64,000 bases of DNA from Oligoflexia bacterium (GTDB lineage Bacteria > Bdellovibrionota > UBA1018 > CAIPTA01): positions 1-64,000 of the forward strand of contig JAMLID010000012.1 in assembly GCA_023954355.1 (NCBI GenBank), in the 5' to 3' direction. Positions 1 through 64,000 of the stretch are shown here, one piece after another. Position numbers and translations under genes: made by a program. The stretch's first letter is position 1; each line of letters starts with the position of its first letter. The notes under the pieces were generated by a model. That model was not told the origin of the DNA. It did not search any database and was given only the letters and a program-made list of their open reading frames with translations.

Positions 1-2
1 CT

Positions 3-683
3 TTTTCTATTTTAGATGAAGTGGACAAGCCAACCCTGTATCTACAAGATGGTAGCGTAGTGCTAGAACCAAAAAACAGTTTAGGTATTACATACGATGG
101 ACAAAACACTGTTTATTTTAAAGCCGCAGATGATGCGAAAATCCAAATCGTTTCTAAAAACACTTACCACTATATTTACTGCCATCAAGGTGCTGGAGAG
201 TTAGATACAGGAAATTTAACCGCGGAAGAACTACCAAAAATTTATTTAGTTAATAAAAATTGTCTTATTAAAGTACAGGGATCACTACTTCAGCCAAGAC
301 TTTCTTTAGGCGGTTCTTTTCATTCATTAAATGCCTATACAATGACGGACTCATTACGTGAAAAATCAAAAGTAGAAAAAACTGTAATAGACCAACTCTC
401 TCAAGATCTAAATCATTTAGCCCCTCCAATTACAATATCTAGTAAAGTATCTGGAGAAAACTATCAGGTCATTTGGCAGAAAGATTCTTTAGAGAATTTG
501 GTCTGTGATTTAGAACTTAAAGATAAAATCCAACCAACATTTAAACCGGCGGCAACTTTAAAAATAGAAAAGCCTGCGGGGAGTTTTTTACTAAGTAAAG
601 CATTCGTTAATCAGTCTGTATTTTTAAAATGTAAAGATAACTCTAATCACAATACTTATAGTAATCTATTAATATTCGAATAA
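3..683 (+). CDS. C-terminal part of an unknown, probably exported protein (5' end outside window)
   Basis: The reading frame is open from the first bases of the window, so this is the 3' part of a longer gene; a GTG at 21 is available but nothing marks it as a real start. About 225 residues are visible. The segment YLQDGSVVLEP followed by repeated beta-rich stretches recalls FecR-like or immunoglobulin-like beta domains, and the last residues (KCKD...TYSNLLIFE) look like the final strand of an Ig-like fold. I see no catalytic motif. Function is not recognised; an envelope or surface role is a guess from the beta-rich composition. Confidence 0.6.
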   Translation, partial: FSILDEVDKPTLYLQDGSVVLEPKNSLGITYDGQNTVYFKAADDAKIQIVSKNTYHYIYCHQGAGELDTGNLTAEELPKIYLVNKNCLIKVQGSLLQPRLSLGGSFHSLNAYTMTDSLREKSKVEKTVIDQLSQDLNHLAPPITISSKVSGENYQVIWQKDSLENLVCDLELKDKIQPTFKPAATLKIEKPAGSFLLSKAFVNQSVFLKCKDNSNHNTYSNLLIFE

Positions 684-690
684 TAAAAAA

Positions 691-710
691 GGCCAGGCAT
701 TACCCTGGCC
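691..710 (-). terminator. Intrinsic terminator of the peroxiredoxin gene
   Basis: The 7-bp stem GGCCAGG/CCTGGCC has a 6-nt loop. On the minus strand it is followed by a T-rich run (TTTTTTATT), while on the plus strand no T-run follows. It therefore fits termination of the minus-strand peroxiredoxin gene whose stop lies 29 bases away. Confidence 0.8.
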
Positions 711-738
711 TCATTAGCTCTCGCCAATTGATGTCTTT

Positions 739-1335
739 TTATTTTACATTTTTAAAGTATTCTTGAGAACCTTTTGGATCAGGCTTCATTGTATCTGAAC
801 CTTTTGTCCAATTAGCAGGGCAAACTTCACCGTGCTTTGCTACGTACTGGAATGCTTCCAATACACGAAGTGTTTCATCCACAGAGCGCCCAACTCCAAG
901 ATCGTGAACTACTTGATATGCAATTTTACCCTCTGGATTGATTAAAAATAATCCACGAAGGGCGACTCCGCCATCCAATAGAACTTGGTAGTCACGACTA
1001 GCTGTTTTGTTTACATCTGCCAAAAGAGGAAATCGAATTTCCCCTAGCCCACCCTGAGAACGCGGTGTATTAATCCAAGCTAAGTGGCTGAATTGCGAAT
1101 CAATAGAAGCACCTACTACTTCACAGCCCATCTTTTTGAAGTCTTCTACACGGTCAGAAAACGCTGTAATCTCTGTAGGACATACGAAAGTGAAGTCTAA
1201 AGGATAAAAGAATAAACAAAGCCATTTTCCCTTATAATCTTTAAGAGAAATTTCTTTGAACTCTTTATTGACCACTGCAACGCCTTTAAAATCTGGTGCA
1301 TCGCCCTGCACCAATGGCTTAATCATTTCGCTCAT
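739..1335 (-). CDS. Typical 2-Cys peroxiredoxin (AhpC/Prx1 type)
   Basis: This thiol peroxidase reduces H2O2 and organic peroxides in the cytoplasm. The 198-residue protein has the peroxidatic cysteine in FTFVCPTE (about residue 52) and the resolving cysteine in GEVCPANW (about 172), which defines the typical 2-Cys Prx1/AhpC class. The C-terminal tail after the resolving cysteine is short. The start at 1335 is chosen because AAAGGAGAT lies just upstream; a GTG at 1386 in the same frame would add 17 unlikely residues. It stands alone with its own terminator. The reductant is not obvious, since no ahpF is adjacent; thioredoxin, with TrxB encoded at about 27 kb, is a reasonable guess. Confidence 0.95.
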
Positions 1336-1417
1336 ATAATCTCCTTTGTTAAAATTCTTGCTCACTCTCCCATGATCTCCTTTCACGGGTCAAGACTATT
1401 TGTGGTATAGGTCTTTT

Positions 1418-2053
1418 ATGGCAAGTAATAGAGTAAAATTGAGTCCTTCATTTTGGAGCCATGACCTGAGCATTCCTCTGGGAAGTGATCTTGCCCCAGC
1501 ATCGCTATTTCAAAATCATAAAGATTTTTTAGTGGTAGATATTGAAACCAAAACATTAGTGGATGCCGTAGGTGGATGGAAAAATTTCAAAGCTCTAGAG
1601 GTATCTATTGCTTGTGCCTATGATTCGAAAACAAAGCAGATGCATGCCTATCGTGAAGACGAACTCTCTCAACTCGTAGAGCTTTGCAAAGAACGTTTAC
1701 TCATAGGTTATAACCTAGTTGGATTCGATCTTCCAATCTTAGAAAAATATGGATTGCCTGCAGTAAGTGAATTAGATGTATTCGACATTATGCTTGATGT
1801 TCATAACGTCAGTGGCTGGAAGTTTGTGAAATTAGAAAAAATAGCACATGCTACTCTAGGGACAGGAAAAAGCGCTGACGGTCTTATGGCTGTTGAATGG
1901 TGGAAAACTGGCGAAGTTGATAAAATAATTGAGTACTGTAAAAAGGACGTTGAAGTTACGAGAGATGTTTTTCTTCATGGTTTAAATAAAGGCTTTATTG
2001 AAATCGATAAAGCGGATGGGTCTAAGGCCAAGTTCGACGTCAACTGGACTTAA
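1418..2053 (+). CDS. DEDD-type 3'-5' exonuclease / ribonuclease H-like protein
   Basis: The 211-residue protein belongs to the DnaQ-like 3'-5' exonuclease superfamily. The motifs are in order: DIET (D41, E43; ExoI), IGYNLVGFDLPIL (D104; ExoII) and YCKKDVEVTRD (Y173-x3-D177; ExoIII). All four acidic metal ligands are therefore present. It resembles stand-alone RNase H-like nucleases such as those grouped with YprB rather than a polymerase subunit. The ATG at 1418 is preferred over an upstream TTG; no Shine-Dalgarno is visible, but TATAGG lies six bases upstream and could be a -10 of a leaderless transcript. The substrate (DNA or RNA) cannot be told from sequence. Confidence 0.82.
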   Translation: MASNRVKLSPSFWSHDLSIPLGSDLAPASLFQNHKDFLVVDIETKTLVDAVGGWKNFKALEVSIACAYDSKTKQMHAYREDELSQLVELCKERLLIGYNLVGFDLPILEKYGLPAVSELDVFDIMLDVHNVSGWKFVKLEKIAHATLGTGKSADGLMAVEWWKTGEVDKIIEYCKKDVEVTRDVFLHGLNKGFIEIDKADGSKAKFDVNWT

Positions 2054-2083
2054 TTCGACTGTCGAAAAAACCAAATACATTGG

Positions 2084-2145
2084 CGCCTCACGGTCGGCGC
2101 GACCCACCTCATACATCCTGTATCCGCTCCTCATTTATGAGGAGC
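2084..2145. repeat. Structured intergenic segment with two hairpins (possible dispersed element)
   Basis: This convergent intergenic region contains GCGCC/GGCGC (about 2084-2101) and a 9-bp perfect inverted repeat, GCTCCTCAT/ATGAGGAGC (2126-2145), without a T-run. Read on the minus strand it has GATCGAGG upstream of the hairpin and a GGA-rich segment after it, loosely like the element at 25114-25232. Membership of the same family is uncertain because no long outer arms pair. Confidence 0.4.
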
Positions 2146-2233
2146 CTAACCGCGTAGCATCTCCTCGATCCTGTTTCATTTCTCCAGAATTTGAAAGTGC
2201 AGAATAAATGGCCAATCTCTACTAAACTTTTGC

Positions 2234-3754
2234 CTACTTCGGACAAGCAACCTGTTTGATTGCTGCGGCCAATGTTTCTTGCTTTACATCACCTTTAACA
2301 TCATACCAAGCAGGCATTTGCTCTTTGGTATGACACTGTAAACATGTTGTACCCATCACCTTTGTCGCCGTATTACTTGCCGTAAATGGATGATCGGGCT
2401 TCGCTCCATGACAACTCTCACACTGAACTGTCACAAATGTTTTTTTGATTTTTTGTTTTTCTAAAAACTCTATCCACTTTGGTACATCGGTTTTTACTTG
2501 ATGTGGATTCTCTCGATAGCTTTTTCCATCGGTTTTTACAAATTTTCTAATTTTCTCTCTCAGTGAATCATAGGGAATGGTTTCTCCTTCTTCGCCAATG
2601 AAGGCCTCATTCATTGTTCGAAAACCACCGACTTTTCCTAAACCTACACTATGACATTTTACGCAATCTAAATTTTGGTCTTGATGTTTTGCCACCAAAG
2701 TTAAAAACGAGGCCGCGTGTAGCTGTTTATATTGAAATGCTGCTTGTACTTTATGACAAGACTGACATGATATAAACGTTTGAAATCCTTTTTTAGCATC
2801 TACTTTTGATTCCCACATCATTTGATCTATTTTTTTATTTGCTTCTTCCATTTTCAAATTCACAATCGAAATCAAGCTCTTCATAGGATTCGCTAAATTA
2901 CTCTCATCGTATTGCGCATTTAATTCGTCCACAACAAACTTAGTACGGTTTTTAGGAAAGTCTTTTGTAGCATACTCGACCATTCCCAGCATCTGGCCTT
3001 GATTACTAAGCTGAACTAATAGAGTACCATTCACTTCATCCGGATCTTGCAACAAGCTCTGCGAGTTAGCTCCAACGAGCAAATCAATTCCTTTAACTTC
3101 TTTGATAAAGGTCACGTCATTCTCATATCTTTGATGACTCAAAGCTATAATCATTACTGCGCCCTTTTGCTTTAATTCACGAATAGCTTCTTTAGCTTCA
3201 TGAATAGGATCTATAATTTGTAATTCAGAAGGAACAGTCATGCTTTGGTGCATAACACTGAAAATTCCAATTTTCTTACCGGCACGTTCTACTACAACAT
3301 ATGGAGCAAAAACTCTTTTCTGATTATCTCGATAAACAAGATTCGCAGATAAAACAGAAAACTTAGCCAATTTTAGCATTTCTTTTAACTTATCTACCCC
3401 CAAAGCGAAATCTGTTTCCCCTATACCGACCGCATCCGCACCCAACAAATTATAGGCTTCGATCACTCCTTTAGCTTGCTCTTCCCACTGAGGCGCTAAA
3501 AAATCAGATGCAGTAGTTGATTTGAATAACAAATTCCCTGAATCAACAAAAAGCCTAGTACTATCTGGGTATTTTTTAAAAGCATTCCAACGGCGAATCA
3601 TTCCACCTATAGGTGACACTCGACAACCACATGGCTCCAAATAAGAGATATTATCATTATTGTAAAAAATCTGAATCGAACCATTTTTATCTTCATGTAC
3701 GCTACCAGTAGTACATGCAAAGAGTAGAAAAACGAATAGAGATATTTTTTTCAT
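2234..3754 (-). CDS. UshA-like lipoprotein fused to a tetrahaem cytochrome c domain
   Basis: The 506-residue exported lipoprotein has lipobox LFAC (lipid-anchored C14). Residues about 25-290 follow the UshA/5'-nucleotidase metallophosphoesterase fold (NND, EPCGCRVSPIGG at 39-51, LSHQRYEND, GIDLLVGANSQ), but usual metal ligands are altered: GETD replaces GNHE/D and GANSQ replaces GHSH. The EPCGC signature is typical of a subgroup of UshA-like proteins, some of them selenoproteins. Residues 330-475 carry four CxxCH haem motifs (330, 364, 445, 471) with spacing like cytochrome c554. Its start overlaps the cpoB stop (TAATG), so the two are coupled. An electron-transfer or redox role in the periplasm is likely; phosphoesterase activity is doubtful. 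Confidence 0.85.
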   Translation of the reverse strand: MKKISLFVFLLFACTTGSVHEDKNGSIQIFYNNDNISYLEPCGCRVSPIGGMIRRWNAFKKYPDSTRLFVDSGNLLFKSTTASDFLAPQWEEQAKGVIEAYNLLGADAVGIGETDFALGVDKLKEMLKLAKFSVLSANLVYRDNQKRVFAPYVVVERAGKKIGIFSVMHQSMTVPSELQIIDPIHEAKEAIRELKQKGAVMIIALSHQRYENDVTFIKEVKGIDLLVGANSQSLLQDPDEVNGTLLVQLSNQGQMLGMVEYATKDFPKNRTKFVVDELNAQYDESNLANPMKSLISIVNLKMEEANKKIDQMMWESKVDAKKGFQTFISCQSCHKVQAAFQYKQLHAASFLTLVAKHQDQNLDCVKCHSVGLGKVGGFRTMNEAFIGEEGETIPYDSLREKIRKFVKTDGKSYRENPHQVKTDVPKWIEFLEKQKIKKTFVTVQCESCHGAKPDHPFTASNTATKVMGTTCLQCHTKEQMPAWYDVKGDVKQETLAAAIKQVACPK

Positions 3755-4533
3755 TATTTAAAAAGTGCCTTTGCCTGCTCTGCTTCTTTTGACTTAGGAC
3801 TTGTTTGCTGTAATAAATTTACAAAAACTTTAGCATCATCGTTTTTACCTAGTGCCTTAAGGCTTTCTGCAATTTTTAAGGTACTCTTTCTACCCATGCT
3901 ACTACTAGGTGATTTTTCTTGAACAACACTATAGGCAAGTACAGCATCACTGTATTCTTTTTTTCTAAAGAGAGACTCCCCTAAGTAATAATTGGCATTT
4001 ACGACATTTTTACCTTTTGGATACGCTTTTAGATATTCCTGAAACGAATCAATTGCCTCTACATAGTCTTTCGCTTGAAAACTTTTTACTCCCTCGTAAT
4101 AGCTTGGCTTTTTAGCGCTTTTTTTTTGAGGGGCTGCTTGTTTCGAACTATCTTTCAACGATTTTAATAACTGAAGATTATCTTCTTTCATTCTTTTGAT
4201 TTCATCAAAAAGCGTTGCTTGAGACTTAGATAGATCTTGCACACTTTGTCTAAGCTCATCGAGCACTTTCTCTAAGTTCTCTCTTCCGGTGCTTAGTCCT
4301 GTATATTCTTTTTTACGAAGATGTTCGATTTCTTCTAGCTTACCGTTGAGCCGTCCCATCTCACCCTGCATTTTTTCTATTTTTGATTCATACTCAAAAA
4401 CACTTTTCTGCAACTCGGCACTCATTTCTTTTTCTTCTTTTTCGCGGGCTATTTCTGCCCTACTTTTAAAACATGATTGAAGGCTTATAAGAGTTAAAGC
4501 TGCTAACGATATTGTGACTATTTTTCTTCTCAT
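3754..4533 (-). CDS. cpoB: CpoB/YbgF-like coiled-coil TPR lipoprotein
   Basis: The 259-residue protein has a lipoprotein signal (lipobox LQSC, C21), a long charged coiled-coil (about 25-130), a lysine-rich linker and C-terminal TPR repeats (about 145-259, motifs like SYYEGVKSFQAKDYVEAIDSF and NANYYLGESLFRKKEYSDA). This order and the position beside pal match CpoB, which coordinates peptidoglycan synthesis and outer-membrane constriction with the Tol-Pal system. E. coli CpoB is soluble and periplasmic; here a lipid anchor is predicted. tolQRAB are not in this window. The gene sits between a small lipoprotein gene and the tetrahaem protein in one operon. Confidence 0.88.
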   Translation of the reverse strand: MRRKIVTISLAALTLISLQSCFKSRAEIAREKEEKEMSAELQKSVFEYESKIEKMQGEMGRLNGKLEEIEHLRKKEYTGLSTGRENLEKVLDELRQSVQDLSKSQATLFDEIKRMKEDNLQLLKSLKDSSKQAAPQKKSAKKPSYYEGVKSFQAKDYVEAIDSFQEYLKAYPKGKNVVNANYYLGESLFRKKEYSDAVLAYSVVQEKSPSSSMGRKSTLKIAESLKALGKNDDAKVFVNLLQQTSPKSKEAEQAKALFK

Positions 4534-4535
4534 AT

Positions 4536-4877
4536 TTATTTTACTAAAGATTCGACAGAATCGGATCCTTGCCCTCCTCTAATTGACCGCCACTCGGCCT
4601 CTTCAAATAATCTTCTTGCCTGAACAGCAATTTTTCTAGCTTCTTTAAAATTTTTCAATCTGTAAAAAGAGCGTGCCTTAGCTAGCTGATCTCTAGCCAT
4701 CTGAAAAACAGCAATACTATCTGGATTAGAATCTGCTTGAACTAATATTGCCGCCTGCCAAGCAGACTCTGCATATGCAAGTTGTTTAGCTGGTCTTGAC
4801 TCAAACATTGCACAAGAAGAAAAAAAGAAGGCTACCGACAAAATTGTTGCAGTAGCCATACTTCTTCTAAACATCAT
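4536..4877 (-). CDS. Small DUF4398-like lipoprotein
   Basis: The 113-residue protein has a signal peptide with lipobox SSC (C22) and a mature alpha-helical part (AYAESAWQAAILVQA..., ARDQLAKARSFYRLKNFKEARKIAVQARRLFEEAE). The helical repeat of A-x-x-x-L/A-x-x-A with a pair of TPR-like helices resembles the DUF4398 family, whose members are often encoded next to OmpA/Pal-like genes. Two adjacent ATGs offer starts one codon apart. It lies directly between pal and cpoB with only a few bases on either side, so it probably acts with the Tol-Pal system at the outer membrane; the exact role is unknown. Confidence 0.75.
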   Translation of the reverse strand: MMFRRSMATATILSVAFFFSSCAMFESRPAKQLAYAESAWQAAILVQADSNPDSIAVFQMARDQLAKARSFYRLKNFKEARKIAVQARRLFEEAEWRSIRGGQGSDSVESLVK

Positions 4878-4892
4878 TAGATTTAAAAAAAC

Positions 4893-5393
4893 CTACCTCG
4901 AAGTAATTACGAAATTTGCTCTTCGATTTTGCGCCCACGAACCTTCATCGGATCCGAACGCAACAGGCTTTTCTTTCCCCATGCTGATTGTTGTAATTCT
5001 TGATTTAGAGATACCAAGACCTGCTAATTGGTTCATAACAGCGTTTGCTCTTTTTTCTCCTAGTGCAAGGTTATACTGAATTCCGCCTCGCTCATCACAG
5101 TGACCTTCGATTTGAATGTTTACTGTAGGATTCTCTTTTAAAATATTCGCATTATCACGAAGAAGCTGCTTGTTCTCACCTACAATTTCAAATGAGTCAT
5201 ATGGGAATCGAATAGTCTGCATGCCCATCGCATTTCCAGAATCACTATCCGTCATTCCTGAGTCAACACCAGAATCACCTGAGTATGCTGATTCTCCCCC
5301 CTCATCAGGAGACACTGTTTGTTTTTTGCTACAGCCAACAAATGAAACACTCACAACCAATAGCGCTACAGACAAAAATTTTTTCCAGTTCAT
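4893..5393 (-). CDS. pal: Peptidoglycan-associated lipoprotein Pal
   Basis: The 166-residue outer-membrane lipoprotein has lipobox FVGC (C21), a Ser/Asp/Gly-rich linker (about 25-57) and a C-terminal OmpA-like peptidoglycan-binding domain with IRFPYDSFEI, IEGHCDERGG and YNLALGEKRANAV. Length and domain order match Pal, which tethers the outer membrane to peptidoglycan and works with TolB and CpoB. AAGGAG sits six bases before the ATG, and the gene leads a four-gene minus-strand operon (pal, DUF4398-like, cpoB, tetrahaem UshA-like). The acidic, glycine-rich linker is longer than in E. coli Pal. Confidence 0.95.
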   Translation of the reverse strand: MNWKKFLSVALLVVSVSFVGCSKKQTVSPDEGGESAYSGDSGVDSGMTDSDSGNAMGMQTIRFPYDSFEIVGENKQLLRDNANILKENPTVNIQIEGHCDERGGIQYNLALGEKRANAVMNQLAGLGISKSRITTISMGKEKPVAFGSDEGSWAQNRRANFVITSR

Positions 5394-5508
5394 GAAATCT
5401 CCTTTTTCCGAATTTGAATTCGACTCTAACCTTAAGTAAATATTAATCTTTCCAATACGATACCGAATAAAAAAAAAGATTACTAGTCTTTACAAGGTTT
5501 TCAATAAA

Positions 5509-6528
5509 TTAACTCAATGCGCCAAGTTGAATCATATAAGACTCTAACTCATCCATAGACACGGTAGCCGTACCTTGCTTACCCACCTCTATACCCGCGG
5601 AGTAATTCGCAAGAAGAGCTGCCTCAGTGAGCGTTGCGCCGCACACAAGTGCTAATGTTAGCATCGACACCACCGTGTCTCCCGCACCAGAAACATCATA
5701 TACAGACCTAGCGAAGGTGGGAATCTTTATCGCTTTCTGTTTTTTTTCAAAAATCGTCATCCCTTCTTTACCTTGAGTGATGATCACCACCGGGGCATCC
5801 AATCTTTCAAGTAAAAGAGCGCCAGCACGAGCTAACGAATTTTCGTCTTGTATTTCTATCCCTGTTAATTTTTCTGCCTCTACTTGATTCGGCTTAAACA
5901 ACGAAACGTTCTTATAAATATCTAGCGAACGAACCACTGTTGTAGGATCAACTGATACGAATACTTTTTCTTGATTAGCCGTTTCAATAATCGAGCGTGC
6001 AACTTTATCTGTTAGAATTCCTTTAGCGTAGTCCTCTACAATAATGGCATCGAACTCTTTAATTTTTGGTAATATCAATTTCAAAAACTGATCTTCAGCA
6101 TCACTAGATAGAGGAGACGTTATTTCATGATCAATACGAACAATATGTTGCGGCAAGGCCACTACACGCTCTTTAAGAGACGTACGACGACTTTTATGGC
6201 GAACCAAGAGCTGATCAGAAATTTTTTCTTTTACGAGCAGAGAATGAAGTTCTTCATAAACACGATCCTCACCAACCACTGATGCAAGAATAGGTCTTGC
6301 TCCGAATTCTTTAACATTATGAGCAACGTTCGCTGCCATCCCTAGTTTATCTGTTTGTTTTTCTACCATTAAAATAGGAACAGGTGCTTCAGGAGACAAT
6401 CGTGTCGCCTTACCCATAGTGTAACGATCAAGACCTATATCTCCGACTACTAAGATAGATTTTTGAGAAATCTGTTTTTTAATTTCATGAAATCGTGATT
6501 TAGAAATTTGATATTTATTTTCGCTCAT
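5509..6528 (-). CDS. rfaE1: D-glycero-beta-D-manno-heptose-7-phosphate kinase (RfaE1/HldA type)
   Basis: The 339-residue PfkB-family sugar kinase phosphorylates heptose-7-phosphate at C1 in ADP-heptose synthesis for the lipopolysaccharide inner core. Motifs include GDIGLDRY, ATRLSPEAPVPIL, a GMAANVA version of the usual GGAANVA, VEDYAKG, SLFKPNQVEAEKLTG and the anion-hole/base motif DVSGAGDTVV. Only the kinase half of E. coli HldE is present; the nucleotidyltransferase must be encoded elsewhere. It overlaps the upstream heptosyltransferase gene by four bases (ATGA). A weak AT-rich hairpin with a T-run follows at about 5475-5491 on the minus strand and may end the operon. Confidence 0.93.
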   Translation of the reverse strand: MSENKYQISKSRFHEIKKQISQKSILVVGDIGLDRYTMGKATRLSPEAPVPILMVEKQTDKLGMAANVAHNVKEFGARPILASVVGEDRVYEELHSLLVKEKISDQLLVRHKSRRTSLKERVVALPQHIVRIDHEITSPLSSDAEDQFLKLILPKIKEFDAIIVEDYAKGILTDKVARSIIETANQEKVFVSVDPTTVVRSLDIYKNVSLFKPNQVEAEKLTGIEIQDENSLARAGALLLERLDAPVVIITQGKEGMTIFEKKQKAIKIPTFARSVYDVSGAGDTVVSMLTLALVCGATLTEAALLANYSAGIEVGKQGTATVSMDELESYMIQLGALS

Positions 6529-7703
6529 TCTTCACCTTCTAAAGAGTCGTATAAATCATATCCTGAAAAGGTTCTAGCCTTTACTAAAGATAGAGTACTC
6601 CCTTCGATTAAAGCAATTATTTGTAATTCAATATCGGCAACTGCAACTCTTGGCATACATGGGTAATAAATGCATGCAGAAAGAGCACAACGAAAATCCT
6701 CAGCGCAATTTACATCCGGTACTAAAACAGAAACAGTGTCTCCTTGAGAAATACCAAGATTGGTGCCCATAGATTCACCATAGGGACCCCAACGCAAAGC
6801 AGATTGTACTTTTATAGGAGGAAAAACACTCACAACTTTTTTTCTCAAAGCTACTGCTAAATGCATTGGCCCAGTACTAGGTGCTACTACTCCATCGCAA
6901 TGATCTAAAATTGCGACCATTTCTTTAAGTCCTTTTGTTCCAATATACTTTGTAAATATCGGTTTATCTGGCTGGTAATTATGCCCTTGAGAGATTCCAT
7001 GTAAGATTTTATCTACAAGGGCTTCTTCACCGGGCCCACCAGTGATGATGATATTATATTTTTTTAAAAGCACTTTTCCGAGTTGAATATACTGGTTCTC
7101 ACTCCAATTCAGAGCAGATCCTGCCATTCCTGGGTGAATAGCAACCGTTTTGAATTTTTTAGAAATTCCCTTCTCTACAAAAAATCGAAGTGCTTCTCGG
7201 CGTGCTTCATCTGATACGGATATATGAGTTTTTTCTTTTGTCCCAGCAACACTTATCTCAAAATATTTTAATAGCTGTATATTATAATCAGCTTCGTGCA
7301 TTTCGACAGCTGAGCGATTTTGTCTACGACCAAAGTTATAACATAGCCAAGACCACCACTTAGAATATGGGCCAATTCGAACAGGAATTCCCGAAAATAA
7401 AATAGCAAAAGCAACAAATGAAATTGTCTGAAAACAAACAGCCGCTTGAAATTTTTCTGTGCGAATTTTTTTTACCAAACGAAAAAAACCAAAAACACCA
7501 GAGTAAAAATCTTTTTCTAGGACAATCACCGCATTCAAGTGTGGATTTAATTGGTATACATCTGCACCTATAGAAGAGGCCAACCCAATGATTTCAGCTG
7601 TAGGTAATTTTTTCCGCAATGCTGCGATCGCCGGCGTGGTTAAAACAACATCACCGATCTTATCTGTACGAACGACTAAAACTTTCTTTAGGTCTTTTTG
7701 CAT
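6525..7703 (-). CDS. Glycosyltransferase family 9 heptosyltransferase
   Basis: The 392-residue GT9 enzyme transfers heptose from ADP-heptose to the lipopolysaccharide core on the cytoplasmic face of the inner membrane. It starts with VLVVRTDKIGDVVLTTPAI, has AIHPGMAGSALNW in the second Rossmann domain, IITGGPGEE, and the nucleotide-sugar site APSTGPMHLAVALRKKVVSVF. The C-terminal CAEDFRCALSACIYYPCMP with four cysteines is an unusual tail. Context with the heptose kinase supports the substrate. Whether it is the WaaC, WaaF or WaaQ equivalent cannot be told. Confidence 0.9.
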   Translation of the reverse strand: MQKDLKKVLVVRTDKIGDVVLTTPAIAALRKKLPTAEIIGLASSIGADVYQLNPHLNAVIVLEKDFYSGVFGFFRLVKKIRTEKFQAAVCFQTISFVAFAILFSGIPVRIGPYSKWWSWLCYNFGRRQNRSAVEMHEADYNIQLLKYFEISVAGTKEKTHISVSDEARREALRFFVEKGISKKFKTVAIHPGMAGSALNWSENQYIQLGKVLLKKYNIIITGGPGEEALVDKILHGISQGHNYQPDKPIFTKYIGTKGLKEMVAILDHCDGVVAPSTGPMHLAVALRKKVVSVFPPIKVQSALRWGPYGESMGTNLGISQGDTVSVLVPDVNCAEDFRCALSACIYYPCMPRVAVADIELQIIALIEGSTLSLVKARTFSGYDLYDSLEGEE

Positions 7704-8371
7704 GATCTTACAATCGATTCTAACCTATCTAAGACAGTTTCGATAGAAAGACCCGTTGTATCGAACTCAATGGCATCTGCTGCTTTTTTTAAAGGCGCGT
7801 GCTCTCTATTTGAGTCTTGTGCGTCGCGTATAATTAAATCTTTCTTTACCTCTTCTAGGTCTGTAGAAGAATTCTTCTTCATTAGCTCTTGCCAGCGCCT
7901 ATGAGCCCTTTCTTCTACTGTTGCTGTTAAGAAGATTTTCGCCTCGGCATTAGGAAACACAACAGTACCAATATCGCGCCCCTCCAAAACCACTCCACCG
8001 CTTTCTCCTAAACTTCTTTGTAAATCTAAAAGTAGATGTCTAACGCCCGGATAAGCAGAAACAACAGACGCAACTCTACTGACCTCTTCAGTTCTAATTA
8101 ATGGAGATACATTTCTATTATTAACTTCTAACCTATTCTCATTTTCATTCGAGACAAATGAAAAAATTTTTCCTTTTGCTGACCGCACAACATCAATCTC
8201 TGAGCTTAAATCAACCTTGCTCTCTATACTGAGCAATGCAACCGCTCTATAAAGTGCTCCAGTATCTATATGCCGAAATCCCAAACGCTTAGCTAGTAGC
8301 TTAGCTATTGTACTTTTGCCACTTCCTGCAGGGCCATCTATTGCAACTATTGGATCGTTCACTTTTACCAC
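7688..8371 (-). CDS. cmk: Cytidylate kinase
   Basis: The 227-residue enzyme phosphorylates CMP and dCMP. It has the P-loop GPAGSGKSTIAKLLAKRLG, DTGALYRAVALLS, the CMP-binding EGRDIGTVVFP and the lid-region RRWQEL...RDAQDSNREHAPLKKAADAIEFDTTG, all normal for Cmk. The frame starts with GTG at 8371; AAGGAG lies about 12 bases upstream, further than usual. The 3' end overlaps the heptosyltransferase start by 16 bases, and hisC lies 3 bases upstream, so hisC-cmk-heptose genes are one transcription unit. Confidence 0.95.
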   Translation of the reverse strand: MVKVNDPIVAIDGPAGSGKSTIAKLLAKRLGFRHIDTGALYRAVALLSIESKVDLSSEIDVVRSAKGKIFSFVSNENENRLEVNNRNVSPLIRTEEVSRVASVVSAYPGVRHLLLDLQRSLGESGGVVLEGRDIGTVVFPNAEAKIFLTATVEERAHRRWQELMKKNSSTDLEEVKKDLIIRDAQDSNREHAPLKKAADAIEFDTTGLSIETVLDRLESIVRSCKKT

Positions 8372-8374
8372 GGA

Positions 8375-9493
8375 TTACAAAAGCTCCTTAATTTCACTTA
8401 TTAATTTTTTATTCTCGCTTTCTAAACCCACTGTAAAGCGTAAATATTCTTTTAATCCATAGCCAGCCACTGGACGAACAATAACTCCCTTATGTAATAG
8501 GGCTTGATAAAGCGACGGTACATCATTGGACATTTTGACTAATAAAAAATTTCCCTGGCTAGGCAAATACTCTAAGCCCATTTTTTGAAACTCTTGCTCT
8601 AAAAAACTCATCCCCAAAGCATTCACTTCTAAAGAACGCTTGATGTGGGCATGGTCTGAAAGGCTGGCCTCTGCACCTGCAAGAGCTAAAGCGCCCACAT
8701 TGAATGGCATTTTAACTTTCCTCATAGGGTCTAAAATTTCTTTATGCGCAAAACCGTAACCAACACGCAATCCACCCAAACCATAAATTTTTGAAAACGT
8801 GCTTGTTACGATCAAATTTGGATACGTTTCATAAAAATCTAAAAAGCCAGGCAAATCATCTGCTCTACAATATTCTTTATACGCATAATCAAGTAGTACA
8901 AGAATATTTTTACCTTGAACTTTATCTAAAAGCTTTTGCATTTGGTTTTTATTCAAATAGGTTCCAGTTGGATTATTAGGATTGGGCAAAAAAAGAATTT
9001 TTGTTTTTTCATCAATCAAAGAAAGAATCTCGTCAAGCTCTTGGTCGATACTATTGCCAAATTTTGGCTCTCTATACTCTAGCCCATGAACTTGCGCACA
9101 AACACGATAGGCTAAAAAGGCTGAAGCACAACTAACAATATTATCGCCCTTAGAACCAAAAGAACGAATCAAAAGACTGAATATTTCTTCTGATCCATTA
9201 CCGATAAAAATCTCTTCTTGTTCTATATTATAAAGATCTGAAAGCGCTGCCCTTAGGCGAAAGTGTCCAGCATCTGGGTATAAATGTAAAACCTTAGCTG
9301 CTTTCTCTATCGCCTGCAATGCCATGGGAGAAGGACCAAGGGGGTTTTCATTGGATGCAAGCTTGATAATATTTTTTATACCGAGCTCTCTTTCTACTTC
9401 TTCTATAGGTTTTCCAGGTTGGTAAGTTGCACACTTCAAAATATAGTCTGGCACATTTGGTAACTGTGGTTTTTTAGATTGAATTTTACTCAT
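8375..9493 (-). CDS. hisC: Histidinol-phosphate aminotransferase (HisC family)
   Basis: The 372-residue fold-type I PLP aminotransferase has ASNENPLGPSPMALQAI, YPDAGHFRLRAALSDLY, GNGSEEI, LPNPNNPTGTYL, the PLP-lysine motif STFSKIYGLGGLRVGYG and a C-terminal VRPVAGYGLKEYLRFTVG. These match HisC, which makes histidinol phosphate from imidazole-acetol phosphate. HisC-type enzymes can also act on phenylpyruvate or prephenate, and here there are no other his genes, so an aromatic amino-acid role is possible. An AAGG lies about eight bases before the ATG. Confidence 0.9.
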   Translation of the reverse strand: MSKIQSKKPQLPNVPDYILKCATYQPGKPIEEVERELGIKNIIKLASNENPLGPSPMALQAIEKAAKVLHLYPDAGHFRLRAALSDLYNIEQEEIFIGNGSEEIFSLLIRSFGSKGDNIVSCASAFLAYRVCAQVHGLEYREPKFGNSIDQELDEILSLIDEKTKILFLPNPNNPTGTYLNKNQMQKLLDKVQGKNILVLLDYAYKEYCRADDLPGFLDFYETYPNLIVTSTFSKIYGLGGLRVGYGFAHKEILDPMRKVKMPFNVGALALAGAEASLSDHAHIKRSLEVNALGMSFLEQEFQKMGLEYLPSQGNFLLVKMSNDVPSLYQALLHKGVIVRPVAGYGLKEYLRFTVGLESENKKLISEIKELL

Positions 9494-9497
9494 AGCT

Positions 9498-10079
9498 TTA
9501 CCTTGGCAATACTTTACAAATAGATTTAGAAATTTCTTTTTCTTCTTTCTGCCATAAAGATAGCATTTTTTTTGCGAGAATCGAGGGATTTAATCCAAGC
9601 TCGGTAATTCCTATGGCAGCAATAGGTGCTCCTGCGGGTTCGATATTCACCCCAAAATGAAAAAGGCAAGAAACAGAAGAAGCCGTTACTATAGAGACGG
9701 ATAGTTTTCTTTTCTCACCACTCTTAGACACATACAAGTCGTTTCCCTCACGAACAACTGTATGAAGATTATCTTTTCCTAACTCCTGATTTAATAAGTC
9801 ACAAAAAGACGCTATGAAAAGACGCTGCTTAGTCACTGCCAAAGGTAAACTATCTTGAAACCATTCCGCTATAAAATGAATCATCTGCCTTGCTTTGATG
9901 AACTCACCCTCTATTTTATCTTCAACATCTACCATCTCATTTGTAGAAACATCACATGGGCCCAAGAAAGAAACAAGAGATGAAGAAAACGCCTTTGTTT
10001 GCTCAGAAATCCAATGTGGACGTAGTTCATTACCTGTATAGGTGATTTCATTTTCAAAAAAATATATTTCTAGAGACAT
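9498..10079 (-). CDS. DUF366 family protein beside queC
   Basis: The 193-residue protein matches the DUF366 pattern: YTGNELRPHW near the start, FLGPCDVSTNEMVDVED (about 40-56), ARQMIHFIAEWF and SVSIVTASSVSCLFHFGVNIEPAGAP. No biochemical function is known to me. It begins two bases after the queC stop, and this tight coupling suggests a part in deazaguanine/queuosine metabolism, though this is inference. The ATG at 10079 is preferred; an in-frame TTG at 10094 would overlap queC. Neither has a strong Shine-Dalgarno. Confidence 0.82.
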   Translation of the reverse strand: MSLEIYFFENEITYTGNELRPHWISEQTKAFSSSLVSFLGPCDVSTNEMVDVEDKIEGEFIKARQMIHFIAEWFQDSLPLAVTKQRLFIASFCDLLNQELGKDNLHTVVREGNDLYVSKSGEKRKLSVSIVTASSVSCLFHFGVNIEPAGAPIAAIGITELGLNPSILAKKMLSLWQKEEKEISKSICKVLPR

Positions 10080-10081
10080 AA

Positions 10082-10777
10082 TTATTTTGTCCAACCCATT
10101 TTTGCTAACGTTGCTTTCCCTAAATCCTGTTGACTTAATAGCGCCCTTACTGTTCTCATACAGCTTTCACACTGCCAGCAACGTTCTTGTTCACCAGTAT
10201 AACAGCTCCAAACCTTTTCAAAAGGTAAATGCGATTCTAAACCTTTACGAACAATTTCACTTTTGTTCATATCAATCGTCAGAGATTTTAATTCGACTCG
10301 ATTCAAAGTAGAGTAAGACAACGCCCTATTACATGCATCTAAAAACTCAGCTGAATTGTCTGGAAAAGTAGAGGCTTCTTCTTTATTGAAGCCAACGTAT
10401 ACTTCTTTCATTCCTTTTGACTCAGCCAACATGGCTGCTATCTGGATAAATATTCCATTCCTATTAGGTACCCAGACTTGAGACATGCTTTGTTTTGTTT
10501 TTTCTTTATCGTCTAATTCATTTATTTCAAACTTAGGTAAATTTACCTCTGACCTGTTTAGTGCAGATCCGCTTTTTTCTCCTAGCCAAGGCAAAGAAAT
10601 AACTTGCCAATCTACACCATAAAAATCAGCTAATTCTTTCGCGAAAAAGATTTCTCTTTCTCTAGCTTTTTGTAAGTAATCTATCGTAATGGCTAAATGA
10701 TTTTCGGATTTCTCTTTAGCAACTAGAGCTAAGTTCACAGCTGAATCAAGCCCCCCTGAGAGTAAAATAACGGCCAT
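10082..10777 (-). CDS. queC: 7-cyano-7-deazaguanine synthase QueC
   Basis: This ATP-dependent enzyme turns 7-carboxy-7-deazaguanine into preQ0 on the way to queuosine. The 231-residue protein has the PP-loop LLSGGLDSAVN near the N terminus, VWVPNRNG, a FNKEEASTFPDNSAEFLDA segment and the C-terminal zinc site C-x8-C-x2-C-x2-C (CYTGEQERCWQCESC). The ATG at 10777 has GGTGG about nine bases upstream; a GTG at 10789 is possible. Sequence between motifs is shorter and more variable than in E. coli QueC. queD, queE and queF are not in the window. Confidence 0.93.
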   Translation of the reverse strand: MAVILLSGGLDSAVNLALVAKEKSENHLAITIDYLQKAREREIFFAKELADFYGVDWQVISLPWLGEKSGSALNRSEVNLPKFEINELDDKEKTKQSMSQVWVPNRNGIFIQIAAMLAESKGMKEVYVGFNKEEASTFPDNSAEFLDACNRALSYSTLNRVELKSLTIDMNKSEIVRKGLESHLPFEKVWSCYTGEQERCWQCESCMRTVRALLSQQDLGKATLAKMGWTK

Positions 10778-10778
10778 A

Positions 10779-11453
10779 TTATATTCCACCGTTAATTCGT
10801 TTTTTCTGTGCTTTCATTTTTTTTGTCTGCTGAATTACCTTAAGCCCATAGGGTGCGATATAATCACCCTCCACCAAAAGCCTTCTTTTCATTCCAGCAT
10901 ACCCCATATTGTATGCAGATAAATAATGACTTGTTTGATTTCCCATTTTCACTCGCAACTCTCTCAGGTGCGCCAAAGCTAGTTCTAAATTTAAAATCGG
11001 ATTAAAAAGCGCCTCTTCTCCACTCCAATCGTAGGGCAAAAGATCAAAAGTTTCTTGCGCAGTCACAGGCATCAGCTGCATCAGACCCAAAGCACCTTTG
11101 TGAGAAACAGCATCTACTCGAAAACTACTTTCAACAAAAATGAGCGCTAAAATCATATCAGAAGAAAAACCGTAATGCTCACCTCTTCTTACAATCCAAG
11201 AACTTAGCACTTCTAAACGAGAGCTCGACCATTCCGCTATATGCTTCTGTTTCTTTAGCAGAAGTAGAAGCTCTCTCTCTCTTTCTTTGAGATTTTCTTG
11301 ACCTAACCCTGGGTCTTCATCTACAAAACCAGAACTAGATATAGGTGACAACATCTGAAGTTGTAAATTGCTAGAAAAGTCTTGGCTAGGAGTTGTTAAA
11401 AGCAAGACCCATAGGGCGAGAGCAATGAATAAAAAATTCTTTATACTACGCAT
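10779..11453 (-). CDS. Membrane-anchored or secreted lytic transglycosylase (SLT domain)
   Basis: The 224-residue protein has an N-terminal hydrophobic segment (about 5-22) that is either a signal peptide or a membrane anchor, then a helical linker and a C-terminal SLT domain. The catalytic glutamate is E108 in LALIFVESSFRVDAVSHKG, followed by ALGLMQLMPVTAQETF and HYLSAYNMGY. Such enzymes cut the MurNAc-GlcNAc bond in peptidoglycan to leave 1,6-anhydroMurNAc. The gene is just upstream of queC with no gap to speak of; the relation is probably only co-transcription. It is divergent from ftsY. Confidence 0.9.
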   Translation of the reverse strand: MRSIKNFLFIALALWVLLLTTPSQDFSSNLQLQMLSPISSSGFVDEDPGLGQENLKERERELLLLLKKQKHIAEWSSSRLEVLSSWIVRRGEHYGFSSDMILALIFVESSFRVDAVSHKGALGLMQLMPVTAQETFDLLPYDWSGEEALFNPILNLELALAHLRELRVKMGNQTSHYLSAYNMGYAGMKRRLLVEGDYIAPYGLKVIQQTKKMKAQKKRINGGI

Positions 11454-11518
11454 AATATTTTCGCTTGCCTTGAGCTATCGCCCTCAGAGAACATTGTCAA
11501 CCTTTGGAGGTTCTTTCT

Positions 11519-12613
11519 GTGAGTGATCTTGTTATTTTTTCCATAGGCTCAGGGGTACTATCTGCGTTAGCGGTCTTTTTTTGGGTCAACCCTCTAAAAA
11601 AGCCTCTAAAGCCTCTAGAAACCAGCCAAAAAGAGACAAAAACAGTCCAGAGTAGTGAGCCTCAGATACAAGAACAAAGTGCGAAGAGAGAGACTGCTCT
11701 TAAACAAGATAAATGGGAAAGTGGCTTAAAAAAATCTCGAGACCGTTTTTTAGAAAAATTCAAGGGTGCCTTAAGTTTACTTGGCTCAGAACCATGGAAC
11801 GATTCTCATCCTCTCTGGGAGTCTCTAGAAGAATCTCTTCTGACTTCAGATTTAGGCCCAACTACTACAGAGTTTTTTCTTGATAGTCTTAAGCAAGAAT
11901 TCAAAGAACAACCTGACCCAAATCACTTAAAAGAAGCAATTAGAACAAAAATGAAGAACGCACTAGATGAAGTGCCTTTGAAAATTTTTGCACAAGAACC
12001 AAAGCCTATAATTACAATGTTAGTAGGTGTAAATGGAGCCGGAAAAACTACAACAGCGGGCAAACTAGCAAAAATTGCCCAGAGCCAAGGTAAAACAGTC
12101 ATACTAGCGGCCGGAGACACCTTTCGAGCTGCTGCAGTTGAACAATTACAGGCCTGGGGAGACCGTTTAGATGTTGAAGTTATTAGTCCTGCCCAGGGAG
12201 CAAATCCGGCCGCTGTGGCATTTGATGCAGTTGCCGCTGGTCTTAGTAGAAATGTAGACGAGGTCATTATCGACACTGCAGGTAGATTACACACTAAAGA
12301 TAATTTAATGGAAGAATTGAAAAAAGTTGTTCGAGTAATTCAGAAGAAAATACCTGATGCTCCTCACAGAGTATACCTTGTATTAGATGCAACGCTTGGG
12401 CAAAACGCCTTGGTGCAAGCAAAAGAATTTGCGAAAGCCATTGCCATTGATGGCGCGATTCTTACCAAATTAGATGGTAGCGCTAAGGGCGGTGCGGCAA
12501 TTGCTATCAGTAAAGAACTACATTTACCAGTGGTCTTTGTAGGGCTAGGTGAGCAAGCTGAAGACCTTAAAACATTTTCTTCAGATGAATTTGTTCGGCA
12601 TTTATTGCCTTAG
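11519..12613 (+). CDS. ftsY: Signal recognition particle receptor FtsY
   Basis: The 364-residue SRP GTPase receptor delivers ribosome-nascent chains to SecYEG. It begins with one transmembrane helix (about 2-22), a short charged A-domain (about 25-75) and the N-G domains: GVNGAGKTTTAGKLA (P-loop), DTFRAAAVEQLQAW, DTAGRLHTK and TKLDGSAKGGAAI. A real membrane helix at the N terminus is found in many deltaproteobacteria-like FtsYs, unlike the E. coli amphipathic start. The GTG at 11519 is chosen because GGAGG lies eight bases upstream; a TTG at 11504 would place that ribosome site inside the gene. Confidence 0.95.
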   Translation: MSDLVIFSIGSGVLSALAVFFWVNPLKKPLKPLETSQKETKTVQSSEPQIQEQSAKRETALKQDKWESGLKKSRDRFLEKFKGALSLLGSEPWNDSHPLWESLEESLLTSDLGPTTTEFFLDSLKQEFKEQPDPNHLKEAIRTKMKNALDEVPLKIFAQEPKPIITMLVGVNGAGKTTTAGKLAKIAQSQGKTVILAAGDTFRAAAVEQLQAWGDRLDVEVISPAQGANPAAVAFDAVAAGLSRNVDEVIIDTAGRLHTKDNLMEELKKVVRVIQKKIPDAPHRVYLVLDATLGQNALVQAKEFAKAIAIDGAILTKLDGSAKGGAAIAISKELHLPVVFVGLGEQAEDLKTFSSDEFVRHLLP

Positions 12614-12664
12614 AAATTCATTCATACGCGACAATTTAAATAAGAACCTATATCATCTTTTGTA

Positions 12665-13234
12665 ATGAAGAATATTCGTAGACAAATTTTGATTAACCCA
12701 AACTTTCAGCTTCGCTTTGCTATTCTCTTTAGCCTTGCTGTTCTTGTATACACTGCCATTTTTCCTATGTTCGTCATTACCGTTTTTCAGTCCATGAAAA
12801 AACTCAGTTATATTGAAAAAAATCCTGCGATCTTTCAAGCAATCAACGAAGCAAAATATGATATTTTTATATTTTGCATACTTATGTTTTTTGTTGTTTT
12901 GTTTAGTTCTTTTTTTCTCGCTTTATTTCACTCACATAAAATTGCCGGCCCACTATACAAACTTCGCTTAGCAATGATTTCTATGCAACAAGGTGTTCTA
13001 GACCGTCATATTAGTTTTCGAAATAAAGATAACTTCCCTGAACTCGCCTCTGGGTTCAATGCAATGACCGATGCTATTTTTATTCGCAGACGTAGAGAGT
13101 TTGAAAACCTTAGAACTGTCATACCAAAGCTCGAAACCTTATGTAAGACGCTTACCGGAGAAGAAAAAGCTCTAGCTACTGAAGCACTTAGCGCACTTAA
13201 AGAGATTTCTTTTCAGGACACTCCAAATAAGTGA
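12665..13234 (+). CDS. Orphan HAMP-domain membrane protein
   Basis: The 189-residue inner-membrane protein has two transmembrane helices (about 18-42 and 66-90), a short periplasmic loop and a HAMP domain (KIAGPLYKLRLAMISMQQG..., about 94-142), ending in a short charged helical tail. No kinase, cyclase or methyl-accepting domain follows, so it has no output domain of its own. Related HAMP-only proteins occur in deltaproteobacteria and Bdellovibrio-like genomes. Its stop overlaps the ATG of the Slt70-like gene (TGATG), which suggests coupled translation and perhaps control of, or cooperation with, that enzyme. No clear Shine-Dalgarno precedes the ATG. Confidence 0.8.
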   Translation: MKNIRRQILINPNFQLRFAILFSLAVLVYTAIFPMFVITVFQSMKKLSYIEKNPAIFQAINEAKYDIFIFCILMFFVVLFSSFFLALFHSHKIAGPLYKLRLAMISMQQGVLDRHISFRNKDNFPELASGFNAMTDAIFIRRRREFENLRTVIPKLETLCKTLTGEEKALATEALSALKEISFQDTPNK

Positions 13235-15099
13235 TGTTTACCAAGAGTAAGAAAATATTACTCTTATATTTTATTTTTTTTCACTGTGCTGTCTTCGCTA
13301 AAGAATCTGAAAAAAAAGATCAAAACGAATATCTCATTGAAGTGCCAAAAGTATATAAGCAAAAACTTGATACTGCCGCAAAACACCTGAAAGAAGCGAT
13401 AAAACTCAGAAAAAATAATCTCAAAAGGTCATTAGCAGAATTGGAAAAAGGTATAGCTGCAGATGAGCTATTGATTCACTTACAATTTGAAAAAGTCACC
13501 ACTTTAATAGATCTACACCGCTACGAAGATGCTCTAAAAAATATGGATACCTATTTTATTAAACATCCAACCTCACCCTACGAAAAAAGATTAAAATTGC
13601 TGTATGAGTCTACTATTTGTAATCATGCAGAAACTTTGCTTTCTAGCGCTGCTAAAAAAGGTATCTCTAAAAAACTAAAAACTGCTGCATTTAATTGTTT
13701 AACAGCGATTGGATGGAAAAACTGGGATCAAAAAGACGATTTAATTTTAAGTGTATTCAAGAGACTAAAAGAAGTGAACGACCCCATCTGGAAAAATTTT
13801 CTATCTGAAGCAAATCAAGCAATGTCTCCAAAGACTAAAACTAGAACTTTTTTTGTAACCAATATTAGTAAAGCTGAATTAGATATACTAGCGAATCCCG
13901 CAAGGTATGGCTCAGTGCCAAGACTAAACACATTCCAAGCTGAATCCGTACAGCCTGACATTGATCGATTTAAAGTCGCTTTAAAGCTTTTTTCTCAAGA
14001 AAACTATAAAGCAGCAAAAAAAGAACTTAGTTCATTAATAGATGAATACCCTACTCATGAACTTAAAGATTCGTTCTTATATTGGTCTGCTAGATGCGAA
14101 GAAGCTTTAGGAGAAACAGATACCGCAAAATCAACCTTTTTAAGTCTTTATCAAGATAATCCGCTTAGTGCCTACGGGGTTTTCTCTCTTATACGACTCG
14201 GTGAATATTCAAAGCCTTATAAAGAGCAAAGCATACAAGAACAACCATTAGAAATAAGCAATACACTTGAAGCTACACCTATTATTTCACATATTACTTC
14301 GCTCTGGGCACTAGATACTCTTCTTAGGTTTAACTTATTAGATCATGCCAGGGCTGAAGCTGAATTTTTATTTCGCTCTAGACCAGGTGGTTACGCTTTT
14401 GGAAGTGCTGATCCATCTGAGTCGCTCAAAATAGCTAAAACTTTTCAGAAGACGGGTTATCACCTTGGTGCTTTTTCTTATGCCTACTCGGCTGTTTCAT
14501 TAAAGCCAGATTTATTAAATGAAGAAGTTTTAAAAATTTTTTTCGTTTCTCCAGATGAAATGCAAAAGTCTTTTTTAAATGCTGAAAACGAAACAAATAT
14601 ACCGAAAGAACTTTTACATAGCATCGCCAAGCAAGAATCAGCTTTTGACCCTCAAGCGCTCTCTAGAGCTAATGCCATAGGTATTATGCAATTACTTTTA
14701 TCTACGGCTCAAGACCTTAGTAGATCACTAACTTTTAATGATCTACTAACCTCAGATATAAATATCAAGACCGGATCAAAATACTTTCATAAACTTTTAC
14801 AAAGATTTGATGGCAATATTGCACATGCCCTTTCTGGCTATAATGCCGGACCTACTCGAACCTCTAGATGGATATCTGATTTTGAGACAGAATACGGAAA
14901 AGGCTTTATACAACAACCAGATTTTTTTATTGAAATCATCCCCTATAAAGAAACAAAAGGTTATGTTAGTTCTATACTTAGGAATTATTTTTGGTACCTA
15001 TTTTTAAACGAAGGCTACCCAAAAATTTCTCTAGAGGAACTAAACCAAAAATGGCAAAAACAAAAAAACAACCAACAAGAAGCGCAAACGAAGAAATAA
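13234..15099 (+). CDS. Slt70-like soluble lytic transglycosylase
   Basis: The 621-residue exported enzyme has a signal peptide (about 1-22, ending CAVFA), a long alpha-superhelical region with TPR-like repeats (about 40-420) and a C-terminal SLT catalytic domain: LHSIAKQESAFDP (catalytic Glu about 468), NAIGIMQLLLSTAQDL and ALSGYNAGPTRTSRW, then IPYKETKGYVSSILRNYFWY. The domain order is that of Slt70, a periplasmic exo-lytic transglycosylase. GIMQLLLSTA replaces the usual GLMQLMPATA. It starts at the TGATG junction with the HAMP gene and runs into the thioesterase gene. Confidence 0.92.
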   Translation: MFTKSKKILLLYFIFFHCAVFAKESEKKDQNEYLIEVPKVYKQKLDTAAKHLKEAIKLRKNNLKRSLAELEKGIAADELLIHLQFEKVTTLIDLHRYEDALKNMDTYFIKHPTSPYEKRLKLLYESTICNHAETLLSSAAKKGISKKLKTAAFNCLTAIGWKNWDQKDDLILSVFKRLKEVNDPIWKNFLSEANQAMSPKTKTRTFFVTNISKAELDILANPARYGSVPRLNTFQAESVQPDIDRFKVALKLFSQENYKAAKKELSSLIDEYPTHELKDSFLYWSARCEEALGETDTAKSTFLSLYQDNPLSAYGVFSLIRLGEYSKPYKEQSIQEQPLEISNTLEATPIISHITSLWALDTLLRFNLLDHARAEAEFLFRSRPGGYAFGSADPSESLKIAKTFQKTGYHLGAFSYAYSAVSLKPDLLNEEVLKIFFVSPDEMQKSFLNAENETNIPKELLHSIAKQESAFDPQALSRANAIGIMQLLLSTAQDLSRSLTFNDLLTSDINIKTGSKYFHKLLQRFDGNIAHALSGYNAGPTRTSRWISDFETEYGKGFIQQPDFFIEIIPYKETKGYVSSILRNYFWYLFLNEGYPKISLEELNQKWQKQKNNQQEAQTKK

Positions 15100-15530
15100 A
15101 TCCAGAACATCAGGGGTACTTACGCTCTTATCGACGTATTGTGATGTATGAAGATTTAAACGCTGCCGGAACAATTTTCGGAGGGCGTTTGGTTTCTTGG
15201 ATAGATGAAGGTAGTGCTATTTTTGCCGGTTGCCAAATGAATGCTAGACGTATCGTAACCAAAAAAATATCGGAGTTGATTTTTAATCAGCCTGCAAAGC
15301 TTGGTGATATGTTAGAAATTTGGTGCAAGGTAATTAATTCAGGAAAAACATCTCTCATTGTAGACGCTCTTGTCACGCGAAGAGTATTTGTAGATGACCA
15401 AAAAGAAAATACCGCAATAACTCAATACCAATCCAAGGCTGAAACAGAAATTTGTCGCTGTGAGCTCGTGTTTGTTGCGGTAAACGAAAAAGGCCAACCT
15501 AGAATTTGGAATCCAAAGTACGCAAAATAA
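15051..15530 (+). CDS. Acyl-CoA thioesterase, YciA-like hotdog fold
   Basis: The 159-residue protein has the YciA/BACH hotdog pattern: RIVMYEDLNAAGTIFGGRLVSWIDEGSAIFA, then KISELIFNQPAKLGDMLEIWCKV and SLIVDALVTRR. The DLNAAGTIFGG loop carries the usual active-site Asn/Asp. It would hydrolyse acyl-CoA to fatty acid and CoA in the cytosol. The chosen ATG at 15051 overlaps the 3' end of the Slt gene by 49 bases in another frame; the Lys-rich N terminus (KTKKQPTR) may be dispensable and a later start is possible. Confidence 0.86.
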   Translation: MAKTKKQPTRSANEEINPEHQGYLRSYRRIVMYEDLNAAGTIFGGRLVSWIDEGSAIFAGCQMNARRIVTKKISELIFNQPAKLGDMLEIWCKVINSGKTSLIVDALVTRRVFVDDQKENTAITQYQSKAETEICRCELVFVAVNEKGQPRIWNPKYAK

Positions 15531-15551
15531 GATTCATGATTTAATGTTCGA

Positions 15552-15839
15552 TTAGTTATCTGATTTAACGAGAGAAAGGCTTCTTGAGCCCACTAAGACA
15601 TCGGCCGCATTTTTTTTGTTGCTTGGGCCTCGCATCTTCCAAACTATTTCTACGTTTTGAATATGCGTCGTAACCTGCTCAGTCTGATGATCAACCTCAA
15701 CGATTCCATTTTGAAAAAGACGAACATTAGCGTTATCTAAATAGGTAGGCTCTTCGCCCATATAATAAAAAATTACCCGATGAACAGGCCCTTGCCTTAG
15801 CACTTTCTTTTGACTAAACCATCGAATAAGTTTTTGCAT
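15552..15839 (-). CDS. Small protein of unknown function
   Basis: The 95-residue basic protein starts MQKLIRWFSQKKVLRQGP and then has a beta-rich stretch (VHRVIFYYMGEEPTYLDNANVRLFQNGIVEVDHQTEQVTTHIQNVEIVWKM in pieces). No signal peptide or membrane helix is seen. The hydrophobic/charged alternation suggests a small beta domain. It lies between a convergent thioesterase gene and a minus-strand lipoprotein gene. I do not recognise the family. Confidence 0.6.
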   Translation of the reverse strand: MQKLIRWFSQKKVLRQGPVHRVIFYYMGEEPTYLDNANVRLFQNGIVEVDHQTEQVTTHIQNVEIVWKMRGPSNKKNAADVLVGSRSLSLVKSDN

Positions 15840-15885
15840 TGCTTATTCCTAGCGAAATTTATGGCCAGGATCAAGCCTCAGAAAA

Positions 15886-15906
15886 AAATAAAAAGCCTTT
15901 TTATTT
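15886..15906 (-). terminator. AT-rich palindrome, probable weak terminator
   Basis: AAATAAAAAG and CTTTTTATTT pair around a single C; in practice about 8 bp with a small loop. On the minus strand a T-run extends past the stem. It lies 8 bases beyond the stop of the lipoprotein gene ending at 15914. The low GC of the stem makes it weak. Confidence 0.4.
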
Positions 15907-15913
15907 CAAATAG

Positions 15914-16465
15914 TTAAAAAAGGCCAACACCCAACATAGCATCTGTCTGAGAGCCAATAGTGATTTTCTTGAATTGTATGTGAGAAATTTTGTCTACAGC
16001 TTTCGCTAGGGCTGAACTTTTTACACCCTTAGGCTCTACTAGATCGGTATCTGTTGCCGTACTAGAACCGACAATCGAATACAACTGTGACTTATTAGGA
16101 GGCTGCCCTTCTTCTCCATAAGCAACTATTCTTGCACTAAAAATTAAAGGTGCATTTGGGTCTACATCTTTCTTTAAGTGCTTGCCTAGAACCTGAATAT
16201 TCATAGGAAATGTTTTCACTGGCATTAAACCGCCCGCAAGATACTCCCCTGAGCTGTCTTTAAGATCCCACAAAACGGAATCAACCTTCTTAATCTTTTT
16301 TTTATATTTTTCTGGCACAATTAATTTCGCCTCAAAGGCAACTTTATCTAGATCGCCAATAGCTTGCTTAACTTGCTCTAAAGAATTTTTTGGAGGTTCT
16401 GCTGACTTAGTACAAGAAACAAGACAGAAAAAAACTGCTAATAGAAAAGCCTGCACACGAATCAT
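15914..16465 (-). CDS. Unknown lipoprotein
   Basis: The 183-residue protein has a clear lipoprotein signal (lipobox LVSC, about C18) and a mature domain rich in short hydrophobic strands (FEAKLIVPEKYKKKI, VLWDLKDSSGEYLAGGLMPVKTFP, APLIFSARIVAYGEEG). Near the C terminus it ends IQFKKITIGSQTDAMLGVGLF. The proline-containing VPEKYKKKI and DPNAPLIFSARI look like a c-type-cytochrome-maturation-like or transthyretin-like beta fold, but this is a weak impression. I do not recognise the family. Confidence 0.65.
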   Translation of the reverse strand: MIRVQAFLLAVFFCLVSCTKSAEPPKNSLEQVKQAIGDLDKVAFEAKLIVPEKYKKKIKKVDSVLWDLKDSSGEYLAGGLMPVKTFPMNIQVLGKHLKKDVDPNAPLIFSARIVAYGEEGQPPNKSQLYSIVGSSTATDTDLVEPKGVKSSALAKAVDKISHIQFKKITIGSQTDAMLGVGLF

Positions 16466-16507
16466 ATATTACCCCTATAAAGTTCTTATAATGACTCTAT
16501 AATATAC

Positions 16508-17389
16508 TTAGATTAAGGATTTGGACAATCTAGATATTAATTCTGGCGCAAGTTGATCAGAAAAATTCTCTAAATAGATAAAGGTACGTTTAGGTAAAAT
16601 GAGGTTTTCTTGTATTTTTTTTCTAACTGCATCAGAAGCGAAAAGCACTTCCAAGCCCTCTCTTCTATCAAGCTGGCTAGAAATAACCAGCTCATCACTA
16701 GAAAAAGGAAAGTCCGGGCTTTCTAAGAATTTAGTAAAAGAAAGAATAGGAATCATTCTCTGATTATTTATCCCCTGAATTAACCAATCAGGATACACAC
16801 CAACTAGGGGGCACGATATGGCAATGACCTTTTGCGCAGAAAGTGTAAGAAAAAAATCTATCAACTCATTAGAAATATTTTGCCACTCTTTATCTAAAAA
16901 AAAGGCATATCTTGCATGTGGCATTTCTAAAGCTTGTATTCTTTCTATAAAGGCCAATGCCTTTTCAATATCTAAATAGCTTTCAGACGCTTTTCCAGCC
17001 TGATTTGCGAAAGCTGGCTCTATAGGGAACTCTTTATTTGTAAGATCATAGGGCATTTTAAATAAAGGATAAAAACTCGCATTCAATTGACGACTTAATC
17101 CATTAAAAAAATCAACATTCGCAGAGGGAAGTCTTGACTGATCTATAACTACTGTAGGTAAATTTTTTTGGTATTCTTCAATAGATCGCTGGAAAAAATC
17201 TACTTCTCTCTCGTATTTTTCTAGATAAAAAGATTTTTTCCAGGATTGAAATCTCCAAGAGTGTGCACCTAAAAAGATTCCTTTGTTTTTTAAAATTTGT
17301 ACCCGTTCGCGTAACTGCTGTAAGCCTTCAGGCGCATCTATCTGCTCTGTAGAAAAATGAAATGTCTCTTGAAGATCTCGTTGCTTCAT
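16508..17389 (-). CDS. Unknown cytosolic protein downstream of ychF
   Basis: The 293-residue protein has no signal peptide or membrane helix. Recognisable pieces are LRERVQILKNKGIFLGAHSWRFQSW, LPTVVIDQSRLPS, HARYAFFLDKEW, AQKVIAISCPLVGVYPDWL and RTFIYLENFSDQL. Alternating beta strands (TVVIDQS, YAFFLD, VIAISCP, MIPILSF, RTFIYLE) and helices suggest an alpha/beta or barrel fold. The gene starts three bases after ychF, so it is probably the last gene of the prs-pth-ychF operon. I do not recognise the family. Confidence 0.65.
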   Translation of the reverse strand: MKQRDLQETFHFSTEQIDAPEGLQQLRERVQILKNKGIFLGAHSWRFQSWKKSFYLEKYEREVDFFQRSIEEYQKNLPTVVIDQSRLPSANVDFFNGLSRQLNASFYPLFKMPYDLTNKEFPIEPAFANQAGKASESYLDIEKALAFIERIQALEMPHARYAFFLDKEWQNISNELIDFFLTLSAQKVIAISCPLVGVYPDWLIQGINNQRMIPILSFTKFLESPDFPFSSDELVISSQLDRREGLEVLFASDAVRKKIQENLILPKRTFIYLENFSDQLAPELISRLSKSLI

Positions 17390-17392
17390 TTT

Positions 17393-18493
17393 TTAGACAT
17401 TGAAGCGGAAATGCATTACATCTCCGTCTTTAACTAAATAGTCTTTTCCTTCTAAGCGTAAAAGTCCTTTATTTTTGATTTCAGACTCTGATCCATATTT
17501 AAATAAATCTTCACAATGATAGACTTCTGCTTTAATGAACCCACGTTCAAAATCTGTATGAATTACACCTGCTGCTTGTGGCGCCTTCCAGCCATTATGT
17601 ATCGTCCAAGCACGAACTTCTTTTTCACCAGCAGTAAAATAAGTAGAAAGACCTAAAAGCTTAAATGCTTCGCGAATCAAACGTGAAAGGCCATCTTCTT
17701 TAAGTCCAAGGGACTCTAAAAACTCTTTCTTATCGTCTCCCTCAAGCTCAACTAATTCAGATTCGATTTTTCCGCAGATAGCAACTATTCCGCTGCCTTC
17801 GTTTTTTGCATATTCAGCCAATTTAGAAAAATATTCACTCTTGCTTGGCTCTGCAACAAACTCTTCAGAAACATTAGCTACGTATAAAACTTTTTTCGAA
17901 GTTAAAAGATGTAAATCGCGAACCGCCAATGCTTCTTGCTCATCTAAAGCCACCGATCGTGCGGGCTTCCCTTCCTCTAATGCTGCTTTTAGTTTTCGTA
18001 AGCCATCAGCCATTTTTCCGTGAGTCTTAGGATCTCGCTGCGCCATTTTTTCTACGGTTTGGAACCTCTTAGAAACGGTTTCTAAATCGGCAAGCATAAG
18101 CTCGGTGTCGATCACAGAAACATCACGTACAGGGTCTACAGAACCATCGACATGGATCACATTCGGATTCTCAAAGCAACGAACTACATGAGCAATAGCA
18201 TCGGCTTCACGAATGTTGGCTAAAAACTTATTTCCTAACCCCTCACCCTTTGATGCTCCTTTTACAATCCCTGCAATATCTACGAATTCCATAGTGGCCG
18301 GAACCGTCTGCTGAGGCTTTACCCGCTTAGTAATTTCATCCAACCTATGATCGGGAACCTTTACTACTCCTACGTTCGGATCAATTGTACAAAAAGGAAA
18401 ATTCTCTGCTGCTACCTTAGCGTTAGTTATCGCATTAAATAAGGTCGATTTTCCTACATTCGGTAACCCTACGATTCCACAACTTAATCCCAT
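17393..18493 (-). CDS. ychF: Ribosome-binding ATPase YchF
   Basis: The 366-residue Obg-like P-loop protein has [18 protein letters not shown] (G1), [20 protein letters not shown] (G3), a coiled-coil insert (about 130-200) and the C-terminal TGS domain ([16 protein letters not shown]...[16 protein letters not shown]). Length equals the usual 363. It prefers ATP to GTP and binds ribosomes; in some bacteria it responds to redox stress. AAGGGA precedes the ATG. It lies one base after the pth stop. Confidence 0.97.
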
Positions 18494-18494
18494 A

Positions 18495-19058
18495 TCAATC
18501 CCTTCTATTAAACTTATTCATTGCTAGACTTAGCTTATTCTCTAAACAAAGATCAACTGCATCTATTACTGATGTCATTTCATTTTGCCAAAAATCTAGC
18601 TCTTCTTTTTCTAAGTCACCTAAAACATAATCTGCCACATCATAGCCAGGATGCGTGGGACGACCAACTCCCATACGAACACGAATAAAATTCTCTCCTA
18701 TAGGAATAATGGAACGAAGGCCATTATTGCCTCCATGGCCACCACCTTGCTTTAATCGAAAGCTCTTGGCGGGTAAATCTATTTCATCGTGAACGACGAT
18801 TAAGTCTTCGATTTTCAGCTTAAAAAAACGTAATGCTTCTCCAATTGCCTCTCCAGAGCGATTCATATAGGTTTGGGGCTTAAGAACCAATACGTCTTGG
18901 CTACCTACCTTGACTTTGGCGAATTCAGATTGAAACCGCTTGCCCTCAAAAGAAAATCCTTTAAAAGCCATATAGGCATCAATTGCCAAGAACCCTAAAT
19001 TATGTCGATTAAAAAGGTGTTGTCTTCCGGGATTGCCTAATCCTGCCAATACCTTCAT
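18495..19058 (-). CDS. pth: Peptidyl-tRNA hydrolase
   Basis: The 187-residue enzyme frees tRNA from dropped-off peptidyl-tRNA. It has VLAGLGNPGRQHLFNRHNLGF (catalytic His in RHN), VLKPQTYMNRSGEA, VVHDEIDLPAKSFRLKQGGGHGGNNGLRSI (Asp in HDEID) and RMGVGRPTH. An ATG at 19058 directly follows a GTG at 19061; either could be used. It is between prs and ychF, a common gene order in bacteria, although the 50S L25 gene often found between prs and pth is missing here. Confidence 0.97.
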   Translation of the reverse strand: MKVLAGLGNPGRQHLFNRHNLGFLAIDAYMAFKGFSFEGKRFQSEFAKVKVGSQDVLVLKPQTYMNRSGEAIGEALRFFKLKIEDLIVVHDEIDLPAKSFRLKQGGGHGGNNGLRSIIPIGENFIRVRMGVGRPTHPGYDVADYVLGDLEKEELDFWQNEMTSVIDAVDLCLENKLSLAMNKFNRRD

Positions 19059-19066
19059 CACTTTAC

Positions 19067-20035
19067 TCAGTCAAAAAGAGAACTTACAGAGTCATGAAAG
19101 TGGATTCGACGAATAGCCTCTGCTAAGAGACCAGCCACAGTTAGTACTTCAATTTTTCCACAATCTTTAGCTTCTTGGCTTAGGGGGATTGTATCTGTAC
19201 ATACGAGTTTTTTGATACAAGACTCTTTAATTCGCTTGATCGCGGGGCCAGAAAGTACTGGATGTGTACAGCAAGCATAAATCTCTGTAGCACCATTCTT
19301 TTTTAACGACTCTGCCGCCTCGGTAAGAGTACCTGCCGTATCAACCATATCATCAAGAATCAAAGCTTTCATTCCCTGAACTTCACCAACTACATGCATT
19401 GCTTTCGCAACATTCGGACCTGTTCGTCTTTTATCAATCATGGCTACTTTTGCGTTCACTTTTTTCGCATAGGCGCGAGCACGCTCTACACCACCAGCAT
19501 CAGGAGAAACAATCACTAGCTCTTCTCCTTGGCCATTTTGGCATAAATTTTCACGAATATAATTTAATAAAACAGGTCGAGCAAAAAGGTTATCAAAAGG
19601 AATATTAAAAAATCCTTGAATCTGACCAGAGTGCAGATCTAAAGATACCACTCGATCTACCCCAGCAGCTGTTAATAAATCGGCCACTAGTTTTGCAGTG
19701 ATCGGTGTTCTTGGCTGAACTTTTCGGTCTTGTCTTGCGTATCCATAATAAGGCATTACAGCGGTAATCGAACTTACGCTCGCTCGTTTCATCGTATCTA
19801 CAGTAACCAATAGCTCCATCAAATTATCATTCACAGGTGCACAGGTAGATTGTACAAGATAAACGTTCTTACCTCTCACGCTCTCTTGGATTTCGACAAA
19901 GATTTCGTTATCGCTAAAACGGCGAAAATCTGCCTTACTTAAATCTACCCCTAAACTTTGCGCTATTTTCTCAGCTAGAGGTTGGTTAGAGGTTCCTGCA
20001 AAAATTTGTAAACTAGTGGGAGTAGATGATGCCAT
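19067..20035 (-). CDS. prs: Ribose-phosphate pyrophosphokinase
   Basis: The 322-residue PRPP synthase has IFAGTSNQPLAEKIA, FSDNEIFVEIQESVRGKNVYLVQSTC, MPYYGYARQDRKVQPRTPITAKLVADLL, SLDLHSGQIQGFF, VSPDAGGVERARAYAK and the PRPP loop LILDDMVDTAGTLTEA. It makes PRPP for nucleotides, histidine and tryptophan. No Shine-Dalgarno is visible before the ATG; a TTGAAT-17-TATAGT promoter ends eight bases upstream, so the mRNA may be leaderless. It heads a prs-pth-ychF operon. Confidence 0.97.
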   Translation of the reverse strand: MASSTPTSLQIFAGTSNQPLAEKIAQSLGVDLSKADFRRFSDNEIFVEIQESVRGKNVYLVQSTCAPVNDNLMELLVTVDTMKRASVSSITAVMPYYGYARQDRKVQPRTPITAKLVADLLTAAGVDRVVSLDLHSGQIQGFFNIPFDNLFARPVLLNYIRENLCQNGQGEELVIVSPDAGGVERARAYAKKVNAKVAMIDKRRTGPNVAKAMHVVGEVQGMKALILDDMVDTAGTLTEAAESLKKNGATEIYACCTHPVLSGPAIKRIKESCIKKLVCTDTIPLSQEAKDCGKIEVLTVAGLLAEAIRRIHFHDSVSSLFD

Positions 20036-20043
20036 TTGTGGGC

Positions 20044-20072
20044 ACTATACCCCCCCCTGTCGTCGGATTCAA
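20044..20072 (-). promoter_or_regulatory. Sigma-70-type promoter of prs, likely leaderless
   Basis: On the minus strand TTGAAT (20072-20067) is separated by 17 bases, including eight consecutive G, from TATAGT (20049-20044). The A of the prs ATG is nine bases beyond the -10, so transcription should start at or within about two bases of the start codon. Confidence 0.6.
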
Positions 20073-20116
20073 CGGATTCCTGTTGTAGATTGCATAGGGA
20101 TGTCATAACAAATGGT

Positions 20117-21160
20117 ATGGCTTTTCGAATACTTGGGATCGAGACTTCCTGCGACGAAACTTCTGCCGCGGTGGTGCAATTTTCAAATCTCTCAGACATT
20201 AAGGTTTTGTCTGATGTAACTGCTCGTCAAGAAGAGATCCATGAGCGTTTTGGGGGCATTGTTCCTGAACTTGCCTCAAGAAGACACTTAGAGTCGCTGC
20301 TCCCAGTGGTTCGCCATGCCATAGAAAAATCTGGACTAAAGTATTCAGATCTTTCTGCTATTAGTGTAACTACTAAACCAGGCCTCATTGGCTCACTATT
20401 GATTGGGGTTAATGGAGCTAAAACCCTCTGTTATTCTTTAAATATTCCCTTAATTTCTATAAACCACCTAGAAGCCCATCTTTCGGCGATTTTGCTAGAA
20501 GAGCCAGCCATTGAATTACCAGCTCTAGGGCTGATTGTTTCTGGTGGGCACACTTCACTTTATAAAATTTCTGATTCTTGGTCGAAGTTTTCTGCCTTAG
20601 CCCATACTCGCGATGATGCAGCTGGAGAAGCCTTTGACAAAGGTGCAAGGTTATTAGGGCTACCATATCCCGGTGGACCGCAAATTTCTAAGCTTGCTGA
20701 GGATGGAAACCCCAGTGCCATTGAGTTTCCTCGCTCTCTTCCTGGAAAAACAAATATTGAATTTAGTTTTTCGGGCCTAAAAACCTCACTCTCGAATTAT
20801 TTAGCCAAAAATCCAGAACCTAATCTTTCCGATCTAAGTGCTTCATTTCAAGAAGCCATTGTGGATTCTCTTGTTGAAAAAACGAAAAATGCCATTCAGC
20901 TTACGGGAATGAAAACAGTCGTAGTAGCGGGAGGAGTGGCCGCTAATAATAGATTACGAGAAAAAATGGAAGCCCGCCTGAAAGGAAAAGCCAAAGTGTT
21001 TTTTCCCTCTATGCAGTTTTGTACTGACAATGGAGCCATGGTAGCCGCTGCAGGTGTAGTTAAGTTTTTAGAAAAAGATTTTATCTCGGGACCAGATCTC
21101 TTTCATACAGAAGTGGCTCCTAAAACTGAAGCAAGAGCAAGAAAAGGAAAAGTCTTGTGA
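20117..21160 (+). CDS. tsaD: tRNA N6-threonylcarbamoyladenosine transferase TsaD
   Basis: The 347-residue TsaD/Kae1 protein puts the threonylcarbamoyl group on A37 of ANN-decoding tRNAs together with TsaB and TsaE. It has LGIETSCDETSAAVV, the metal ligands in INHLEAHLS (HxxxH), LIVSGGHTSLY, FDKGARLLGLPYPGGP and VVAGGVAANNRLRE. The ATG at 20117 fits the family N terminus; the upstream in-frame extension is not conserved-looking. It is divergent from prs and overlaps rsmA by four bases (GTGA). Confidence 0.96.
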   Translation: MAFRILGIETSCDETSAAVVQFSNLSDIKVLSDVTARQEEIHERFGGIVPELASRRHLESLLPVVRHAIEKSGLKYSDLSAISVTTKPGLIGSLLIGVNGAKTLCYSLNIPLISINHLEAHLSAILLEEPAIELPALGLIVSGGHTSLYKISDSWSKFSALAHTRDDAAGEAFDKGARLLGLPYPGGPQISKLAEDGNPSAIEFPRSLPGKTNIEFSFSGLKTSLSNYLAKNPEPNLSDLSASFQEAIVDSLVEKTKNAIQLTGMKTVVVAGGVAANNRLREKMEARLKGKAKVFFPSMQFCTDNGAMVAAAGVVKFLEKDFISGPDLFHTEVAPKTEARARKGKVL

Positions 21161-22008
21161 AGCGTAAACGAGTTTTTGCAAAAAAATCATTGGGACAAAA
21201 CTTTTTGGTAGACCAAAAAGCCATACAAACCATAGTAGACCAAGTTCCAGAAACAGAGCTTTTGTTAGAAATTGGACCAGGCAGAGGCGCTATTAGCACT
21301 CACTTAGTGGGAAAATCTGCAAACTATTTCTTACTCGAAAAAGATGATGAATTAGCCTCAGCGATAGGAACTACTTTATTTGTACATGGCTCAAGAACCC
21401 ACCATGTGTTTCACGATGATGCTTTGGAATTTAATTGGGAGAAAATTTGGAGCGAGAAAAACTTAGATTCTAGCAAAAAACTCGTTGTGGTAGGAAATCT
21501 CCCCTACAATGTGGCCACAGAAATTCTTTTTCGTTTACTAGATCTAGAACAAAAAATAGAAAAAATGGTTTTAATGTTCCAAAAAGAAGTAGGCGATAGA
21601 ATTGCAGCTAAGCCAGGGACTAAACATTATGGATTTATCTCTATTGCCACTAGTATTTATTTCGACATTGAAAAAATTCTTGTACTTGGCCCTCAGTCAT
21701 TTAAACCGGCTCCAAAGGTACACTCGATAGTTCTTTCGTTACAAAAAAGAAAAGAGCCTCTAATTCATTTAGCGTCAGATGAGTGGGTCTTATTTTCTAA
21801 ATTAGTAAGAGCCTGTTTTGCCCACAGAAGAAAAACGGTAGAGAATTCATTAAAAATAGAAATTTCAAAAGTTTTTCCTACTCTGTCTTCATCAGACACT
21901 ATTAAAAAGATCTTTTCTCAGGCTAAAATAGATGAAAAGCGAAGGGCTGAATCCATCGCAATTGAAGAATTTTATACACTTTATAAAGTCTGTAGGTCTA
22001 TGCAATGA
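21157..22008 (+). CDS. rsmA: 16S rRNA dimethyladenosine transferase RsmA (KsgA)
   Basis: The 283-residue SAM-dependent enzyme dimethylates two adjacent adenosines near the 3' end of 16S rRNA in 30S biogenesis. It has KKSLGQNFLVDQKAI, LEIGPGRGAISTHL (motif I), the catalytic NLPYNVATEILFRLL, MVLMFQKEVGDRIAAKPGTKHYGFIS and a C-terminal ACFAHRRKTVENSL. The start is GTG overlapping the tsaD stop. Length is normal. Confidence 0.96.
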   Translation: MKRKRVFAKKSLGQNFLVDQKAIQTIVDQVPETELLLEIGPGRGAISTHLVGKSANYFLLEKDDELASAIGTTLFVHGSRTHHVFHDDALEFNWEKIWSEKNLDSSKKLVVVGNLPYNVATEILFRLLDLEQKIEKMVLMFQKEVGDRIAAKPGTKHYGFISIATSIYFDIEKILVLGPQSFKPAPKVHSIVLSLQKRKEPLIHLASDEWVLFSKLVRACFAHRRKTVENSLKIEISKVFPTLSSSDTIKKIFSQAKIDEKRRAESIAIEEFYTLYKVCRSMQ

Positions 22009-22460
22009 AATCGGAAGGTCGAAAAATTATAGCCACAAATAAGGATGCCAGATTTCGTTACTTCATTGAAGATACTTTTGAAGCGGGATTAGTTCTTACA
22101 GGCACCGAAGTAAAATCACTTCGTACAGGGAAGGCACAGCTTTCTGACGCGTATGTTTTTATCAAAGATGGCGAAGCCTTTTTATCCAATGCTCATATTG
22201 AAGAATATACTCACGGCAACAGGGAGAACCATAACCCTCTTAGAATACGCAAATTACTTTTAAATAAAAAAGAAATTGAACAAATTTCTGCCGCAGTGAA
22301 TGAAAAAGGTAAAACCGTAGTTCCCACTCAAATGTATTTTACCAAAGGCAAAGCTAAAGTTGAGATCGGCATCGGTAAAGGGAAAAAACTTCACGATAAA
22401 CGAGATTCTATTAAAGAACGCGACTCTAAACGTGAAATGGATAGAGCTAGAAAACGTTAG
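22005..22460 (+). CDS. smpB: SsrA-binding protein SmpB
   Basis: The 151-residue partner of tmRNA is needed for trans-translation. It has ATNKDARFRYFIEDTFEAGLVLTGTEVKSLRTGKAQLSDAYV in pieces and ends with the basic tail LHDKRDSIKERDSKREMDRARKR that enters the decoding centre. It overlaps rsmA by four bases (ATGA). The ssrA gene itself is not visible in the window. A hairpin with a T-run follows. Confidence 0.97.
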   Translation: MKSEGRKIIATNKDARFRYFIEDTFEAGLVLTGTEVKSLRTGKAQLSDAYVFIKDGEAFLSNAHIEEYTHGNRENHNPLRIRKLLLNKKEIEQISAAVNEKGKTVVPTQMYFTKGKAKVEIGIGKGKKLHDKRDSIKERDSKREMDRARKR

Positions 22461-22469
22461 ACGTTTTTT
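22451..22469 (+). terminator. Short intrinsic terminator of tsaD-rsmA-smpB
   Basis: AAAACG and CGTTTT pair around TTAGA and are followed by more T (TTTTTTC in total). It includes the smpB stop codon. The stem is short with only one G-C step at the top, so it may be leaky. Confidence 0.5.
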
Positions 22470-22516
22470 CAATATGCTAGTTAGCTTTCTAAGCAAACCT
22501 ACTATAGAATTTCTTT

Positions 22517-24337
22517 ATGGATAAAATCGCTAATTCTCCAACAATCGCTCAGGCATTTAAAAAAAGAACTTTTCAAGAACCTAAGAAAGTAGGCTTTCGT
22601 TATAAAAAATCCGGTGAATGGATCGATGTAACTTTTGAAGAGCATTATAAAAATGTTCAGCAAATCGCTTGTGCATTAATGCATTTAGGTGTGAAAAAAA
22701 ATACGAAGGTAAATATTTTAGCTCAAACCTCTATTTACTGGAGCCAAATGGATTTAGCGATACTCTGTTCAGGTGGCATTACCGTACCTGTTTATCCAAC
22801 GAGCACACCCGAAGATACAACGTTCATTATTAATCACTGTGAATCAGAAATTATTTTTGTTGATGACTTTATAAACTTAAAAAAATTAGCAAATCTTGCT
22901 AAAAGCTGTTCGGGTTTAAAAAAGGTAATTGTTAATTTCGAATTTCTAGAATCTGAGCTAGCAGATACGCATTTAGAAATTATTCATTGGAATAAATTAT
23001 TAGATATTGGATTAAACCAAGGCAAAACAAAACTAAGTCAGTTTGAAGAAAATTTAGATTCTATTAAAGAAGATGATATTTTTACCATCTGCTATACATC
23101 GGGCACAACCGGCACCCCTAAGGGAGTAGTACTAACTCATCGTTCAATCGGTTCTACGATGAAAGATGTAAGCATTGTGATGGATGGCATTTTGTCAGAG
23201 CAAGAAGAGTTATTATCTTTTCTACCTATGAGTCATATTTTTGGTAAGTGGGAGAGCATGACTCCTTATTATTTAGGGTGGCAGTCTAGTTATGCTGAAT
23301 CTATTGATACCTTAGTTGGCAACTTAGCTGAAGTACGACCCACTTTATGGATTGCGGTTCCAAGAATTTTTGAAAAAGTTTATGCAAAAATTATGTTACA
23401 AGTTTCTGAAAGCCCACCGGCCAAACAAAAAATATTCAAGTGGGCCATTGCCATAGGAAAAAAAGTCCTAGATACACGACAAGCTGGTAAAAAGCCAAAA
23501 ATCACTGACCTTGCTCAATTAGAGCTCGCCAAAAAATTAGTTTTTAATAAAATTTCTGATCGCTTCGGAGGAAGAATTCGCTTTTGTTTAAGTGGTTCAG
23601 CACCTCTGGCAAAAAACATTCAGGAGTTTATGCATATTGTAGGTGTGCCTGTATATGAAGGTTATGGTCTCACAGAAACCTGTGCCCCAGTTTGTGTAAA
23701 TCTTCCTAATGCAAATAAGTTCGGTACCGTAGGAAAATTATTTCCCGAAGTTCTGGCTAAAATAGCAGAAGACGGAGAAATTCTTTTAAAAACAGATAAA
23801 AACTTTACCTCTTATTACAAAAATCCTGAAGCTACGGCTGAATCGCTAAAAGACAATTGGTTCTATACAGGAGATATTGGTCATTTAGATGAAGATGGCT
23901 ATCTGTGTATTACCGATCGTAAAAAAGACTTAATTAAAACCGCAGGGGGGAAATTTATCGCTCCTCAAAAAATTGAAAGCCTAGCAAAACATGAATCTGT
24001 TATTAGCCAAATCGTAGTCTATGGCGATCAAAAACCCTATGCAGTAGCCCTAATCACTACAAACCCAGAAGTATTAGCAAAGTTTGCACAAGATAATAAG
24101 CTTATCTATAGCGAATACGCTGAGCTTTTAAAAAACCCTAAAGTTTTAGAAGAAGTAGACTCTGCAATAGAAAGAGTAAATAAAAAGCTAGCTCGCTACG
24201 AAACGATTAAAAAATTTATTTTAGTTGCGTCTGAGTTCACTGTAGAGTCAGGAGAACTTACCCCTTCTATGAAAATTAAAAGGAAACACATTTGCTCAAA
24301 ATATCAAAAGCAATTAGATGCTTTGTATACGGAGTAA
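22517..24337 (+). CDS. Long-chain acyl-CoA synthetase (AMP-forming)
   Basis: The 606-residue ANL-family enzyme activates fatty acids with ATP and CoA. It has the P-loop-like ICYTSGTTGTPKGVVLTHRS (about 190-209), LPMSHIFGKWES, VYEGYGLTETCAPVCVNLP, the YTGDIGHLDEDGYLCITDRKKDLIKTAGGKF in pieces and the catalytic Lys near the C terminus (SMKIKRK). Length is that of the FadD15/long-chain class. Downstream, a methyltransferase gene starts nine bases after the stop. It would feed beta-oxidation or phospholipid synthesis. Confidence 0.93.
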   Translation: MDKIANSPTIAQAFKKRTFQEPKKVGFRYKKSGEWIDVTFEEHYKNVQQIACALMHLGVKKNTKVNILAQTSIYWSQMDLAILCSGGITVPVYPTSTPEDTTFIINHCESEIIFVDDFINLKKLANLAKSCSGLKKVIVNFEFLESELADTHLEIIHWNKLLDIGLNQGKTKLSQFEENLDSIKEDDIFTICYTSGTTGTPKGVVLTHRSIGSTMKDVSIVMDGILSEQEELLSFLPMSHIFGKWESMTPYYLGWQSSYAESIDTLVGNLAEVRPTLWIAVPRIFEKVYAKIMLQVSESPPAKQKIFKWAIAIGKKVLDTRQAGKKPKITDLAQLELAKKLVFNKISDRFGGRIRFCLSGSAPLAKNIQEFMHIVGVPVYEGYGLTETCAPVCVNLPNANKFGTVGKLFPEVLAKIAEDGEILLKTDKNFTSYYKNPEATAESLKDNWFYTGDIGHLDEDGYLCITDRKKDLIKTAGGKFIAPQKIESLAKHESVISQIVVYGDQKPYAVALITTNPEVLAKFAQDNKLIYSEYAELLKNPKVLEEVDSAIERVNKKLARYETIKKFILVASEFTVESGELTPSMKIKRKHICSKYQKQLDALYTE

Positions 24338-24346
24338 TGTCTTTTA

Positions 24347-25075
24347 GTGCCCGATTTAATTTTTGAAAACTCGCGACTGGTAGAAATTTACGATTCTTTT
24401 GATGGTCAACGAAATGACCTGATTCATTATTTATCTCTAGCAAAAGAATTAAACGCCAATTCTATTTTAGACATAGGAAGTGGAACAGGGTGCTTTGCCT
24501 GCATGCTAGCAGAAGAAGGCTTTAAAGTTATCGGCTTAGAACCTGCAGAAGCTTCTCTAAGCTACGCAAAAAAGAAACCTTATGCAAATAAAGTAAATTG
24601 GATTTTAGGAGATGCAACCATGCTCTCTCCAATGAATATAGATTTGGCCATAATGACAGGCAATGTTGCACAAGTGTTTTTAACCGATACTTCTTGGGAA
24701 GAGGTTCTTGTAGGCACTCATAAATCTCTTCGTACAAGCGGTTACTTTGTTTTTGAGGTAAGAGACCCCTCAAAAAAAGCTTGGCTAGATTGGAAAAAAG
24801 AAAAAACATATGGCTGTTTAAATATACCTGATATCGGTAAAGTTGAAAGCTGGTGTGAAGTGCTAAATGTAGCCAATGAATTAGTAAGTTTTCGTTGGAC
24901 CTACGTATTTCACAAAGACAATCAAGTAATCACGTCGGATTCAACTTTGCGCTTTCGCTCCAAAACGTCTATAGAAAACTCATTATGCAAAATGGGATTC
25001 ACAGTAGAAGAAATACGAGATGCACCTGATAGACCTGGCAAAGAGCTCGTCTTCATTACTAAAAAGAATGATTAG
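24347..25075 (+). CDS. Class I SAM-dependent methyltransferase
   Basis: The 242-residue protein has motif I LDIGSGTGCFACMLAEEG (about 41-58), motif II-like VIGLEPAEASLSYAKKK and DLAIMTGNVAQVF, the pattern of small-molecule methyltransferases of the Methyltransf_11/25 type. It starts with GTG; an alternative downstream start is not obvious. Substrate unknown. It follows the acyl-CoA synthetase gene closely and ends at a convergent junction that holds an intergenic palindromic element. Confidence 0.85.
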   Translation: MPDLIFENSRLVEIYDSFDGQRNDLIHYLSLAKELNANSILDIGSGTGCFACMLAEEGFKVIGLEPAEASLSYAKKKPYANKVNWILGDATMLSPMNIDLAIMTGNVAQVFLTDTSWEEVLVGTHKSLRTSGYFVFEVRDPSKKAWLDWKKEKTYGCLNIPDIGKVESWCEVLNVANELVSFRWTYVFHKDNQVITSDSTLRFRSKTSIENSLCKMGFTVEEIRDAPDRPGKELVFITKKND

Positions 25076-25113
25076 TCGATGCCCATTAGATAACATTTTT
25101 CACCATCACACGA

Positions 25114-25232
25114 GGATTTGCAAAATTGCTTGGATCGAGGAAGCATAGCTTGGACAACCGTGAAGCGCCCTTATGGGGCGCTGGAACGGAGGACAAGCAA
25201 GCTGACGCAGAGATTAGCGATTTGGCGAAGCC
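25114..25232 (+). repeat. Intergenic palindromic element, copy A (119 bp)
   Basis: The outer arms (25114-25135 and the reverse complement of the end) match at about 16 of 22 positions. Inside lie GATCGAGG, CCGTGAA, a 7-bp hairpin AGCGCCC/GGGCGCT (25164-25182), GGAACGGAGGACAAGC and GACGCAGAGATT. The core aligns almost base for base with copy B (60740). It fills the gap between two convergent genes and ends six bases before the gdhA stop. Confidence 0.75.
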
Positions 25233-25237
25233 GTATC

Positions 25238-26515
25238 TCAAGGGAAGAGGCCGCGAAGAAGCATCGCCTTCTCTAATCTTAACATCGCTTTCGCCATAGC
25301 AGCTTTTCTCATATCGCATTTTAAGCGTACCGCAGTGTCGTGAACCTCATGAAATGCTTTTACAATTAATGAACGAAGCTTTTCATTGATTTCATCTTCG
25401 TGCCAGAAAAAGCTTTGTATATCTTGAACCCATTCAAAATAACTTACGGTTACACCACCGGCATTGGCTAAAACGTCAGGGACAACAAAAACTCCATTTT
25501 TTACTAAAATACTATGAGCTTCATGAGTGACGGGTCCGTTAGCGCCCTCACTAATTAATTTAGCACGAATTCTATCGGCATTTTTTTCATGAATCACATG
25601 TTCCATAGCGCAAGGTAAAAGAATCTCTACATCTAACTCTAACAGAGCTTCATTCGAAATCTTTTCTGCTTTTGTATACCCCTCAAGAGATCCATTTGTA
25701 GAAACCCACTGCATACAATCACGAATATCTAAACCATTTGCATTATAAATACCGCCAGAAACATCACTCACAGCGACTACGGTACATCCTAAGTCTGCAA
25801 TCTCTCTTGCAGCCACTGCCCCTACTTTACCGAAGCCATGAACCGCGACTTTTGTATTGCTGCTCATAGGTATTTTTAAAATTTTTGCAGCTTCCTCTGC
25901 ACAGTGAACCACGCCCCTACCAGTTGCATCTTCTCTACCTAGAGACCCACCAATATCAATGGGCTTTCCGGTAACTACGCCAGGGATAGCAAAACCTTTC
26001 AACTGAGAAAAAGTGTCCATCAGCCACGCCATTGTCTGCCCATCTGTTCCCACATCTGATGCAGGAATATCTCTATCGGGACCAATCACATTAGCGATTT
26101 CAATCGTATATCTACGAGTTAATGCTTGTTTCTCTGCACGTGACAGCAAATTAGGATTCACGCGAATCCCCCCTTTTGCACCACCTAGAGGCAAACCAAC
26201 AAGAGAGCACTTCATTGTCATCAGAGTGGCCAAAGCTGTAACTTCGGATAATGTTACATCTTGATGGTAACGAATACCTCCCTTACCTGGCCCAAGTGAC
26301 ATATTGTGCTGTACTCGATACCCTTCAAAAACATAGATTGACCCATCGTCCATACGAACTGGGACGCTAACAATCGTACTACGCTTTGGGCGTTTTAAAC
26401 GATCCGCTACGTTTGGATCAATCCCTGCCAACTTGCAACTCTCATCAATAAGTTGAACAACACTTTTAAATAACCCATCTGAATAGTAAACACTGTCTTG
26501 TATTGAACCCGGCAT
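25238..26515 (-). CDS. gdhA: Glutamate dehydrogenase (Glu/Leu/Phe/Val dehydrogenase family)
   Basis: The 425-residue oxidoreductase interconverts glutamate and 2-oxoglutarate plus ammonia. It has YRVQHNMSLGPGKGGIRYH, TMKCSLVGLPLGGAKGGIRVNP (catalytic Lys in PLGGAKGG), DIPASDVGTDGQTMAW (catalytic Asp), the NAD(P) site VHGFGKVGAVAAREI and LANAGGVTVSYFEWVQD. Length fits the hexameric NAD-type GDH. AAGGGGAG precedes the ATG. It may serve amino-acid catabolism, which would suit a predator that feeds on protein. The gene appears to end right at the repeat. Confidence 0.93.
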   Translation of the reverse strand: MPGSIQDSVYYSDGLFKSVVQLIDESCKLAGIDPNVADRLKRPKRSTIVSVPVRMDDGSIYVFEGYRVQHNMSLGPGKGGIRYHQDVTLSEVTALATLMTMKCSLVGLPLGGAKGGIRVNPNLLSRAEKQALTRRYTIEIANVIGPDRDIPASDVGTDGQTMAWLMDTFSQLKGFAIPGVVTGKPIDIGGSLGREDATGRGVVHCAEEAAKILKIPMSSNTKVAVHGFGKVGAVAAREIADLGCTVVAVSDVSGGIYNANGLDIRDCMQWVSTNGSLEGYTKAEKISNEALLELDVEILLPCAMEHVIHEKNADRIRAKLISEGANGPVTHEAHSILVKNGVFVVPDVLANAGGVTVSYFEWVQDIQSFFWHEDEINEKLRSLIVKAFHEVHDTAVRLKCDMRKAAMAKAMLRLEKAMLLRGLFP

Positions 26516-26532
26516 ATACTCCCCTTAAAGAA

Positions 26533-27471
26533 TCAACCCTCTTCGGATTGAAGAAATCTCTCTGCATCAAGCGCTGACATACAACCTGTTCCAGCGGCAG
26601 TTACAGCTTGTCTATATATGTGGTCTTGTAAGTCTCCACATGCATAAAATCCAGGAACTTTTGTTTTTGTTCCATCATGAGTAATGATGTAGCCTAGCTC
26701 ATCCATATCTACACTACCCTTAAATAAATCTGAGTTCGGCTTATGTCCGATAGCCACAAACATTCCTGTTACGTCTAATTTTGTGAATTCATTTGTTTTT
26801 AAGTTTTTAATTTTTAGACCAACCACTTCTCCGTCACCTAAAATTTCTTCCACTGCAGAATCCCAAACCATTTTTATTTTAGGATTATTTAAAACACGGT
26901 TCTGCATTGCTTTAGACGCTCTTAATTCATCTCTTCTGTGAATGAGATAAACTGTTTTCGCAAACTTTGTTAAAAAAGTTGCTTCTTCAGCTGCTGTATC
27001 TCCACCACCAATTACTGCGATGTCTTGATTACGAAAGAAAAATCCATCACAAGTTGCACAGGCAGAAACACCTTTACCAATCAGACTTTGCTCTTTTGGA
27101 ATCCCCAAATACTTTGCACTAGCACCAGTAGCGGCGATCAACGTTTTTGTTTCGAATGAAGTTCCATTATCTAAAGTGATTCGAAATGGTCTTTTTGTTA
27201 AATCTACTTTAGTTACTGTCGCTTGAATAAAACGCGTACCAAATCTTTCTGCTTGCTTAGTACAAGCATCCATTAACTCTGGACCCATTACTCCCTTTTC
27301 AAATCCCGGAAAATTTTCTACTTCGGTCGTAGTAGTTAACTGACCGCCTGGCTGACCGCCATGTATAAGTAGTGGCTTTAAATCAGCACGAGCAGCATAG
27401 ATGGCAGCTGTTAATCCAGCAGGACCAGACCCTAAAATAGTAACTGTCTCAAGGGATTCTGGCTTTATCAT
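26533..27471 (-). CDS. trxB: Thioredoxin reductase
   Basis: The 312-residue flavoprotein reduces thioredoxin with NADPH. It has ILGSGPAGLTAAIYAARA (FAD), GGQPGGQLTTTTEVENFPG, the redox-active CATC (C138 and C141), IGGGDTAAEEA (NADPH) and YACGDLQDHIYRQAVTAAGTG. The ATG at 27471 is used because the N terminus then matches the family. It is divergent from an RluA gene with palindromes in between. It could supply electrons, through thioredoxin, to the peroxiredoxin at the start of the window. Confidence 0.95.
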   Translation of the reverse strand: MIKPESLETVTILGSGPAGLTAAIYAARADLKPLLIHGGQPGGQLTTTTEVENFPGFEKGVMGPELMDACTKQAERFGTRFIQATVTKVDLTKRPFRITLDNGTSFETKTLIAATGASAKYLGIPKEQSLIGKGVSACATCDGFFFRNQDIAVIGGGDTAAEEATFLTKFAKTVYLIHRRDELRASKAMQNRVLNNPKIKMVWDSAVEEILGDGEVVGLKIKNLKTNEFTKLDVTGMFVAIGHKPNSDLFKGSVDMDELGYIITHDGTKTKVPGFYACGDLQDHIYRQAVTAAGTGCMSALDAERFLQSEEG

Positions 27472-27547
27472 GGAAGTACCTACTTTCTTTCGCAAATTAA
27501 GAGTCTGTCGCGATCTTAATTCCGATCTGCATCCGACTCAAGTCAAA

Positions 27548-27583
27548 GACAATATTGTCAAAACTATCGCGGCGCGATATAGG
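27548..27583. promoter_or_regulatory. Two palindromes and a promoter-like pair between trxB and the RluA gene
   Basis: A perfect 12-bp palindrome GACAATATTGTC (27548-27559) is followed by TATCGCGGCGCGATA (27566-27580, a 7-bp inverted repeat around one G). TTGTCA (27555-27560) and TATAGG (27578-27583) are 17 bases apart and fit a plus-strand promoter whose -10 ends six bases before the RluA ATG. The palindromes overlap the promoter and could be operators. Confidence 0.35.
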
Positions 27584-27589
27584 ATCTTT

Positions 27590-28489
27590 ATGCAAAAGCT
27601 ACAGCTTTTTTACAGAAAAAAAATCGAAGACTCTCGACTTGATAAAATTATTCCCAGTGAACACCCGGCAATTTCACGAAACACTGCAAGAAAACTTATT
27701 GAATCGGGCAGTGTATATGTAAACCGCAAGCGCTGTAGACAAAACGCAAAAATCCTTCAAGTTGGCGACCAAATTACCCTCCATTTTCCTGATGAGAGCC
27801 GACAAAATGAACAAGACTTTGTTTTCAAGCCAGAATTAATTTTATATGAAGACGAGTCGATCATTGTGGTGAACAAACCCCCTTTTCTCCCCACCCATGA
27901 CACAATTGACTCTAGTCGTAATAATCTTGCCAGAAGCCTAAAAGTTTATTTGGAAAAACAAAAACCAAATCCCTATTTAGGAATCCACCACCGCTTAGAC
28001 CGAGAAACCAGTGGAGCAATATTGTTTACGAAAAAAACCGAAGCAAATGCGGCAATTGCACAAGCTTTTCAAGATAGAACCGTAAAGAAAACATACTTGG
28101 CAATTGTTGAAGGCTTATTTGAAAAAGAAGTCACGATAGAAAACCATATCGGGCCGAGCAAAAAAAACAAACGAATTCAAGCAAGTGTGTTTAGAGGTGG
28201 CAAATATGCAAAAACAACTCTCACCCCTCTACAACAAAATCGTAAAACAAAGCCCTATACTAGTCTGGTAGTTGCTAAGCCCGAAACAGGGCGAATGCAC
28301 CAAATCCGCGTTCACTTATCTGAGGCAAATTATCCAATCCTAGGTGATCCACTATATGGCCGCCAAAGAGAACGCACGAATTCACGATTAATGCTTCACG
28401 CTTGGAAACTAGAAATCCTTGGGAAAACATTTATTGCCAACCCTCCTGAAGACTTTCTTGCTCTTGATTTCGAGCCCCCAAAGAGTTAG
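27590..28489 (+). CDS. RluA-family pseudouridine synthase
   Basis: The 299-residue protein has an N-terminal S4 RNA-binding domain (SRLDKIIPSEHPAISRNTARKLIESGSVYVN in pieces, about 18-50) and an RluA catalytic domain with HHRLDRETSGAILF (catalytic Asp), plus VAKPETGRMHQIRVHL. It modifies uridines in rRNA or tRNA; which site is unknown. An upstream open frame overlapping trxB exists, but the ATG at 27590 with AGGA just upstream is far more likely. TATAGG six bases upstream could be a -10 of a leaderless mRNA. Confidence 0.92.
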   Translation: MQKLQLFYRKKIEDSRLDKIIPSEHPAISRNTARKLIESGSVYVNRKRCRQNAKILQVGDQITLHFPDESRQNEQDFVFKPELILYEDESIIVVNKPPFLPTHDTIDSSRNNLARSLKVYLEKQKPNPYLGIHHRLDRETSGAILFTKKTEANAAIAQAFQDRTVKKTYLAIVEGLFEKEVTIENHIGPSKKNKRIQASVFRGGKYAKTTLTPLQQNRKTKPYTSLVVAKPETGRMHQIRVHLSEANYPILGDPLYGRQRERTNSRLMLHAWKLEILGKTFIANPPEDFLALDFEPPKS

Positions 28490-28506
28490 TTTCTTCTCAC
28501 TTCAAC

Positions 28507-30300
28507 ATGAGCCAATCTTCATCTACATCTAGTTCTTGGTGGGACAATACCGCCGTATTTCGTCGCTATCTTTGGAAGTATAGGCGATTTTATCTTATTG
28601 GGCTCGTATCTCTCATTATCGTTGATGTTTTAGAGATTTTTCCTCCCTTAATTTTAAAAGCCCTTGTTGATGGCTTATCACTAAACAATGAAAAGAATTT
28701 TGCGACCTTAGTACTAGAATGTTCAGCTATGTACGTACTGGTAGCTCTGGGCCAAGGAGCTATGCGATTTGCATGGAGAAGATTTATCATTCGTACTTCC
28801 ATGTTCGCCTCTCATGACATGAGAATTGAATTATTTGACCATTTGCTTACTCTCTCTCCAGGTTATTTTAAAAAGAAAAAGATTGGTGATCTTGTAAGCC
28901 TAGCCACTAATGATATTGAAGCCGTGAGATTTTCTCTAGGGCCGGGTACACTGATTTTTTTCGATGCACTTTTATATTTTATTACTATTCCACCGATAAT
29001 GTTCTGGATTTCGCCAAAGCTAACTGTCCTATCTCTAATTCCCTTATTACTAACTCCGTTTTTTGTTCGTAAGATGGAAAAAATCATCCAAGAAAAATTT
29101 TCAGCTGTGCAAAACTCTTTTGCGCAACTTGCAGCACAATGCCAAGAATCACTCAGTGGTGTTCGTTTGATCAAAGCGGGTGCAATAGAGTCTCAAAAAG
29201 AAAATGAATTTATTCATTATGGAGAAGACTATTTAGATAAAAATATAGCTGCTGTAAAATCACAGGCCCAACTCAGCATGGGACTAGACTCTTTCTTATC
29301 TGTTGCTACTACAATCTTATTTTTAATCGGTGGAGCCGCCGTTCTTCAAGATTCTATTTCAGTAGGAGTCTTTGTAGCCTTTCAACGTTATATACAAAAA
29401 ATGACCTGGCCGATGGAAGCCTTCGGTATGGCTTTAAATATTTTTCAACGTGCCTTTGCTGCGCAAAAACGAGTAGATGCTGCTGCTCATACTTTACCGG
29501 CAATAGTGGACGGGACATCAAGAATAATCATCTCTCCTCAACCAAGTATTTCTGTAAAAAACCTAAGTTTTTCCTATGATGGAGGCAAAACCTATTCTTT
29601 AAAAAATATTAGTTTCTCGATCCAACCAGGAGAAAAAATAGGTATAGCTGGTGGCATAGGTAGCGGAAAGTCTACGCTATTATCGTGTTTAGCACGGCTA
29701 GAAAGTGTGAGTCCAGATAGCATATACTTTGACAATACTGATGTAACATCAGTAGCTATTTCTGAAATTAGAAGTAGAGTCTCTTATGTGCCTCAAGAAT
29801 CGTTTTTATTCTCTCGCACCCTTTATGAAAATATTCTTTACGGAAGAAACTCGCAGCACTCACAAAGCCAAGAACATGAAGCAGTAAACTATGCTGAAAT
29901 CGCCGCCATCAATAAAGAAATAAGTAAATTTCCTAATGGCTATAAATCTGTCTTAGGTGAGCGTGGTCTCAATATTTCAGGTGGCCAAAGACAAAGAATT
30001 TCAATTGCCAGAGCATTAGCAAGAGAGAAAAAAATCCTTTTATTGGACGACTGTTTGTCTGCGATTGACTCTGTTACAGAAGAAGCTCTCGTAAAAAATC
30101 TTTTAGATTTTGGAAAAGAACTAACACTTATTGTTTCTACACACAGGATCTCTACATTCAAACACTTTGATAAGGTACTGGTACTAAAAAACGGTTCTGT
30201 AATTGATTTCGGTAAGCCAGCCGAACTTTTACACTCAAATAGCGAGCTAATTCGCTTACAAAAGAAACAAGCCGTTGAAGAGTTGGGATTATTACAATGA
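28507..30300 (+). CDS. ABC exporter half-transporter, degenerate-site subunit
   Basis: The 597-residue type IV ABC exporter half has six transmembrane helices (about 20-320) and a C-terminal ATPase domain. Walker A is GGIGSGKST (about 381), the signature is a normal ISGGQRQRISIARAL, and Walker B is ILLLDDC (about 510), where the catalytic Glu is replaced by Asp. It overlaps the next gene by four bases (ATGA). Together they form a heterodimer, such as BmrCD or LmrCD, with one degenerate ATP site to which this subunit gives the Walker motifs. Substrate unknown (drug or lipid). Confidence 0.92.
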   Translation: MSQSSSTSSSWWDNTAVFRRYLWKYRRFYLIGLVSLIIVDVLEIFPPLILKALVDGLSLNNEKNFATLVLECSAMYVLVALGQGAMRFAWRRFIIRTSMFASHDMRIELFDHLLTLSPGYFKKKKIGDLVSLATNDIEAVRFSLGPGTLIFFDALLYFITIPPIMFWISPKLTVLSLIPLLLTPFFVRKMEKIIQEKFSAVQNSFAQLAAQCQESLSGVRLIKAGAIESQKENEFIHYGEDYLDKNIAAVKSQAQLSMGLDSFLSVATTILFLIGGAAVLQDSISVGVFVAFQRYIQKMTWPMEAFGMALNIFQRAFAAQKRVDAAAHTLPAIVDGTSRIIISPQPSISVKNLSFSYDGGKTYSLKNISFSIQPGEKIGIAGGIGSGKSTLLSCLARLESVSPDSIYFDNTDVTSVAISEIRSRVSYVPQESFLFSRTLYENILYGRNSQHSQSQEHEAVNYAEIAAINKEISKFPNGYKSVLGERGLNISGGQRQRISIARALAREKKILLLDDCLSAIDSVTEEALVKNLLDFGKELTLIVSTHRISTFKHFDKVLVLKNGSVIDFGKPAELLHSNSELIRLQKKQAVEELGLLQ

Positions 30301-32102
30301 AGCAAAAGCAAAAAGATCTCGACGAAATTAGTGGCAAACAACTAGATGACAAGGTTTTTTATCGCCTTATTCCTTTCTTAAAACCCTACCGATGGCAGTT
30401 TAGTGTTGCTATTGTGATGATTTTTCTATCTGCCTCTGTCTCAATATATACTCCTAAGCTTTTAGGGCAAATTATCGATGATGCTCTTTTACAAAAAAAC
30501 CAATCTTTACTAGTAAAGTTAGTAATTCTCTTTGGCACATTAGAGATTGTTCGATTGCTCTGTTTATTTACTCAATCCATAATTTTACAGAAAATTGGGC
30601 AATACGTAATGCAGAACATTCGTAAAAAGCTCTATGCAAAATTAATTCGAATGCCTGTAAGTTTTTTTGATAAGAGCCCAATTGGGAAACTAGTCACGCG
30701 TATTACTAACGACACTGTTAATCTTAGTGAATTATTCAGCTCTGGATTCGTAGTGCTTTTGAGCGACTTTTTAATTATTTTCGGTGTGATTGGCATTCTT
30801 ATTTATATACATCCAAAGCTTGGTTTAATTACCATATCTATTTTTCCACTTATGATTTTAACCATGGTGGTTTTTTCGAATCGTTTACGTATAGCCTTTA
30901 GAAATACTAGAGAGGTTCTAGCAAAACTTAATGCTTTTTTTGCTGAACGCGCAAGCGGCATGAACATCATTCAAATGATGGAGAAAGAACAATACGAATC
31001 TAAACAATACCAAGCACTTTCTTTAGACTATAGAATTAAGCAATTTCGAGGCGTTCATTTATACGCTCTCTTTCAGCCCATTATTACTATACTTAGCGCA
31101 TGCTCGGTTGCTTTAGTCATATTATTTGGCCCAAACTTCATGCGTAATGGAGAAATTCCACTGGGCACCCTAGTTGCCTATTTAGCATACGTACAAGTTC
31201 TATATCAGCCGGTGCGAAACATTACCGATCGATTTAATATTTTTCTAGCTGCTATGGCCAGTGCTGAGAGAATTTTCACTCTTCTTGATATGAAAGAAGA
31301 AGAAGATACCCCTCAAAAGACAAATACAGAATCTGGAAAGACTTCTAACGACCTTACTTTTAAAAACGTTACTTTTACTTATCCTTCAATAGGTTCAGTT
31401 GCTAATGAACCAGCACTTAAAAACCTAAACCTACATATACATGAGGGCTCCACTGTTGCCATCGTAGGGCATACTGGTGCAGGAAAAACGACAATCACTT
31501 CTTTGCTTTTAAGATTTTACTCCCCAGAAGAAGGAGAAATTTTTATCGGCGATAAAAATATTCAAACATTGGGCAAGAAAGAGCTTCGCTCTCAGATTGG
31601 GTACCTACAACAAGAAGTCTTCTTTTTTAGTGGCACCGTAAGAGACAACCTAACTATTTTTAATAAAAGTGCCTCTGAAGCAACTATATTGCGGGCCTGC
31701 AAAGATTCAGGCTTCTCTGAAGTTTTAGAAAAAATGAAACTAGGTTTAGACTCTCTCTTAGACGAAAGAGCAACAAATTTAAGTTTGGGAGAACGACAGT
31801 TATTAGCTTTTACAAGGGTATTTATACAGGCTCCAAAAATTCTCATTCTTGATGAAGCTACAGCAAGCATAGATCATCATACGGAAGAAAAAATTCAACA
31901 TTCTTTAAAAACTCTCCTAAAGGGTAAAACCACTTTAGTGATTGCCCACAGATTAGAAACCGTAAAACATGCAGATAAAATTCTTGTTATGGAAAAAGGC
32001 CAAATTATTGAAAATGGCAACCACCAAGAACTGATGTCAAAAAATGGCAAGTATGCTCATTTTGTAAATTTACAAAACTCTCTTCAGTCATTAGAGGTTT
32101 GA
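30297..32102 (+). CDS. ABC exporter half-transporter, canonical-glutamate subunit
   Basis: The 601-residue partner of the preceding half has six transmembrane helices and an ATPase with Walker A VGHTGAGKTTITSLL (about 388), an odd signature LSLGERQLLAF (about 495) instead of LSGGQ, and Walker B ILILDEATASID with the catalytic Glu. This is the mirror image of its partner: the two sites are one consensus (this Walker B with the partner's signature) and one degenerate. The last 19 bases overlap the convergent epmA 3' end. Confidence 0.92.
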   Translation: MKQKQKDLDEISGKQLDDKVFYRLIPFLKPYRWQFSVAIVMIFLSASVSIYTPKLLGQIIDDALLQKNQSLLVKLVILFGTLEIVRLLCLFTQSIILQKIGQYVMQNIRKKLYAKLIRMPVSFFDKSPIGKLVTRITNDTVNLSELFSSGFVVLLSDFLIIFGVIGILIYIHPKLGLITISIFPLMILTMVVFSNRLRIAFRNTREVLAKLNAFFAERASGMNIIQMMEKEQYESKQYQALSLDYRIKQFRGVHLYALFQPIITILSACSVALVILFGPNFMRNGEIPLGTLVAYLAYVQVLYQPVRNITDRFNIFLAAMASAERIFTLLDMKEEEDTPQKTNTESGKTSNDLTFKNVTFTYPSIGSVANEPALKNLNLHIHEGSTVAIVGHTGAGKTTITSLLLRFYSPEEGEIFIGDKNIQTLGKKELRSQIGYLQQEVFFFSGTVRDNLTIFNKSASEATILRACKDSGFSEVLEKMKLGLDSLLDERATNLSLGERQLLAFTRVFIQAPKILILDEATASIDHHTEEKIQHSLKTLLKGKTTLVIAHRLETVKHADKILVMEKGQIIENGNHQELMSKNGKYAHFVNLQNSLQSLEV

Positions 32103-33145
32103 ACCGGTAGCCATTGAACATCGTCCACTGACTTTGCATGAGTAGCTAAAACAGCTAAGCGGTCAAAACCAAGAGCAATGCCAGAAGATTCAGGAAAACC
32201 GAAATCTAAGGCCGCCATAAAGTCTTCGTCTATGGGATAGGTTTTTCCATAGATTTTTTGCTTCAATTTCATATCTTCATTAAATCTTCTTCTTTGTTCA
32301 ATTGGATCTGCTAATTCACCAAAGGCATTCGCCAATTCAAGCCCACATATATAGAGCTCAAATCTTTCTGCTATTCTTGGATCCTTAGGAGAAACCCTTG
32401 ATAATGCGGCCATATGAACTGGGTATCCATATAGGAAGCTTGCTTTACCTACGCCCAGGTAGGGCTCTATTTTCTCAAAAAAAATGCGAAAGAATATGTC
32501 ATCCCAACTATCTGAAGCATCAAAATGAACAGAAAGCTCTTTAGCTTTTTCTGCCAAAGGCCGCATAGAGGGCTTCCATTGATCATCTATGGTATCAAAG
32601 AGAGAAATCCCACAATAATGTAAAAACGCCTGCTCAACGCTAATTCGCTCACCTTTATCAAAAGGATTACACGTCTTTTGATTCCACAAAAACGACCCTT
32701 CCTTAGTTGCCACATTCGCTACCTGTTTCAGTACTTCTTCACAATCATCCATAAGAGATTCGTATCCCTCACCAACACGGTACCACTCGAGCATGGTAAA
32801 CTCTGGATGATGTGTATTCGAATACTCACGATTTCGATAGACCTTGGCGAATTGAAAAATCTTCTCCATACCCGCTACGAGGAGTTTTTTCATCGCAAAT
32901 TCTGGCGATGTATGAAGATAAAGATCTTGTAAAACGCTACCGTCTAAATTTTCAATTTTCGTAGAAAATGCGTGAAGATGAGGCTCTAGACCTGGCGATA
33001 TCTGCAGCGATGGCGTGTCTACTTCATCAAATCCCTCAGCCCTAAAGTAATCCTTTACTTTAAGTTTTATCCGCTCCCGTGTTCGCAATATGGGTAGCTT
33101 CTTTTGAAAATTTTCTTTATTCCACGATCTTTTCTGGTAATTCAT
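32084..33145 (-). CDS. epmA: EF-P--(R)-beta-lysine ligase EpmA (GenX/PoxA family)
   Basis: The 353-residue class II aaRS-like protein lacks the tRNA-binding domain of LysRS. It has ILRTRERIKLKVKDYFRAEGFDEVDTPSLQISPG, LYLHTSPEFAMKKLLVAGMEKIFQFAKVYRNREYS (in pieces), HHPEFTMLEWYRVG and a final GIALGFDRLAVLATHAKS. EpmA adds beta-lysine to elongation factor P. The family is usually about 325 residues; an N-terminal extension of some 20 residues is seen here. Neither efp nor epmB is in the window. It is convergent to and overlaps the ABC exporter gene. Confidence 0.9.
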   Translation of the reverse strand: MNYQKRSWNKENFQKKLPILRTRERIKLKVKDYFRAEGFDEVDTPSLQISPGLEPHLHAFSTKIENLDGSVLQDLYLHTSPEFAMKKLLVAGMEKIFQFAKVYRNREYSNTHHPEFTMLEWYRVGEGYESLMDDCEEVLKQVANVATKEGSFLWNQKTCNPFDKGERISVEQAFLHYCGISLFDTIDDQWKPSMRPLAEKAKELSVHFDASDSWDDIFFRIFFEKIEPYLGVGKASFLYGYPVHMAALSRVSPKDPRIAERFELYICGLELANAFGELADPIEQRRRFNEDMKLKQKIYGKTYPIDEDFMAALDFGFPESSGIALGFDRLAVLATHAKSVDDVQWLPVQTSND

Positions 33146-33175
33146 AACACAATGCCCTATAAGTTGTTTATCCCA

Positions 33176-33205
33176 TTGCTAATGAAGTTTTTGAAGAGGT
33201 ATAAT
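33176..33205 (+). promoter_or_regulatory. Promoter of the small secreted protein gene
   Basis: A perfect TATAAT (33200-33205) is preceded at 18 bases by TTGCTA (33176-33181). The transcript would have a leader of about 30 bases with AAGGAGG before the ATG at 33242. Confidence 0.45.
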
Positions 33206-33241
33206 AATTTTTATGACCTGCGCTTTAAGGAGGCGTTTCTC

Positions 33242-33481
33242 ATGGTTTCTGTATTTCTAGTATTTTTGAGCTTAATGAACCCAAATGTATCTTTAGCGGG
33301 TGAATCAAAGTTAGCCTCTGAATCTATAGAAAAAGGAAGAGCCTATCCTTATGCGAAGAGAGTCGCTAAAAGAGAAAAAAACCAACCATCAAGAGCTCTT
33401 TGGCTATCTAAGTACATGATAAATAAGAGAAAAAATATTGCAGTACAGATTGAGCCAGAATCTAAGCCCAACAAAAAATAA
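33242..33481 (+). CDS. Small basic secreted protein, unknown
   Basis: The 79-residue protein begins with a signal peptide (MVSVFLVFLSLMNPNVSLAG, cleavage likely after SLA/G) and has a mature part of about 60 residues rich in Lys and Arg (YPYAKRVAKREKNQPSRALWL, then MINKRKN). The ATG is fixed by AAGGAGG eight bases upstream and by the TATAAT promoter; longer in-frame starts would overlap epmA. There are no cysteines or known motifs. The high positive charge might suit nucleic-acid, lipopolysaccharide or membrane binding. The next gene also encodes an exported protein. Confidence 0.65.
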   Translation: MVSVFLVFLSLMNPNVSLAGESKLASESIEKGRAYPYAKRVAKREKNQPSRALWLSKYMINKRKNIAVQIEPESKPNKK

Positions 33482-33529
33482 TCATATTAAAATTCTCAAC
33501 TATTAAAGATTCTCTACCGAATAGAAGGT

Positions 33530-34399
33530 ATGAGGCTCTTATTCATAGCTTTATTCTCAGCACTAGTCTTTCCTATAGCGGCATTAAGCTCTACGAATAC
33601 CTACAAAGACTTTTTTGCCAAGAACCAGCCTATTTTTCACAAAAAGAAGCAAACAAAACAAGATTTTGAAACCTTAGCGGAGAAAATTCGAGAAGAAAAG
33701 TACCAGAATGATCCGTTATTTTGGACAGAATTAAATCTAAATTGGGGTGAGAATGCCCAAAGAGAACTTCTACCCTTAACTCTACCCACCTTATCAGGGG
33801 CTAGCGAGCTTATGAGCGATGCCACAAAGGCTACAGAAATTGTATGGATCGTAGATCCGTGGGAAAAAATACTCAGACCAAATTCGAATAAAAAAGACCC
33901 TCTTGAAGAATGGCAAAAAGCTTTTCCTGGTGAACTCATATTTTTAACTCCATTTGCTAAACTTGAAGATCGAGCAAGTCACTTAAATTCACTTTTAGAA
34001 AAAAGATCAAATCAAACAAAGATCATTATAAGCTCTGGATTGAGTAGCCTAACGGTAAAAAAAGCATTAGACGATTACCCTTCTTTAACTCGCTCAGGAC
34101 TGATTACGTGGATAAATATTGATGCAGATAAATCTGCTCTAGTAAAAAATAAATCTAGATCATTGGCTTCTCTCAAAGAATCAACCAGAGAAAATCGAAA
34201 TATAAAAGAATTCGAAGAAAACCTGCAAAGTTCTGTAGAAAAAATCGATTTTGACTCTAAGTTGAATGTAAAAATTATTAATTTATTTTCGATTGAGCGG
34301 CTAAAAAATCTTCCAATTAATCCTCTATTTTTCTCTGGCGACTCATGGATATACCAGCAAAAAAACTTGGATCCCTTTTGGCTTTCGTTTAAAAACTAA
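33530..34399 (+). CDS. Unknown secreted protein
   Basis: The 289-residue protein has a signal peptide (about 1-19, ending PIAALSS). The mature part is Lys-rich near its start (FFAKNQPIFHKKKQTKQ) and then alpha/beta with strands EIVWIVDPWEKIL, GELIFLTPFA, TKIIISSGLSSLTVKKALDDYP and SGLITWINID, in the manner of an alpha/beta-hydrolase-like or Rossmann-like fold. SSGLSS could be a nucleophile-elbow remnant, but no catalytic set is clear. The gene lies 48 bases after the small secreted protein. Its last 11 bases overlap the convergent murU gene. Confidence 0.65.
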   Translation: MRLLFIALFSALVFPIAALSSTNTYKDFFAKNQPIFHKKKQTKQDFETLAEKIREEKYQNDPLFWTELNLNWGENAQRELLPLTLPTLSGASELMSDATKATEIVWIVDPWEKILRPNSNKKDPLEEWQKAFPGELIFLTPFAKLEDRASHLNSLLEKRSNQTKIIISSGLSSLTVKKALDDYPSLTRSGLITWINIDADKSALVKNKSRSLASLKESTRENRNIKEFEENLQSSVEKIDFDSKLNVKIINLFSIERLKNLPINPLFFSGDSWIYQQKNLDPFWLSFKN

Positions 34400-35117
34400 T
34401 CTTTTCTAACTCTGCCTCAGCAATTTTTAGATCTTGAGGTGTGCCCAAATCGTAATAAAATTTCTGATACTCTAAATAGCCCAGCTGTTTTTTTCTGACT
34501 AATGGTTTCCAAATTTCTTCGCGAACAGAAAAATCACTTACTTTTAAATTTGTGTTTTGAAAAACTTGTTTTTCTATCAAATACATTCCAGGAAAATGTA
34601 GATATTTTTTTTCTTTCTCCTTACCAAAACCGGTAATCAAATTATCATGAACCTCTACTCCACCATATTTGATTCCCGCTTCTTTGTGCTTCATTAGCAA
34701 AAGCGTACACAATACTCCCTGTTTTTGATTTAGAACCTTATGCTGCTTAATTAATGCCCTTATGTCGGGATCATATATTACATCAGCATTACAAATCATT
34801 GCCGTATCTTCGTGAGCAAACAGCCACTCTGATGCTTTCAATAATCCACCTCCAGAGCCTAAAAGCTTTGGTTCTTCATCTTGAATAGTAATCTTTAACT
34901 TATGATCGCTTTGATTCCAATCACGAATAAATGTACGCATTTGATCAGCAAAATAATGAACGTTTACCAGAGCCTCAGTGAAGCCATTTTTCTCTAACAA
35001 ATTTAAAGTATAAAAAATCATCGGTTTACCTAGTACAGGCACAAGTGGCTTAGGCATAGAGTCTGTTAACGGCTTCAGCCTAGTACCTAACCCTGCAGAT
35101 AATATGAAGGCTCGCAT
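34389..35117 (-). CDS. murU: N-acetylmuramate-1-phosphate uridylyltransferase MurU
   Basis: The 242-residue nucleotidyltransferase has AFILSAGLGTRLKPLTDSMPKPLVPVLGKPMI (in pieces), ICNADVIYD and an LGTPQDL near the C terminus, the pattern of sugar-1-phosphate nucleotidyltransferases. Placed directly after an AmgK homologue it fits MurU, which makes UDP-MurNAc from MurNAc-1-phosphate in the peptidoglycan recycling route that bypasses de novo synthesis. A role as another NDP-sugar synthase cannot be excluded by motif alone. The start is one base past the amgK stop. Confidence 0.85.
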   Translation of the reverse strand: MRAFILSAGLGTRLKPLTDSMPKPLVPVLGKPMIFYTLNLLEKNGFTEALVNVHYFADQMRTFIRDWNQSDHKLKITIQDEEPKLLGSGGGLLKASEWLFAHEDTAMICNADVIYDPDIRALIKQHKVLNQKQGVLCTLLLMKHKEAGIKYGGVEVHDNLITGFGKEKEKKYLHFPGMYLIEKQVFQNTNLKVSDFSVREEIWKPLVRKKQLGYLEYQKFYYDLGTPQDLKIAEAELEKISF

Positions 35118-35118
35118 T

Positions 35119-36135
35119 TTAAAAATAATAGTACTTATAAAGCACCTTACGTAAATCTTCGTACTCAGAAAATTTACGCAAATTTCTCCTTATATTTTCA
35201 AAAGTGTTTCCAATAAACCGTAAATACCCTACTTCACCTCTTGTTCCATAAAACGAAGTAAAGCTACCAATGGCTTTAAAATTTCTTTGAACACTCATTA
35301 AATCAAACGTTTCAATAAAATGTTTTTTATTTATTTTAAAGCCATCTCTTTGAGTATTATCAATATATTGATCAACATATTTATATACTGATTCTTCTTT
35401 TAACTGAAAGTAAGAGTCTCTCAAAATAGAAGCTAAATCGTAAGTTCTCGAACCCATTCGAGCATCTTGAAAATCGATGCAAATAAATTCATTATTTTTT
35501 ATCATTAAATTTCTACTATGATAATCTCGATGAGTAAAAACTCTTTCATCTTCTGCTATTCGTTTACAAATATCTGTAAACGAATCTCTTATTAACTGTA
35601 TTTCTACAGAAGGAATCTCCCTTTTCAAATAGCTTTTAAATAAATGCTCAATGGTAAAATTTACTTCCCACATTAATTTTTCTAAATCGAAGGCTAGTGA
35701 GAATCCGGGCACTGCATTCGTTTTCGTTGCCTCTAAAGTTTTATTGTGAAAATTCGAAATTAAATCTATTGATGTTTCAAATAGAGTTTCTTCTTCTTCA
35801 CGTGACCTTGCGCTGCCAAGAGCATGAAGCATTGTAGTATCGCCAAGGTCTTCTAAAAAAATAACCCCATCAATAGCACTTTTTGCAATTACTCTGGGTA
35901 CTCTTATACCGCTTTTTTCTAAGAAATCTCTGACGATTAAAAAATCATACTTTTTTTCATCAAACGGCTCTGTGCTCATACATATATATGAGTTCGCTCC
36001 TGCTTCAATCCGAAAATACTTTCTCAGCGAAGCATCCCCTGCCAGCTTTGTTATTTTTTCAATAGATTTTTCTAAACCCAAATCTTTAGCTAATTCAGCT
36101 AAATCTACACCTACACTACTTCTCTGCGCCGACAT
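35119..36135 (-). CDS. amgK: Anomeric MurNAc/GlcNAc kinase AmgK
   Basis: The 338-residue APH-fold kinase has LAGDASLRKYFRIE, VIFLEDLGDTTMLHAL, the catalytic FTHRDYHSRNLM (D204, N209) and IDFQDARMGSRTYDLASILRDSY (D221). This DFQDA-tYDLaSilRDsY block is distinctive for AmgK, which phosphorylates MurNAc and GlcNAc at C1. With MurU it forms a complete salvage step; MupP and the rest of the route are not here. Its start overlaps the M48 gene by 20 bases, so the three are probably cotranscribed. Confidence 0.88.
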   Translation of the reverse strand: MSAQRSSVGVDLAELAKDLGLEKSIEKITKLAGDASLRKYFRIEAGANSYICMSTEPFDEKKYDFLIVRDFLEKSGIRVPRVIAKSAIDGVIFLEDLGDTTMLHALGSARSREEEETLFETSIDLISNFHNKTLEATKTNAVPGFSLAFDLEKLMWEVNFTIEHLFKSYLKREIPSVEIQLIRDSFTDICKRIAEDERVFTHRDYHSRNLMIKNNEFICIDFQDARMGSRTYDLASILRDSYFQLKEESVYKYVDQYIDNTQRDGFKINKKHFIETFDLMSVQRNFKAIGSFTSFYGTRGEVGYLRFIGNTFENIRRNLRKFSEYEDLRKVLYKYYYF

Positions 36136-36940
36136 CTGAGCCTTCTCCTTTTGCCTCTTCTACAGATTTCAATAAGACTTTAATTTTACGAAAATCTGCA
36201 GAGGATTGATCTAAGTTTTTATTTGGAGGCAACTTTAAAGTTGTTTCTTTTGACCATGCTATTCTAGATTTCAATTCTGGATGCACTCTTAAGTACGCAG
36301 CAAAACGAACATCCTTCGCTAGTTCAGCTTTTTTTATAATTGAATAACTAGATTCTACCATGCGTGGATCAAAACCAGCTTTGTAAAGCATAATTGGAGT
36401 CGCTTTATCTGCCTCTTCTTCCATTTCAGGAGGTAAATAAATAGCCCCTTTTGGAAGAAAAAATACATCATTAAAATCGCCTTCAAAATTTACTAAATTT
36501 ACATTTTCTTTATTTGCATTAACTTTTCTTCTCCACACTATAAGGGAGTGCCCAAGTTTTTGGTGAGCCAATTCGTGGGCGATGAAGCTTGCAAATTCTC
36601 CTTCTAAACTGGCTACACGCAAAACCTCTAACGAGACGTAGGTGATCCCTCCAGGAATCGAAAATACAAGAAAGTCGTTCGATTTTAAAACTCTAAACTC
36701 ATAGGGTAGAGGAGGCATGTCTTTATTTTTTGCAACAATGCTTTGCCCTAGCGAGTTTACATATCGATTTACTAATTTATGTTTTAAAAGAGGGATTTTT
36801 GATTCAATAGCGTTGGCCATTCGACCACTTAAATATTCAACTTGAGCTCTTGTTAAAGCACCACCATCTTTTTGATTATAGGCCGATGCACAGCTCAAAA
36901 TAAAAAAAGGAATACCTATGAACAAAACTCTATTTAACAT
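36116..36940 (-). CDS. M48-family metalloprotease lipoprotein
   Basis: The 274-residue exported lipoprotein (lipobox LSC, C17) has the zinc site HELAH (122-126) preceded by EGEFASFIA and the third ligand in MEEEADK (about E174). This is the BepA/LoiP type of M48 protease that handles outer-membrane proteins. Its place at the head of the amgK-murU unit suggests envelope maintenance. TATACT lies eight bases before the ATG on the minus strand with no Shine-Dalgarno, so the mRNA may be leaderless. Confidence 0.88.
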   Translation of the reverse strand: MLNRVLFIGIPFFILSCASAYNQKDGGALTRAQVEYLSGRMANAIESKIPLLKHKLVNRYVNSLGQSIVAKNKDMPPLPYEFRVLKSNDFLVFSIPGGITYVSLEVLRVASLEGEFASFIAHELAHQKLGHSLIVWRRKVNANKENVNLVNFEGDFNDVFFLPKGAIYLPPEMEEEADKATPIMLYKAGFDPRMVESSYSIIKKAELAKDVRFAAYLRVHPELKSRIAWSKETTLKLPPNKNLDQSSADFRKIKVLLKSVEEAKGEGSDVGAEK

Positions 36941-36948
36941 CTAGCTTT

Positions 36949-36954
36949 AGTATA
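36949..36954 (-). promoter_or_regulatory. Possible -10 of the M48-amgK-murU unit
   Basis: On the minus strand TATACT lies eight bases before the ATG at 36940. The -35 region at normal spacing is poor, so this is a weak call that rests on the hexamer and the matching distance seen at prs. Confidence 0.35.
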
Positions 36955-37065
36955 AAGCTTTTTTACAAATAACTCTGCGCATAAGAGGCTATTTTCTTTG
37001 AACTTGATTGTATTCTAAGCAAACTGTCCGTACACTCTATTGTGTTAACTCATGAAGGAGGAAAA

Positions 37066-37656
37066 ATGAAAAAACTATATGCATTAGTTATTGGATGCGC
37101 TCTCGCAGTAAGCGGAAGTGCAATGGCAAAAACAAACGCTGAATTAGCAAGAGAGCTTATTACAGCAGAACTTCAAGCTTCTATCGCAGCAGATAGAGCG
37201 ATCTCTAACTTAATCAATTGGAAGATTGGTGAGTATCAGGAATACGACATCACTGCGATGTTTGGAAATCTTGGAAAAATGAGAAAGTATGTGGCATCTG
37301 AGCAAGGTAACGCTATCTGGGTAAACTCAGAAACTAGTGGCGGTATGATTGGCAACAATAAAGTTGAAGCCTTAATCGACAGAGCTACAGGACAAGTACT
37401 TGAGATGAGACAAAACGGACAACCACAAGAAATTCCAAATGACCCAATCGAAGTGATTGATCAAGAGTCTACTACCGTAACAGTACCAGCTGGTAGATTT
37501 GAAGTGATCCACATCACAGCTAAAAGCAAGCAAATCAAAAAGCTTGAAGTTTGGGCTAACCCTAGAGACATCACAATGGATGGCGCTGCTCAAATGGCTA
37601 TCGATTCTGGTTTTTTACCAATGACTCTAAAACTTACTTCATTTGGTGGAAGATAG
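37066..37656 (+). CDS. Unknown secreted protein
   Basis: The 196-residue protein has a signal peptide (about 1-21, ending GSAMAK) and a mature domain of beta strands and a helix (ELARELITAELQASIAADRAISNLINWKIGEYQEYDITAMFG in pieces; later STTVTVPAGRFEVIHITAKSKQIKKLEVWANPR). TVPAGRFEVIHI resembles the strand pattern of DUF3108-like or LolA-like periplasmic proteins, but the match is not firm. It is expressed from its own Shine-Dalgarno (GAAGGAGGAAAA) and ends in a strong terminator, so it is a single-gene unit. Confidence 0.75.
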   Translation: MKKLYALVIGCALAVSGSAMAKTNAELARELITAELQASIAADRAISNLINWKIGEYQEYDITAMFGNLGKMRKYVASEQGNAIWVNSETSGGMIGNNKVEALIDRATGQVLEMRQNGQPQEIPNDPIEVIDQESTTVTVPAGRFEVIHITAKSKQIKKLEVWANPRDITMDGAAQMAIDSGFLPMTLKLTSFGGR

Positions 37657-37675
37657 TTCTTTCTTAAAATGGAAT

Positions 37676-37708
37676 AAAAAAAAGCCGGGTTATTTCCCGG
37701 CTTTTTTA
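37676..37708. terminator. Strong bidirectional terminator
   Basis: A-run, GCCGGG, 6-nt loop TTATTT, CCCGGC, T-run. The stem works in both directions and can end the gene at 37656 (+) and the LysM gene ending at 37775 (-). Confidence 0.9.
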
Positions 37709-37720
37709 TTTTTATCTAAG

Positions 37721-37776
37721 GTGTGTTTTTTAAAAATTTCTCATTAGTTTATAAATTGAAAATACGCCCTAATCCT
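37721..37776 (+). repeat. Partial copy of the right arm of element D
   Basis: About 54 bases here (GTGTGTTTTTTAAAAATTTC through ATACGCCCTAATCC) match 43039-43093 at roughly four of five positions, ending in the same ACGCCCTA. The left half of the element is missing. The last bases form the stop region of the LysM gene. Confidence 0.6.
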
Positions 37777-38701
37777 AATTCACTGGAGGAGAAATTACCG
37801 TACTTGAATCTGGGCTGATCGCAATCGGAGCTGGATCACTATGGCTTGAATCCGCTGGTGAAATTACAGATGGTGTATTTGAACTAGGAAGCATGCTCAT
37901 ATCATCTGCAGAGCCCCCCACTGAAGCACTCGATCGCTCTCTTCTACGTGCTTCAGCCTCAGCAATTTCTTGCGGTGTTATGTCGTAATAAATAGTAAAT
38001 CCCGCAAAAATGCGATTTGCATTTTTAATCAACTTACGATTGTAGCCTTGTAGCTTCCTATACTTACTCTTACGACCATAAACCTCATCAGCGATTCCGG
38101 CCAAGGTATCTCCCTGCTTAATCAAATAAGAATTAGAAAGAGAATTTGGATAAAATGCCTCTAATGGTGCTTCATAACTTAAAGCCATTCCAACACGTAG
38201 CTTTGCAGCACTAGAGAGCTTTCCTCTATTTAACTCTAAAAGATCTCTCCAACGATCGATATCTCCGTAAATAGAAAATGCAATCTTCATTAAAGTGTCA
38301 CCCCTGCGAACTGTATAGGTAGCCATTTCTCCACTGCCACTGCTATAAGAGCTTTCGCTTTCTGACTCTTTTAAATCTGCAAATGGATCTGCCACATCAG
38401 ATGCTTCAGCAGATGAACCAGAGTCAGCCACTAATGGCGCAGGCTCTGTAGTCTCATTGCTTGCAGTTTCACTAGCAGCGTCTTCCAATCCCATTGGCAA
38501 TACTTCATTTAAATCTGAAGTATCTTCTGCTTCTACAGAATCCAACATATCTTCGGGAATACTACCCACAGCATCCGCAGATGATTCTGACATGCCTCCA
38601 TCCATTCCCCCATCACCAGAAGTAGGAGACGACGAGCACGCAACCAAATAACTAAATAAAATCGCCGACAATAAGCACGGCAAATAACGAAAAAAATTCA
38701 T
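37775..38701 (-). CDS. Lipoprotein with two LysM domains
   Basis: The 308-residue lipoprotein (lipobox VAC, about C22) has a long acidic Ser/Glu/Asp-rich linker (about 25-125), two LysM domains (TYTVRRGDTLMKIAFSIYG and YLIKQGDTLAGIADEVYG) and a low-complexity Ser/Pro/Asp tail (about 255-308). LysM binds peptidoglycan, so this could anchor the outer membrane to the wall or act as a scaffold. Its stop codon lies inside the D-like repeat piece. No partner is encoded in the immediate neighbourhood. Confidence 0.85.
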   Translation of the reverse strand: MNFFRYLPCLLSAILFSYLVACSSSPTSGDGGMDGGMSESSADAVGSIPEDMLDSVEAEDTSDLNEVLPMGLEDAASETASNETTEPAPLVADSGSSAEASDVADPFADLKESESESSYSSGSGEMATYTVRRGDTLMKIAFSIYGDIDRWRDLLELNRGKLSSAAKLRVGMALSYEAPLEAFYPNSLSNSYLIKQGDTLAGIADEVYGRKSKYRKLQGYNRKLIKNANRIFAGFTIYYDITPQEIAEAEARRRERSSASVGGSADDMSMLPSSNTPSVISPADSSHSDPAPIAISPDSSTVISPPVN

Positions 38702-38806
38702 GAGGCTTCTCCTCCGTGAGAGCGCAAATCAATTACCATCTAAGTATTTATTTTTTCACGAACTTCTTAAAAGATGTAGGAATTTCCTAACCTGTTTCCG
38801 CCTTGA

Positions 38807-39454
38807 TTACCTGTTAAGAGGAAGAAAAAGCTCTTTCTGGTCGATTTTCTCTAAAATTCTCTGCGCAATTGAGTCAAAGTCTTCTGTTCTAGAAACAAAA
38901 TCTAAGTGATCAGAGTCGATGATTAGTAATTTACCTGTATTATATGAGCCAATCCAATCATCATAATATTGATTCAAACAAGTTAGATATTCTTTTGGAA
39001 TATCCTTTTCAAAATCTCTAGCTCTTTTGTTTATTTGCTCAACTAATTTAGGCACAGACTTTCTTAGATAAATCATCAAATCTGGTGCTTCTAAGTGCTT
39101 CACCATTTCAGAGTAGAGATCAATATAGTTTTTATAATCTCGCTCTTCCATTTTTCCGCTCTCATATAAATTTCGCGCAAATATATGACAGTCTTCATAT
39201 ATGGATCTATCCTGAATAGAACTCGCATGCAAACGACCAACTTCTCTATGTACTTTATAGCGATGATTCAAAAAATAGATCTGTAAAGGAAAACTCCAGC
39301 GAGCCATATCTTTATAAAAATCTGTCAAATATGGGTTATCTGAAACAGATTCAAAATGAGGCTTCCAGCCATAATGCTCAGCTAGCATTTTCGTTAGTGT
39401 TGTTTTACCAGTGCCAATATTGCCTGCGACAGTAATAAAAAGCCGGTTCGACAT
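38807..39454 (-). CDS. Deoxynucleoside kinase (dAK/dGK/dNK family)
   Basis: The 215-residue P-loop kinase has FITVAGNIGTGKTTLTKML (about 6-24), the DRSIYED catalytic region (usual ERS/DRS), a bound nucleoside pocket and the lid RARDFEKDI. It phosphorylates purine or pyrimidine deoxynucleosides for salvage. A predator or scavenger that takes up host nucleosides would use it. AAAGGGGA lies just before the ATG. It stands alone between minus-strand genes. Confidence 0.9.
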   Translation of the reverse strand: MSNRLFITVAGNIGTGKTTLTKMLAEHYGWKPHFESVSDNPYLTDFYKDMARWSFPLQIYFLNHRYKVHREVGRLHASSIQDRSIYEDCHIFARNLYESGKMEERDYKNYIDLYSEMVKHLEAPDLMIYLRKSVPKLVEQINKRARDFEKDIPKEYLTCLNQYYDDWIGSYNTGKLLIIDSDHLDFVSRTEDFDSIAQRILEKIDQKELFLPLNR

Positions 39455-39562
39455 TCATTCCCCTTTATACATGATTTCTAAACGCAGAGCGCATAACACT
39501 CAAATGATTTTAGAAAATTGAGTGCAACAAAAACTAATGAAGTAGCGCCTCGGGGTCAAGAT

Positions 39563-40540
39563 TTATTCTAATAAGTCATTGACGCGATTCAGTATTATTG
39601 CCGCCTCATCCATAGAAGTTTTATAAATAGCCTTTTCTTCTTCTGATAATTTATTGCTATTCAACTCAGATTCGGCCCTTTTTTGAAATGTCATCAAGTA
39701 CTTGCGCGCACTCCAACTATCATCAGCCTCTAGAGAATAAAACTTACCCAGCCAGAGTTGAGAAAATACCCAACTTGAATGTTCATCAACTAATGGCTTC
39801 AAAAAATCTATCGCCTCTTTATTGCGCTTAGATGCCGATAAGGCTCTTGCATTTAAAATAGCTGTTTTCTCTTCGGTCATTCCTAGGCTCACCATTGGCC
39901 TAAGCAATTGGATTGTGCGCTCAGGACTCATCTCTAAGCTTCCTTCTGCAAGCATGAAGCGAACATCCTTATTATTATTATTAAGAAAAAATGCTCTCTC
40001 TAGAATCACCATAGAGTCTTTGTATCTTTGTTCTTTTACCAAGACCCTCGCATAGGCAATTAAAATTAATAAATTATCTGGTTCTGTTTTTAACGCAGAC
40101 TCTAGAGCTTCAATCGCAGCCACATTTCTATCTAGTTTGAAATAATTTAGACCTGATTGAAATTTTTGAAACGTATCATTCGTATAAAAAACCTCAGAAA
40201 GATTGTCTCTTTCTTTTAGCAAGCTATCGCGACCCTCTTTAGACTTCACTTGCTCTAATCCCTCTACAATTTTTTCTAATCCTAATGTTCTTTTACCACT
40301 AAGAACCGCAGTTCTTGCAAACTCTATATAAGAAGCAACGTAGGTTGGATTTAATTCTATGGATTTTTCAAACAGATCAAGTGCCTCTTGCCATTTTTTC
40401 TTTTCGGTCAACTCTACGCCTTTTGTGTACGACTGAATGGCGAGGGCGAGTTTTCCTTTTGTTGCTGCTTCAGATTTAGAACAAATAAAAAACAATAAAC
40501 AAAAAACACCTATAAGTTTTATGCTAAATGATTTGCCCAC
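39563..40540 (-). CDS. Exported TPR-repeat protein
   Basis: The 325-residue protein has a signal peptide (about 1-25, ending SKSEA) and several TPR repeats, e.g. AIQSYTKGVELTEKKKWQEALDLFEKSIELNPTYVASYIEFARTA in pieces, about 30-75 and 130-200. It is mostly helical and soluble in the periplasm. A GTG start overlaps the 3' end of the upstream deaminase-like gene by 22 bases. No enzymatic domain is seen, and a scaffold role is likely. Confidence 0.78.
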   Translation of the reverse strand: MGKSFSIKLIGVFCLLFFICSKSEAATKGKLALAIQSYTKGVELTEKKKWQEALDLFEKSIELNPTYVASYIEFARTAVLSGKRTLGLEKIVEGLEQVKSKEGRDSLLKERDNLSEVFYTNDTFQKFQSGLNYFKLDRNVAAIEALESALKTEPDNLLILIAYARVLVKEQRYKDSMVILERAFFLNNNNKDVRFMLAEGSLEMSPERTIQLLRPMVSLGMTEEKTAILNARALSASKRNKEAIDFLKPLVDEHSSWVFSQLWLGKFYSLEADDSWSARKYLMTFQKRAESELNSNKLSEEEKAIYKTSMDEAAIILNRVNDLLE

Positions 40541-41523
40541 TCTTGTTTCTCCGTAAAATTACCAAAACAACCACCTGTATGAACGAATACAATAGAACTA
40601 CCAAATCTTTCTTTGTTTTTCTTGATTTCTGATAACATTCCACGAAAGGCTTTTCCTGTATAAACTGGATCAAGTATTATTCCTTCGCTTCTGGCTATTT
40701 TTTTTATGATTTCAAAATCATCTTCACTTGCAATCCCGTAGCCTTTGCCTAAATAACCATCTATGATCACTAAATCTTCTGCCATGAACGACAGTCCTAG
40801 TTTTTTTTGCTGAATAAAGTCCCAGATCACTTTTTTAACTCGGCGGAAACTTTCTGACTTATCATAACAAACATTAATACCCGCGATATTAGTCTCTGAA
40901 TTTGAAAGTAGCTTTCCTAATACTAGACCAGCTTGCGTACCACCACTTCCATTTGCCACAAAAATCGTGTCCAGTGGCTTATTTGGATTCATCTCTTCCC
41001 ATGCCTTTTCTATCTCTTGAAATGTGTCTATATAACCAAAACAACCCTGAACACAGGTAGCCCCTTCTGGGATGAACAGTGTTTTTCCTCCTTGGCTACG
41101 AATTTGACCATCAATCAAGCGAATATATTCACTCATATCTTCATAGTACTGCTCATGATTTAAGAAAAAAGTTTCAGCTCCTAGAACCTTCATTAATAAA
41201 AAATTCGACTCTACTTTTTTAGGCTCGTCACCACGAAGAAAAAGCACAGCTCGCAACCCTAGCTTTGCTGCTAAAGCCGCAGTGGCTCGGCAGTGATTTG
41301 ACTGAATTCCTCCACATGTAATTAAACAAGTAACTCCATTGTCAATCGCTTCTGGAACAATATACTCTAGCTTGCGAATTTTATTTCCGCTCCACTCTAA
41401 GCCTGTTTGATCGTCTCGTTTAATCCAAAGGTCTATACCTAGCTCTTCTGACAATTTATGCATTTTTTCTAAAGGGGTGTTTTTTTTTGCCCACTCCTTG
41501 CTTTTGGGAAAATCGATTTTCAA
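40519..41523 (-). CDS. PLP-dependent D-cysteine desulfhydrase / ACC deaminase family enzyme
   Basis: The 334-residue fold-type II PLP enzyme has WIKRDDQTGLEWSGNKIRKLEYI (Lys in SGNKIRKLE binds PLP), TCGGIQSNHCRATAALAAKLG and VANGSGGTQAGLVLG. These are family motifs of D-cysteine desulfhydrase and 1-aminocyclopropane-1-carboxylate deaminase; which substrate is used cannot be told, though the former is more common outside plant-associated bacteria. It starts with TTG, supported by GGAG seven bases upstream. Confidence 0.85.
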   Translation of the reverse strand: MKIDFPKSKEWAKKNTPLEKMHKLSEELGIDLWIKRDDQTGLEWSGNKIRKLEYIVPEAIDNGVTCLITCGGIQSNHCRATAALAAKLGLRAVLFLRGDEPKKVESNFLLMKVLGAETFFLNHEQYYEDMSEYIRLIDGQIRSQGGKTLFIPEGATCVQGCFGYIDTFQEIEKAWEEMNPNKPLDTIFVANGSGGTQAGLVLGKLLSNSETNIAGINVCYDKSESFRRVKKVIWDFIQQKKLGLSFMAEDLVIIDGYLGKGYGIASEDDFEIIKKIARSEGIILDPVYTGKAFRGMLSEIKKNKERFGSSIVFVHTGGCFGNFTEKQEWANHLA

Positions 41524-41652
41524 TCAAGACTCCAATCTAAATTCTATAATAAATAAGCTAGGTTTTAACTATTCAAACTAGTTTATCTACCCAATATATA
41601 AAGTACAGCTGTGCGTATAGTAAAACTTAAAAGAAAATTCAGATAGGCACAT

Positions 41653-41681
41653 TTGACATCAATTTCTGTCCACTCTATCTT
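41653..41681 (+). promoter_or_regulatory. Sigma-70-type promoter, likely leaderless
   Basis: TTGACA (41653-41658), 17 bases, TATCTT (41676-41681). The ATG of the next gene is at 41691, nine bases beyond the -10, and no Shine-Dalgarno is present. Confidence 0.6.
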
Positions 41682-41690
41682 GTTAGATAG

Positions 41691-42686
41691 ATGCAACTCA
41701 AACAGACTTCACTTCTAGTTTTTATTTTTCTATCACTAGTTTTCATCCCCGAGCTAGTTTTTGCAGAAAGACGAGCTGTCGTAGTTACTGACTCTAGTAG
41801 TTCAGGAAAATTAGTTCGTGTTTCTATAGGTGAAGATTCTGGGCTAAGCTACGGTGATCCCGTTTTATTATCAGAATCTGATGTAAAGGTTGCTAGTGGT
41901 CGAGTGGTACAAGTCTCTAGAAATAGTGCAGTGATTGCCGTTTTAGAGCAATACACAAATGCTCCGCCATCTACAGATGCTAATTACGATCTCCTATTTG
42001 GTGAACCCTTTGATGAAGCTGATTATTTACCAAATTATGTTGTTGATCGAGATGAAGAGACCCCCAACCCCTCCAATGAACGTTTTTTTACTGCTGAAGG
42101 CGAAGAGCTAAATCCTGAACTAGATGATGACTCTTACACTCCTGAAGTTACACTTAGACCAAGATTTCCAGACCCTAGAACCTATAATACCCATAACATT
42201 ACTATTGGTGCGGCACTCTTTCGTAACCGTGCTTTACAGGGAATTAATGACACCTCTTTGACGAGTGATTTGAATCGATACACAACCTACCAAGGCTGGG
42301 CATTTCGCTATGCATATACCTTTAGAACACATTATTGGTTTCGATCAAAGTCTCCTGCTTTGATTAGTATCGAAGCAATGGTTGGGATTTATAATTTTGA
42401 TCACACATTTCCTGGAAATCGCACTGCTCAAGTACGTGTAACTCCCGTAGGGTTCAACGCACGCTACTTAATTGAAGTCAGTAAATTATTTAGAATTTAC
42501 CCCTACATCGGATATTTAAATAATCTTGTAGGAGCAGTAAACGGTAATAGACTGGGCTTGGAACCTATTACCGGCGGTAGGCTACTCGGCGGAGGAGGAG
42601 CCCAGCTAGTGATGAGCGATACGATTGATTCACGCCTAGAAGCCGGAACAGATGGAGTTCTCCTAGGCCTAGTAGTGAAATTTTAA
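41691..42686 (+). CDS. Probable outer-membrane beta-barrel protein
   Basis: The 331-residue protein has a signal peptide (about 1-25, ending VFA), an N-terminal domain with beta strands like SH3/KOW pieces (RAVVVTDSSSSGKLVRVSIG, GDPVLLSESDVKVASGRVVQVS), an acidic linker and a C-terminal region with amphipathic strands (WAFRYAYTFRTHYWF, TAQVRVTPVGFNARYLIEV) ending in F. A terminal Phe and the alternating hydrophobic strands fit a small outer-membrane barrel. The mRNA is probably leaderless. A small lipoprotein gene follows without a gap. Confidence 0.7.
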   Translation: MQLKQTSLLVFIFLSLVFIPELVFAERRAVVVTDSSSSGKLVRVSIGEDSGLSYGDPVLLSESDVKVASGRVVQVSRNSAVIAVLEQYTNAPPSTDANYDLLFGEPFDEADYLPNYVVDRDEETPNPSNERFFTAEGEELNPELDDDSYTPEVTLRPRFPDPRTYNTHNITIGAALFRNRALQGINDTSLTSDLNRYTTYQGWAFRYAYTFRTHYWFRSKSPALISIEAMVGIYNFDHTFPGNRTAQVRVTPVGFNARYLIEVSKLFRIYPYIGYLNNLVGAVNGNRLGLEPITGGRLLGGGGAQLVMSDTIDSRLEAGTDGVLLGLVVKF

Positions 42687-42875
42687 ATGAAGTCATTTCT
42701 TTTTCTTATTTTAACCTGCAAATTTCTTTTTTTATTCTCTAGTTGTGGCGTAAAAACCAATGTAATTGCACCAAAAGAAACACACGAAAATATAGAATTG
42801 AATTTAGATTGCTCACCAAAAGATCCGAATTGTGACGCGATAGACCCTAATTACGTCCCGAGTCAATCTAACTAA
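42687..42875 (+). CDS. Small lipoprotein (LptM-like start)
   Basis: The 62-residue protein has a signal peptide with lipobox SSC and begins its mature part CGVKTNVIAPKE, which resembles the start of LptM/YifL (CGxKGxL), the small partner of the LPS translocon LptD. The remaining 40 residues are acidic, with two cysteines in LDCSPKDPNCDAIDP. The gene follows the barrel gene with its ATG immediately after the stop. The LptM link is only a weak resemblance; unknown is a fair call. Confidence 0.55.
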   Translation: MKSFLFLILTCKFLFLFSSCGVKTNVIAPKETHENIELNLDCSPKDPNCDAIDPNYVPSQSN

Positions 42876-42926
42876 GCTCTATTCTCAAATTTCTAGAAAA
42901 AATACGGGGATTATTTCAGCATTCTT

Positions 42927-43090
42927 CTAGGGTGTACTTTCCATTTAGAATCGTCGCGAGAAGCCCTTAAAAAACAGCTGACAAGGCGCGAAGAGAAGGA
43001 ATAGTGAACTCTATTCCAACGATGAGCAACACAGCTCAGGTGTTTTTTAAAAGTTTCGCAGTAGTTTATAACTTTGAAAACACGCCCTAG
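42927..43090 (+). repeat. Intergenic palindromic element, copy D (long arms)
   Basis: Imperfect inverted arms start CTAGGGTGTACTTTCC and end in the complement of CTAGGGCGTGTTTTC. An inner arm pair CTTAAAAAACAGCTGA/CAGGTGTTTTTTAAAAG, the core CAAGGCGCGA, a 7-bp hairpin GGAATAG/CTATTCC and CAACACAG complete the layout shared with copies A-C. CTAG occurs at both ends. The right-hand 55 bases recur at 37721-37776. It lies between two plus-strand genes. Confidence 0.7.
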
Positions 43091-43129
43091 CCTGTGTTAA
43101 GAATCCAGGGTTAATTATTAGGAGAACAT

Positions 43130-43903
43130 ATGAAAATATTTGTATGCGTCAAACAAGTACCAGACACAGAAACTAAGATCAAAATAGCCTCTGACGGAAA
43201 ATCTATAGATACTTCTGGCGTGAAGTGGATTTTATGTCCATATGACGAGTTCGCTGTTGAAGAAGCAATCCGTTTTAAAGAAAAAAATTCTTCAGCAACA
43301 ATAACAGTTCTTAGCGCGGGCCCAGATCGAGTTGTCGACTCTCTAAGAACAGCTCTTGCCATGGGATGCGACGATGCCATCCATATTCAAAGCACAGAAA
43401 ATGCTGACTCTTTTATAACAGCCCGTGCGCTGGCAAAGGCTATAGAAAAAGAAGGTCCTGCGTACCTTGTTTTTACAGGAAAACAAGCAATTGACGATGA
43501 TGCAGCTCAAGTGCACCAGGCCTTAGCAGAAAGTCTTGATCTTGCTGCAGCTACCGTGGTTTTAAATGCAGAATACGGCGATGGTGTTGTTCGTTTAAGC
43601 CGAGAAATCGAAGGTGGCGCTTTAGAAAAATATGAACTTAAAACCCCTTGCGTGATTGCCGCTCAAAAGGGAATGAACGAGCCTCGTTACGCTTCTCTAC
43701 CAAATATTATGAAAGCCAAGAAAAAAGAGGTGAAAAAAATGAACCTCTCTGATCTTGGAATCCAAGAAACCGATCAAAAAATTTCTTATAGCAAAATGAC
43801 TCTCCCTCCTGAGCGCGGTGAGTGCAAAATGATATCAGGAGATGTCACAACAGCTGCCACTGAATTAGTTAGAATTTTAAAAGACGAAGCAAAAGTCATT
43901 TAA
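43130..43903 (+). CDS. etfB: Electron transfer flavoprotein beta subunit
   Basis: The 257-residue protein binds AMP and, with EtfA, accepts electrons from acyl-CoA dehydrogenases. It has KIFVCVKQVPDTETKIKI, VKWILCPYDEFAVEEAIRFKE and VFTGKQAIDDDAAQVHQALAE and the C-terminal recognition-loop region. ATTAGGAGAAC lies just before the ATG. It is followed by etfA at 13 bases. Neither the acyl-CoA dehydrogenase nor an ETF-QO gene is adjacent; the Emo-like gene at 45.7 kb serves the latter purpose. Confidence 0.96.
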   Translation: MKIFVCVKQVPDTETKIKIASDGKSIDTSGVKWILCPYDEFAVEEAIRFKEKNSSATITVLSAGPDRVVDSLRTALAMGCDDAIHIQSTENADSFITARALAKAIEKEGPAYLVFTGKQAIDDDAAQVHQALAESLDLAAATVVLNAEYGDGVVRLSREIEGGALEKYELKTPCVIAAQKGMNEPRYASLPNIMKAKKKEVKKMNLSDLGIQETDQKISYSKMTLPPERGECKMISGDVTTAATELVRILKDEAKVI

Positions 43904-43916
43904 GAAAGAGAGATTT

Positions 43917-44894
43917 ATGAAAAAAGTTTTAGTATTTTGTGAATACACAGCGGATAAAATTAAAAAAGGCTCATTAGAAGTCTTATCTAATGCCCTACAC
44001 TGGGATGGCGCAGAAGTATCGGTAGCTATTCTTGGAGCACCAGGAAAATTAGCCTCTTTAACTAATGAGATAAAAAACACCTCAGCAAAAAATATATTCT
44101 TGGTGTCTGATGAGAGCCTAAGCACTTATAGTCCTGATGGCTACGCTAAAGCAATCGCGAACTTAGTGAAAGAGAATGGTTTTCAAAGCATTTTAGGAAC
44201 CGTATCTTCTCAATCGAAAGATTTTTTTCCAAGAGTTGCCATCCGCTTAGAATCTGGAATGGCCTCTGACTGTACCGAGTTTTCTGTATCTGGCGATACC
44301 ATTAAGGCTACGCGGCCTATGTATGCAGGTAAGTGTTATGCAGAAATTGATTTTTCAAAATCACCTGTAGCGATCGCCACAATCAGACCCAATGCTTTGG
44401 GTAATAAAGAGCTAAAATCTGGCTCTGCTGAAGTAAAAGAAGTTTCAGCAAACCTCGGTGGAGTTAAAGCAAAAGTTCTTGAGCTAGTAGCAAAATCTGG
44501 TGGTGCTGACAAAGTAGACCTCACAGAAGCAGATAAAATTGTTTCTGGTGGTCGATCACTAAAAAATAGCGAGAACTTTAAAATTTTAGAAGACCTTGCT
44601 TCGGTTATCGGAGCCACCGTAGGTGCAAGTCGTGCTGCTGTAGACGCTGGATATCGACCCCATACTGACCAAGTAGGCCAAACTGGAAAAACCGTATCTC
44701 CTTCGCTCTATATGGCTTTTGGAATTAGTGGCGCTATTCAACATCTAGCAGGAATGAGAACTTCAAAAGTAATCGTTGCTGTAAATACGGATGCTGCTGC
44801 TCCGATTTTTCAAAAAGCAGACTATGGTGTCGTAGCTGATTTATTTGAAATGGCTCCGGCTTTGACTGAAGCATTTAAAAAAGCGCTACATTAA
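43917..44894 (+). CDS. etfA: Electron transfer flavoprotein alpha subunit
   Basis: The 325-residue FAD-binding partner of EtfB has VLVFCEYTADKIKKGSLEVL at the start, a middle GTVSSQSKDFFPRVAIRLESGMASDCTEF and the C-terminal FAD domain IVSGGRSLKNSENFKIL, VGASRAAVDAGYRPHTDQVGQTGK, SPSLYMAFGISGAIQHLAGM. Length is normal for the housekeeping ETF. A bidirectional terminator follows, so etfBA forms a two-gene unit. Confidence 0.96.
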   Translation: MKKVLVFCEYTADKIKKGSLEVLSNALHWDGAEVSVAILGAPGKLASLTNEIKNTSAKNIFLVSDESLSTYSPDGYAKAIANLVKENGFQSILGTVSSQSKDFFPRVAIRLESGMASDCTEFSVSGDTIKATRPMYAGKCYAEIDFSKSPVAIATIRPNALGNKELKSGSAEVKEVSANLGGVKAKVLELVAKSGGADKVDLTEADKIVSGGRSLKNSENFKILEDLASVIGATVGASRAAVDAGYRPHTDQVGQTGKTVSPSLYMAFGISGAIQHLAGMRTSKVIVAVNTDAAAPIFQKADYGVVADLFEMAPALTEAFKKALH

Positions 44895-44912
44895 TTACAT
44901 CTTTAAAGAATT

Positions 44913-44947
44913 AAAAACCTTTATATTTTACGTATAAAGGTTTTTTT
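44913..44947. terminator. Bidirectional intrinsic terminator between etfA and a convergent gene
   Basis: AAAAACCTTTATA and TATAAAGGTTTTT pair around TTTTACG, with T-runs on both sides. It ends etfBA on the plus strand and probably the gene ending at 44946 on the minus strand. Confidence 0.8.
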
Positions 44948-45575
44948 AATTTAACCCATAATCAGATCGCAATTGCTCAAGCTGCTCTTGGTACAGTTCT
45001 TTATTCTCGCTAGAAATTTTCACTTTCTCTAATAAGCGAACGATCTCTCTTTTTTTACCTACACTAGGATTAAACGTTAAGTAATCTTCGGCAGCCCTGA
45101 CTCGTATAAAGGGATTCACACTACTGCTTTTTATTGTCGACCAAGCAAATCCTTCTTTTCTCTGCATAGCCGCCAATGCATCATAGGCAGGGCTTAATAC
45201 TTCAGGCCTATCGTTTTTATCGCGAATTTTTTTCTGTAAATATCTTTCTTGTTGTCTGAATTTTCTTTTTGTTAAGCGCTCAATTCTTCTTCTTAATTGG
45301 GTCATTGCTTCTGCACGAATTTCGTAAGCAACAGACTTGCGATCTACCAACCACTTTAATTCTTTAATGGCTAGAGTGGTTGAATATGCCGCTGATGAAC
45401 GAACAACTTCTATCCCTTCTTCTATGGAAGACTTCCAATTATCATCTTCACTATTTCGTTCTTTCTCTAAAGAAAATTCTTGTTGTCGCAAGTTTTTAGG
45501 CGGCTCTACAAAGGCATTCGCCTCACCAAGAGCGCTATATAAAAGTATAAAAAAAGAGATAAAAATGATCTTCAT
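44946..45575 (-). CDS. Unknown exported helical protein
   Basis: The 209-residue protein has a signal peptide (about 1-21, ending GEANA) and a highly charged, mostly helical mature part (AIKELKWLVDRKSVAYEIRAEAMTQLRRRIERLTKRKFRQQERYLQKK in pieces), which resembles HEAT or ARM-type repeats. AEDYLTFNPSVGKKREIVRLLEKV follows. No catalytic motif. It is divergent from the Emo-like gene with about 150 bases between. Confidence 0.7.
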   Translation of the reverse strand: MKIIFISFFILLYSALGEANAFVEPPKNLRQQEFSLEKERNSEDDNWKSSIEEGIEVVRSSAAYSTTLAIKELKWLVDRKSVAYEIRAEAMTQLRRRIERLTKRKFRQQERYLQKKIRDKNDRPEVLSPAYDALAAMQRKEGFAWSTIKSSSVNPFIRVRAAEDYLTFNPSVGKKREIVRLLEKVKISSENKELYQEQLEQLRSDYGLN

Positions 45576-45729
45576 TGAGAATGCCTTTCACTTAAAACGA
45601 TACTCTAAGGAAAATTTTAAATTTGCGCGTTTAGCCATTGCAAAAAAAAATTTAGAACGCTACTACAGAATAAAGGTGTTTTATCGCCTGCGCATTAATT
45701 TATGGGAAAACATAAAAGGTCTAAATTTC

Positions 45730-47718
45730 ATGTATTTAACAATTAAAGCTATTAGTGTACTCGTTTCGATTTTATTTGCCTTCGCTTACTTTGTGTGGAG
45801 ATCAAGAGTTCTTGTTCAACTCATGAACAGTACGCAAAAAACTGGCCCCAAAATAGAAACCCTAGTCCCTAGATTAATTGCCGTTTTCAAAGATGTACTG
45901 ATGCAATCAAGAGTCCGTAGAAAGCGTGTTCCCGGTACTGCACACGCTATGATCTTTTGGGGCTTTATTGTTATTACCGTAGGTACTGTAGAAATGATGG
46001 TTGAAGGTGTGTTTCATGAAATCAATCTTGCCTTCATTAGTCCAACACTGAATCACTGGTATCAGTGGTTTGCCGATATTATGTTATTGGCTGTTCTGCT
46101 AGGTGTGTTTTATGGTTTTTTTCGTCGTTTAATATTGAAGCCAAAGTATTTAGTGACTGGTGCAGATGCTCTAATGATTTTAGCTATCACAGCTGGGTTA
46201 ATGCTTTCGCTTTTTGCCATGAATACATTTAAAATTGCGACCGATCCTATTTCGCTTTTTGGTGTATACCCCTTGTCTTCAAAACTTTACTCTCTCTTTG
46301 GATTTTACGATTTATCTACAGAAAATGCATTTATAGGAACCGAAATTTTTTATTGGGTACATCTACTTATGGTTTTGGGATTTTTGATGTATATCCCTCA
46401 CTCAAAACACCTACATATTTTAGCAGCTGGTCCAAATATTTTTTTCAAACACTTAGGGACACCTAAAGCATTAGAAAAAACAAATTTAGAAGATGAAAAT
46501 GCCACCTCTTTTGGCTTAGGTAAAATTTCTGATATTTCTTGGAAAACTAGCCTTGACCTATATGCATGCACTGAATGTGGCCGTTGCCAAGAAGTTTGTC
46601 CAGCTGATCTTACAGGAAAACCGCTTTCTCCCTCTCGATTGATTCACGATTTTAAAGAAGAATTATTTTTACAAAAAGATCTTTTACTACAAAAAAAATA
46701 TGATGATATTCCTTCAGTGATCCGCGAAGGTTCAGCGGTTACAGAAGATGTAATTTGGAGCTGCACTAGCTGTCGAGCCTGCGAAGAAGTTTGCCCAGTA
46801 AACATCGAACAAACAAATCTTATTTTTGAATCAAGAAAAAACCTAGTTCTAATGGAATCGAAGTTTCCTGCTGAACTACAAACAGTTTTTAGAAATATGG
46901 AAAACAACTTCACTCCATGGGCATTTGGTTCAGACACAAGAGCCGATTGGTGTAAAGGATTAGGTGTTAAAGAAATGGCAGACCACCCTAAAGCAGAAGT
47001 ATTGTATTATGTCGGTTGCGCTGGAAGCTTTGATGATAGAGCAAAAAAAGTAGCCACCGCTATTGTCAAATTATTACAGAAAGCAAATGTAGATTTTGCT
47101 ATTTTAGGTAAAGAAGAAAAATGTAACGGCGACCCTGCAAGGAGAGCAGGCAATGAATATCTAGCGCAAATGCTAATCCAAGAGAACGTCGCGATCTTAA
47201 ATAAATATAAGCCAAGAAAAATTCTCACAGGTTGCCCACACTGCTTTAATACCCTAAAAAATGAGTACCCACAATTTGGTGCTCAATATGAAGTAGTACA
47301 CCACACTACATTTTTAGCTGATCTTTTAAGAGAGGGTAAATTAAAACCACATAAAAACTTTCAACAAGAAGTAACTTTTCATGACTCATGCTATTTAGGG
47401 CGCTGGAACGATATCTATAGCGACCCAAGAGCTGTGTTAGAAGCGATTCCTGAACTTAAGGTTACAGAAATGCCTAGAAATAAAAATAAAGGCCTTTGCT
47501 GTGGCGCTGGTGGAGCCAGAATGTTTATGGAAGAAACCATTGGCAAAAGAATCAATATAGAAAGAACAGAAGAAGCGATTGGTACAAATGCAAAAGTAAT
47601 TGCTTCTGGATGCCCATTTTGTTCGACCATGCTCACAGATGGCGTAAAAGCAAAAGAAAAACAAGACACTGTCACCGTAAAGGATATTGCAGAAATTTTA
47701 GAAGAGTCTTTAACTTAG
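45730..47718 (+). CDS. Membrane Fe-S oxidoreductase, EtfAB:quinone oxidoreductase type (Emo-like)
   Basis: The 662-residue protein has an N-terminal membrane part like a NarI/cytochrome b561 unit (about five helices within 1-250, with conserved HAMIFWGF and HLLMVLGFLMYIPHSKHLH histidines), two 4Fe-4S clusters (CTECGRCQEVCP about 279 and CTSCRACEEVCP about 345) and a C-terminal HdrD-like region with two CCG-type modules (YYVGCAGS...KCNGDPARR and FHDSCYLGR...LCCGAGG). This is the architecture of the membrane EtfAB:(mena)quinone oxidoreductase Emo of Geobacter and others. It therefore probably takes electrons from EtfAB to quinone. It is followed three bases later by an acyltransferase gene. Confidence 0.85.
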   Translation: MYLTIKAISVLVSILFAFAYFVWRSRVLVQLMNSTQKTGPKIETLVPRLIAVFKDVLMQSRVRRKRVPGTAHAMIFWGFIVITVGTVEMMVEGVFHEINLAFISPTLNHWYQWFADIMLLAVLLGVFYGFFRRLILKPKYLVTGADALMILAITAGLMLSLFAMNTFKIATDPISLFGVYPLSSKLYSLFGFYDLSTENAFIGTEIFYWVHLLMVLGFLMYIPHSKHLHILAAGPNIFFKHLGTPKALEKTNLEDENATSFGLGKISDISWKTSLDLYACTECGRCQEVCPADLTGKPLSPSRLIHDFKEELFLQKDLLLQKKYDDIPSVIREGSAVTEDVIWSCTSCRACEEVCPVNIEQTNLIFESRKNLVLMESKFPAELQTVFRNMENNFTPWAFGSDTRADWCKGLGVKEMADHPKAEVLYYVGCAGSFDDRAKKVATAIVKLLQKANVDFAILGKEEKCNGDPARRAGNEYLAQMLIQENVAILNKYKPRKILTGCPHCFNTLKNEYPQFGAQYEVVHHTTFLADLLREGKLKPHKNFQQEVTFHDSCYLGRWNDIYSDPRAVLEAIPELKVTEMPRNKNKGLCCGAGGARMFMEETIGKRINIERTEEAIGTNAKVIASGCPFCSTMLTDGVKAKEKQDTVTVKDIAEILEESLT

Positions 47719-47721
47719 AGA

Positions 47722-48357
47722 ATGAAAGCATTTTTCAAGGAAGTTATTTTACCCTGGTTAATTGTTTGTATTTACCTACCGCTCGCATGCACATGGAGAA
47801 TTCGTGAATACGGACCAAAAGAAGTACTTGAAAATTTCGTATCTAAAAGAGGTCCTAAAAAATCTTGTCTCTATGCTCACTGGCATGGAGACGAATTAGT
47901 CTTGGTCGGATACTACGCCTTTCGATCATTAGCCGTTTTATCTTCGCTCTCTAGCGATGGAACCATTATGGCAAAAGTACTTTCTATATTAGGGTATAAA
48001 GTTTTTCGAGGGTCATCATCACGTGCGGGAGCACGCGGACTCTTAGGACTTATTCGCTCTGTAAAAAAAGATAGCCAAGCTGCTTTAGCTGTTGACGGAC
48101 CAAAGGGGCCAATTTACGAAGTGAAAGAAGGAATCCTAGAGCTCGCAAAAAAAACTCACTCCCCTATCATACCTGTGCGTGCATTTACCAATTCATGTTG
48201 GATGATTCCCAAGGCTTGGAATAAGTCTTATCTACCCAAACCCTTTGCTAGCATTGAAATTCACTATGGAAAAACCGTACTAGACTCAACAAAAATCAGT
48301 ACAGAAACTATCAAAAATGCCTTAGATTCTCTACAGTCGGGACTGTCTAAAAACTAG
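47722..48357 (+). CDS. Lysophospholipid acyltransferase-like protein (DUF374)
   Basis: The 211-residue protein has one N-terminal membrane segment (about 5-24) and the DUF374 acyltransferase pattern: LYAHWHGDELVLV, SSLSSDGTIMAKVLSILGYKVFRGSSSRAGARGL and LAVDGPKGPIYEVKEGIL. HWHGDE stands in for the HxxxxD motif of the PlsC superfamily. The substrate may be a lipid A precursor or lysophospholipid. Cotranscription with the Emo-like gene has no obvious metabolic link. A hairpin overlaps the stop codon. Confidence 0.85.
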   Translation: MKAFFKEVILPWLIVCIYLPLACTWRIREYGPKEVLENFVSKRGPKKSCLYAHWHGDELVLVGYYAFRSLAVLSSLSSDGTIMAKVLSILGYKVFRGSSSRAGARGLLGLIRSVKKDSQAALAVDGPKGPIYEVKEGILELAKKTHSPIIPVRAFTNSCWMIPKAWNKSYLPKPFASIEIHYGKTVLDSTKISTETIKNALDSLQSGLSKN

Positions 48358-48382
48358 ACAGTCGTCTATAGTTTTATTTTTT
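48341..48382 (+). terminator. Terminator overlapping the acyltransferase stop codon
   Basis: GACTGTCTA (48341-48349) and TAGACAGTC (48355-48363) form a perfect 9-bp stem with an AAAAC loop. After this follow GTCTATAG and a T-rich run. The stop codon lies in the second arm. Confidence 0.6.
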
Positions 48383-48440
48383 ACATCCCCTATTTTTGAG
48401 TATTCATTATAAATATCAATAGTTTTTAACGGCATAGCTT

Positions 48441-49322
48441 ATGCATCCTGTATCTATGATGAAGCCAGTGAAAAGAAAAAAAACAAAAATAGCCCCAAGT
48501 TCTAAGCTTGATTACTCTCATTTAAAAATGGCACCTAAAGCTAGTTTTAAAAAGAAAGTATTTTATGTTTTCTATTTAGTTCAGCCGGTACTTCAATTCA
48601 TTGCGATTATTGCATTAGTAGGAGTTTTTGCTCGTTGTTCGCCTTTAGCATCTTCTACAGATAAAACCCTAGGTGATAAAAAAGAAGTTTCTCAGCAAGA
48701 TCAAACCAATAAAGTAGAAGACCAATTAAAGTCTGATCTAATAGCATCTTCATTCGAAGAGCTGTCAAAAAATAAAATTTCATTTTTAGATTTTGATGAT
48801 GGAAGCGAATTGTTTTCAAATTCACTAAATCTCTCTTTAGCGTATTCAAATGAACAAGTAATAAAATTCTTAAACGCGTATGAACAAACAAAGAGATCTA
48901 ATGCAAATATCGCTATACTTTCCATTACTCTTGATGAACTTGAGCAAGCACACTTATTTCAAGGGCTGCCTTTACAAATCAATTTAAACGAAAAAATAAA
49001 CCAAGCGCTATCTGCAAATACTGAATCAAGCTCAGCAGTTTATAAGCTTCTAAGTGCTTTAAAGAAAAAGCAAAAGCTTAAGGCAAAACTAGTGCTGATT
49101 GTGGATCGCGATTATTTAAAAGCGAATAAACCCGACCTTGAGAGCATAACGGCTCGCATTAAAACAAGGCTTGCTCTTTTAGAAAACGATAACCAAATTG
49201 CGGATTCTTACTTAGAGCTTTCTTATATGCTTGGCAACAACCCTATTGCACAAAAAAGGGACGCAGAAATATTACATGACGCATTAAGCTCAGCAACTTC
49301 CTTATCCATAGTACTGGAATAA
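48441..49322 (+). CDS. Unknown membrane-anchored protein
   Basis: The 293-residue protein has a basic cytosolic start (MMKPVKRKKTKIAPSSK), one membrane helix (about 45-68: LVQPVLQFIAIIALVGVFARC) and an extracytoplasmic domain of about 225 residues rich in Asn/Gln/Ser/Lys with helix-forming repeats. FARCSP after the helix could be a lipobox-like end, but the long N-terminal region argues for a type II membrane protein. No known motif. It lies upstream of the ribbon-helix-helix gene with about 60 bases between. Confidence 0.65.
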   Translation: MHPVSMMKPVKRKKTKIAPSSKLDYSHLKMAPKASFKKKVFYVFYLVQPVLQFIAIIALVGVFARCSPLASSTDKTLGDKKEVSQQDQTNKVEDQLKSDLIASSFEELSKNKISFLDFDDGSELFSNSLNLSLAYSNEQVIKFLNAYEQTKRSNANIAILSITLDELEQAHLFQGLPLQINLNEKINQALSANTESSSAVYKLLSALKKKQKLKAKLVLIVDRDYLKANKPDLESITARIKTRLALLENDNQIADSYLELSYMLGNNPIAQKRDAEILHDALSSATSLSIVLE

Positions 49323-49384
49323 TCTCACTCACAAGAGTATTCTCATCTCATAAGCTAACCTGTTTAGGAGTAAGAGATACCTCT

Positions 49385-49588
49385 ATGGAGAACCAAAGCC
49401 CTTATCGACAACCATTCACACTAAATACTCAACTTACTGTTACTGTTGAAAAAGAAGTTTATGAGTTGCTACAAGTTATGAGTAAGCATTCCAAACAAAG
49501 CGTTGATGCTATGGTAAACATTTCTCTCCGCAGATATATAGCCACACATAGTGACTATGTTCCAAAAACAGAAAAAACTAAGCGCTAG
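49385..49588 (+). CDS. Small ribbon-helix-helix protein
   Basis: The 67-residue protein fits the ribbon-helix-helix DNA-binding fold: a strand LTVTVEKEVYELL, a helix VMSKHSKQSVDAMVNISLRRYIATH. This is typical of small antitoxin-like or metabolic repressors. It starts 23 bases before dcd and may control it or be co-expressed. No toxin gene is next to it. The AGGAG upstream is about 12 bases from the ATG. Confidence 0.7.
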   Translation: MENQSPYRQPFTLNTQLTVTVEKEVYELLQVMSKHSKQSVDAMVNISLRRYIATHSDYVPKTEKTKR

Positions 49589-49611
49589 GCTAGCGGATTG
49601 GGAGTATTTTT

Positions 49612-50166
49612 ATGAGCATAAAATCAGATAAGTGGATTACAAGAATGTGTAAAGAGTATGGAATGATAGAGCCATACGAAGAAAAACAAGTCAGAAAAGG
49701 GATGATTTCTTATGGAGTATCTAGCTATGGGTACGACATTCGAGTGGCTGATGAATACAAAATTTTCACGAATGTGAACTCAACACTTGTGGATCCAAAA
49801 GACTTTGATAACAGAAATTTTGTTACTATTAATTCTGACCATTGTATTATTCCACCAAACAGTTTCGTATTAGCAAAAACTGTAGAATACTTTCGCATTC
49901 CAAGAAATGTACTTGCTGTTTGTGTTGGTAAAAGCACCTATGCACGCTGCGGTTTAATCGTGAATGTGACCCCGCTAGAACCCGAGTGGGAAGGTATTTT
50001 AACTTTAGAAATTTCAAACACTACACCACTTCCGGCGAAAGTTTATTCTAACGAAGGAGTTGCTCAACTTCTATTCTTTGAAAGCGACGAAGCTTGCGAA
50101 ACCAGCTACAAAGATAAAAGTGGTAAATATATGAAGCAACCAGGACTAACTCTGCCAAAACTATAA
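49612..50166 (+). CDS. dcd: dCTP deaminase
   Basis: The 184-residue trimeric enzyme deaminates dCTP to dUTP. It has [45 protein letters not shown] (catalytic Glu in EPEWEG), a [14 protein letters not shown] and the C-terminal [16 protein letters not shown] that closes over the active site. Length is standard. A GGGAGT lies a few bases upstream of the ATG. The gene ends before a convergent gap holding copy C of the palindromic element. Confidence 0.95.
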
Positions 50167-50224
50167 GTTTGTAGAAGAAGCGGTATCCAAAAAGCATCAC
50201 CTGTATATTTACGCTTAGATTTAA

Positions 50225-50342
50225 GACGTTCAGAAATTTTCAAAATCAAGGCGACGACTGAATAAAGATGTGATCTGGCCTAATTGGCCTGCGGAACATT
50301 TTACGAGGGAGGCAACACAGATTTTGAGAATTTATGGACGTC
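50225..50342 (+). repeat. Intergenic palindromic element, copy C (118 bp)
   Basis: The outer arms GACGTTCAGAAATTTTCAAA and the complement GACGTCCATAAATTCTCAAA pair well. Inside are CAAGGCGACGA (50247-), GGCC/GGCC with a 5-nt loop (50277-50289), GGAACATTTTACGAGGGAGG and CAACACAG. The first arm matches copy B at TTCAGAAAT, yet each copy's arms pair better with themselves than with others. Confidence 0.8.
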
Positions 50343-50353
50343 GTGAAAAGAAA

Positions 50354-50380
50354 AAACCCTGACTTTTACAAGTCAGGGTT
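50354..50380 (-). terminator. Intrinsic terminator of the S8 protease gene
   Basis: AACCCTGACT/AGTCAGGGTT with a 6-nt loop and a T-run on the minus strand (TTTTTTCTTTT). It lies just downstream of the protease stop at 50406. Confidence 0.9.
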
Positions 50381-50405
50381 CAGAGGTTTACTCAATACTC
50401 AGTAC

Positions 50406-52181
50406 TTATTCTACAACTTGAACTTTGCTCACTGCGAATCCCCATTTTGTTTGGCTAGAGTCAGTAGTAAAGCGAAGCTTTAATTTATTTCCACTTACAT
50501 AGAAAGACGCAAGATTTTCTGCTTTTCCAGAAATTGCATCCATTTCTTCTCCATTAGCATCTACAACTCTTACGAAGTCGTAACGATCTTCAAGATCAAC
50601 TTTAGAGAAAATCACTCTCATGTATTTTGCATTAGCTGGCCCATCGATTGTCCACTCTTGTGTGAAGCTGTTGTCATAAGGGTGAGCTGATTCAATCGGA
50701 GCAGGTAGAGACATGTCTCTCCAATCACTCTCAGACGGCTCTGGAGATGGAGGATAAATACCATTGATTGCATTATAGATATTTAAACGTCCACCAGATG
50801 CAACTTTTCTAGCAAGATGACCAATAAAGTCTCTTGATCTTAAAAGTCTGTCTTTCACTTCAGACATAGGCATTGAAGAACTTGTTCCCCAAAGTAATGC
50901 TGCAGCTCCAGCTACGTGAGGTGTAGCCATAGATGTTCCACTAAATGTATCATATTGATTACCTGGAATCGTTGAGTAGATCTTATGTCCAGGAGCCGCA
51001 ATATGCACTGTTCTCTTTCCATAAGTAGAGAAAGTGGCCAATGCGTCTGTATTTGTTGTAGCAGCTACAGCAATTACGTTTTCAATTTGATATCCAGCTG
51101 GATAATGCGGGCTTCTATCGCTGTTTGAGCTGTCGTTACCAGCAGCTGCGATAAAAAGTAATCCTTTATCTTTTGCCGCTGTAATTGCATCAAACATGGT
51201 TTGTGTAAATCCACCACCACCCCATGAATTGTTCATCACGTGAGCATTCATAAGAGTCGCATATTGGATCGCCTTAACTGCGTCAGCTAATGTACCGCTT
51301 CCACCACCAGTAAGAAACTTCACTGGTAAGATTGAAGTATTCCAGTTCACACCAGCAACACCTTTTGCATTATTACCCATTCCACCGATTGTTCCTGAAA
51401 CGTGTGTACCGTGGTCGTTATCGTCCATAGGATTGTTATTTGATACACCAGCAAAGTTCCAGCCGTGGAAATCGTCTACAAATCCATTACCGTCGTCATC
51501 GATTCCGTTTGTTTCTTTTCCGTCACCACTCTCACCAGGATTCATATAGATATTGCCTACTAAATCATCATGAGTGTAATCAACACCAGTATCAATAACC
51601 GCTACTAGTACATCTTTATTACCAGTTGTTGTTGTCCAGGCCTTAGTAGCACCAATGTCGGCACCAACTTTACCGGTCTGTCCGCTAGAGTCTTTTTGGC
51701 CAACGTTTTTCATACCCCATAATTTATCGAAATCTGTGTCGTTAGGAAGAACTTCAGAGTCAGCATCTCTATCGCCTAACGCTTTCACAATATAGTTAGG
51801 CTCTGCATACTGAACAGACGGGTTAGATTCCATCTCTTCCATAAAAAAAGCCATGTCTTGGTCGTTATTTAACTTAACCAAATAAAATTCATTGTTTGTT
51901 TCAAACGCTTCAATTGAACGAACGCCAATTCTTGTATTTAAGATTGCATCGAGAGATTGAACTCCAGCTGATGCTTTACCAGCTTTCGACAGTCTTACGA
52001 TCAATTCTGCAGGCGCTCTTTCATGCTGAGCAAGAATCGACTCATACTTAGCCATATCAGAATGTGCTTCAAAGTTAGAGCCTAGAAAAATTCCAGAACT
52101 CACAGCTCCTATTACGGCCATTGGCCATGCCATAGCGGCAATCGAAACTTTCCAGCTTCGATTTTTACGGTTCGATCTCAT
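50406..52181 (-). CDS. Membrane-anchored or secreted subtilisin-like serine protease (S8) with a CUB-like domain
   Basis: The 591-residue protein has an N-terminal hydrophobic segment (about 12-36), an I9-like propeptide (about 58-132, ending YAEPNYIV), a catalytic S8 domain with D197 (VAVIDTGVD), H257 (HGTHVSG), oxyanion Asn349 (AAAGN) and S417 (SGTSMATP), a Ca-binding IDDDGNGFVDD insertion and a C-terminal beta domain of the CUB-like type (VESAHPYDNSF...YDFVRVVDANG...LRFTTDSSQTKWGFAV, with changes). The ATG at 52181 has GGAGGGATATTT upstream. Predatory bacteria of this group often carry several subtilases. Whether it is anchored or cleaved is open. Confidence 0.93.
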   Translation of the reverse strand: MRSNRKNRSWKVSIAAMAWPMAVIGAVSSGIFLGSNFEAHSDMAKYESILAQHERAPAELIVRLSKAGKASAGVQSLDAILNTRIGVRSIEAFETNNEFYLVKLNNDQDMAFFMEEMESNPSVQYAEPNYIVKALGDRDADSEVLPNDTDFDKLWGMKNVGQKDSSGQTGKVGADIGATKAWTTTTGNKDVLVAVIDTGVDYTHDDLVGNIYMNPGESGDGKETNGIDDDGNGFVDDFHGWNFAGVSNNNPMDDNDHGTHVSGTIGGMGNNAKGVAGVNWNTSILPVKFLTGGGSGTLADAVKAIQYATLMNAHVMNNSWGGGGFTQTMFDAITAAKDKGLLFIAAAGNDSSNSDRSPHYPAGYQIENVIAVAATTNTDALATFSTYGKRTVHIAAPGHKIYSTIPGNQYDTFSGTSMATPHVAGAAALLWGTSSSMPMSEVKDRLLRSRDFIGHLARKVASGGRLNIYNAINGIYPPSPEPSESDWRDMSLPAPIESAHPYDNSFTQEWTIDGPANAKYMRVIFSKVDLEDRYDFVRVVDANGEEMDAISGKAENLASFYVSGNKLKLRFTTDSSQTKWGFAVSKVQVVE

Positions 52182-52544
52182 AAATATCCCTCCATCGTAG
52201 TGATCGTTGCCCAATCCCTGGACCCATCATTTACGAACCGCCGAAAAAACTTCTTTAGACAGTAGCAAACGACTCCGGTGTTATAAAATGCTATCACCGA
52301 GAAAAATAAACACAAAAATAATTTTAAAAATTACAATAGCGTGTTGACATAGTCATATAATAAATATAAGCGCTTTGCGTCAATATCATTATTCGGCCAC
52401 TTGTCTTTACGGCCTCCATTAGAAGAAGATACCCAAACGCACTATAAAGTTTTGTCTTTAATTCATTCTCTCGCTCAACCTTAAGTGATTGCACTATTTT
52501 TTTTGCTAGACCCCCTAGTGCAGACCCCCTACATTAGAAAAGTC
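52182..52544. other. Divergent intergenic region between the S8 protease and rnr
   Basis: The 363-bp AT-rich gap contains the protease leader with its Shine-Dalgarno, an imperfect hairpin CGGTG...CACCG (52274-52297), a palindromic AATTTTTAAAATT block and a TTGACA/TATAAG promoter for rnr. Nothing else coding is convincing; the in-frame GTG at 52485 is a possible but less likely rnr start. Confidence 0.5.
52344..52370 (+). promoter_or_regulatory. Possible rnr promoter
   Basis: TTGACA (52344-52349) and TATAAG (52365-52370) are 15 bases apart, a little short, with other TATAAT-like hexamers in between. The leader would be about 170 bases to the rnr ATG. Confidence 0.4.
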
Positions 52545-54932
52545 ATGGCAAAAATTAAGCTCCGATTTCGTGAAGAAATTCTCTCTATTATTAAAGGCTC
52601 TAACAATCCGGTGAGCTTAAAATCTATCGTAAAGGCGCTTGCACGAACACGCACAGATAAAACCTCTGCAAATTTTGAGAAAATAATAGCCAACGAACTA
52701 CGATACTTAGTTCGCTTAAAAGAAATAGAACGGGGACAAGGAAACCTCTTCCGAATACGGCCCGCTCGCTTGACTCACAAAGAAAAGCCACCGCAAAGAA
52801 AACACAGTCATCGCTTCGAGCTAGACTTCAATGAAGATCCTATTTCATTACAAGAAGTGAGAGCTTCTAGATCTAAAAGAAGAGAACAAATAAAGTTGAC
52901 GGGCAAGGTAACTAAAAACACTAGAGGCTTTGCTTTTGTATCGCCAGAAAATCCTCCGGAGCACATAAAAGAAGATATTTTTTTAAATCCAGAAGAGGCT
53001 GAAGATTTATTCACTGGTGATATAGTAGAAATAGAATTAGATAATATAAAAACCGAGAAGGGTTATAACGGTCGCCTTTTAAAAATTCTTCGTAGAGGAA
53101 TACACAGATTAGTTGCAAGATACTGCAAAAACTCCCCTTACAGTCCAGCAACCGCCGAAGTCGACTCTAAAGACTTGAGTTTAGAAATTGTACTTCAAGA
53201 AGATAAGGCTTTTAAAAATCTAGAAGATGGATCGGCTATTCTAGTAGAAGTCTTAAAAATTCCAAAAGCAGGAGAACCTGCTAAAGGGAAAATTATAAGC
53301 TTCATCGCTGACTCAATGAACAGTGTGGTGGATGACCCTCATATTATCTACAAACACAACTTAAAAGAAACCTTCCCAGATGAAGTCATTCAAGAAGCTA
53401 GTAGCTTTTCAGATCACCTAAAAGAAAGCGATTACAACGACAGACAAGACTTACGAAAACTACCATTCATTACTATTGATGGCGCTGATGCTAGAGATTT
53501 TGACGATGCAGTACTTTGTAAAAAAATAGAAAATAACCACTATAAGCTTTATGTGGCTATTGCTGATGTAGCACATTATGTACGGCCGGGAACTGCCATT
53601 GACAAAGAAGCCTATGAAAGAGGCACTTCAGTGTACTTCCCTCATCGCGTTCTTCCGATGATTCCAGAGCGCCTATCTAATGGACTCTGCTCACTTGTAC
53701 CAAATGAAGATCGCTTAGCATTAGTTGCTGAAATTGAATTTGATCGCCTAGGAAGAAAAATTCACCAGACGGTCTACGAAGCTGTATTCAAAAGCCACAA
53801 ACGCTGTATCTACGAAGACCTTCAAAGATATTTTGATTTTCCACTAGTTAATAGCCAGGACTATAGTGCTCCAGTCAGAGAGAGCTTGAATGACTTGCAC
53901 GAACTTTATTTGCTTTTAAAAAATAACCGCAAAAGTAGAGGCTCTGTTGACCTTGACTTACCTGAGGTTAAGGTAAAGGTTAATAAAGAGTCTGGTGATG
54001 TAGAGTCAATCATTAGAGTAAATCGAGTAGATACACATAAAATGATCGAAGAGTTTATGATTGCAGCCAACGAAGCTGTAACTGAATTTGCTACACAAAA
54101 AAAACTCGATTTTATCTATAGAGTGCACGAAACACCTGAATTAGATTCTGTGAAAAAATTTTTCGATGTAGCGAAAACACTTCAAGTTAACTTAAACGCT
54201 AAGTGGATGGAGAGCATTAGCCCAAAATTATATCAAAATATAGTTCATGAAATTGAAAAGAGCGCAACACCCAAGGTTTTGCACTTTTTACTACTAAGAA
54301 GCATGAAACAAGCGTATTACTCCAATAAAAATCTCAAGCACTTCGGTTTGGCATCAGACTTTTATACTCATTTTACCAGCCCAATCCGACGCTATCCTGA
54401 TTTGATTGCTCATAGAGTTCTTAAAGCCTTTCTTCATAAAAATAAAAAAGAAGCTAAAACAATACCAGGCTCTATTGCACAATCAATTGAAGAGGCTGCA
54501 GCACACTGCTCTGTACGTGAAAGACTTGCTGCTGAAGCCGAAAGAGAGCTTATAAAAATAAAGCAAGTTCGTTTCGCCGAAAAACATCTTGGAGAAGAAT
54601 TTGTTGGCACCATTGTCGGAATGAACCCAAGAGGCGCCTATGTAGAAATCGATGAACTCAACATAGAAGGGTTCGTGCCACTAGATAACTTTGGAAGAGA
54701 TATCGTATTTAATGAAAAAACAACCTCACTCTCAGGAAAACGAACTGGAACTTCGTATATAATGGGTCAAAAAATTAATGTACAAATTGTGCGGACAAAC
54801 CCACACCAACTACAAATTGAATTATCTATAATCGAAAAAAATAGTGTTAAAAAATCTGAGAGAAAAACTATTACGAAACCAGGACTACCGACAAAGCGTG
54901 ACTTTTGGATTCCCGAGGACTTTGAGTCATGA
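52545..54932 (+). CDS. rnr: Ribonuclease R
   Basis: The 795-residue exoribonuclease degrades structured RNA. It has an N-terminal winged-helix part (about 5-55), cold-shock domains (about 80-230, GKVTKNTRGFAFVSPE), the RNB catalytic domain with ITIDGADARDFDDAVLC (metal-binding Asp) and YVRPGTAIDKEAYERGTSVYFPHRVLPMIPERLSNGLCSL in pieces, FYTHFTSPIRRYPDLIAHR, and an S1 domain (GTIVGMNPRGAYVEIDELNIEGFVP). The basic C-terminal tail is short. The ATG at 52545 is preferred. The stop overlaps the UbiB gene start (ATGA). Confidence 0.95.
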   Translation: MAKIKLRFREEILSIIKGSNNPVSLKSIVKALARTRTDKTSANFEKIIANELRYLVRLKEIERGQGNLFRIRPARLTHKEKPPQRKHSHRFELDFNEDPISLQEVRASRSKRREQIKLTGKVTKNTRGFAFVSPENPPEHIKEDIFLNPEEAEDLFTGDIVEIELDNIKTEKGYNGRLLKILRRGIHRLVARYCKNSPYSPATAEVDSKDLSLEIVLQEDKAFKNLEDGSAILVEVLKIPKAGEPAKGKIISFIADSMNSVVDDPHIIYKHNLKETFPDEVIQEASSFSDHLKESDYNDRQDLRKLPFITIDGADARDFDDAVLCKKIENNHYKLYVAIADVAHYVRPGTAIDKEAYERGTSVYFPHRVLPMIPERLSNGLCSLVPNEDRLALVAEIEFDRLGRKIHQTVYEAVFKSHKRCIYEDLQRYFDFPLVNSQDYSAPVRESLNDLHELYLLLKNNRKSRGSVDLDLPEVKVKVNKESGDVESIIRVNRVDTHKMIEEFMIAANEAVTEFATQKKLDFIYRVHETPELDSVKKFFDVAKTLQVNLNAKWMESISPKLYQNIVHEIEKSATPKVLHFLLLRSMKQAYYSNKNLKHFGLASDFYTHFTSPIRRYPDLIAHRVLKAFLHKNKKEAKTIPGSIAQSIEEAAAHCSVRERLAAEAERELIKIKQVRFAEKHLGEEFVGTIVGMNPRGAYVEIDELNIEGFVPLDNFGRDIVFNEKTTSLSGKRTGTSYIMGQKINVQIVRTNPHQLQIELSIIEKNSVKKSERKTITKPGLPTKRDFWIPEDFES

Positions 54933-56605
54933 GTTTGCTATCGCAACCAAATAAAGTCAGAAAAACATTTAAAAATATTAGTAGAATTAAGCAAATTGCT
55001 GCAGTTTTTGCAAAACATGGGTTTCAAGAAATTATTTATACATTGGGATTTGCAAAATTTATCCCTAATCAATATCGAAAAACCAATAACCAAAATGTAC
55101 CCTCTCAAATAAGATTACGAATGGCTTTAGAAGAGCTCGGGCCCACATTCATTAAGTTAGGTCAGATACTAAGCTCAAGATCAGATCTTTTACCAGACAT
55201 CTACAGTGAAGAGTTCTCTAAATTACAAGATCGAGTTAAGCCTATTTCTTTCGATCAAATAAAATCTGTTATCGAATTAGAGCTATCCGCTGACCTCACA
55301 GATATTTTCTCATCATTCGATCAAAATCCATTGGCTTCAGCCTCAATTGGGCAAGTCCATAGAGCTGTTTTAAAAGAAGGTTCAAAAAGCGTCGTAGTAA
55401 AAGTACAAAGACCAGGCATCGACTCTATAATAAAAACAGATATTTCTATTTTAACTATACTAGCGCAAGCGATAGAAAAATATTTTCCCGAAACAAAATT
55501 TTTATCACCCACTTCATTTGTAGAAGAGTTTTTTCAAACCATGACAATGGAGCTAAACTTTGTTCTCGAAGCTAACAATATTTTAAAATTTAGAGAAAAT
55601 TTTAAAGATAACGAATTTATTAAAATACCTGAACTATACTTACAGTACTCTTCAACAAAAATATTGGTTATCGAAGAACTAAAAGGGGTGAAACTAAATA
55701 GCGAGCAAATCAATGCGTCTGGCTCATTATGTAGAAAACATTTAGCCAGTACTTTGGCTTTATCTTTTCTAAAGTCATCTCTCGAAGATGGTTTTTTTCA
55801 CGGAGATCTACATTTAGGAAATCTATTCGCCATTTCTAGCAAAACATCTTCTCTAGATTTTGACCAAATCGGGCTTATAGATTTTGGCATCATGGGATAT
55901 TTAACCCCTCGTGCAAGAGAAAGCTTGATTCGAATATTTTACTCTCTCTCAGAGCAAAACTTCGAAACCTTATCTTTAGAATTTGCTGAGCTAGGCTCAA
56001 CAAGAACGGCGATTGATTTTGATTCTTTTGAGCGCTCTATTCATTTAACAATCGCACCCTATCTAGGCCTTCCTTTACAAAGATTTAACGTCGGTAAAGT
56101 ATTATTAGCCTGTGCAGGCGTGGCTACAAAATACCATATTCATATTCCAAGAGAATGGATTCTCATTTTTAAAGCCATTTATACATTAGAGGGCACGTGT
56201 AGAACATTAGACCCAGATTTTAATGCTATTCCTTTATTAGAAAAGCATCTAGCACCATTAGTTAAACCTGATTATGACTGGGATCAAATTTCTAAATCAG
56301 CTGCTCTTAACTCAAGAGACTTGCAGCAACTTGCCCACCAATTTCCCAGACAATTTAATTTGTTTTTTAAACGATTTTCAGCAAATGGCTATGCATTTGA
56401 AACTAAAGATGCAAACCATGAAGATAAGTATAAAAAAGAAGATTTATTGTCAAAAAGGCTCAGCAATTCAATGCTAATTGCTTCATTTATACTTGGATCT
56501 TTAGGATTCTTTTTTCTCTCTACCTTAATGCACTCTATTTTTTTTCAAACTATTGGCTTTTTTCTTTTAACGCTTAGTGCATATAAATGCATTCGACTTA
56601 GATAG
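54929..56605 (+). CDS. ubiB: UbiB/ABC1/ADCK-family kinase-like protein
   Basis: The 558-residue atypical kinase supports quinone biosynthesis at the inner membrane. It has the KxGQ region LGPTFIKLGQILSSRSDLL, ASASIGQVHRAVLKEGSKSVVVKVQRPG (Ala-rich nucleotide loop), DGFFHGDLHLGNLFA (catalytic) and IGLIDFGIMGYLTPRARESL, and two C-terminal membrane helices (about 510-555). It follows rnr with a four-base overlap. Its last eight bases overlap the convergent GNAT gene. Confidence 0.92.
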   Translation: MSLLSQPNKVRKTFKNISRIKQIAAVFAKHGFQEIIYTLGFAKFIPNQYRKTNNQNVPSQIRLRMALEELGPTFIKLGQILSSRSDLLPDIYSEEFSKLQDRVKPISFDQIKSVIELELSADLTDIFSSFDQNPLASASIGQVHRAVLKEGSKSVVVKVQRPGIDSIIKTDISILTILAQAIEKYFPETKFLSPTSFVEEFFQTMTMELNFVLEANNILKFRENFKDNEFIKIPELYLQYSSTKILVIEELKGVKLNSEQINASGSLCRKHLASTLALSFLKSSLEDGFFHGDLHLGNLFAISSKTSSLDFDQIGLIDFGIMGYLTPRARESLIRIFYSLSEQNFETLSLEFAELGSTRTAIDFDSFERSIHLTIAPYLGLPLQRFNVGKVLLACAGVATKYHIHIPREWILIFKAIYTLEGTCRTLDPDFNAIPLLEKHLAPLVKPDYDWDQISKSAALNSRDLQQLAHQFPRQFNLFFKRFSANGYAFETKDANHEDKYKKEDLLSKRLSNSMLIASFILGSLGFFFLSTLMHSIFFQTIGFFLLTLSAYKCIRLR

Positions 56606-57614
56606 AGTCCATCCCCCAATACCAGATTGGCAATTTAGCACTCAAACTTACATCAGACGGTCCACCAAATAGTACTTCCAAAAACTCTTTATCTGTTTTA
56701 CGACTTGCCTCTAGTGCTTGGCTTAAAGATTTTTTATCTTCCTTTAAGCTTTCTTTTAAAATCTCTACCAATAGACTTTTATTTAAAATTTTTATGAGCC
56801 CCATAACCTCTTTAAAAAGATTGTCCGATTTTAAATAATCATTGGCCCAAGCTAACTGTACAGGTGAAATGATTTCTACTTCTGTTTTTCTGTCTAAAAG
56901 AACTTCGTCTAACAAGATCTTAAGAGACTCTTCAGATCCAGCCCATTCATGAATATAGTTTTTTAAATCTTTTCCTTTGTCTATAAGGATATAAGCTAAA
57001 AGCACTTCTTCATTTAGTAGAAAAAAAGAATTTGCTGAACCTTTCTCTAAATAAGTTAAATGCTCTTTTTCAGTACGTATATTTCCAAATGAATGCTTTT
57101 TAAAAAGATCGTAGCTTTTCTTTAGAAGTTCGGTGTCTATCTTTCTTTGAACTTTATAATTGTTTTTTCTATTTACTAAGGCAAGATCAACTCTACATGT
57201 TTGCCTAATTTGGTTTCCAGAAGGAAAAAACGAAAAGCGACTGTAAAACTCCCAAAGATTCGACCAAAGAACAGCTATAGCGACATCATTTTTATTTTCA
57301 TAACACTCTAATACTTGAGTCATCAGCTTAGAGCTATACCCCTTACCCCTATGAGAAAGATCGGTTACAACGCCTCCTACCCCTATAGATGACAACACTT
57401 CTGCGTGTATTTTTATTCGAGAGGGGTATACAGCCAAATGAGAACAGATTTGCCCTTCATTTTCTAAAACCCATAGATTTTGCAGGTTATTTTCTTTATA
57501 AACTAGAGGGAAGTCATTTAGTACACTACCTTCTTCCGTGTTGTATCCAAGATTTTTAGATACCATATCTATTATATAAGGTAGCTCTTTCAAATTTGGG
57601 TTTCTAATCTTCAT
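56598..57614 (-). CDS. GNAT-family N-acetyltransferase
   Basis: The 338-residue protein has an N-terminal GNAT domain (IGVGGVVTDLSHRGKGYSSKLMTQVL, the acetyl-CoA loop R/QxxGxG as SHRGKGYSS, about 75-95) and a second, less clear half that resembles the Eis-type or sterol-carrier-like acetyltransferases. WEFYSRFSFFP follows. Substrate unknown. The ATG at 57614 is a choice among several Met; longer starts would run into the flagellin upstream region. Confidence 0.78.
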   Translation of the reverse strand: MKIRNPNLKELPYIIDMVSKNLGYNTEEGSVLNDFPLVYKENNLQNLWVLENEGQICSHLAVYPSRIKIHAEVLSSIGVGGVVTDLSHRGKGYSSKLMTQVLECYENKNDVAIAVLWSNLWEFYSRFSFFPSGNQIRQTCRVDLALVNRKNNYKVQRKIDTELLKKSYDLFKKHSFGNIRTEKEHLTYLEKGSANSFFLLNEEVLLAYILIDKGKDLKNYIHEWAGSEESLKILLDEVLLDRKTEVEIISPVQLAWANDYLKSDNLFKEVMGLIKILNKSLLVEILKESLKEDKKSLSQALEASRKTDKEFLEVLFGGPSDVSLSAKLPIWYWGMDSI

Positions 57615-57763
57615 CCTATTTATTGTCCCACCTGTAAAAACTTTTTTCATTTTTTGCTTAAAGTTTTTTTTGCTGGCTCCGAAGAGATACATGTAGGCCC
57701 TAAAAAGCCACCACAAGGCAAGGATAGCCGAGTGTAATGAATCCCTTCAAGGAGGATGGAGTC

Positions 57764-58612
57764 ATGGGTTTAAGAATTAATACAAACGTTGCTTCGATCA
57801 ACGCACAGCGATCGCTTCGTATGACCCGTTTGTCATTAGATAAATCTTTAGAAAAATTATCTAGTGGTAGCCGAATCAACCGAGCTGGAGACGATGCTGC
57901 GGGACTAGCAATTAGTGAAAGCTTAAAAGCCCAAATTCGCGGAATGAAGCAAGCTGAACGAAATGCTCAAGATGGTATTTCGATGGTTCAAGTTGCTGAA
58001 GGCGGACTCACCGAAATTTCAAACATCATGATTCGATTAAGAGAACTAGCTGTACAAGCTGCTTCTGATACTATTGGACCATCAGAAAGAAAATTTTTGA
58101 ACGTAGAGTATGAAGCTCTATTAAGTGAAGTTGACCGTATCTCTAACTCAACAGAATTTAACCGAGTTCCTCTACTAAACGGTGCAGGCGGAATCATTGA
58201 TATTCAAGTTGGTGTAGGTAATAACCCTAGTGTTGATAGAATCACATTTGATCCAAGTGCAACTAACGTAAGTTCTACTGCTTTAGGTCTAAACCTAACT
58301 AACGTTTTAGATAAAAATACTGCACAAAGTGCTCTAGCCTTTATCGATAAATCGATTCAAGGCGTATCAGCGATTCGAGCTGACTTCGGAGCCATGCAAA
58401 ACCGATTACAGTCTACCATTAACAACGCTGGTATCTCGATTGAGAACCTGTCAGCTGCGAATTCTCGAATTAGAGACACCGACATGGCTGAAGAGACTGC
58501 TGAATTAACCAAACAAAACATTCTTGCTCAAGCTGGTACATCTGTACTAGCTCAAGCAAACAATAGTGGAGCCGGAGCATTGCAATTACTATCCGCAATG
58601 CAACAGCTTTAA
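57764..58612 (+). CDS. fliC: Flagellin 1
   Basis: The 282-residue flagellin has conserved D0-D1 ends (MGLRINTNVASINAQRSL..., LSSGSRINRAGDDAAGLAIS, VQVAEGGLTEISNIMIRLRELAVQAASDTIG in pieces; C-terminal AANSRIRDTDMAEETAELTKQNILAQAG) and almost no variable D2-D3, like Bdellovibrio flagellins, which are sheathed. AAGGAGG lies eight bases before the ATG at 57764. An in-frame ATG at 57737 is less likely. The C terminus GAGALQLLSAMQQL is longer than in flagellin 2. Confidence 0.97.
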   Translation: MGLRINTNVASINAQRSLRMTRLSLDKSLEKLSSGSRINRAGDDAAGLAISESLKAQIRGMKQAERNAQDGISMVQVAEGGLTEISNIMIRLRELAVQAASDTIGPSERKFLNVEYEALLSEVDRISNSTEFNRVPLLNGAGGIIDIQVGVGNNPSVDRITFDPSATNVSSTALGLNLTNVLDKNTAQSALAFIDKSIQGVSAIRADFGAMQNRLQSTINNAGISIENLSAANSRIRDTDMAEETAELTKQNILAQAGTSVLAQANNSGAGALQLLSAMQQL

Positions 58613-58724
58613 GGTTTAAACGATTTGTGAACATAGGCAAAAAGTGAGGAGCTAAGATAGAAGAAGTTGAAACAAAGCCGACACAAAGAACGCAATGCAT
58701 AGTTGCGCCCTGTTTCCTGCGAAA

Positions 58725-58751
58725 GATTCCGGTCTTCATAAGACCGGAATC
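58725..58751 (+). terminator. Strong hairpin downstream of flagellin 1
   Basis: A perfect 12-bp stem GATTCCGGTCTT/AAGACCGGAATC with the loop CAT. It is followed by AAATTATTTG, so the T-run is poor. It could end flagellin 1 transcription or protect its mRNA from 3' decay while allowing some read-through. Confidence 0.6.
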
Positions 58752-58867
58752 AAATTATTTGGGCGGCCAAAAAAATAAGTACAAACATCAACAGCAGGAT
58801 GCTGTGTTGCTCTACAAAGAGAGCGGCGTGTTCAAGGAGGAAAGCGATGACCAAGGAAGGATAATAT

Positions 58868-59698
58868 ATGGGTCTTCGAATTAATACTAACGTGGCAGCG
58901 TTAAACGCTCGGCGATTGCTGACAAATACGACAAATGCCACACAAGCATCATTAGAAAAACTTTCTAGTGGTAACAGAATCAATAAAGCAGGTGACGATG
59001 CCGCAGGATTAGCGATCAGTGAAAACTTGAGAGCACAAATTCGTGGTTTACGTCAGGCAAAACGAAACGCATCAGATGGTGTATCTCTCGTACAAGTGAC
59101 CGAGGGTGGATTAAATGAGGTATCTAACATCTTGATTCGTCTTAGAGAACTAGCAGTTCAGGCCGCCTCTGACACAATTGGAGACACTGAGCGAGCTTTC
59201 ACAGACCGGGAATTTCAATCATTAAAACAAGAAATTCAACGTATCTCAGAAACAACAAACTTTAACGGTACTCCTCTATTAGCGGGACGTGAACTACCTA
59301 TCGATATTCAAGTAGGTATTTACAACACCCAAAACGATAGATTGAGCTACGATACAAAGTTTGCTGATTCAAGACTTGAAGCGCTTGGAATGACTGAAGA
59401 AATGGTATCGAATAAAATTGGAGCACAAAATTCTCTAGCGAAAATCGATGCCGGTCTAAAACGTGTAAACGAGGTACGTTCTACTCTAGGTGCTATGCAA
59501 AATAGGTTATCGTCTACGATTAACAACTTGTCTATCTATGATGAAAACTTATCAGCAGCGAACTCTCGTATTAGAGACGTAGATGTTGCAGAAGAAAGCT
59601 CTGAGTTAACAAAACAAAATATCCTACAACAAGCAGGTGTTTCTGTATTGTCTCAAGCAAATACATCACAACAGTTAGCGTTGAAGCTATTAGGATAA
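58868..59698 (+). CDS. fliC: Flagellin 2
   Basis: The 276-residue flagellin is a tandem paralogue of the preceding one with the same conserved ends (MGLRINTNVAALNARRLL, LSSGNRINKAGDDAAGLAIS, C-terminal QNILQQAGVSVLSQAN) but a different middle part (DREFQSLKQEIQRISETTNFNGTPLLAG). It ends TSQQLALKLLG. AAGGAAGG is seven bases before the ATG. Just upstream lies a five-codon open frame with its own strong Shine-Dalgarno. An intrinsic terminator follows. Bdellovibrio-type bacteria carry several flagellins built into one filament. Confidence 0.97.
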   Translation: MGLRINTNVAALNARRLLTNTTNATQASLEKLSSGNRINKAGDDAAGLAISENLRAQIRGLRQAKRNASDGVSLVQVTEGGLNEVSNILIRLRELAVQAASDTIGDTERAFTDREFQSLKQEIQRISETTNFNGTPLLAGRELPIDIQVGIYNTQNDRLSYDTKFADSRLEALGMTEEMVSNKIGAQNSLAKIDAGLKRVNEVRSTLGAMQNRLSSTINNLSIYDENLSAANSRIRDVDVAEESSELTKQNILQQAGVSVLSQANTSQQLALKLLG

Positions 59699-59721
59699 TA
59701 ACAATATTTCCTATACTATTT

Positions 59722-59749
59722 AAAGGGGAAGATATTCTTCCCCTTTTTT
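59722..59749 (+). terminator. Intrinsic terminator of flagellin 2
   Basis: AAAGGGGAAGA/TCTTCCCCTTT, 11 bp with a TAT loop, followed by T-run. It ends three bases before the ATG of the next gene, which has no Shine-Dalgarno. Confidence 0.9.
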
Positions 59750-59752
59750 ATT

Positions 59753-60679
59753 ATGTTTAAACCAAAAGTTTTTATAAGTGGAATTAGTGGATTTTTAGGT
59801 CAAAGCTTAGCACAAGCACTTCAAAAAGATTTTCTTGTCACTGGATGCTATTTTAGTAATCCCATACGAGTTCCCAATACACAAATCTTCCCTATTAACC
59901 CAAAGAATCCTGAAGTTTTAGAAACTATCGTAAGACTACAGGCACCAGATTTTATTATTAATGCATCTGGAATTCACGATAGAAAAAAAATAGATGATCA
60001 ACCAAAACTTTCAGATCAAATAAACATAGTAGAGCCTGTTAGCTTGGCAATACTTAGCCACAAGATACACGCAAAATTTATTCAAATTTCTTGCTCTTCT
60101 ATATTTGATGGTTCGCAAGGAAACTATAGAGAAAAAGATACCTCGTTCACTATGGACGATTCTTTAGGAAAACAAAAAATAGCCGCTGAAAGTTTTATTC
60201 GAGCTCAAACCATAGAAAGTACAATACTTAGAGTTGGCTCTGTTGTAGGCGCTGGACCAGGATTCAGAAATACAAAATTCGATTCTATTAGAAAAAAAAT
60301 AGCTAAAAATGAATCCATAGAAATATCCCATAAAAAAATTCATTCTTTTTTATCTTCAATTTCTTTCGCTCAAGGTATTCGCTATATATTATTAGGTCAA
60401 TTCCCTACCAAACACAGAATATTTCACCTTGGCGGAGCTAAAATAACAGAGGCTGATTTCGTAAAAAATTGGCTTCGTATTATAAATAAAACAGAAATAA
60501 AACTACACCCCCCGGAAGAAGATAAGGCTAAAAATCTATCTCTAGACTCAAGCCTATTCGAAGAAGTTTTCTCTCCTTGGAAAGCTGAAAGTCAAGAACA
60601 GCTTTATTTAAATTTAATTTCTTCTCTGGCTCCTGGATTAGATCAAAAAAAATTTATTCCTAAGAATCTATCATTCTAA
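59753..60679 (+). CDS. RmlD-like NAD(P)-dependent sugar reductase/epimerase with a changed active site
   Basis: The 308-residue short-chain dehydrogenase fold has an N-terminal ISGISGFLGQSLAQAL nucleotide loop, FIINASGIHDRK and ISCSSIFDGSQGNYREKD, matching RmlD-type dTDP-4-dehydrorhamnose reductases. The catalytic YxxxK is altered: SLGKQK has Leu138 where Tyr is expected, while K142 remains. It may be inactive, use another residue or have another function. It begins right after the flagellin terminator with no ribosome-binding site. A role in flagellin glycosylation is possible by location only. Confidence 0.75.
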   Translation: MFKPKVFISGISGFLGQSLAQALQKDFLVTGCYFSNPIRVPNTQIFPINPKNPEVLETIVRLQAPDFIINASGIHDRKKIDDQPKLSDQINIVEPVSLAILSHKIHAKFIQISCSSIFDGSQGNYREKDTSFTMDDSLGKQKIAAESFIRAQTIESTILRVGSVVGAGPGFRNTKFDSIRKKIAKNESIEISHKKIHSFLSSISFAQGIRYILLGQFPTKHRIFHLGGAKITEADFVKNWLRIINKTEIKLHPPEEDKAKNLSLDSSLFEEVFSPWKAESQEQLYLNLISSLAPGLDQKKFIPKNLSF

Positions 60680-60707
60680 GCATTAGCACTAAGAGAGGCT
60701 GGGAAAG

Positions 60708-60730
60708 ACAGAGATTGAACATTTATGAAT
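60708..60730 (+). repeat. Truncated extra copy of the element B right end
   Basis: The 23 bases ACAGAGATTGAACATTTATG plus AAT occur here and again, exactly, at 60832-60854 at the end of element B. The bases before this (GAGAGGCTGGGAAAGAC) recall the region before CAACACAG in other copies. This looks like a remnant of a tandem copy. Confidence 0.6.
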
Positions 60731-60739
60731 ATAAATCTA

Positions 60740-60857
60740 GGCATTCAGAAATGCTTCAAGATCAAGGCATCGAGCGCGAGCTACCGTGAATCGTGCTACT
60801 GCACGATGGAACGGAGAACAAGCGAGATAACACAGAGATTGAACATTTATGAATGCC
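60740..60857 (+). repeat. Intergenic palindromic element, copy B (118 bp)
   Basis: The outer arms GGCATTCAGAAATG and the complement GGCATTCATAAATG pair nearly perfectly. Inside are GATCAAGGCATCGAGCGCGA, CTACCGTGAA, a 7-bp hairpin ATCGTGC/GCACGAT (60790-60807), GGAACGGAGAACAAGC and AACACAGAGATTGAA. It lies in the convergent gap and stops two bases before the stop codon of the minus-strand gene. Confidence 0.8.
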
Positions 60858-60859
60858 GT

Positions 60860-61405
60860 CTAAAAAATGGCAGATGATTTAACAAAGTCAGTAAACAAAT
60901 ACCTAACAACAGCTTCCACATCAATTCTCTCGCCATGAAATGTCCAAGCTAAATCATTGAATGGATATAATTGAGCTATAAGATCATAACCTTCTCTTTT
61001 TGTTTTGACTGGTGCCTTAGAAAAAGTATTTGCACGATTTACGAACGAAAAATTCACTACACCTAAAGCAGGATTAGAAATAACGAGCTTTAAGGTGTTC
61101 CTAAAAATAATAAAATCAGCTTGAGTATTTGAAATATTAAAAATTTTAATAGAGTTCGGTAAATGAGATCCGCCTCTATATGAATTGAATAGGTCAACGC
61201 ACTTTAGAAATTCTTCTTTTAGGTTAAACATAAATTCAAGAGTAGCTTCTTCAACTACTTTTTTATGATCTTGGTGGCTAACAAAGTCTCCAGAGCCCGT
61301 CTTTAGCAATTCAACCTCATTATCCACTAGTCGCTTAAGCCAATTTGCATCTTTACCAGTAGATACCATATTGATTCTTCTTGGGACTTGAATTTCTTGC
61401 TGCAT
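60860..61405 (-). CDS. Unknown cytosolic protein
   Basis: The 181-residue protein begins MQQEIQVPRRINMVSTGKDA after a good Shine-Dalgarno (GAAGGAG). The middle has NSIKIFNISNTQADFIIFRNTLKLVISNPALGVVNFSFVNRAN in pieces, and the end EAVVRYLFTDFVKSSAIF. No signal peptide. The pattern of short beta strands with a basic start does not match a family known to me. It is not coupled to ybeY. Confidence 0.65.
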   Translation of the reverse strand: MQQEIQVPRRINMVSTGKDANWLKRLVDNEVELLKTGSGDFVSHQDHKKVVEEATLEFMFNLKEEFLKCVDLFNSYRGGSHLPNSIKIFNISNTQADFIIFRNTLKLVISNPALGVVNFSFVNRANTFSKAPVKTKREGYDLIAQLYPFNDLAWTFHGERIDVEAVVRYLFTDFVKSSAIF

Positions 61406-61470
61406 TCCAACTCCTTCACTAAAGGGACTTTAAGCAATTACACCTGAATTCGATCTACCTAGGTTATATA

Positions 61471-61540
61471 CCTTGGCTCGTAGCGCTCATTTACTTACAA
61501 TCTTCCCTTAAGTGTTGCAAGATACGCCCTAGCGTGTCAA
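61471..61540. repeat. CTAG-bounded segment with a D-like end
   Basis: ATACGCCCTAG (61530-61540) is preceded by GTGTTGCAAG, which matches the ends of D and the 37721 copy. A CTAGG at 61471 could be a weak partner. It lies between the genes at 61405 and 61529. Only the right end is convincing. Confidence 0.3.
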
Positions 61541-62011
61541 TAGCCTCTTTTCAATTCTCTGCATTCTTCTGGCTTCTTTGGCAGAAAGTTCGTGATCATA
61601 ACCAAGTAAATGTAAGATTCCGTGTATAAGAAGCCACTTTAACTCAAAACGAAAAGAATGCTTCTTCTCTTTTGCTTGTTCTTTAGCTTTGTCTATACAA
61701 ATTACTACATCGCCCAATAATAGAGTTGTTTCTATTTTTAGCTGTTTGCGATCAAGTTTAATAAGCTCACTTTTTGAATATTGAGGAAAAGATAATACAT
61801 CTGTTGGATAATCTTTACCCCTCCATTCTTTATTAATTTTTTGAATTTCTTTTTTTGAAACTAATACTATAGACAATTCAACAGCGCTTAAACGTTTGGC
61901 TGCAGGAGCTCTTGAGTGGGAAAGTTCTGTTAAGAAAAAAATTGCATCCGATCGAATAGACTTATTTAATACCAGATGCTTTCTGGTTTTGTCGGTTATC
62001 GTGATTTGCAT
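61529..62011 (-). CDS. ybeY: Endoribonuclease YbeY
   Basis: The 160-residue metalloprotein for 16S rRNA maturation and ribosome quality control has NKEWRGKDYPTDVLSFPQY and the zinc motif HGILHLLGYDHE (H-x3-H-x5-H). The ATG at 62011 is used; a GTG at 62026 is also in frame. Its first 50 bases overlap the end of the pgpH gene in another frame, so translation is probably coupled. ybeY next to pgpH is a common arrangement. Confidence 0.95.
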   Translation of the reverse strand: MQITITDKTRKHLVLNKSIRSDAIFFLTELSHSRAPAAKRLSAVELSIVLVSKKEIQKINKEWRGKDYPTDVLSFPQYSKSELIKLDRKQLKIETTLLLGDVVICIDKAKEQAKEKKHSFRFELKWLLIHGILHLLGYDHELSAKEARRMQRIEKRLLTR

Positions 62012-64000
62012 GCTTCTTTCTAGCACTATCCTTCAAAGAAGGCACTCCATATTCAATTCGTGCGTGATAAATACCCAAAAGAACTTCTAAAAAACTCTTA
62101 GCAATTAAATCGAGCTCTCTCAAAGTTAAATCACAATCAGAAAGTTGCCCTTCAGCAAAATATTTATTTAGGATATTTTTAACAACTCCTGAAAGGCGTA
62201 ACGGAGTCGGATCTGGCACAGATCTAGTGGCAGCTTCTACAACATCTCCGAGCATCACCAAAGCAGTTTCTTTAGTTTGAGGCTTTTGTCCGTCATACTT
62301 ATAATCACTTTCTAGAACAGCCTCAGGATCATCGGACTGGCTTTTGGCTTTATTATAAAAATACCATATCGTCGAACTACCATGATGCTCACTCATAGCA
62401 TCGATAAGTGGCTGCGGCAGTTTATGTTTTCGGCCCAACTCTTGTCCCTTTTTAACATGATCTCTAATAATCATGGCGCTCATATGTGGCTGAAGTGAAT
62501 CATGACGATTATATCCCCCGCCCTGATTCTCGATAAAGTATAAAGGCCTCTCCATTTTTCCTACATCATGGTAATAAGCCATTACTCTTGCTAAGAGAGG
62601 ATTCGCACCAATGGATTCGGCGGCCGCTTCTACAAGAGAGCCGATAACGATAGAGTGATGGTATGTGCCAGGTGCCTTAACCATCAGATCTCTAAGCAAT
62701 GGATGATTCATATTTGCAAGCTCTAATAACCTTAGGTCACTAGTTCTATCTGAGATTAATTCAATTAATGGAACCAATCCTACAACAATTAAAGACATAA
62801 AAAATCCAGATAAAAAACCCGCCCAAGTTATCCACCCAATGTCTTCACTCAACATCTGCAATGATGCTGCATTTCTCGTATTAACAACTATGCATGTAAT
62901 CAAAGCAATATTTATGAGCCCAGTAATTAACCCAGCTTTGTATACCACACTTCTAGTTTTAATATGTTTGGTAAAATTAGATGCAGCAATACAAGTAATA
63001 AAAATATATGACCCGTAAAAGAAGTTCCTCTCTAGAAGAATCCCACCAATAACAGACAGAACCATAGAGAAAATCAGGGTCGGAACCTTATCCATAAGAA
63101 TTCGTAAAATAACAGCCCCAGTTGATACAGGCACAATAAAGTAATAAAAATCAAATGGTATGTGTGGAAACTTTTCTATCAAAGCCTCTGTAGCCACATA
63201 TAGAATTCCTTTAATAAGCAAAATAGTAGAAATTAGCAAAAAACAAAACGCAGATAAATCTCTATAATTAGGATTAAAATTAGTTACTCCACCACTTAAA
63301 AAAGATGTCAGTGAATAGATAAGTATGAATAAAAAAACCGCAGTGAAAAAGAATTGTACTTTTGTTGAATCATTTTGAGAGGCAGACTCCATTTGTTGAA
63401 GAATTGCTAAGTGTCTTTTATTGATTGTTTCTTTGTAGCGGATGATAGTCTCACCCTTATTTATTCTAACTATTACAGGCTTAATTTGAGACATGACTTC
63501 ACTTCTTCTTTTTTCTGTCTCTATCCTATTCAAGAACAAATTTTGGCTTAAAAGCTTTTTGGTAACTGCAAGAATTCTTGTCTCGTATGGCTGGTACGCT
63601 TTATTGTATGGTGAATGCAAAAATCGTTTAGCTTTAGCTTCTAGATTAGAGCGTGCGTTAGATAGATCAATAATCGAAGAAATGTTCTGAAATAGTCCTT
63701 CAGACTTTTTATCACCTGTATCTATTCGATTTAACCAAATTCCCTTTGCCAAATCGTCTTTTAATTCATCTCGATCATTTATAATCAGATATAAATTCGC
63801 TTCGGTAAGAAAATGAATAAGCATTCTCTCAAGTCTCTCAGGAAACCTCATTCTCAAAAATGCATCAAATTGTGCATCTGAAATCTCTATCTCTATTTCT
63901 TCAGAAAATGCTCTCTTAGCCTGTATAAATAATTCATTTGAAGATAAATCAGTACTAGCACCTCTCTTTGATGCCAACACAATTATAGGCTGATAATGAT
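61962..64000 (-). CDS. pgpH: Cyclic-di-AMP phosphodiesterase PgpH (7TM-HD), start outside the window
   Basis: At least 679 residues are present; the frame is open through the window edge, so the start is not seen. The visible N-terminal part is extracytoplasmic and helical (7TMR-HDED domain), followed by about seven membrane helices (about 205-420) and a cytosolic HD phosphodiesterase with PGTYHHSIVIGSLVEAAAESIG, the metal-binding YYHDVGKMERP and EHHGSST. It hydrolyses c-di-AMP, a wall and osmotic signal. The C terminus is Lys/Asn-rich. Confidence 0.93.
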   Translation of the reverse strand, partial: HYQPIIVLASKRGASTDLSSNELFIQAKRAFSEEIEIEISDAQFDAFLRMRFPERLERMLIHFLTEANLYLIINDRDELKDDLAKGIWLNRIDTGDKKSEGLFQNISSIIDLSNARSNLEAKAKRFLHSPYNKAYQPYETRILAVTKKLLSQNLFLNRIETEKRRSEVMSQIKPVIVRINKGETIIRYKETINKRHLAILQQMESASQNDSTKVQFFFTAVFLFILIYSLTSFLSGGVTNFNPNYRDLSAFCFLLISTILLIKGILYVATEALIEKFPHIPFDFYYFIVPVSTGAVILRILMDKVPTLIFSMVLSVIGGILLERNFFYGSYIFITCIAASNFTKHIKTRSVVYKAGLITGLINIALITCIVVNTRNAASLQMLSEDIGWITWAGFLSGFFMSLIVVGLVPLIELISDRTSDLRLLELANMNHPLLRDLMVKAPGTYHHSIVIGSLVEAAAESIGANPLLARVMAYYHDVGKMERPLYFIENQGGGYNRHDSLQPHMSAMIIRDHVKKGQELGRKHKLPQPLIDAMSEHHGSSTIWYFYNKAKSQSDDPEAVLESDYKYDGQKPQTKETALVMLGDVVEAATRSVPDPTPLRLSGVVKNILNKYFAEGQLSDCDLTLRELDLIAKSFLEVLLGIYHARIEYGVPSLKDSARKKHANHDNRQNQKASGIK

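Follow-up and report, generated by a model that had tools for sequence, protein, structure and literature searches.

Palindromic elements of ~118 nt in the Bdellovibrionota: covarying hairpins beside stop codons with an orientation that follows the replication fork

What kind of element is an intergenic palindrome of ~118 nt whose arms differ from copy to copy and yet pair with each other within each copy? The question is raised by a stretch of 64,000 nucleotides from an Oligoflexia bacterium (contig JAMLID010000012.1 of assembly GCA_023954355.1), here called the window, for which an earlier note, made from the letters alone, had described three such elements (copies A, B and C) of common layout and orientation. 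All three were recovered with a covariance model at the positions given in Table 1, and all lie on the + strand. The fourth copy of which that note spoke is not present in the window as a full element; there is only a 23-nt duplicate of the 3' arm of copy B (R in Table 1), which precedes the 5' foot of copy B by 6 nt, was equalled in quality by none of 200 shuffles, and is read as a 5'-truncated preceding copy. Going beyond that earlier description, the present analysis reports the adjacency of the element to stop codons, its coupling to replication, which of its strands folds, the breadth of the family, and signs of its gain and loss.

Table 1. Copies of the element in the window and the genes beside them; gene calls, here and throughout, are longest open frames
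Feature	Position	Strand	Basis or remark
Upstream convergent neighbour of copy A	24347..25075	+	ORF list; ends 36 nt before copy A
Copy A	25111..25237	+	R1 covariance-model match, 108 bits, E 1e-24
Glu/Leu/Phe/Val dehydrogenase gene, host of copy A	25238..26515	-	ORF list; Pfam ELFV_dehydrog PF00208, E 2e-77
Upstream convergent neighbour of copy C	49612..50166	+	ORF list
Copy C (element studied)	50222..50347	+	R1 match, 114 bits, E 4e-26
Subtilase gene, antisense neighbour of copy C	50406..52214	-	ORF list; Pfam
Upstream convergent neighbour of copy B	59753..60679	+	ORF list
R, extra copy of the 3' arm of copy B, ACAGAGATTGAACATTTATGAAT	60708..60730	+	identical 23-mer
Copy B	60737..60862	+	R1 match, 129 bits, E 4e-30
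Host gene of copy B, 181 aa	60860..61405	-	ORF list

Architecture of the hairpin and breadth of the family

Each copy forms a single long interrupted hairpin of ~118 nt. It starts with an outer stem of ~20 bp, whose sequence differs between copies and which in copies A, B and C is interrupted by a mismatch at a constant position. Next comes an internal loop, in which CAAGG of the 5' half faces AACGCAG (or AACGAAG) of the 3' half, then a variable middle stem, and finally an apical hairpin, at the base of which GTGA stands opposite GGAAC. Eight copies from the genome to which the window belongs were aligned with MAFFT, without fitting to the structure; standard pairs occupy 94.2% of the cells, as compared with 26.6-38.8% when the partners are slid by one to three columns, and double changes are found at 23 of the 35 pairs, a number that none of 500 shuffles reached. 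With 29 copies from several genomes, 93.6% of the cells are paired and double changes are found at 33 of the 35 pairs; since this second alignment was fitted to the structure, the eight-copy alignment provides the cleaner test of covariation. Both data sets support the earlier inference that arms which vary while keeping their pairing reflect selection on structure, be it in DNA or in RNA.

The two strands of a palindrome can be told apart by their wobble pairs. When the stems are read on the strand on which the element is written, 44 G.T pairs stand against 10 A.C pairs, and with the register chosen from Watson-Crick pairs only, the numbers are 135 against 13. It should be noted that p-values for these counts overstate the case because the copies are related to each other; the direction is still clear, and the folding strand is therefore the element (written) strand. 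This excess of G.T pairs is the opposite of what deamination on an exposed lagging-strand template would be expected to leave behind. Individual copies depart from the common architecture: one of them (L029; G000:C12:99531-99722) carries in its apical part an insertion of ~65 nt with a hairpin of its own, and two others (L078, G000:C24:36929-37052; L041, G001:C119:6939-7065) have nearly perfect arms and adjoin a tRNA-like sequence, possibly representing a subtype.

The earlier note had suggested a covariance-model search of the genome, and had named the lack of further copies, or copies with arms that no longer pair, as grounds for abandoning its reading. This search has been run, further copies were found, and their arms pair, so that neither ground remains. 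In the genome of the window (3.15 Mb), model R1, built from eight copies, gives 23 matches at E<1e-5, among them head-to-tail arrays of four and of two elements, and model R2, built from 29 copies, gives 26 at E<1e-3, the weakest few of which are degraded; at least 21 copies in this genome are strong. The E-values of these models are rough. Within the Bdellovibrionota, R2 detected the element in 92 of 369 genomes, in a search that scored nine candidates per genome, so that the counts for single genomes saturate and are to be read as minimum values. Five genomes searched in depth hold 21, 35, 24, 16 and 16 copies, and G191, with 35, is the copy-richest genome examined.

The family also extends to a second phylum. 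A pattern scan turned up L046, a clear homologue, in an entry labelled Bacillota bacterium; the genome in question has six copies, and matches were obtained in seven of the other ~299 genomes of that phylum that were searched, all strong ones with the same internal loops. Of six contig matches from the pattern scan, five are incomplete in their architecture and are taken to be fortuitous. At one further locus of the family (L242 1501-1990; G561:C9:74126-74615), three tandem copies follow each other with a period of 182 bp, each of them succeeded by a second, different hairpin.

No match to Rfam 15 was found over the window at the gathering score, and a relaxed search with eight loci (E<=1) brought up no credible one; plasmid and phage collections contained no match to the element either. 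A literature search for the arm oligomer returned one unrelated paper that contains it, and no published description of this hairpin family was found in a search that did not cover subscription journals or preprints, so a prior description is not excluded.

Placement behind stop codons and orientation with the replication fork

The 3' foot of copy A abuts the TGA stop codon (25238-25240) of an antisense glutamate-dehydrogenase-type gene, while the final three bases of copy B, CTA (60860-60862), are the TAG stop codon of an antisense gene whose protein had no match in a Pfam search. At copy C, the stop codon of the antisense gene lies ~59 nt beyond the 3' foot, with a terminator-like hairpin in between; within the window, stop adjacency is true of A and B and not of C. 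In the genome as a whole, 16 of the 21 copies tested have their 3' foot at -8 to +4 nt from the stop codon of the gene on the opposite strand, where 2.1 are expected when elements are placed at random within the same gap, and so do 47 of 79 copies in three Bdellovibrio genomes (10.2 expected under the same null). The 5' foot is near a stop codon in none of the copies from the genome of the window and in one Bdellovibrio copy. The adjacency observed is hence one-sided.

The host genes are ordinary chromosomal genes, with products such as a glutamate-type dehydrogenase, RelA/SpoT, NifU, AhpC/TSA and an aminotransferase as judged by Pfam, and in G001 also SAHH and phosphofructokinase (PFK); the proteins that they encode look as if they end at their native C-termini. 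A TAA or TAG trinucleotide serving as a plain sequence target was considered and is not claimed: by eye, copies far from stop codons carry TAA/TAG no more often than chance would have it. In E. coli, REPs often lie at most 15 nt from a stop codon and are reported to stall ribosomes there (PMC12306157). Adjacency alone is therefore not new, and it is its tightness and one-sidedness that are.

The orientation of the element is locked to replication. In three complete genomes (G190, G191, G203), each with dnaA-dnaN-recF at coordinate 1 and a GC skew of the expected sign, all 80 of the 80 model-detected copies are oriented by fork direction, lying on the - strand in the rightward-replicated part and on the + strand in the leftward-replicated part. 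In seven further genomes, for which dnaA was located independently, 53 of the 55 matches listed fit the orientation predicted from the position of dnaA (G198, 9/9; G200, 10/10; G197, 4/4; G193, 9/10; G196, 9/10; G205, 9/9; G202, 3/3); the count was made by hand on the top matches and does not cover every copy. The two misses both come from the second element of a pair on opposite strands, seemingly the same pair in G193 and G196. In these pairs (L073 1501-1912 and L262 1494-1848, respectively), the two elements lie ~100-160 bp apart, and one member always breaks the replication rule. A degraded copy in G203 (2973318), detected by blastn only, is another exception. The L078 copy mentioned above also departs from the GC-skew rule.

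In G209, the GC skew of which is scrambled, the copies follow the local skew in four of five cases. The + strand of the window has a GC skew of -0.083, with which the + orientation of copies A, B and C is consistent, and in the genome of the window 18 of 22 copies agree with the local GC skew. Only ~66% of the genes near copies are codirectional with the fork (198 versus 101), and the orientation of genes alone thus cannot yield that of the elements. The strand that folds is the leading-strand template, complementary to the nascent leading strand. As a separate observation, no copy comes closer to the origin than roughly 110-330 kb in G190, G191 and G203.

Gain and loss of copies, and the search for a mobilizing enzyme

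Sites with and without the element can be compared at one locus, L072. In G200 and G206, the element there separates the stop codon of a gene from a terminator, and at the orthologous sites of G205, G203, G210 and G190 the stop codon and the terminator are kept and the element is absent; the flanks of these element-free sites are too diverged to reveal the exact insertion junction. Host genes mostly differ between species. A few are common to G190, G191 and G203, so that some copies may be ancient ones that were simply retained. Near-identical copies are observed as well: G001 has four of them, with compensating changes in their arms, and G369 carries an identical element on two contigs with different downstream flanks. 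In the genome of the window, an extra piece of a copy's own 3' arm lies just upstream in 7 of 22 copies, and never downstream. No consistent target-site duplication was seen; 15% of 80 copies are flanked by TA on both sides, and the feature is clear in some copies only.

The enzyme that would mobilize the element was not found. Y1_Tnp is widespread among the genomes but is not listed for G191, and only one of the Y1 loci examined adjoins an element. There, in G203 (L209 1794-2549; 3040896-3041651), a Y1 transposase-like gene of ~188 aa lies directly upstream of two tandem elements; fragments of this gene occur at the orthologous places of G205 and G202, and at that of G205 (L212) the element is deleted. 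The genome of the window encodes one IS200-type TnpA (152 aa; L222, G000:C79:77903-78262), beside which no element was found. RVT_1 is present in 4 of 20 element-bearing genomes and absent from 16; the reverse transcriptase that a group II intron or retroelement would require is lacking in most of them. Neither a dedicated Y1 transposase nor a reverse transcriptase is supported as the partner of the element.

A mobile hairpin or a site kept by the host

The explanation that we propose, and to which we give an even chance, is that the family consists of small, non-autonomous, REP-like mobile hairpins that are recognized by shape, are processed as single-stranded DNA at the fork, are placed at stop codons, and owe their orientation to the fork. 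A DNA hairpin of ~118 nt would spread at replication forks via a single-stranded intermediate, as REP elements do; its written strand would fold, and an unidentified protein would recognize the shape of the hairpin rather than the sequence of its arms. New copies would land immediately 3' of a gene's stop codon, inserted such that the folding strand becomes the template of the leading strand and complements the nascent one. The orientation may be fixed at insertion, or may result from the loss of copies in the other orientation, in which the folding strand would be part of the exposed lagging-strand template, and the data do not separate these possibilities. The proposal starts from what was observed (the covarying hairpin and its folding strand, the one-sided stop adjacency, the replication-locked orientation, the element-free orthologous sites, and the tandem and 5'-truncated copies), while it is inferred that the element moves as single-stranded DNA, that an enzyme recognizes its shape, and that insertion or loss sets its orientation. 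About half of the Bdellovibrio copies have no same-strand gene upstream, and some copies sit behind the terminator of the upstream gene; read-through RNA is therefore not generally available, from which we infer that DNA is favoured over RNA.

REP and REPIN elements, which are associated with RAYTs, are palindromes of 20-40 bp with a GTAG (or CGTC) tetranucleotide at the foot. The present element resembles them, and BIMEs, as a short non-coding intergenic palindrome of many copies that stands after genes, sometimes near their stop codons, and mobility as single-stranded DNA has been proposed for both. Its mobilization in trans by a RAYT (Y1 HuH) transposase would account for this palindromic, intergenic and gene-end placement, which many E. 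coli REPs share, and could draw on the Y1 gene beside the tandem elements of G203 and its fragments elsewhere. We nevertheless consider this rather unlikely: the element is far longer, has conserved internal loops and freely varying arms, lacks a GTAG tag, is locked to replication and one-sided in its stop adjacency, and has no consistent RAYT partner, with a single adjoining Y1 locus among those examined and no Y1_Tnp match in the copy-richest genome. Moreover, known Y1 (IS200/IS605-type) elements act on the lagging-strand template, the one opposite to that on which the present element folds. The element is like IS200/IS605 in its coupling to replication direction, its one-sided target specificity and, by inference, hairpin recognition on single-stranded DNA, but it has no ORF and no demonstrated Y1 partner. 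CGTC-tagged REPs, which are mainly alphaproteobacterial, are palindromes, one end of which carries an unpaired tag, and have no known dedicated transposase (Di Nocera 2013, PMC3733652). Many Bdellovibrio copies of our palindrome likewise have a 3' tail of CGNC; yet the element is three to six times longer than these REPs, and its tag is weak, with no fixed form in G000 or G001 and none at all in the latter.

A functional site maintained by the host, with a polarity imposed by replication (for protein binding or fork handling at gene ends) and selected rather than selfish, would fit the near-perfect coupling of orientation, the conservation of the internal loops over long distances, the few host genes common to species, and the copies in the rearranged G209 that track local skew. 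Copy number and location, however, vary strongly among species of one genus, near-identical recent copies exist in G001 and G369 alongside tandem and truncated ones, and most genomes of the phylum lack the element, which leaves such a site with a low probability in our judgement. Lower still is that of an RNA-mediated element, in which an RNA of the + strand would be copied and inserted beside the stop codon with the nascent strand as primer. The wobble pairs do point to the + strand, and the precise 3' end, the variable 5' side and the extra truncated copies, which keep the 3' end and are always upstream, are reminiscent of 5'-truncated retrotransposition; an RVT_1 protein is, however, missing from most copy-rich genomes, no promoter is obvious, and about half of the copies would have no read-through to rely on. 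That the element is an ordinary transcription terminator, or a 3'-UTR stabilizer of the neighbouring genes, is suggested by a stable hairpin directly after stop codons but appears very improbable, as TTTT follows the hairpin in only 4% of the Bdellovibrio copies, separate terminators are visible beside some copies, the folding strand is antisense to the gene that precedes the element, and the replication polarity would remain unexplained.

Two further classes of palindromes were rejected. Integron attC sites are like the element in length, in forming imperfect palindromes whose arms vary and in their place just after stop codons, and shape recognition, inferred for the element, is a further likeness; the element differs in that no R boxes (RYYYAAC / GTTRRRY) are seen by eye at its ends, there is no cassette array, and its hosts are core chromosomal genes with native-looking ends, which argues against integron cassettes (integron integrase was outside the search). 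The ERIC, Correia and RUP MITEs are intergenic palindromes of ~100-150 bp with conserved terminal repeats and TA duplications, whereas the arms of the present element vary from copy to copy and TA flanks are clear in some copies only.

Returning to the mobile hairpin as the preferred explanation, its widest form is that of a previously unrecognized class of shape-recognized mobile hairpins, present in at least two phyla, which insert at the stop codons of genes moving with the fork, are tied to fork direction, and are served by an enzyme outside both the known Y1 transposases and the reverse transcriptases; in this form it is a tentative suggestion that may well prove wrong. If the preferred explanation is right, these genomes offer a clean natural archive of how elements are inserted or retained strand-specifically at the fork, with dozens of copies per genome and an orientation predictable from the position of dnaA. 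It would also join two puzzles that are mostly considered separately, that of palindromic repeats beside stop codons and that of the spread of short hairpins that carry no gene. Twenty-one copies appear to be present in B. bacteriovorus HD100 (the identity of this genome is inferred), which would make the idea testable in a culturable bacterium.
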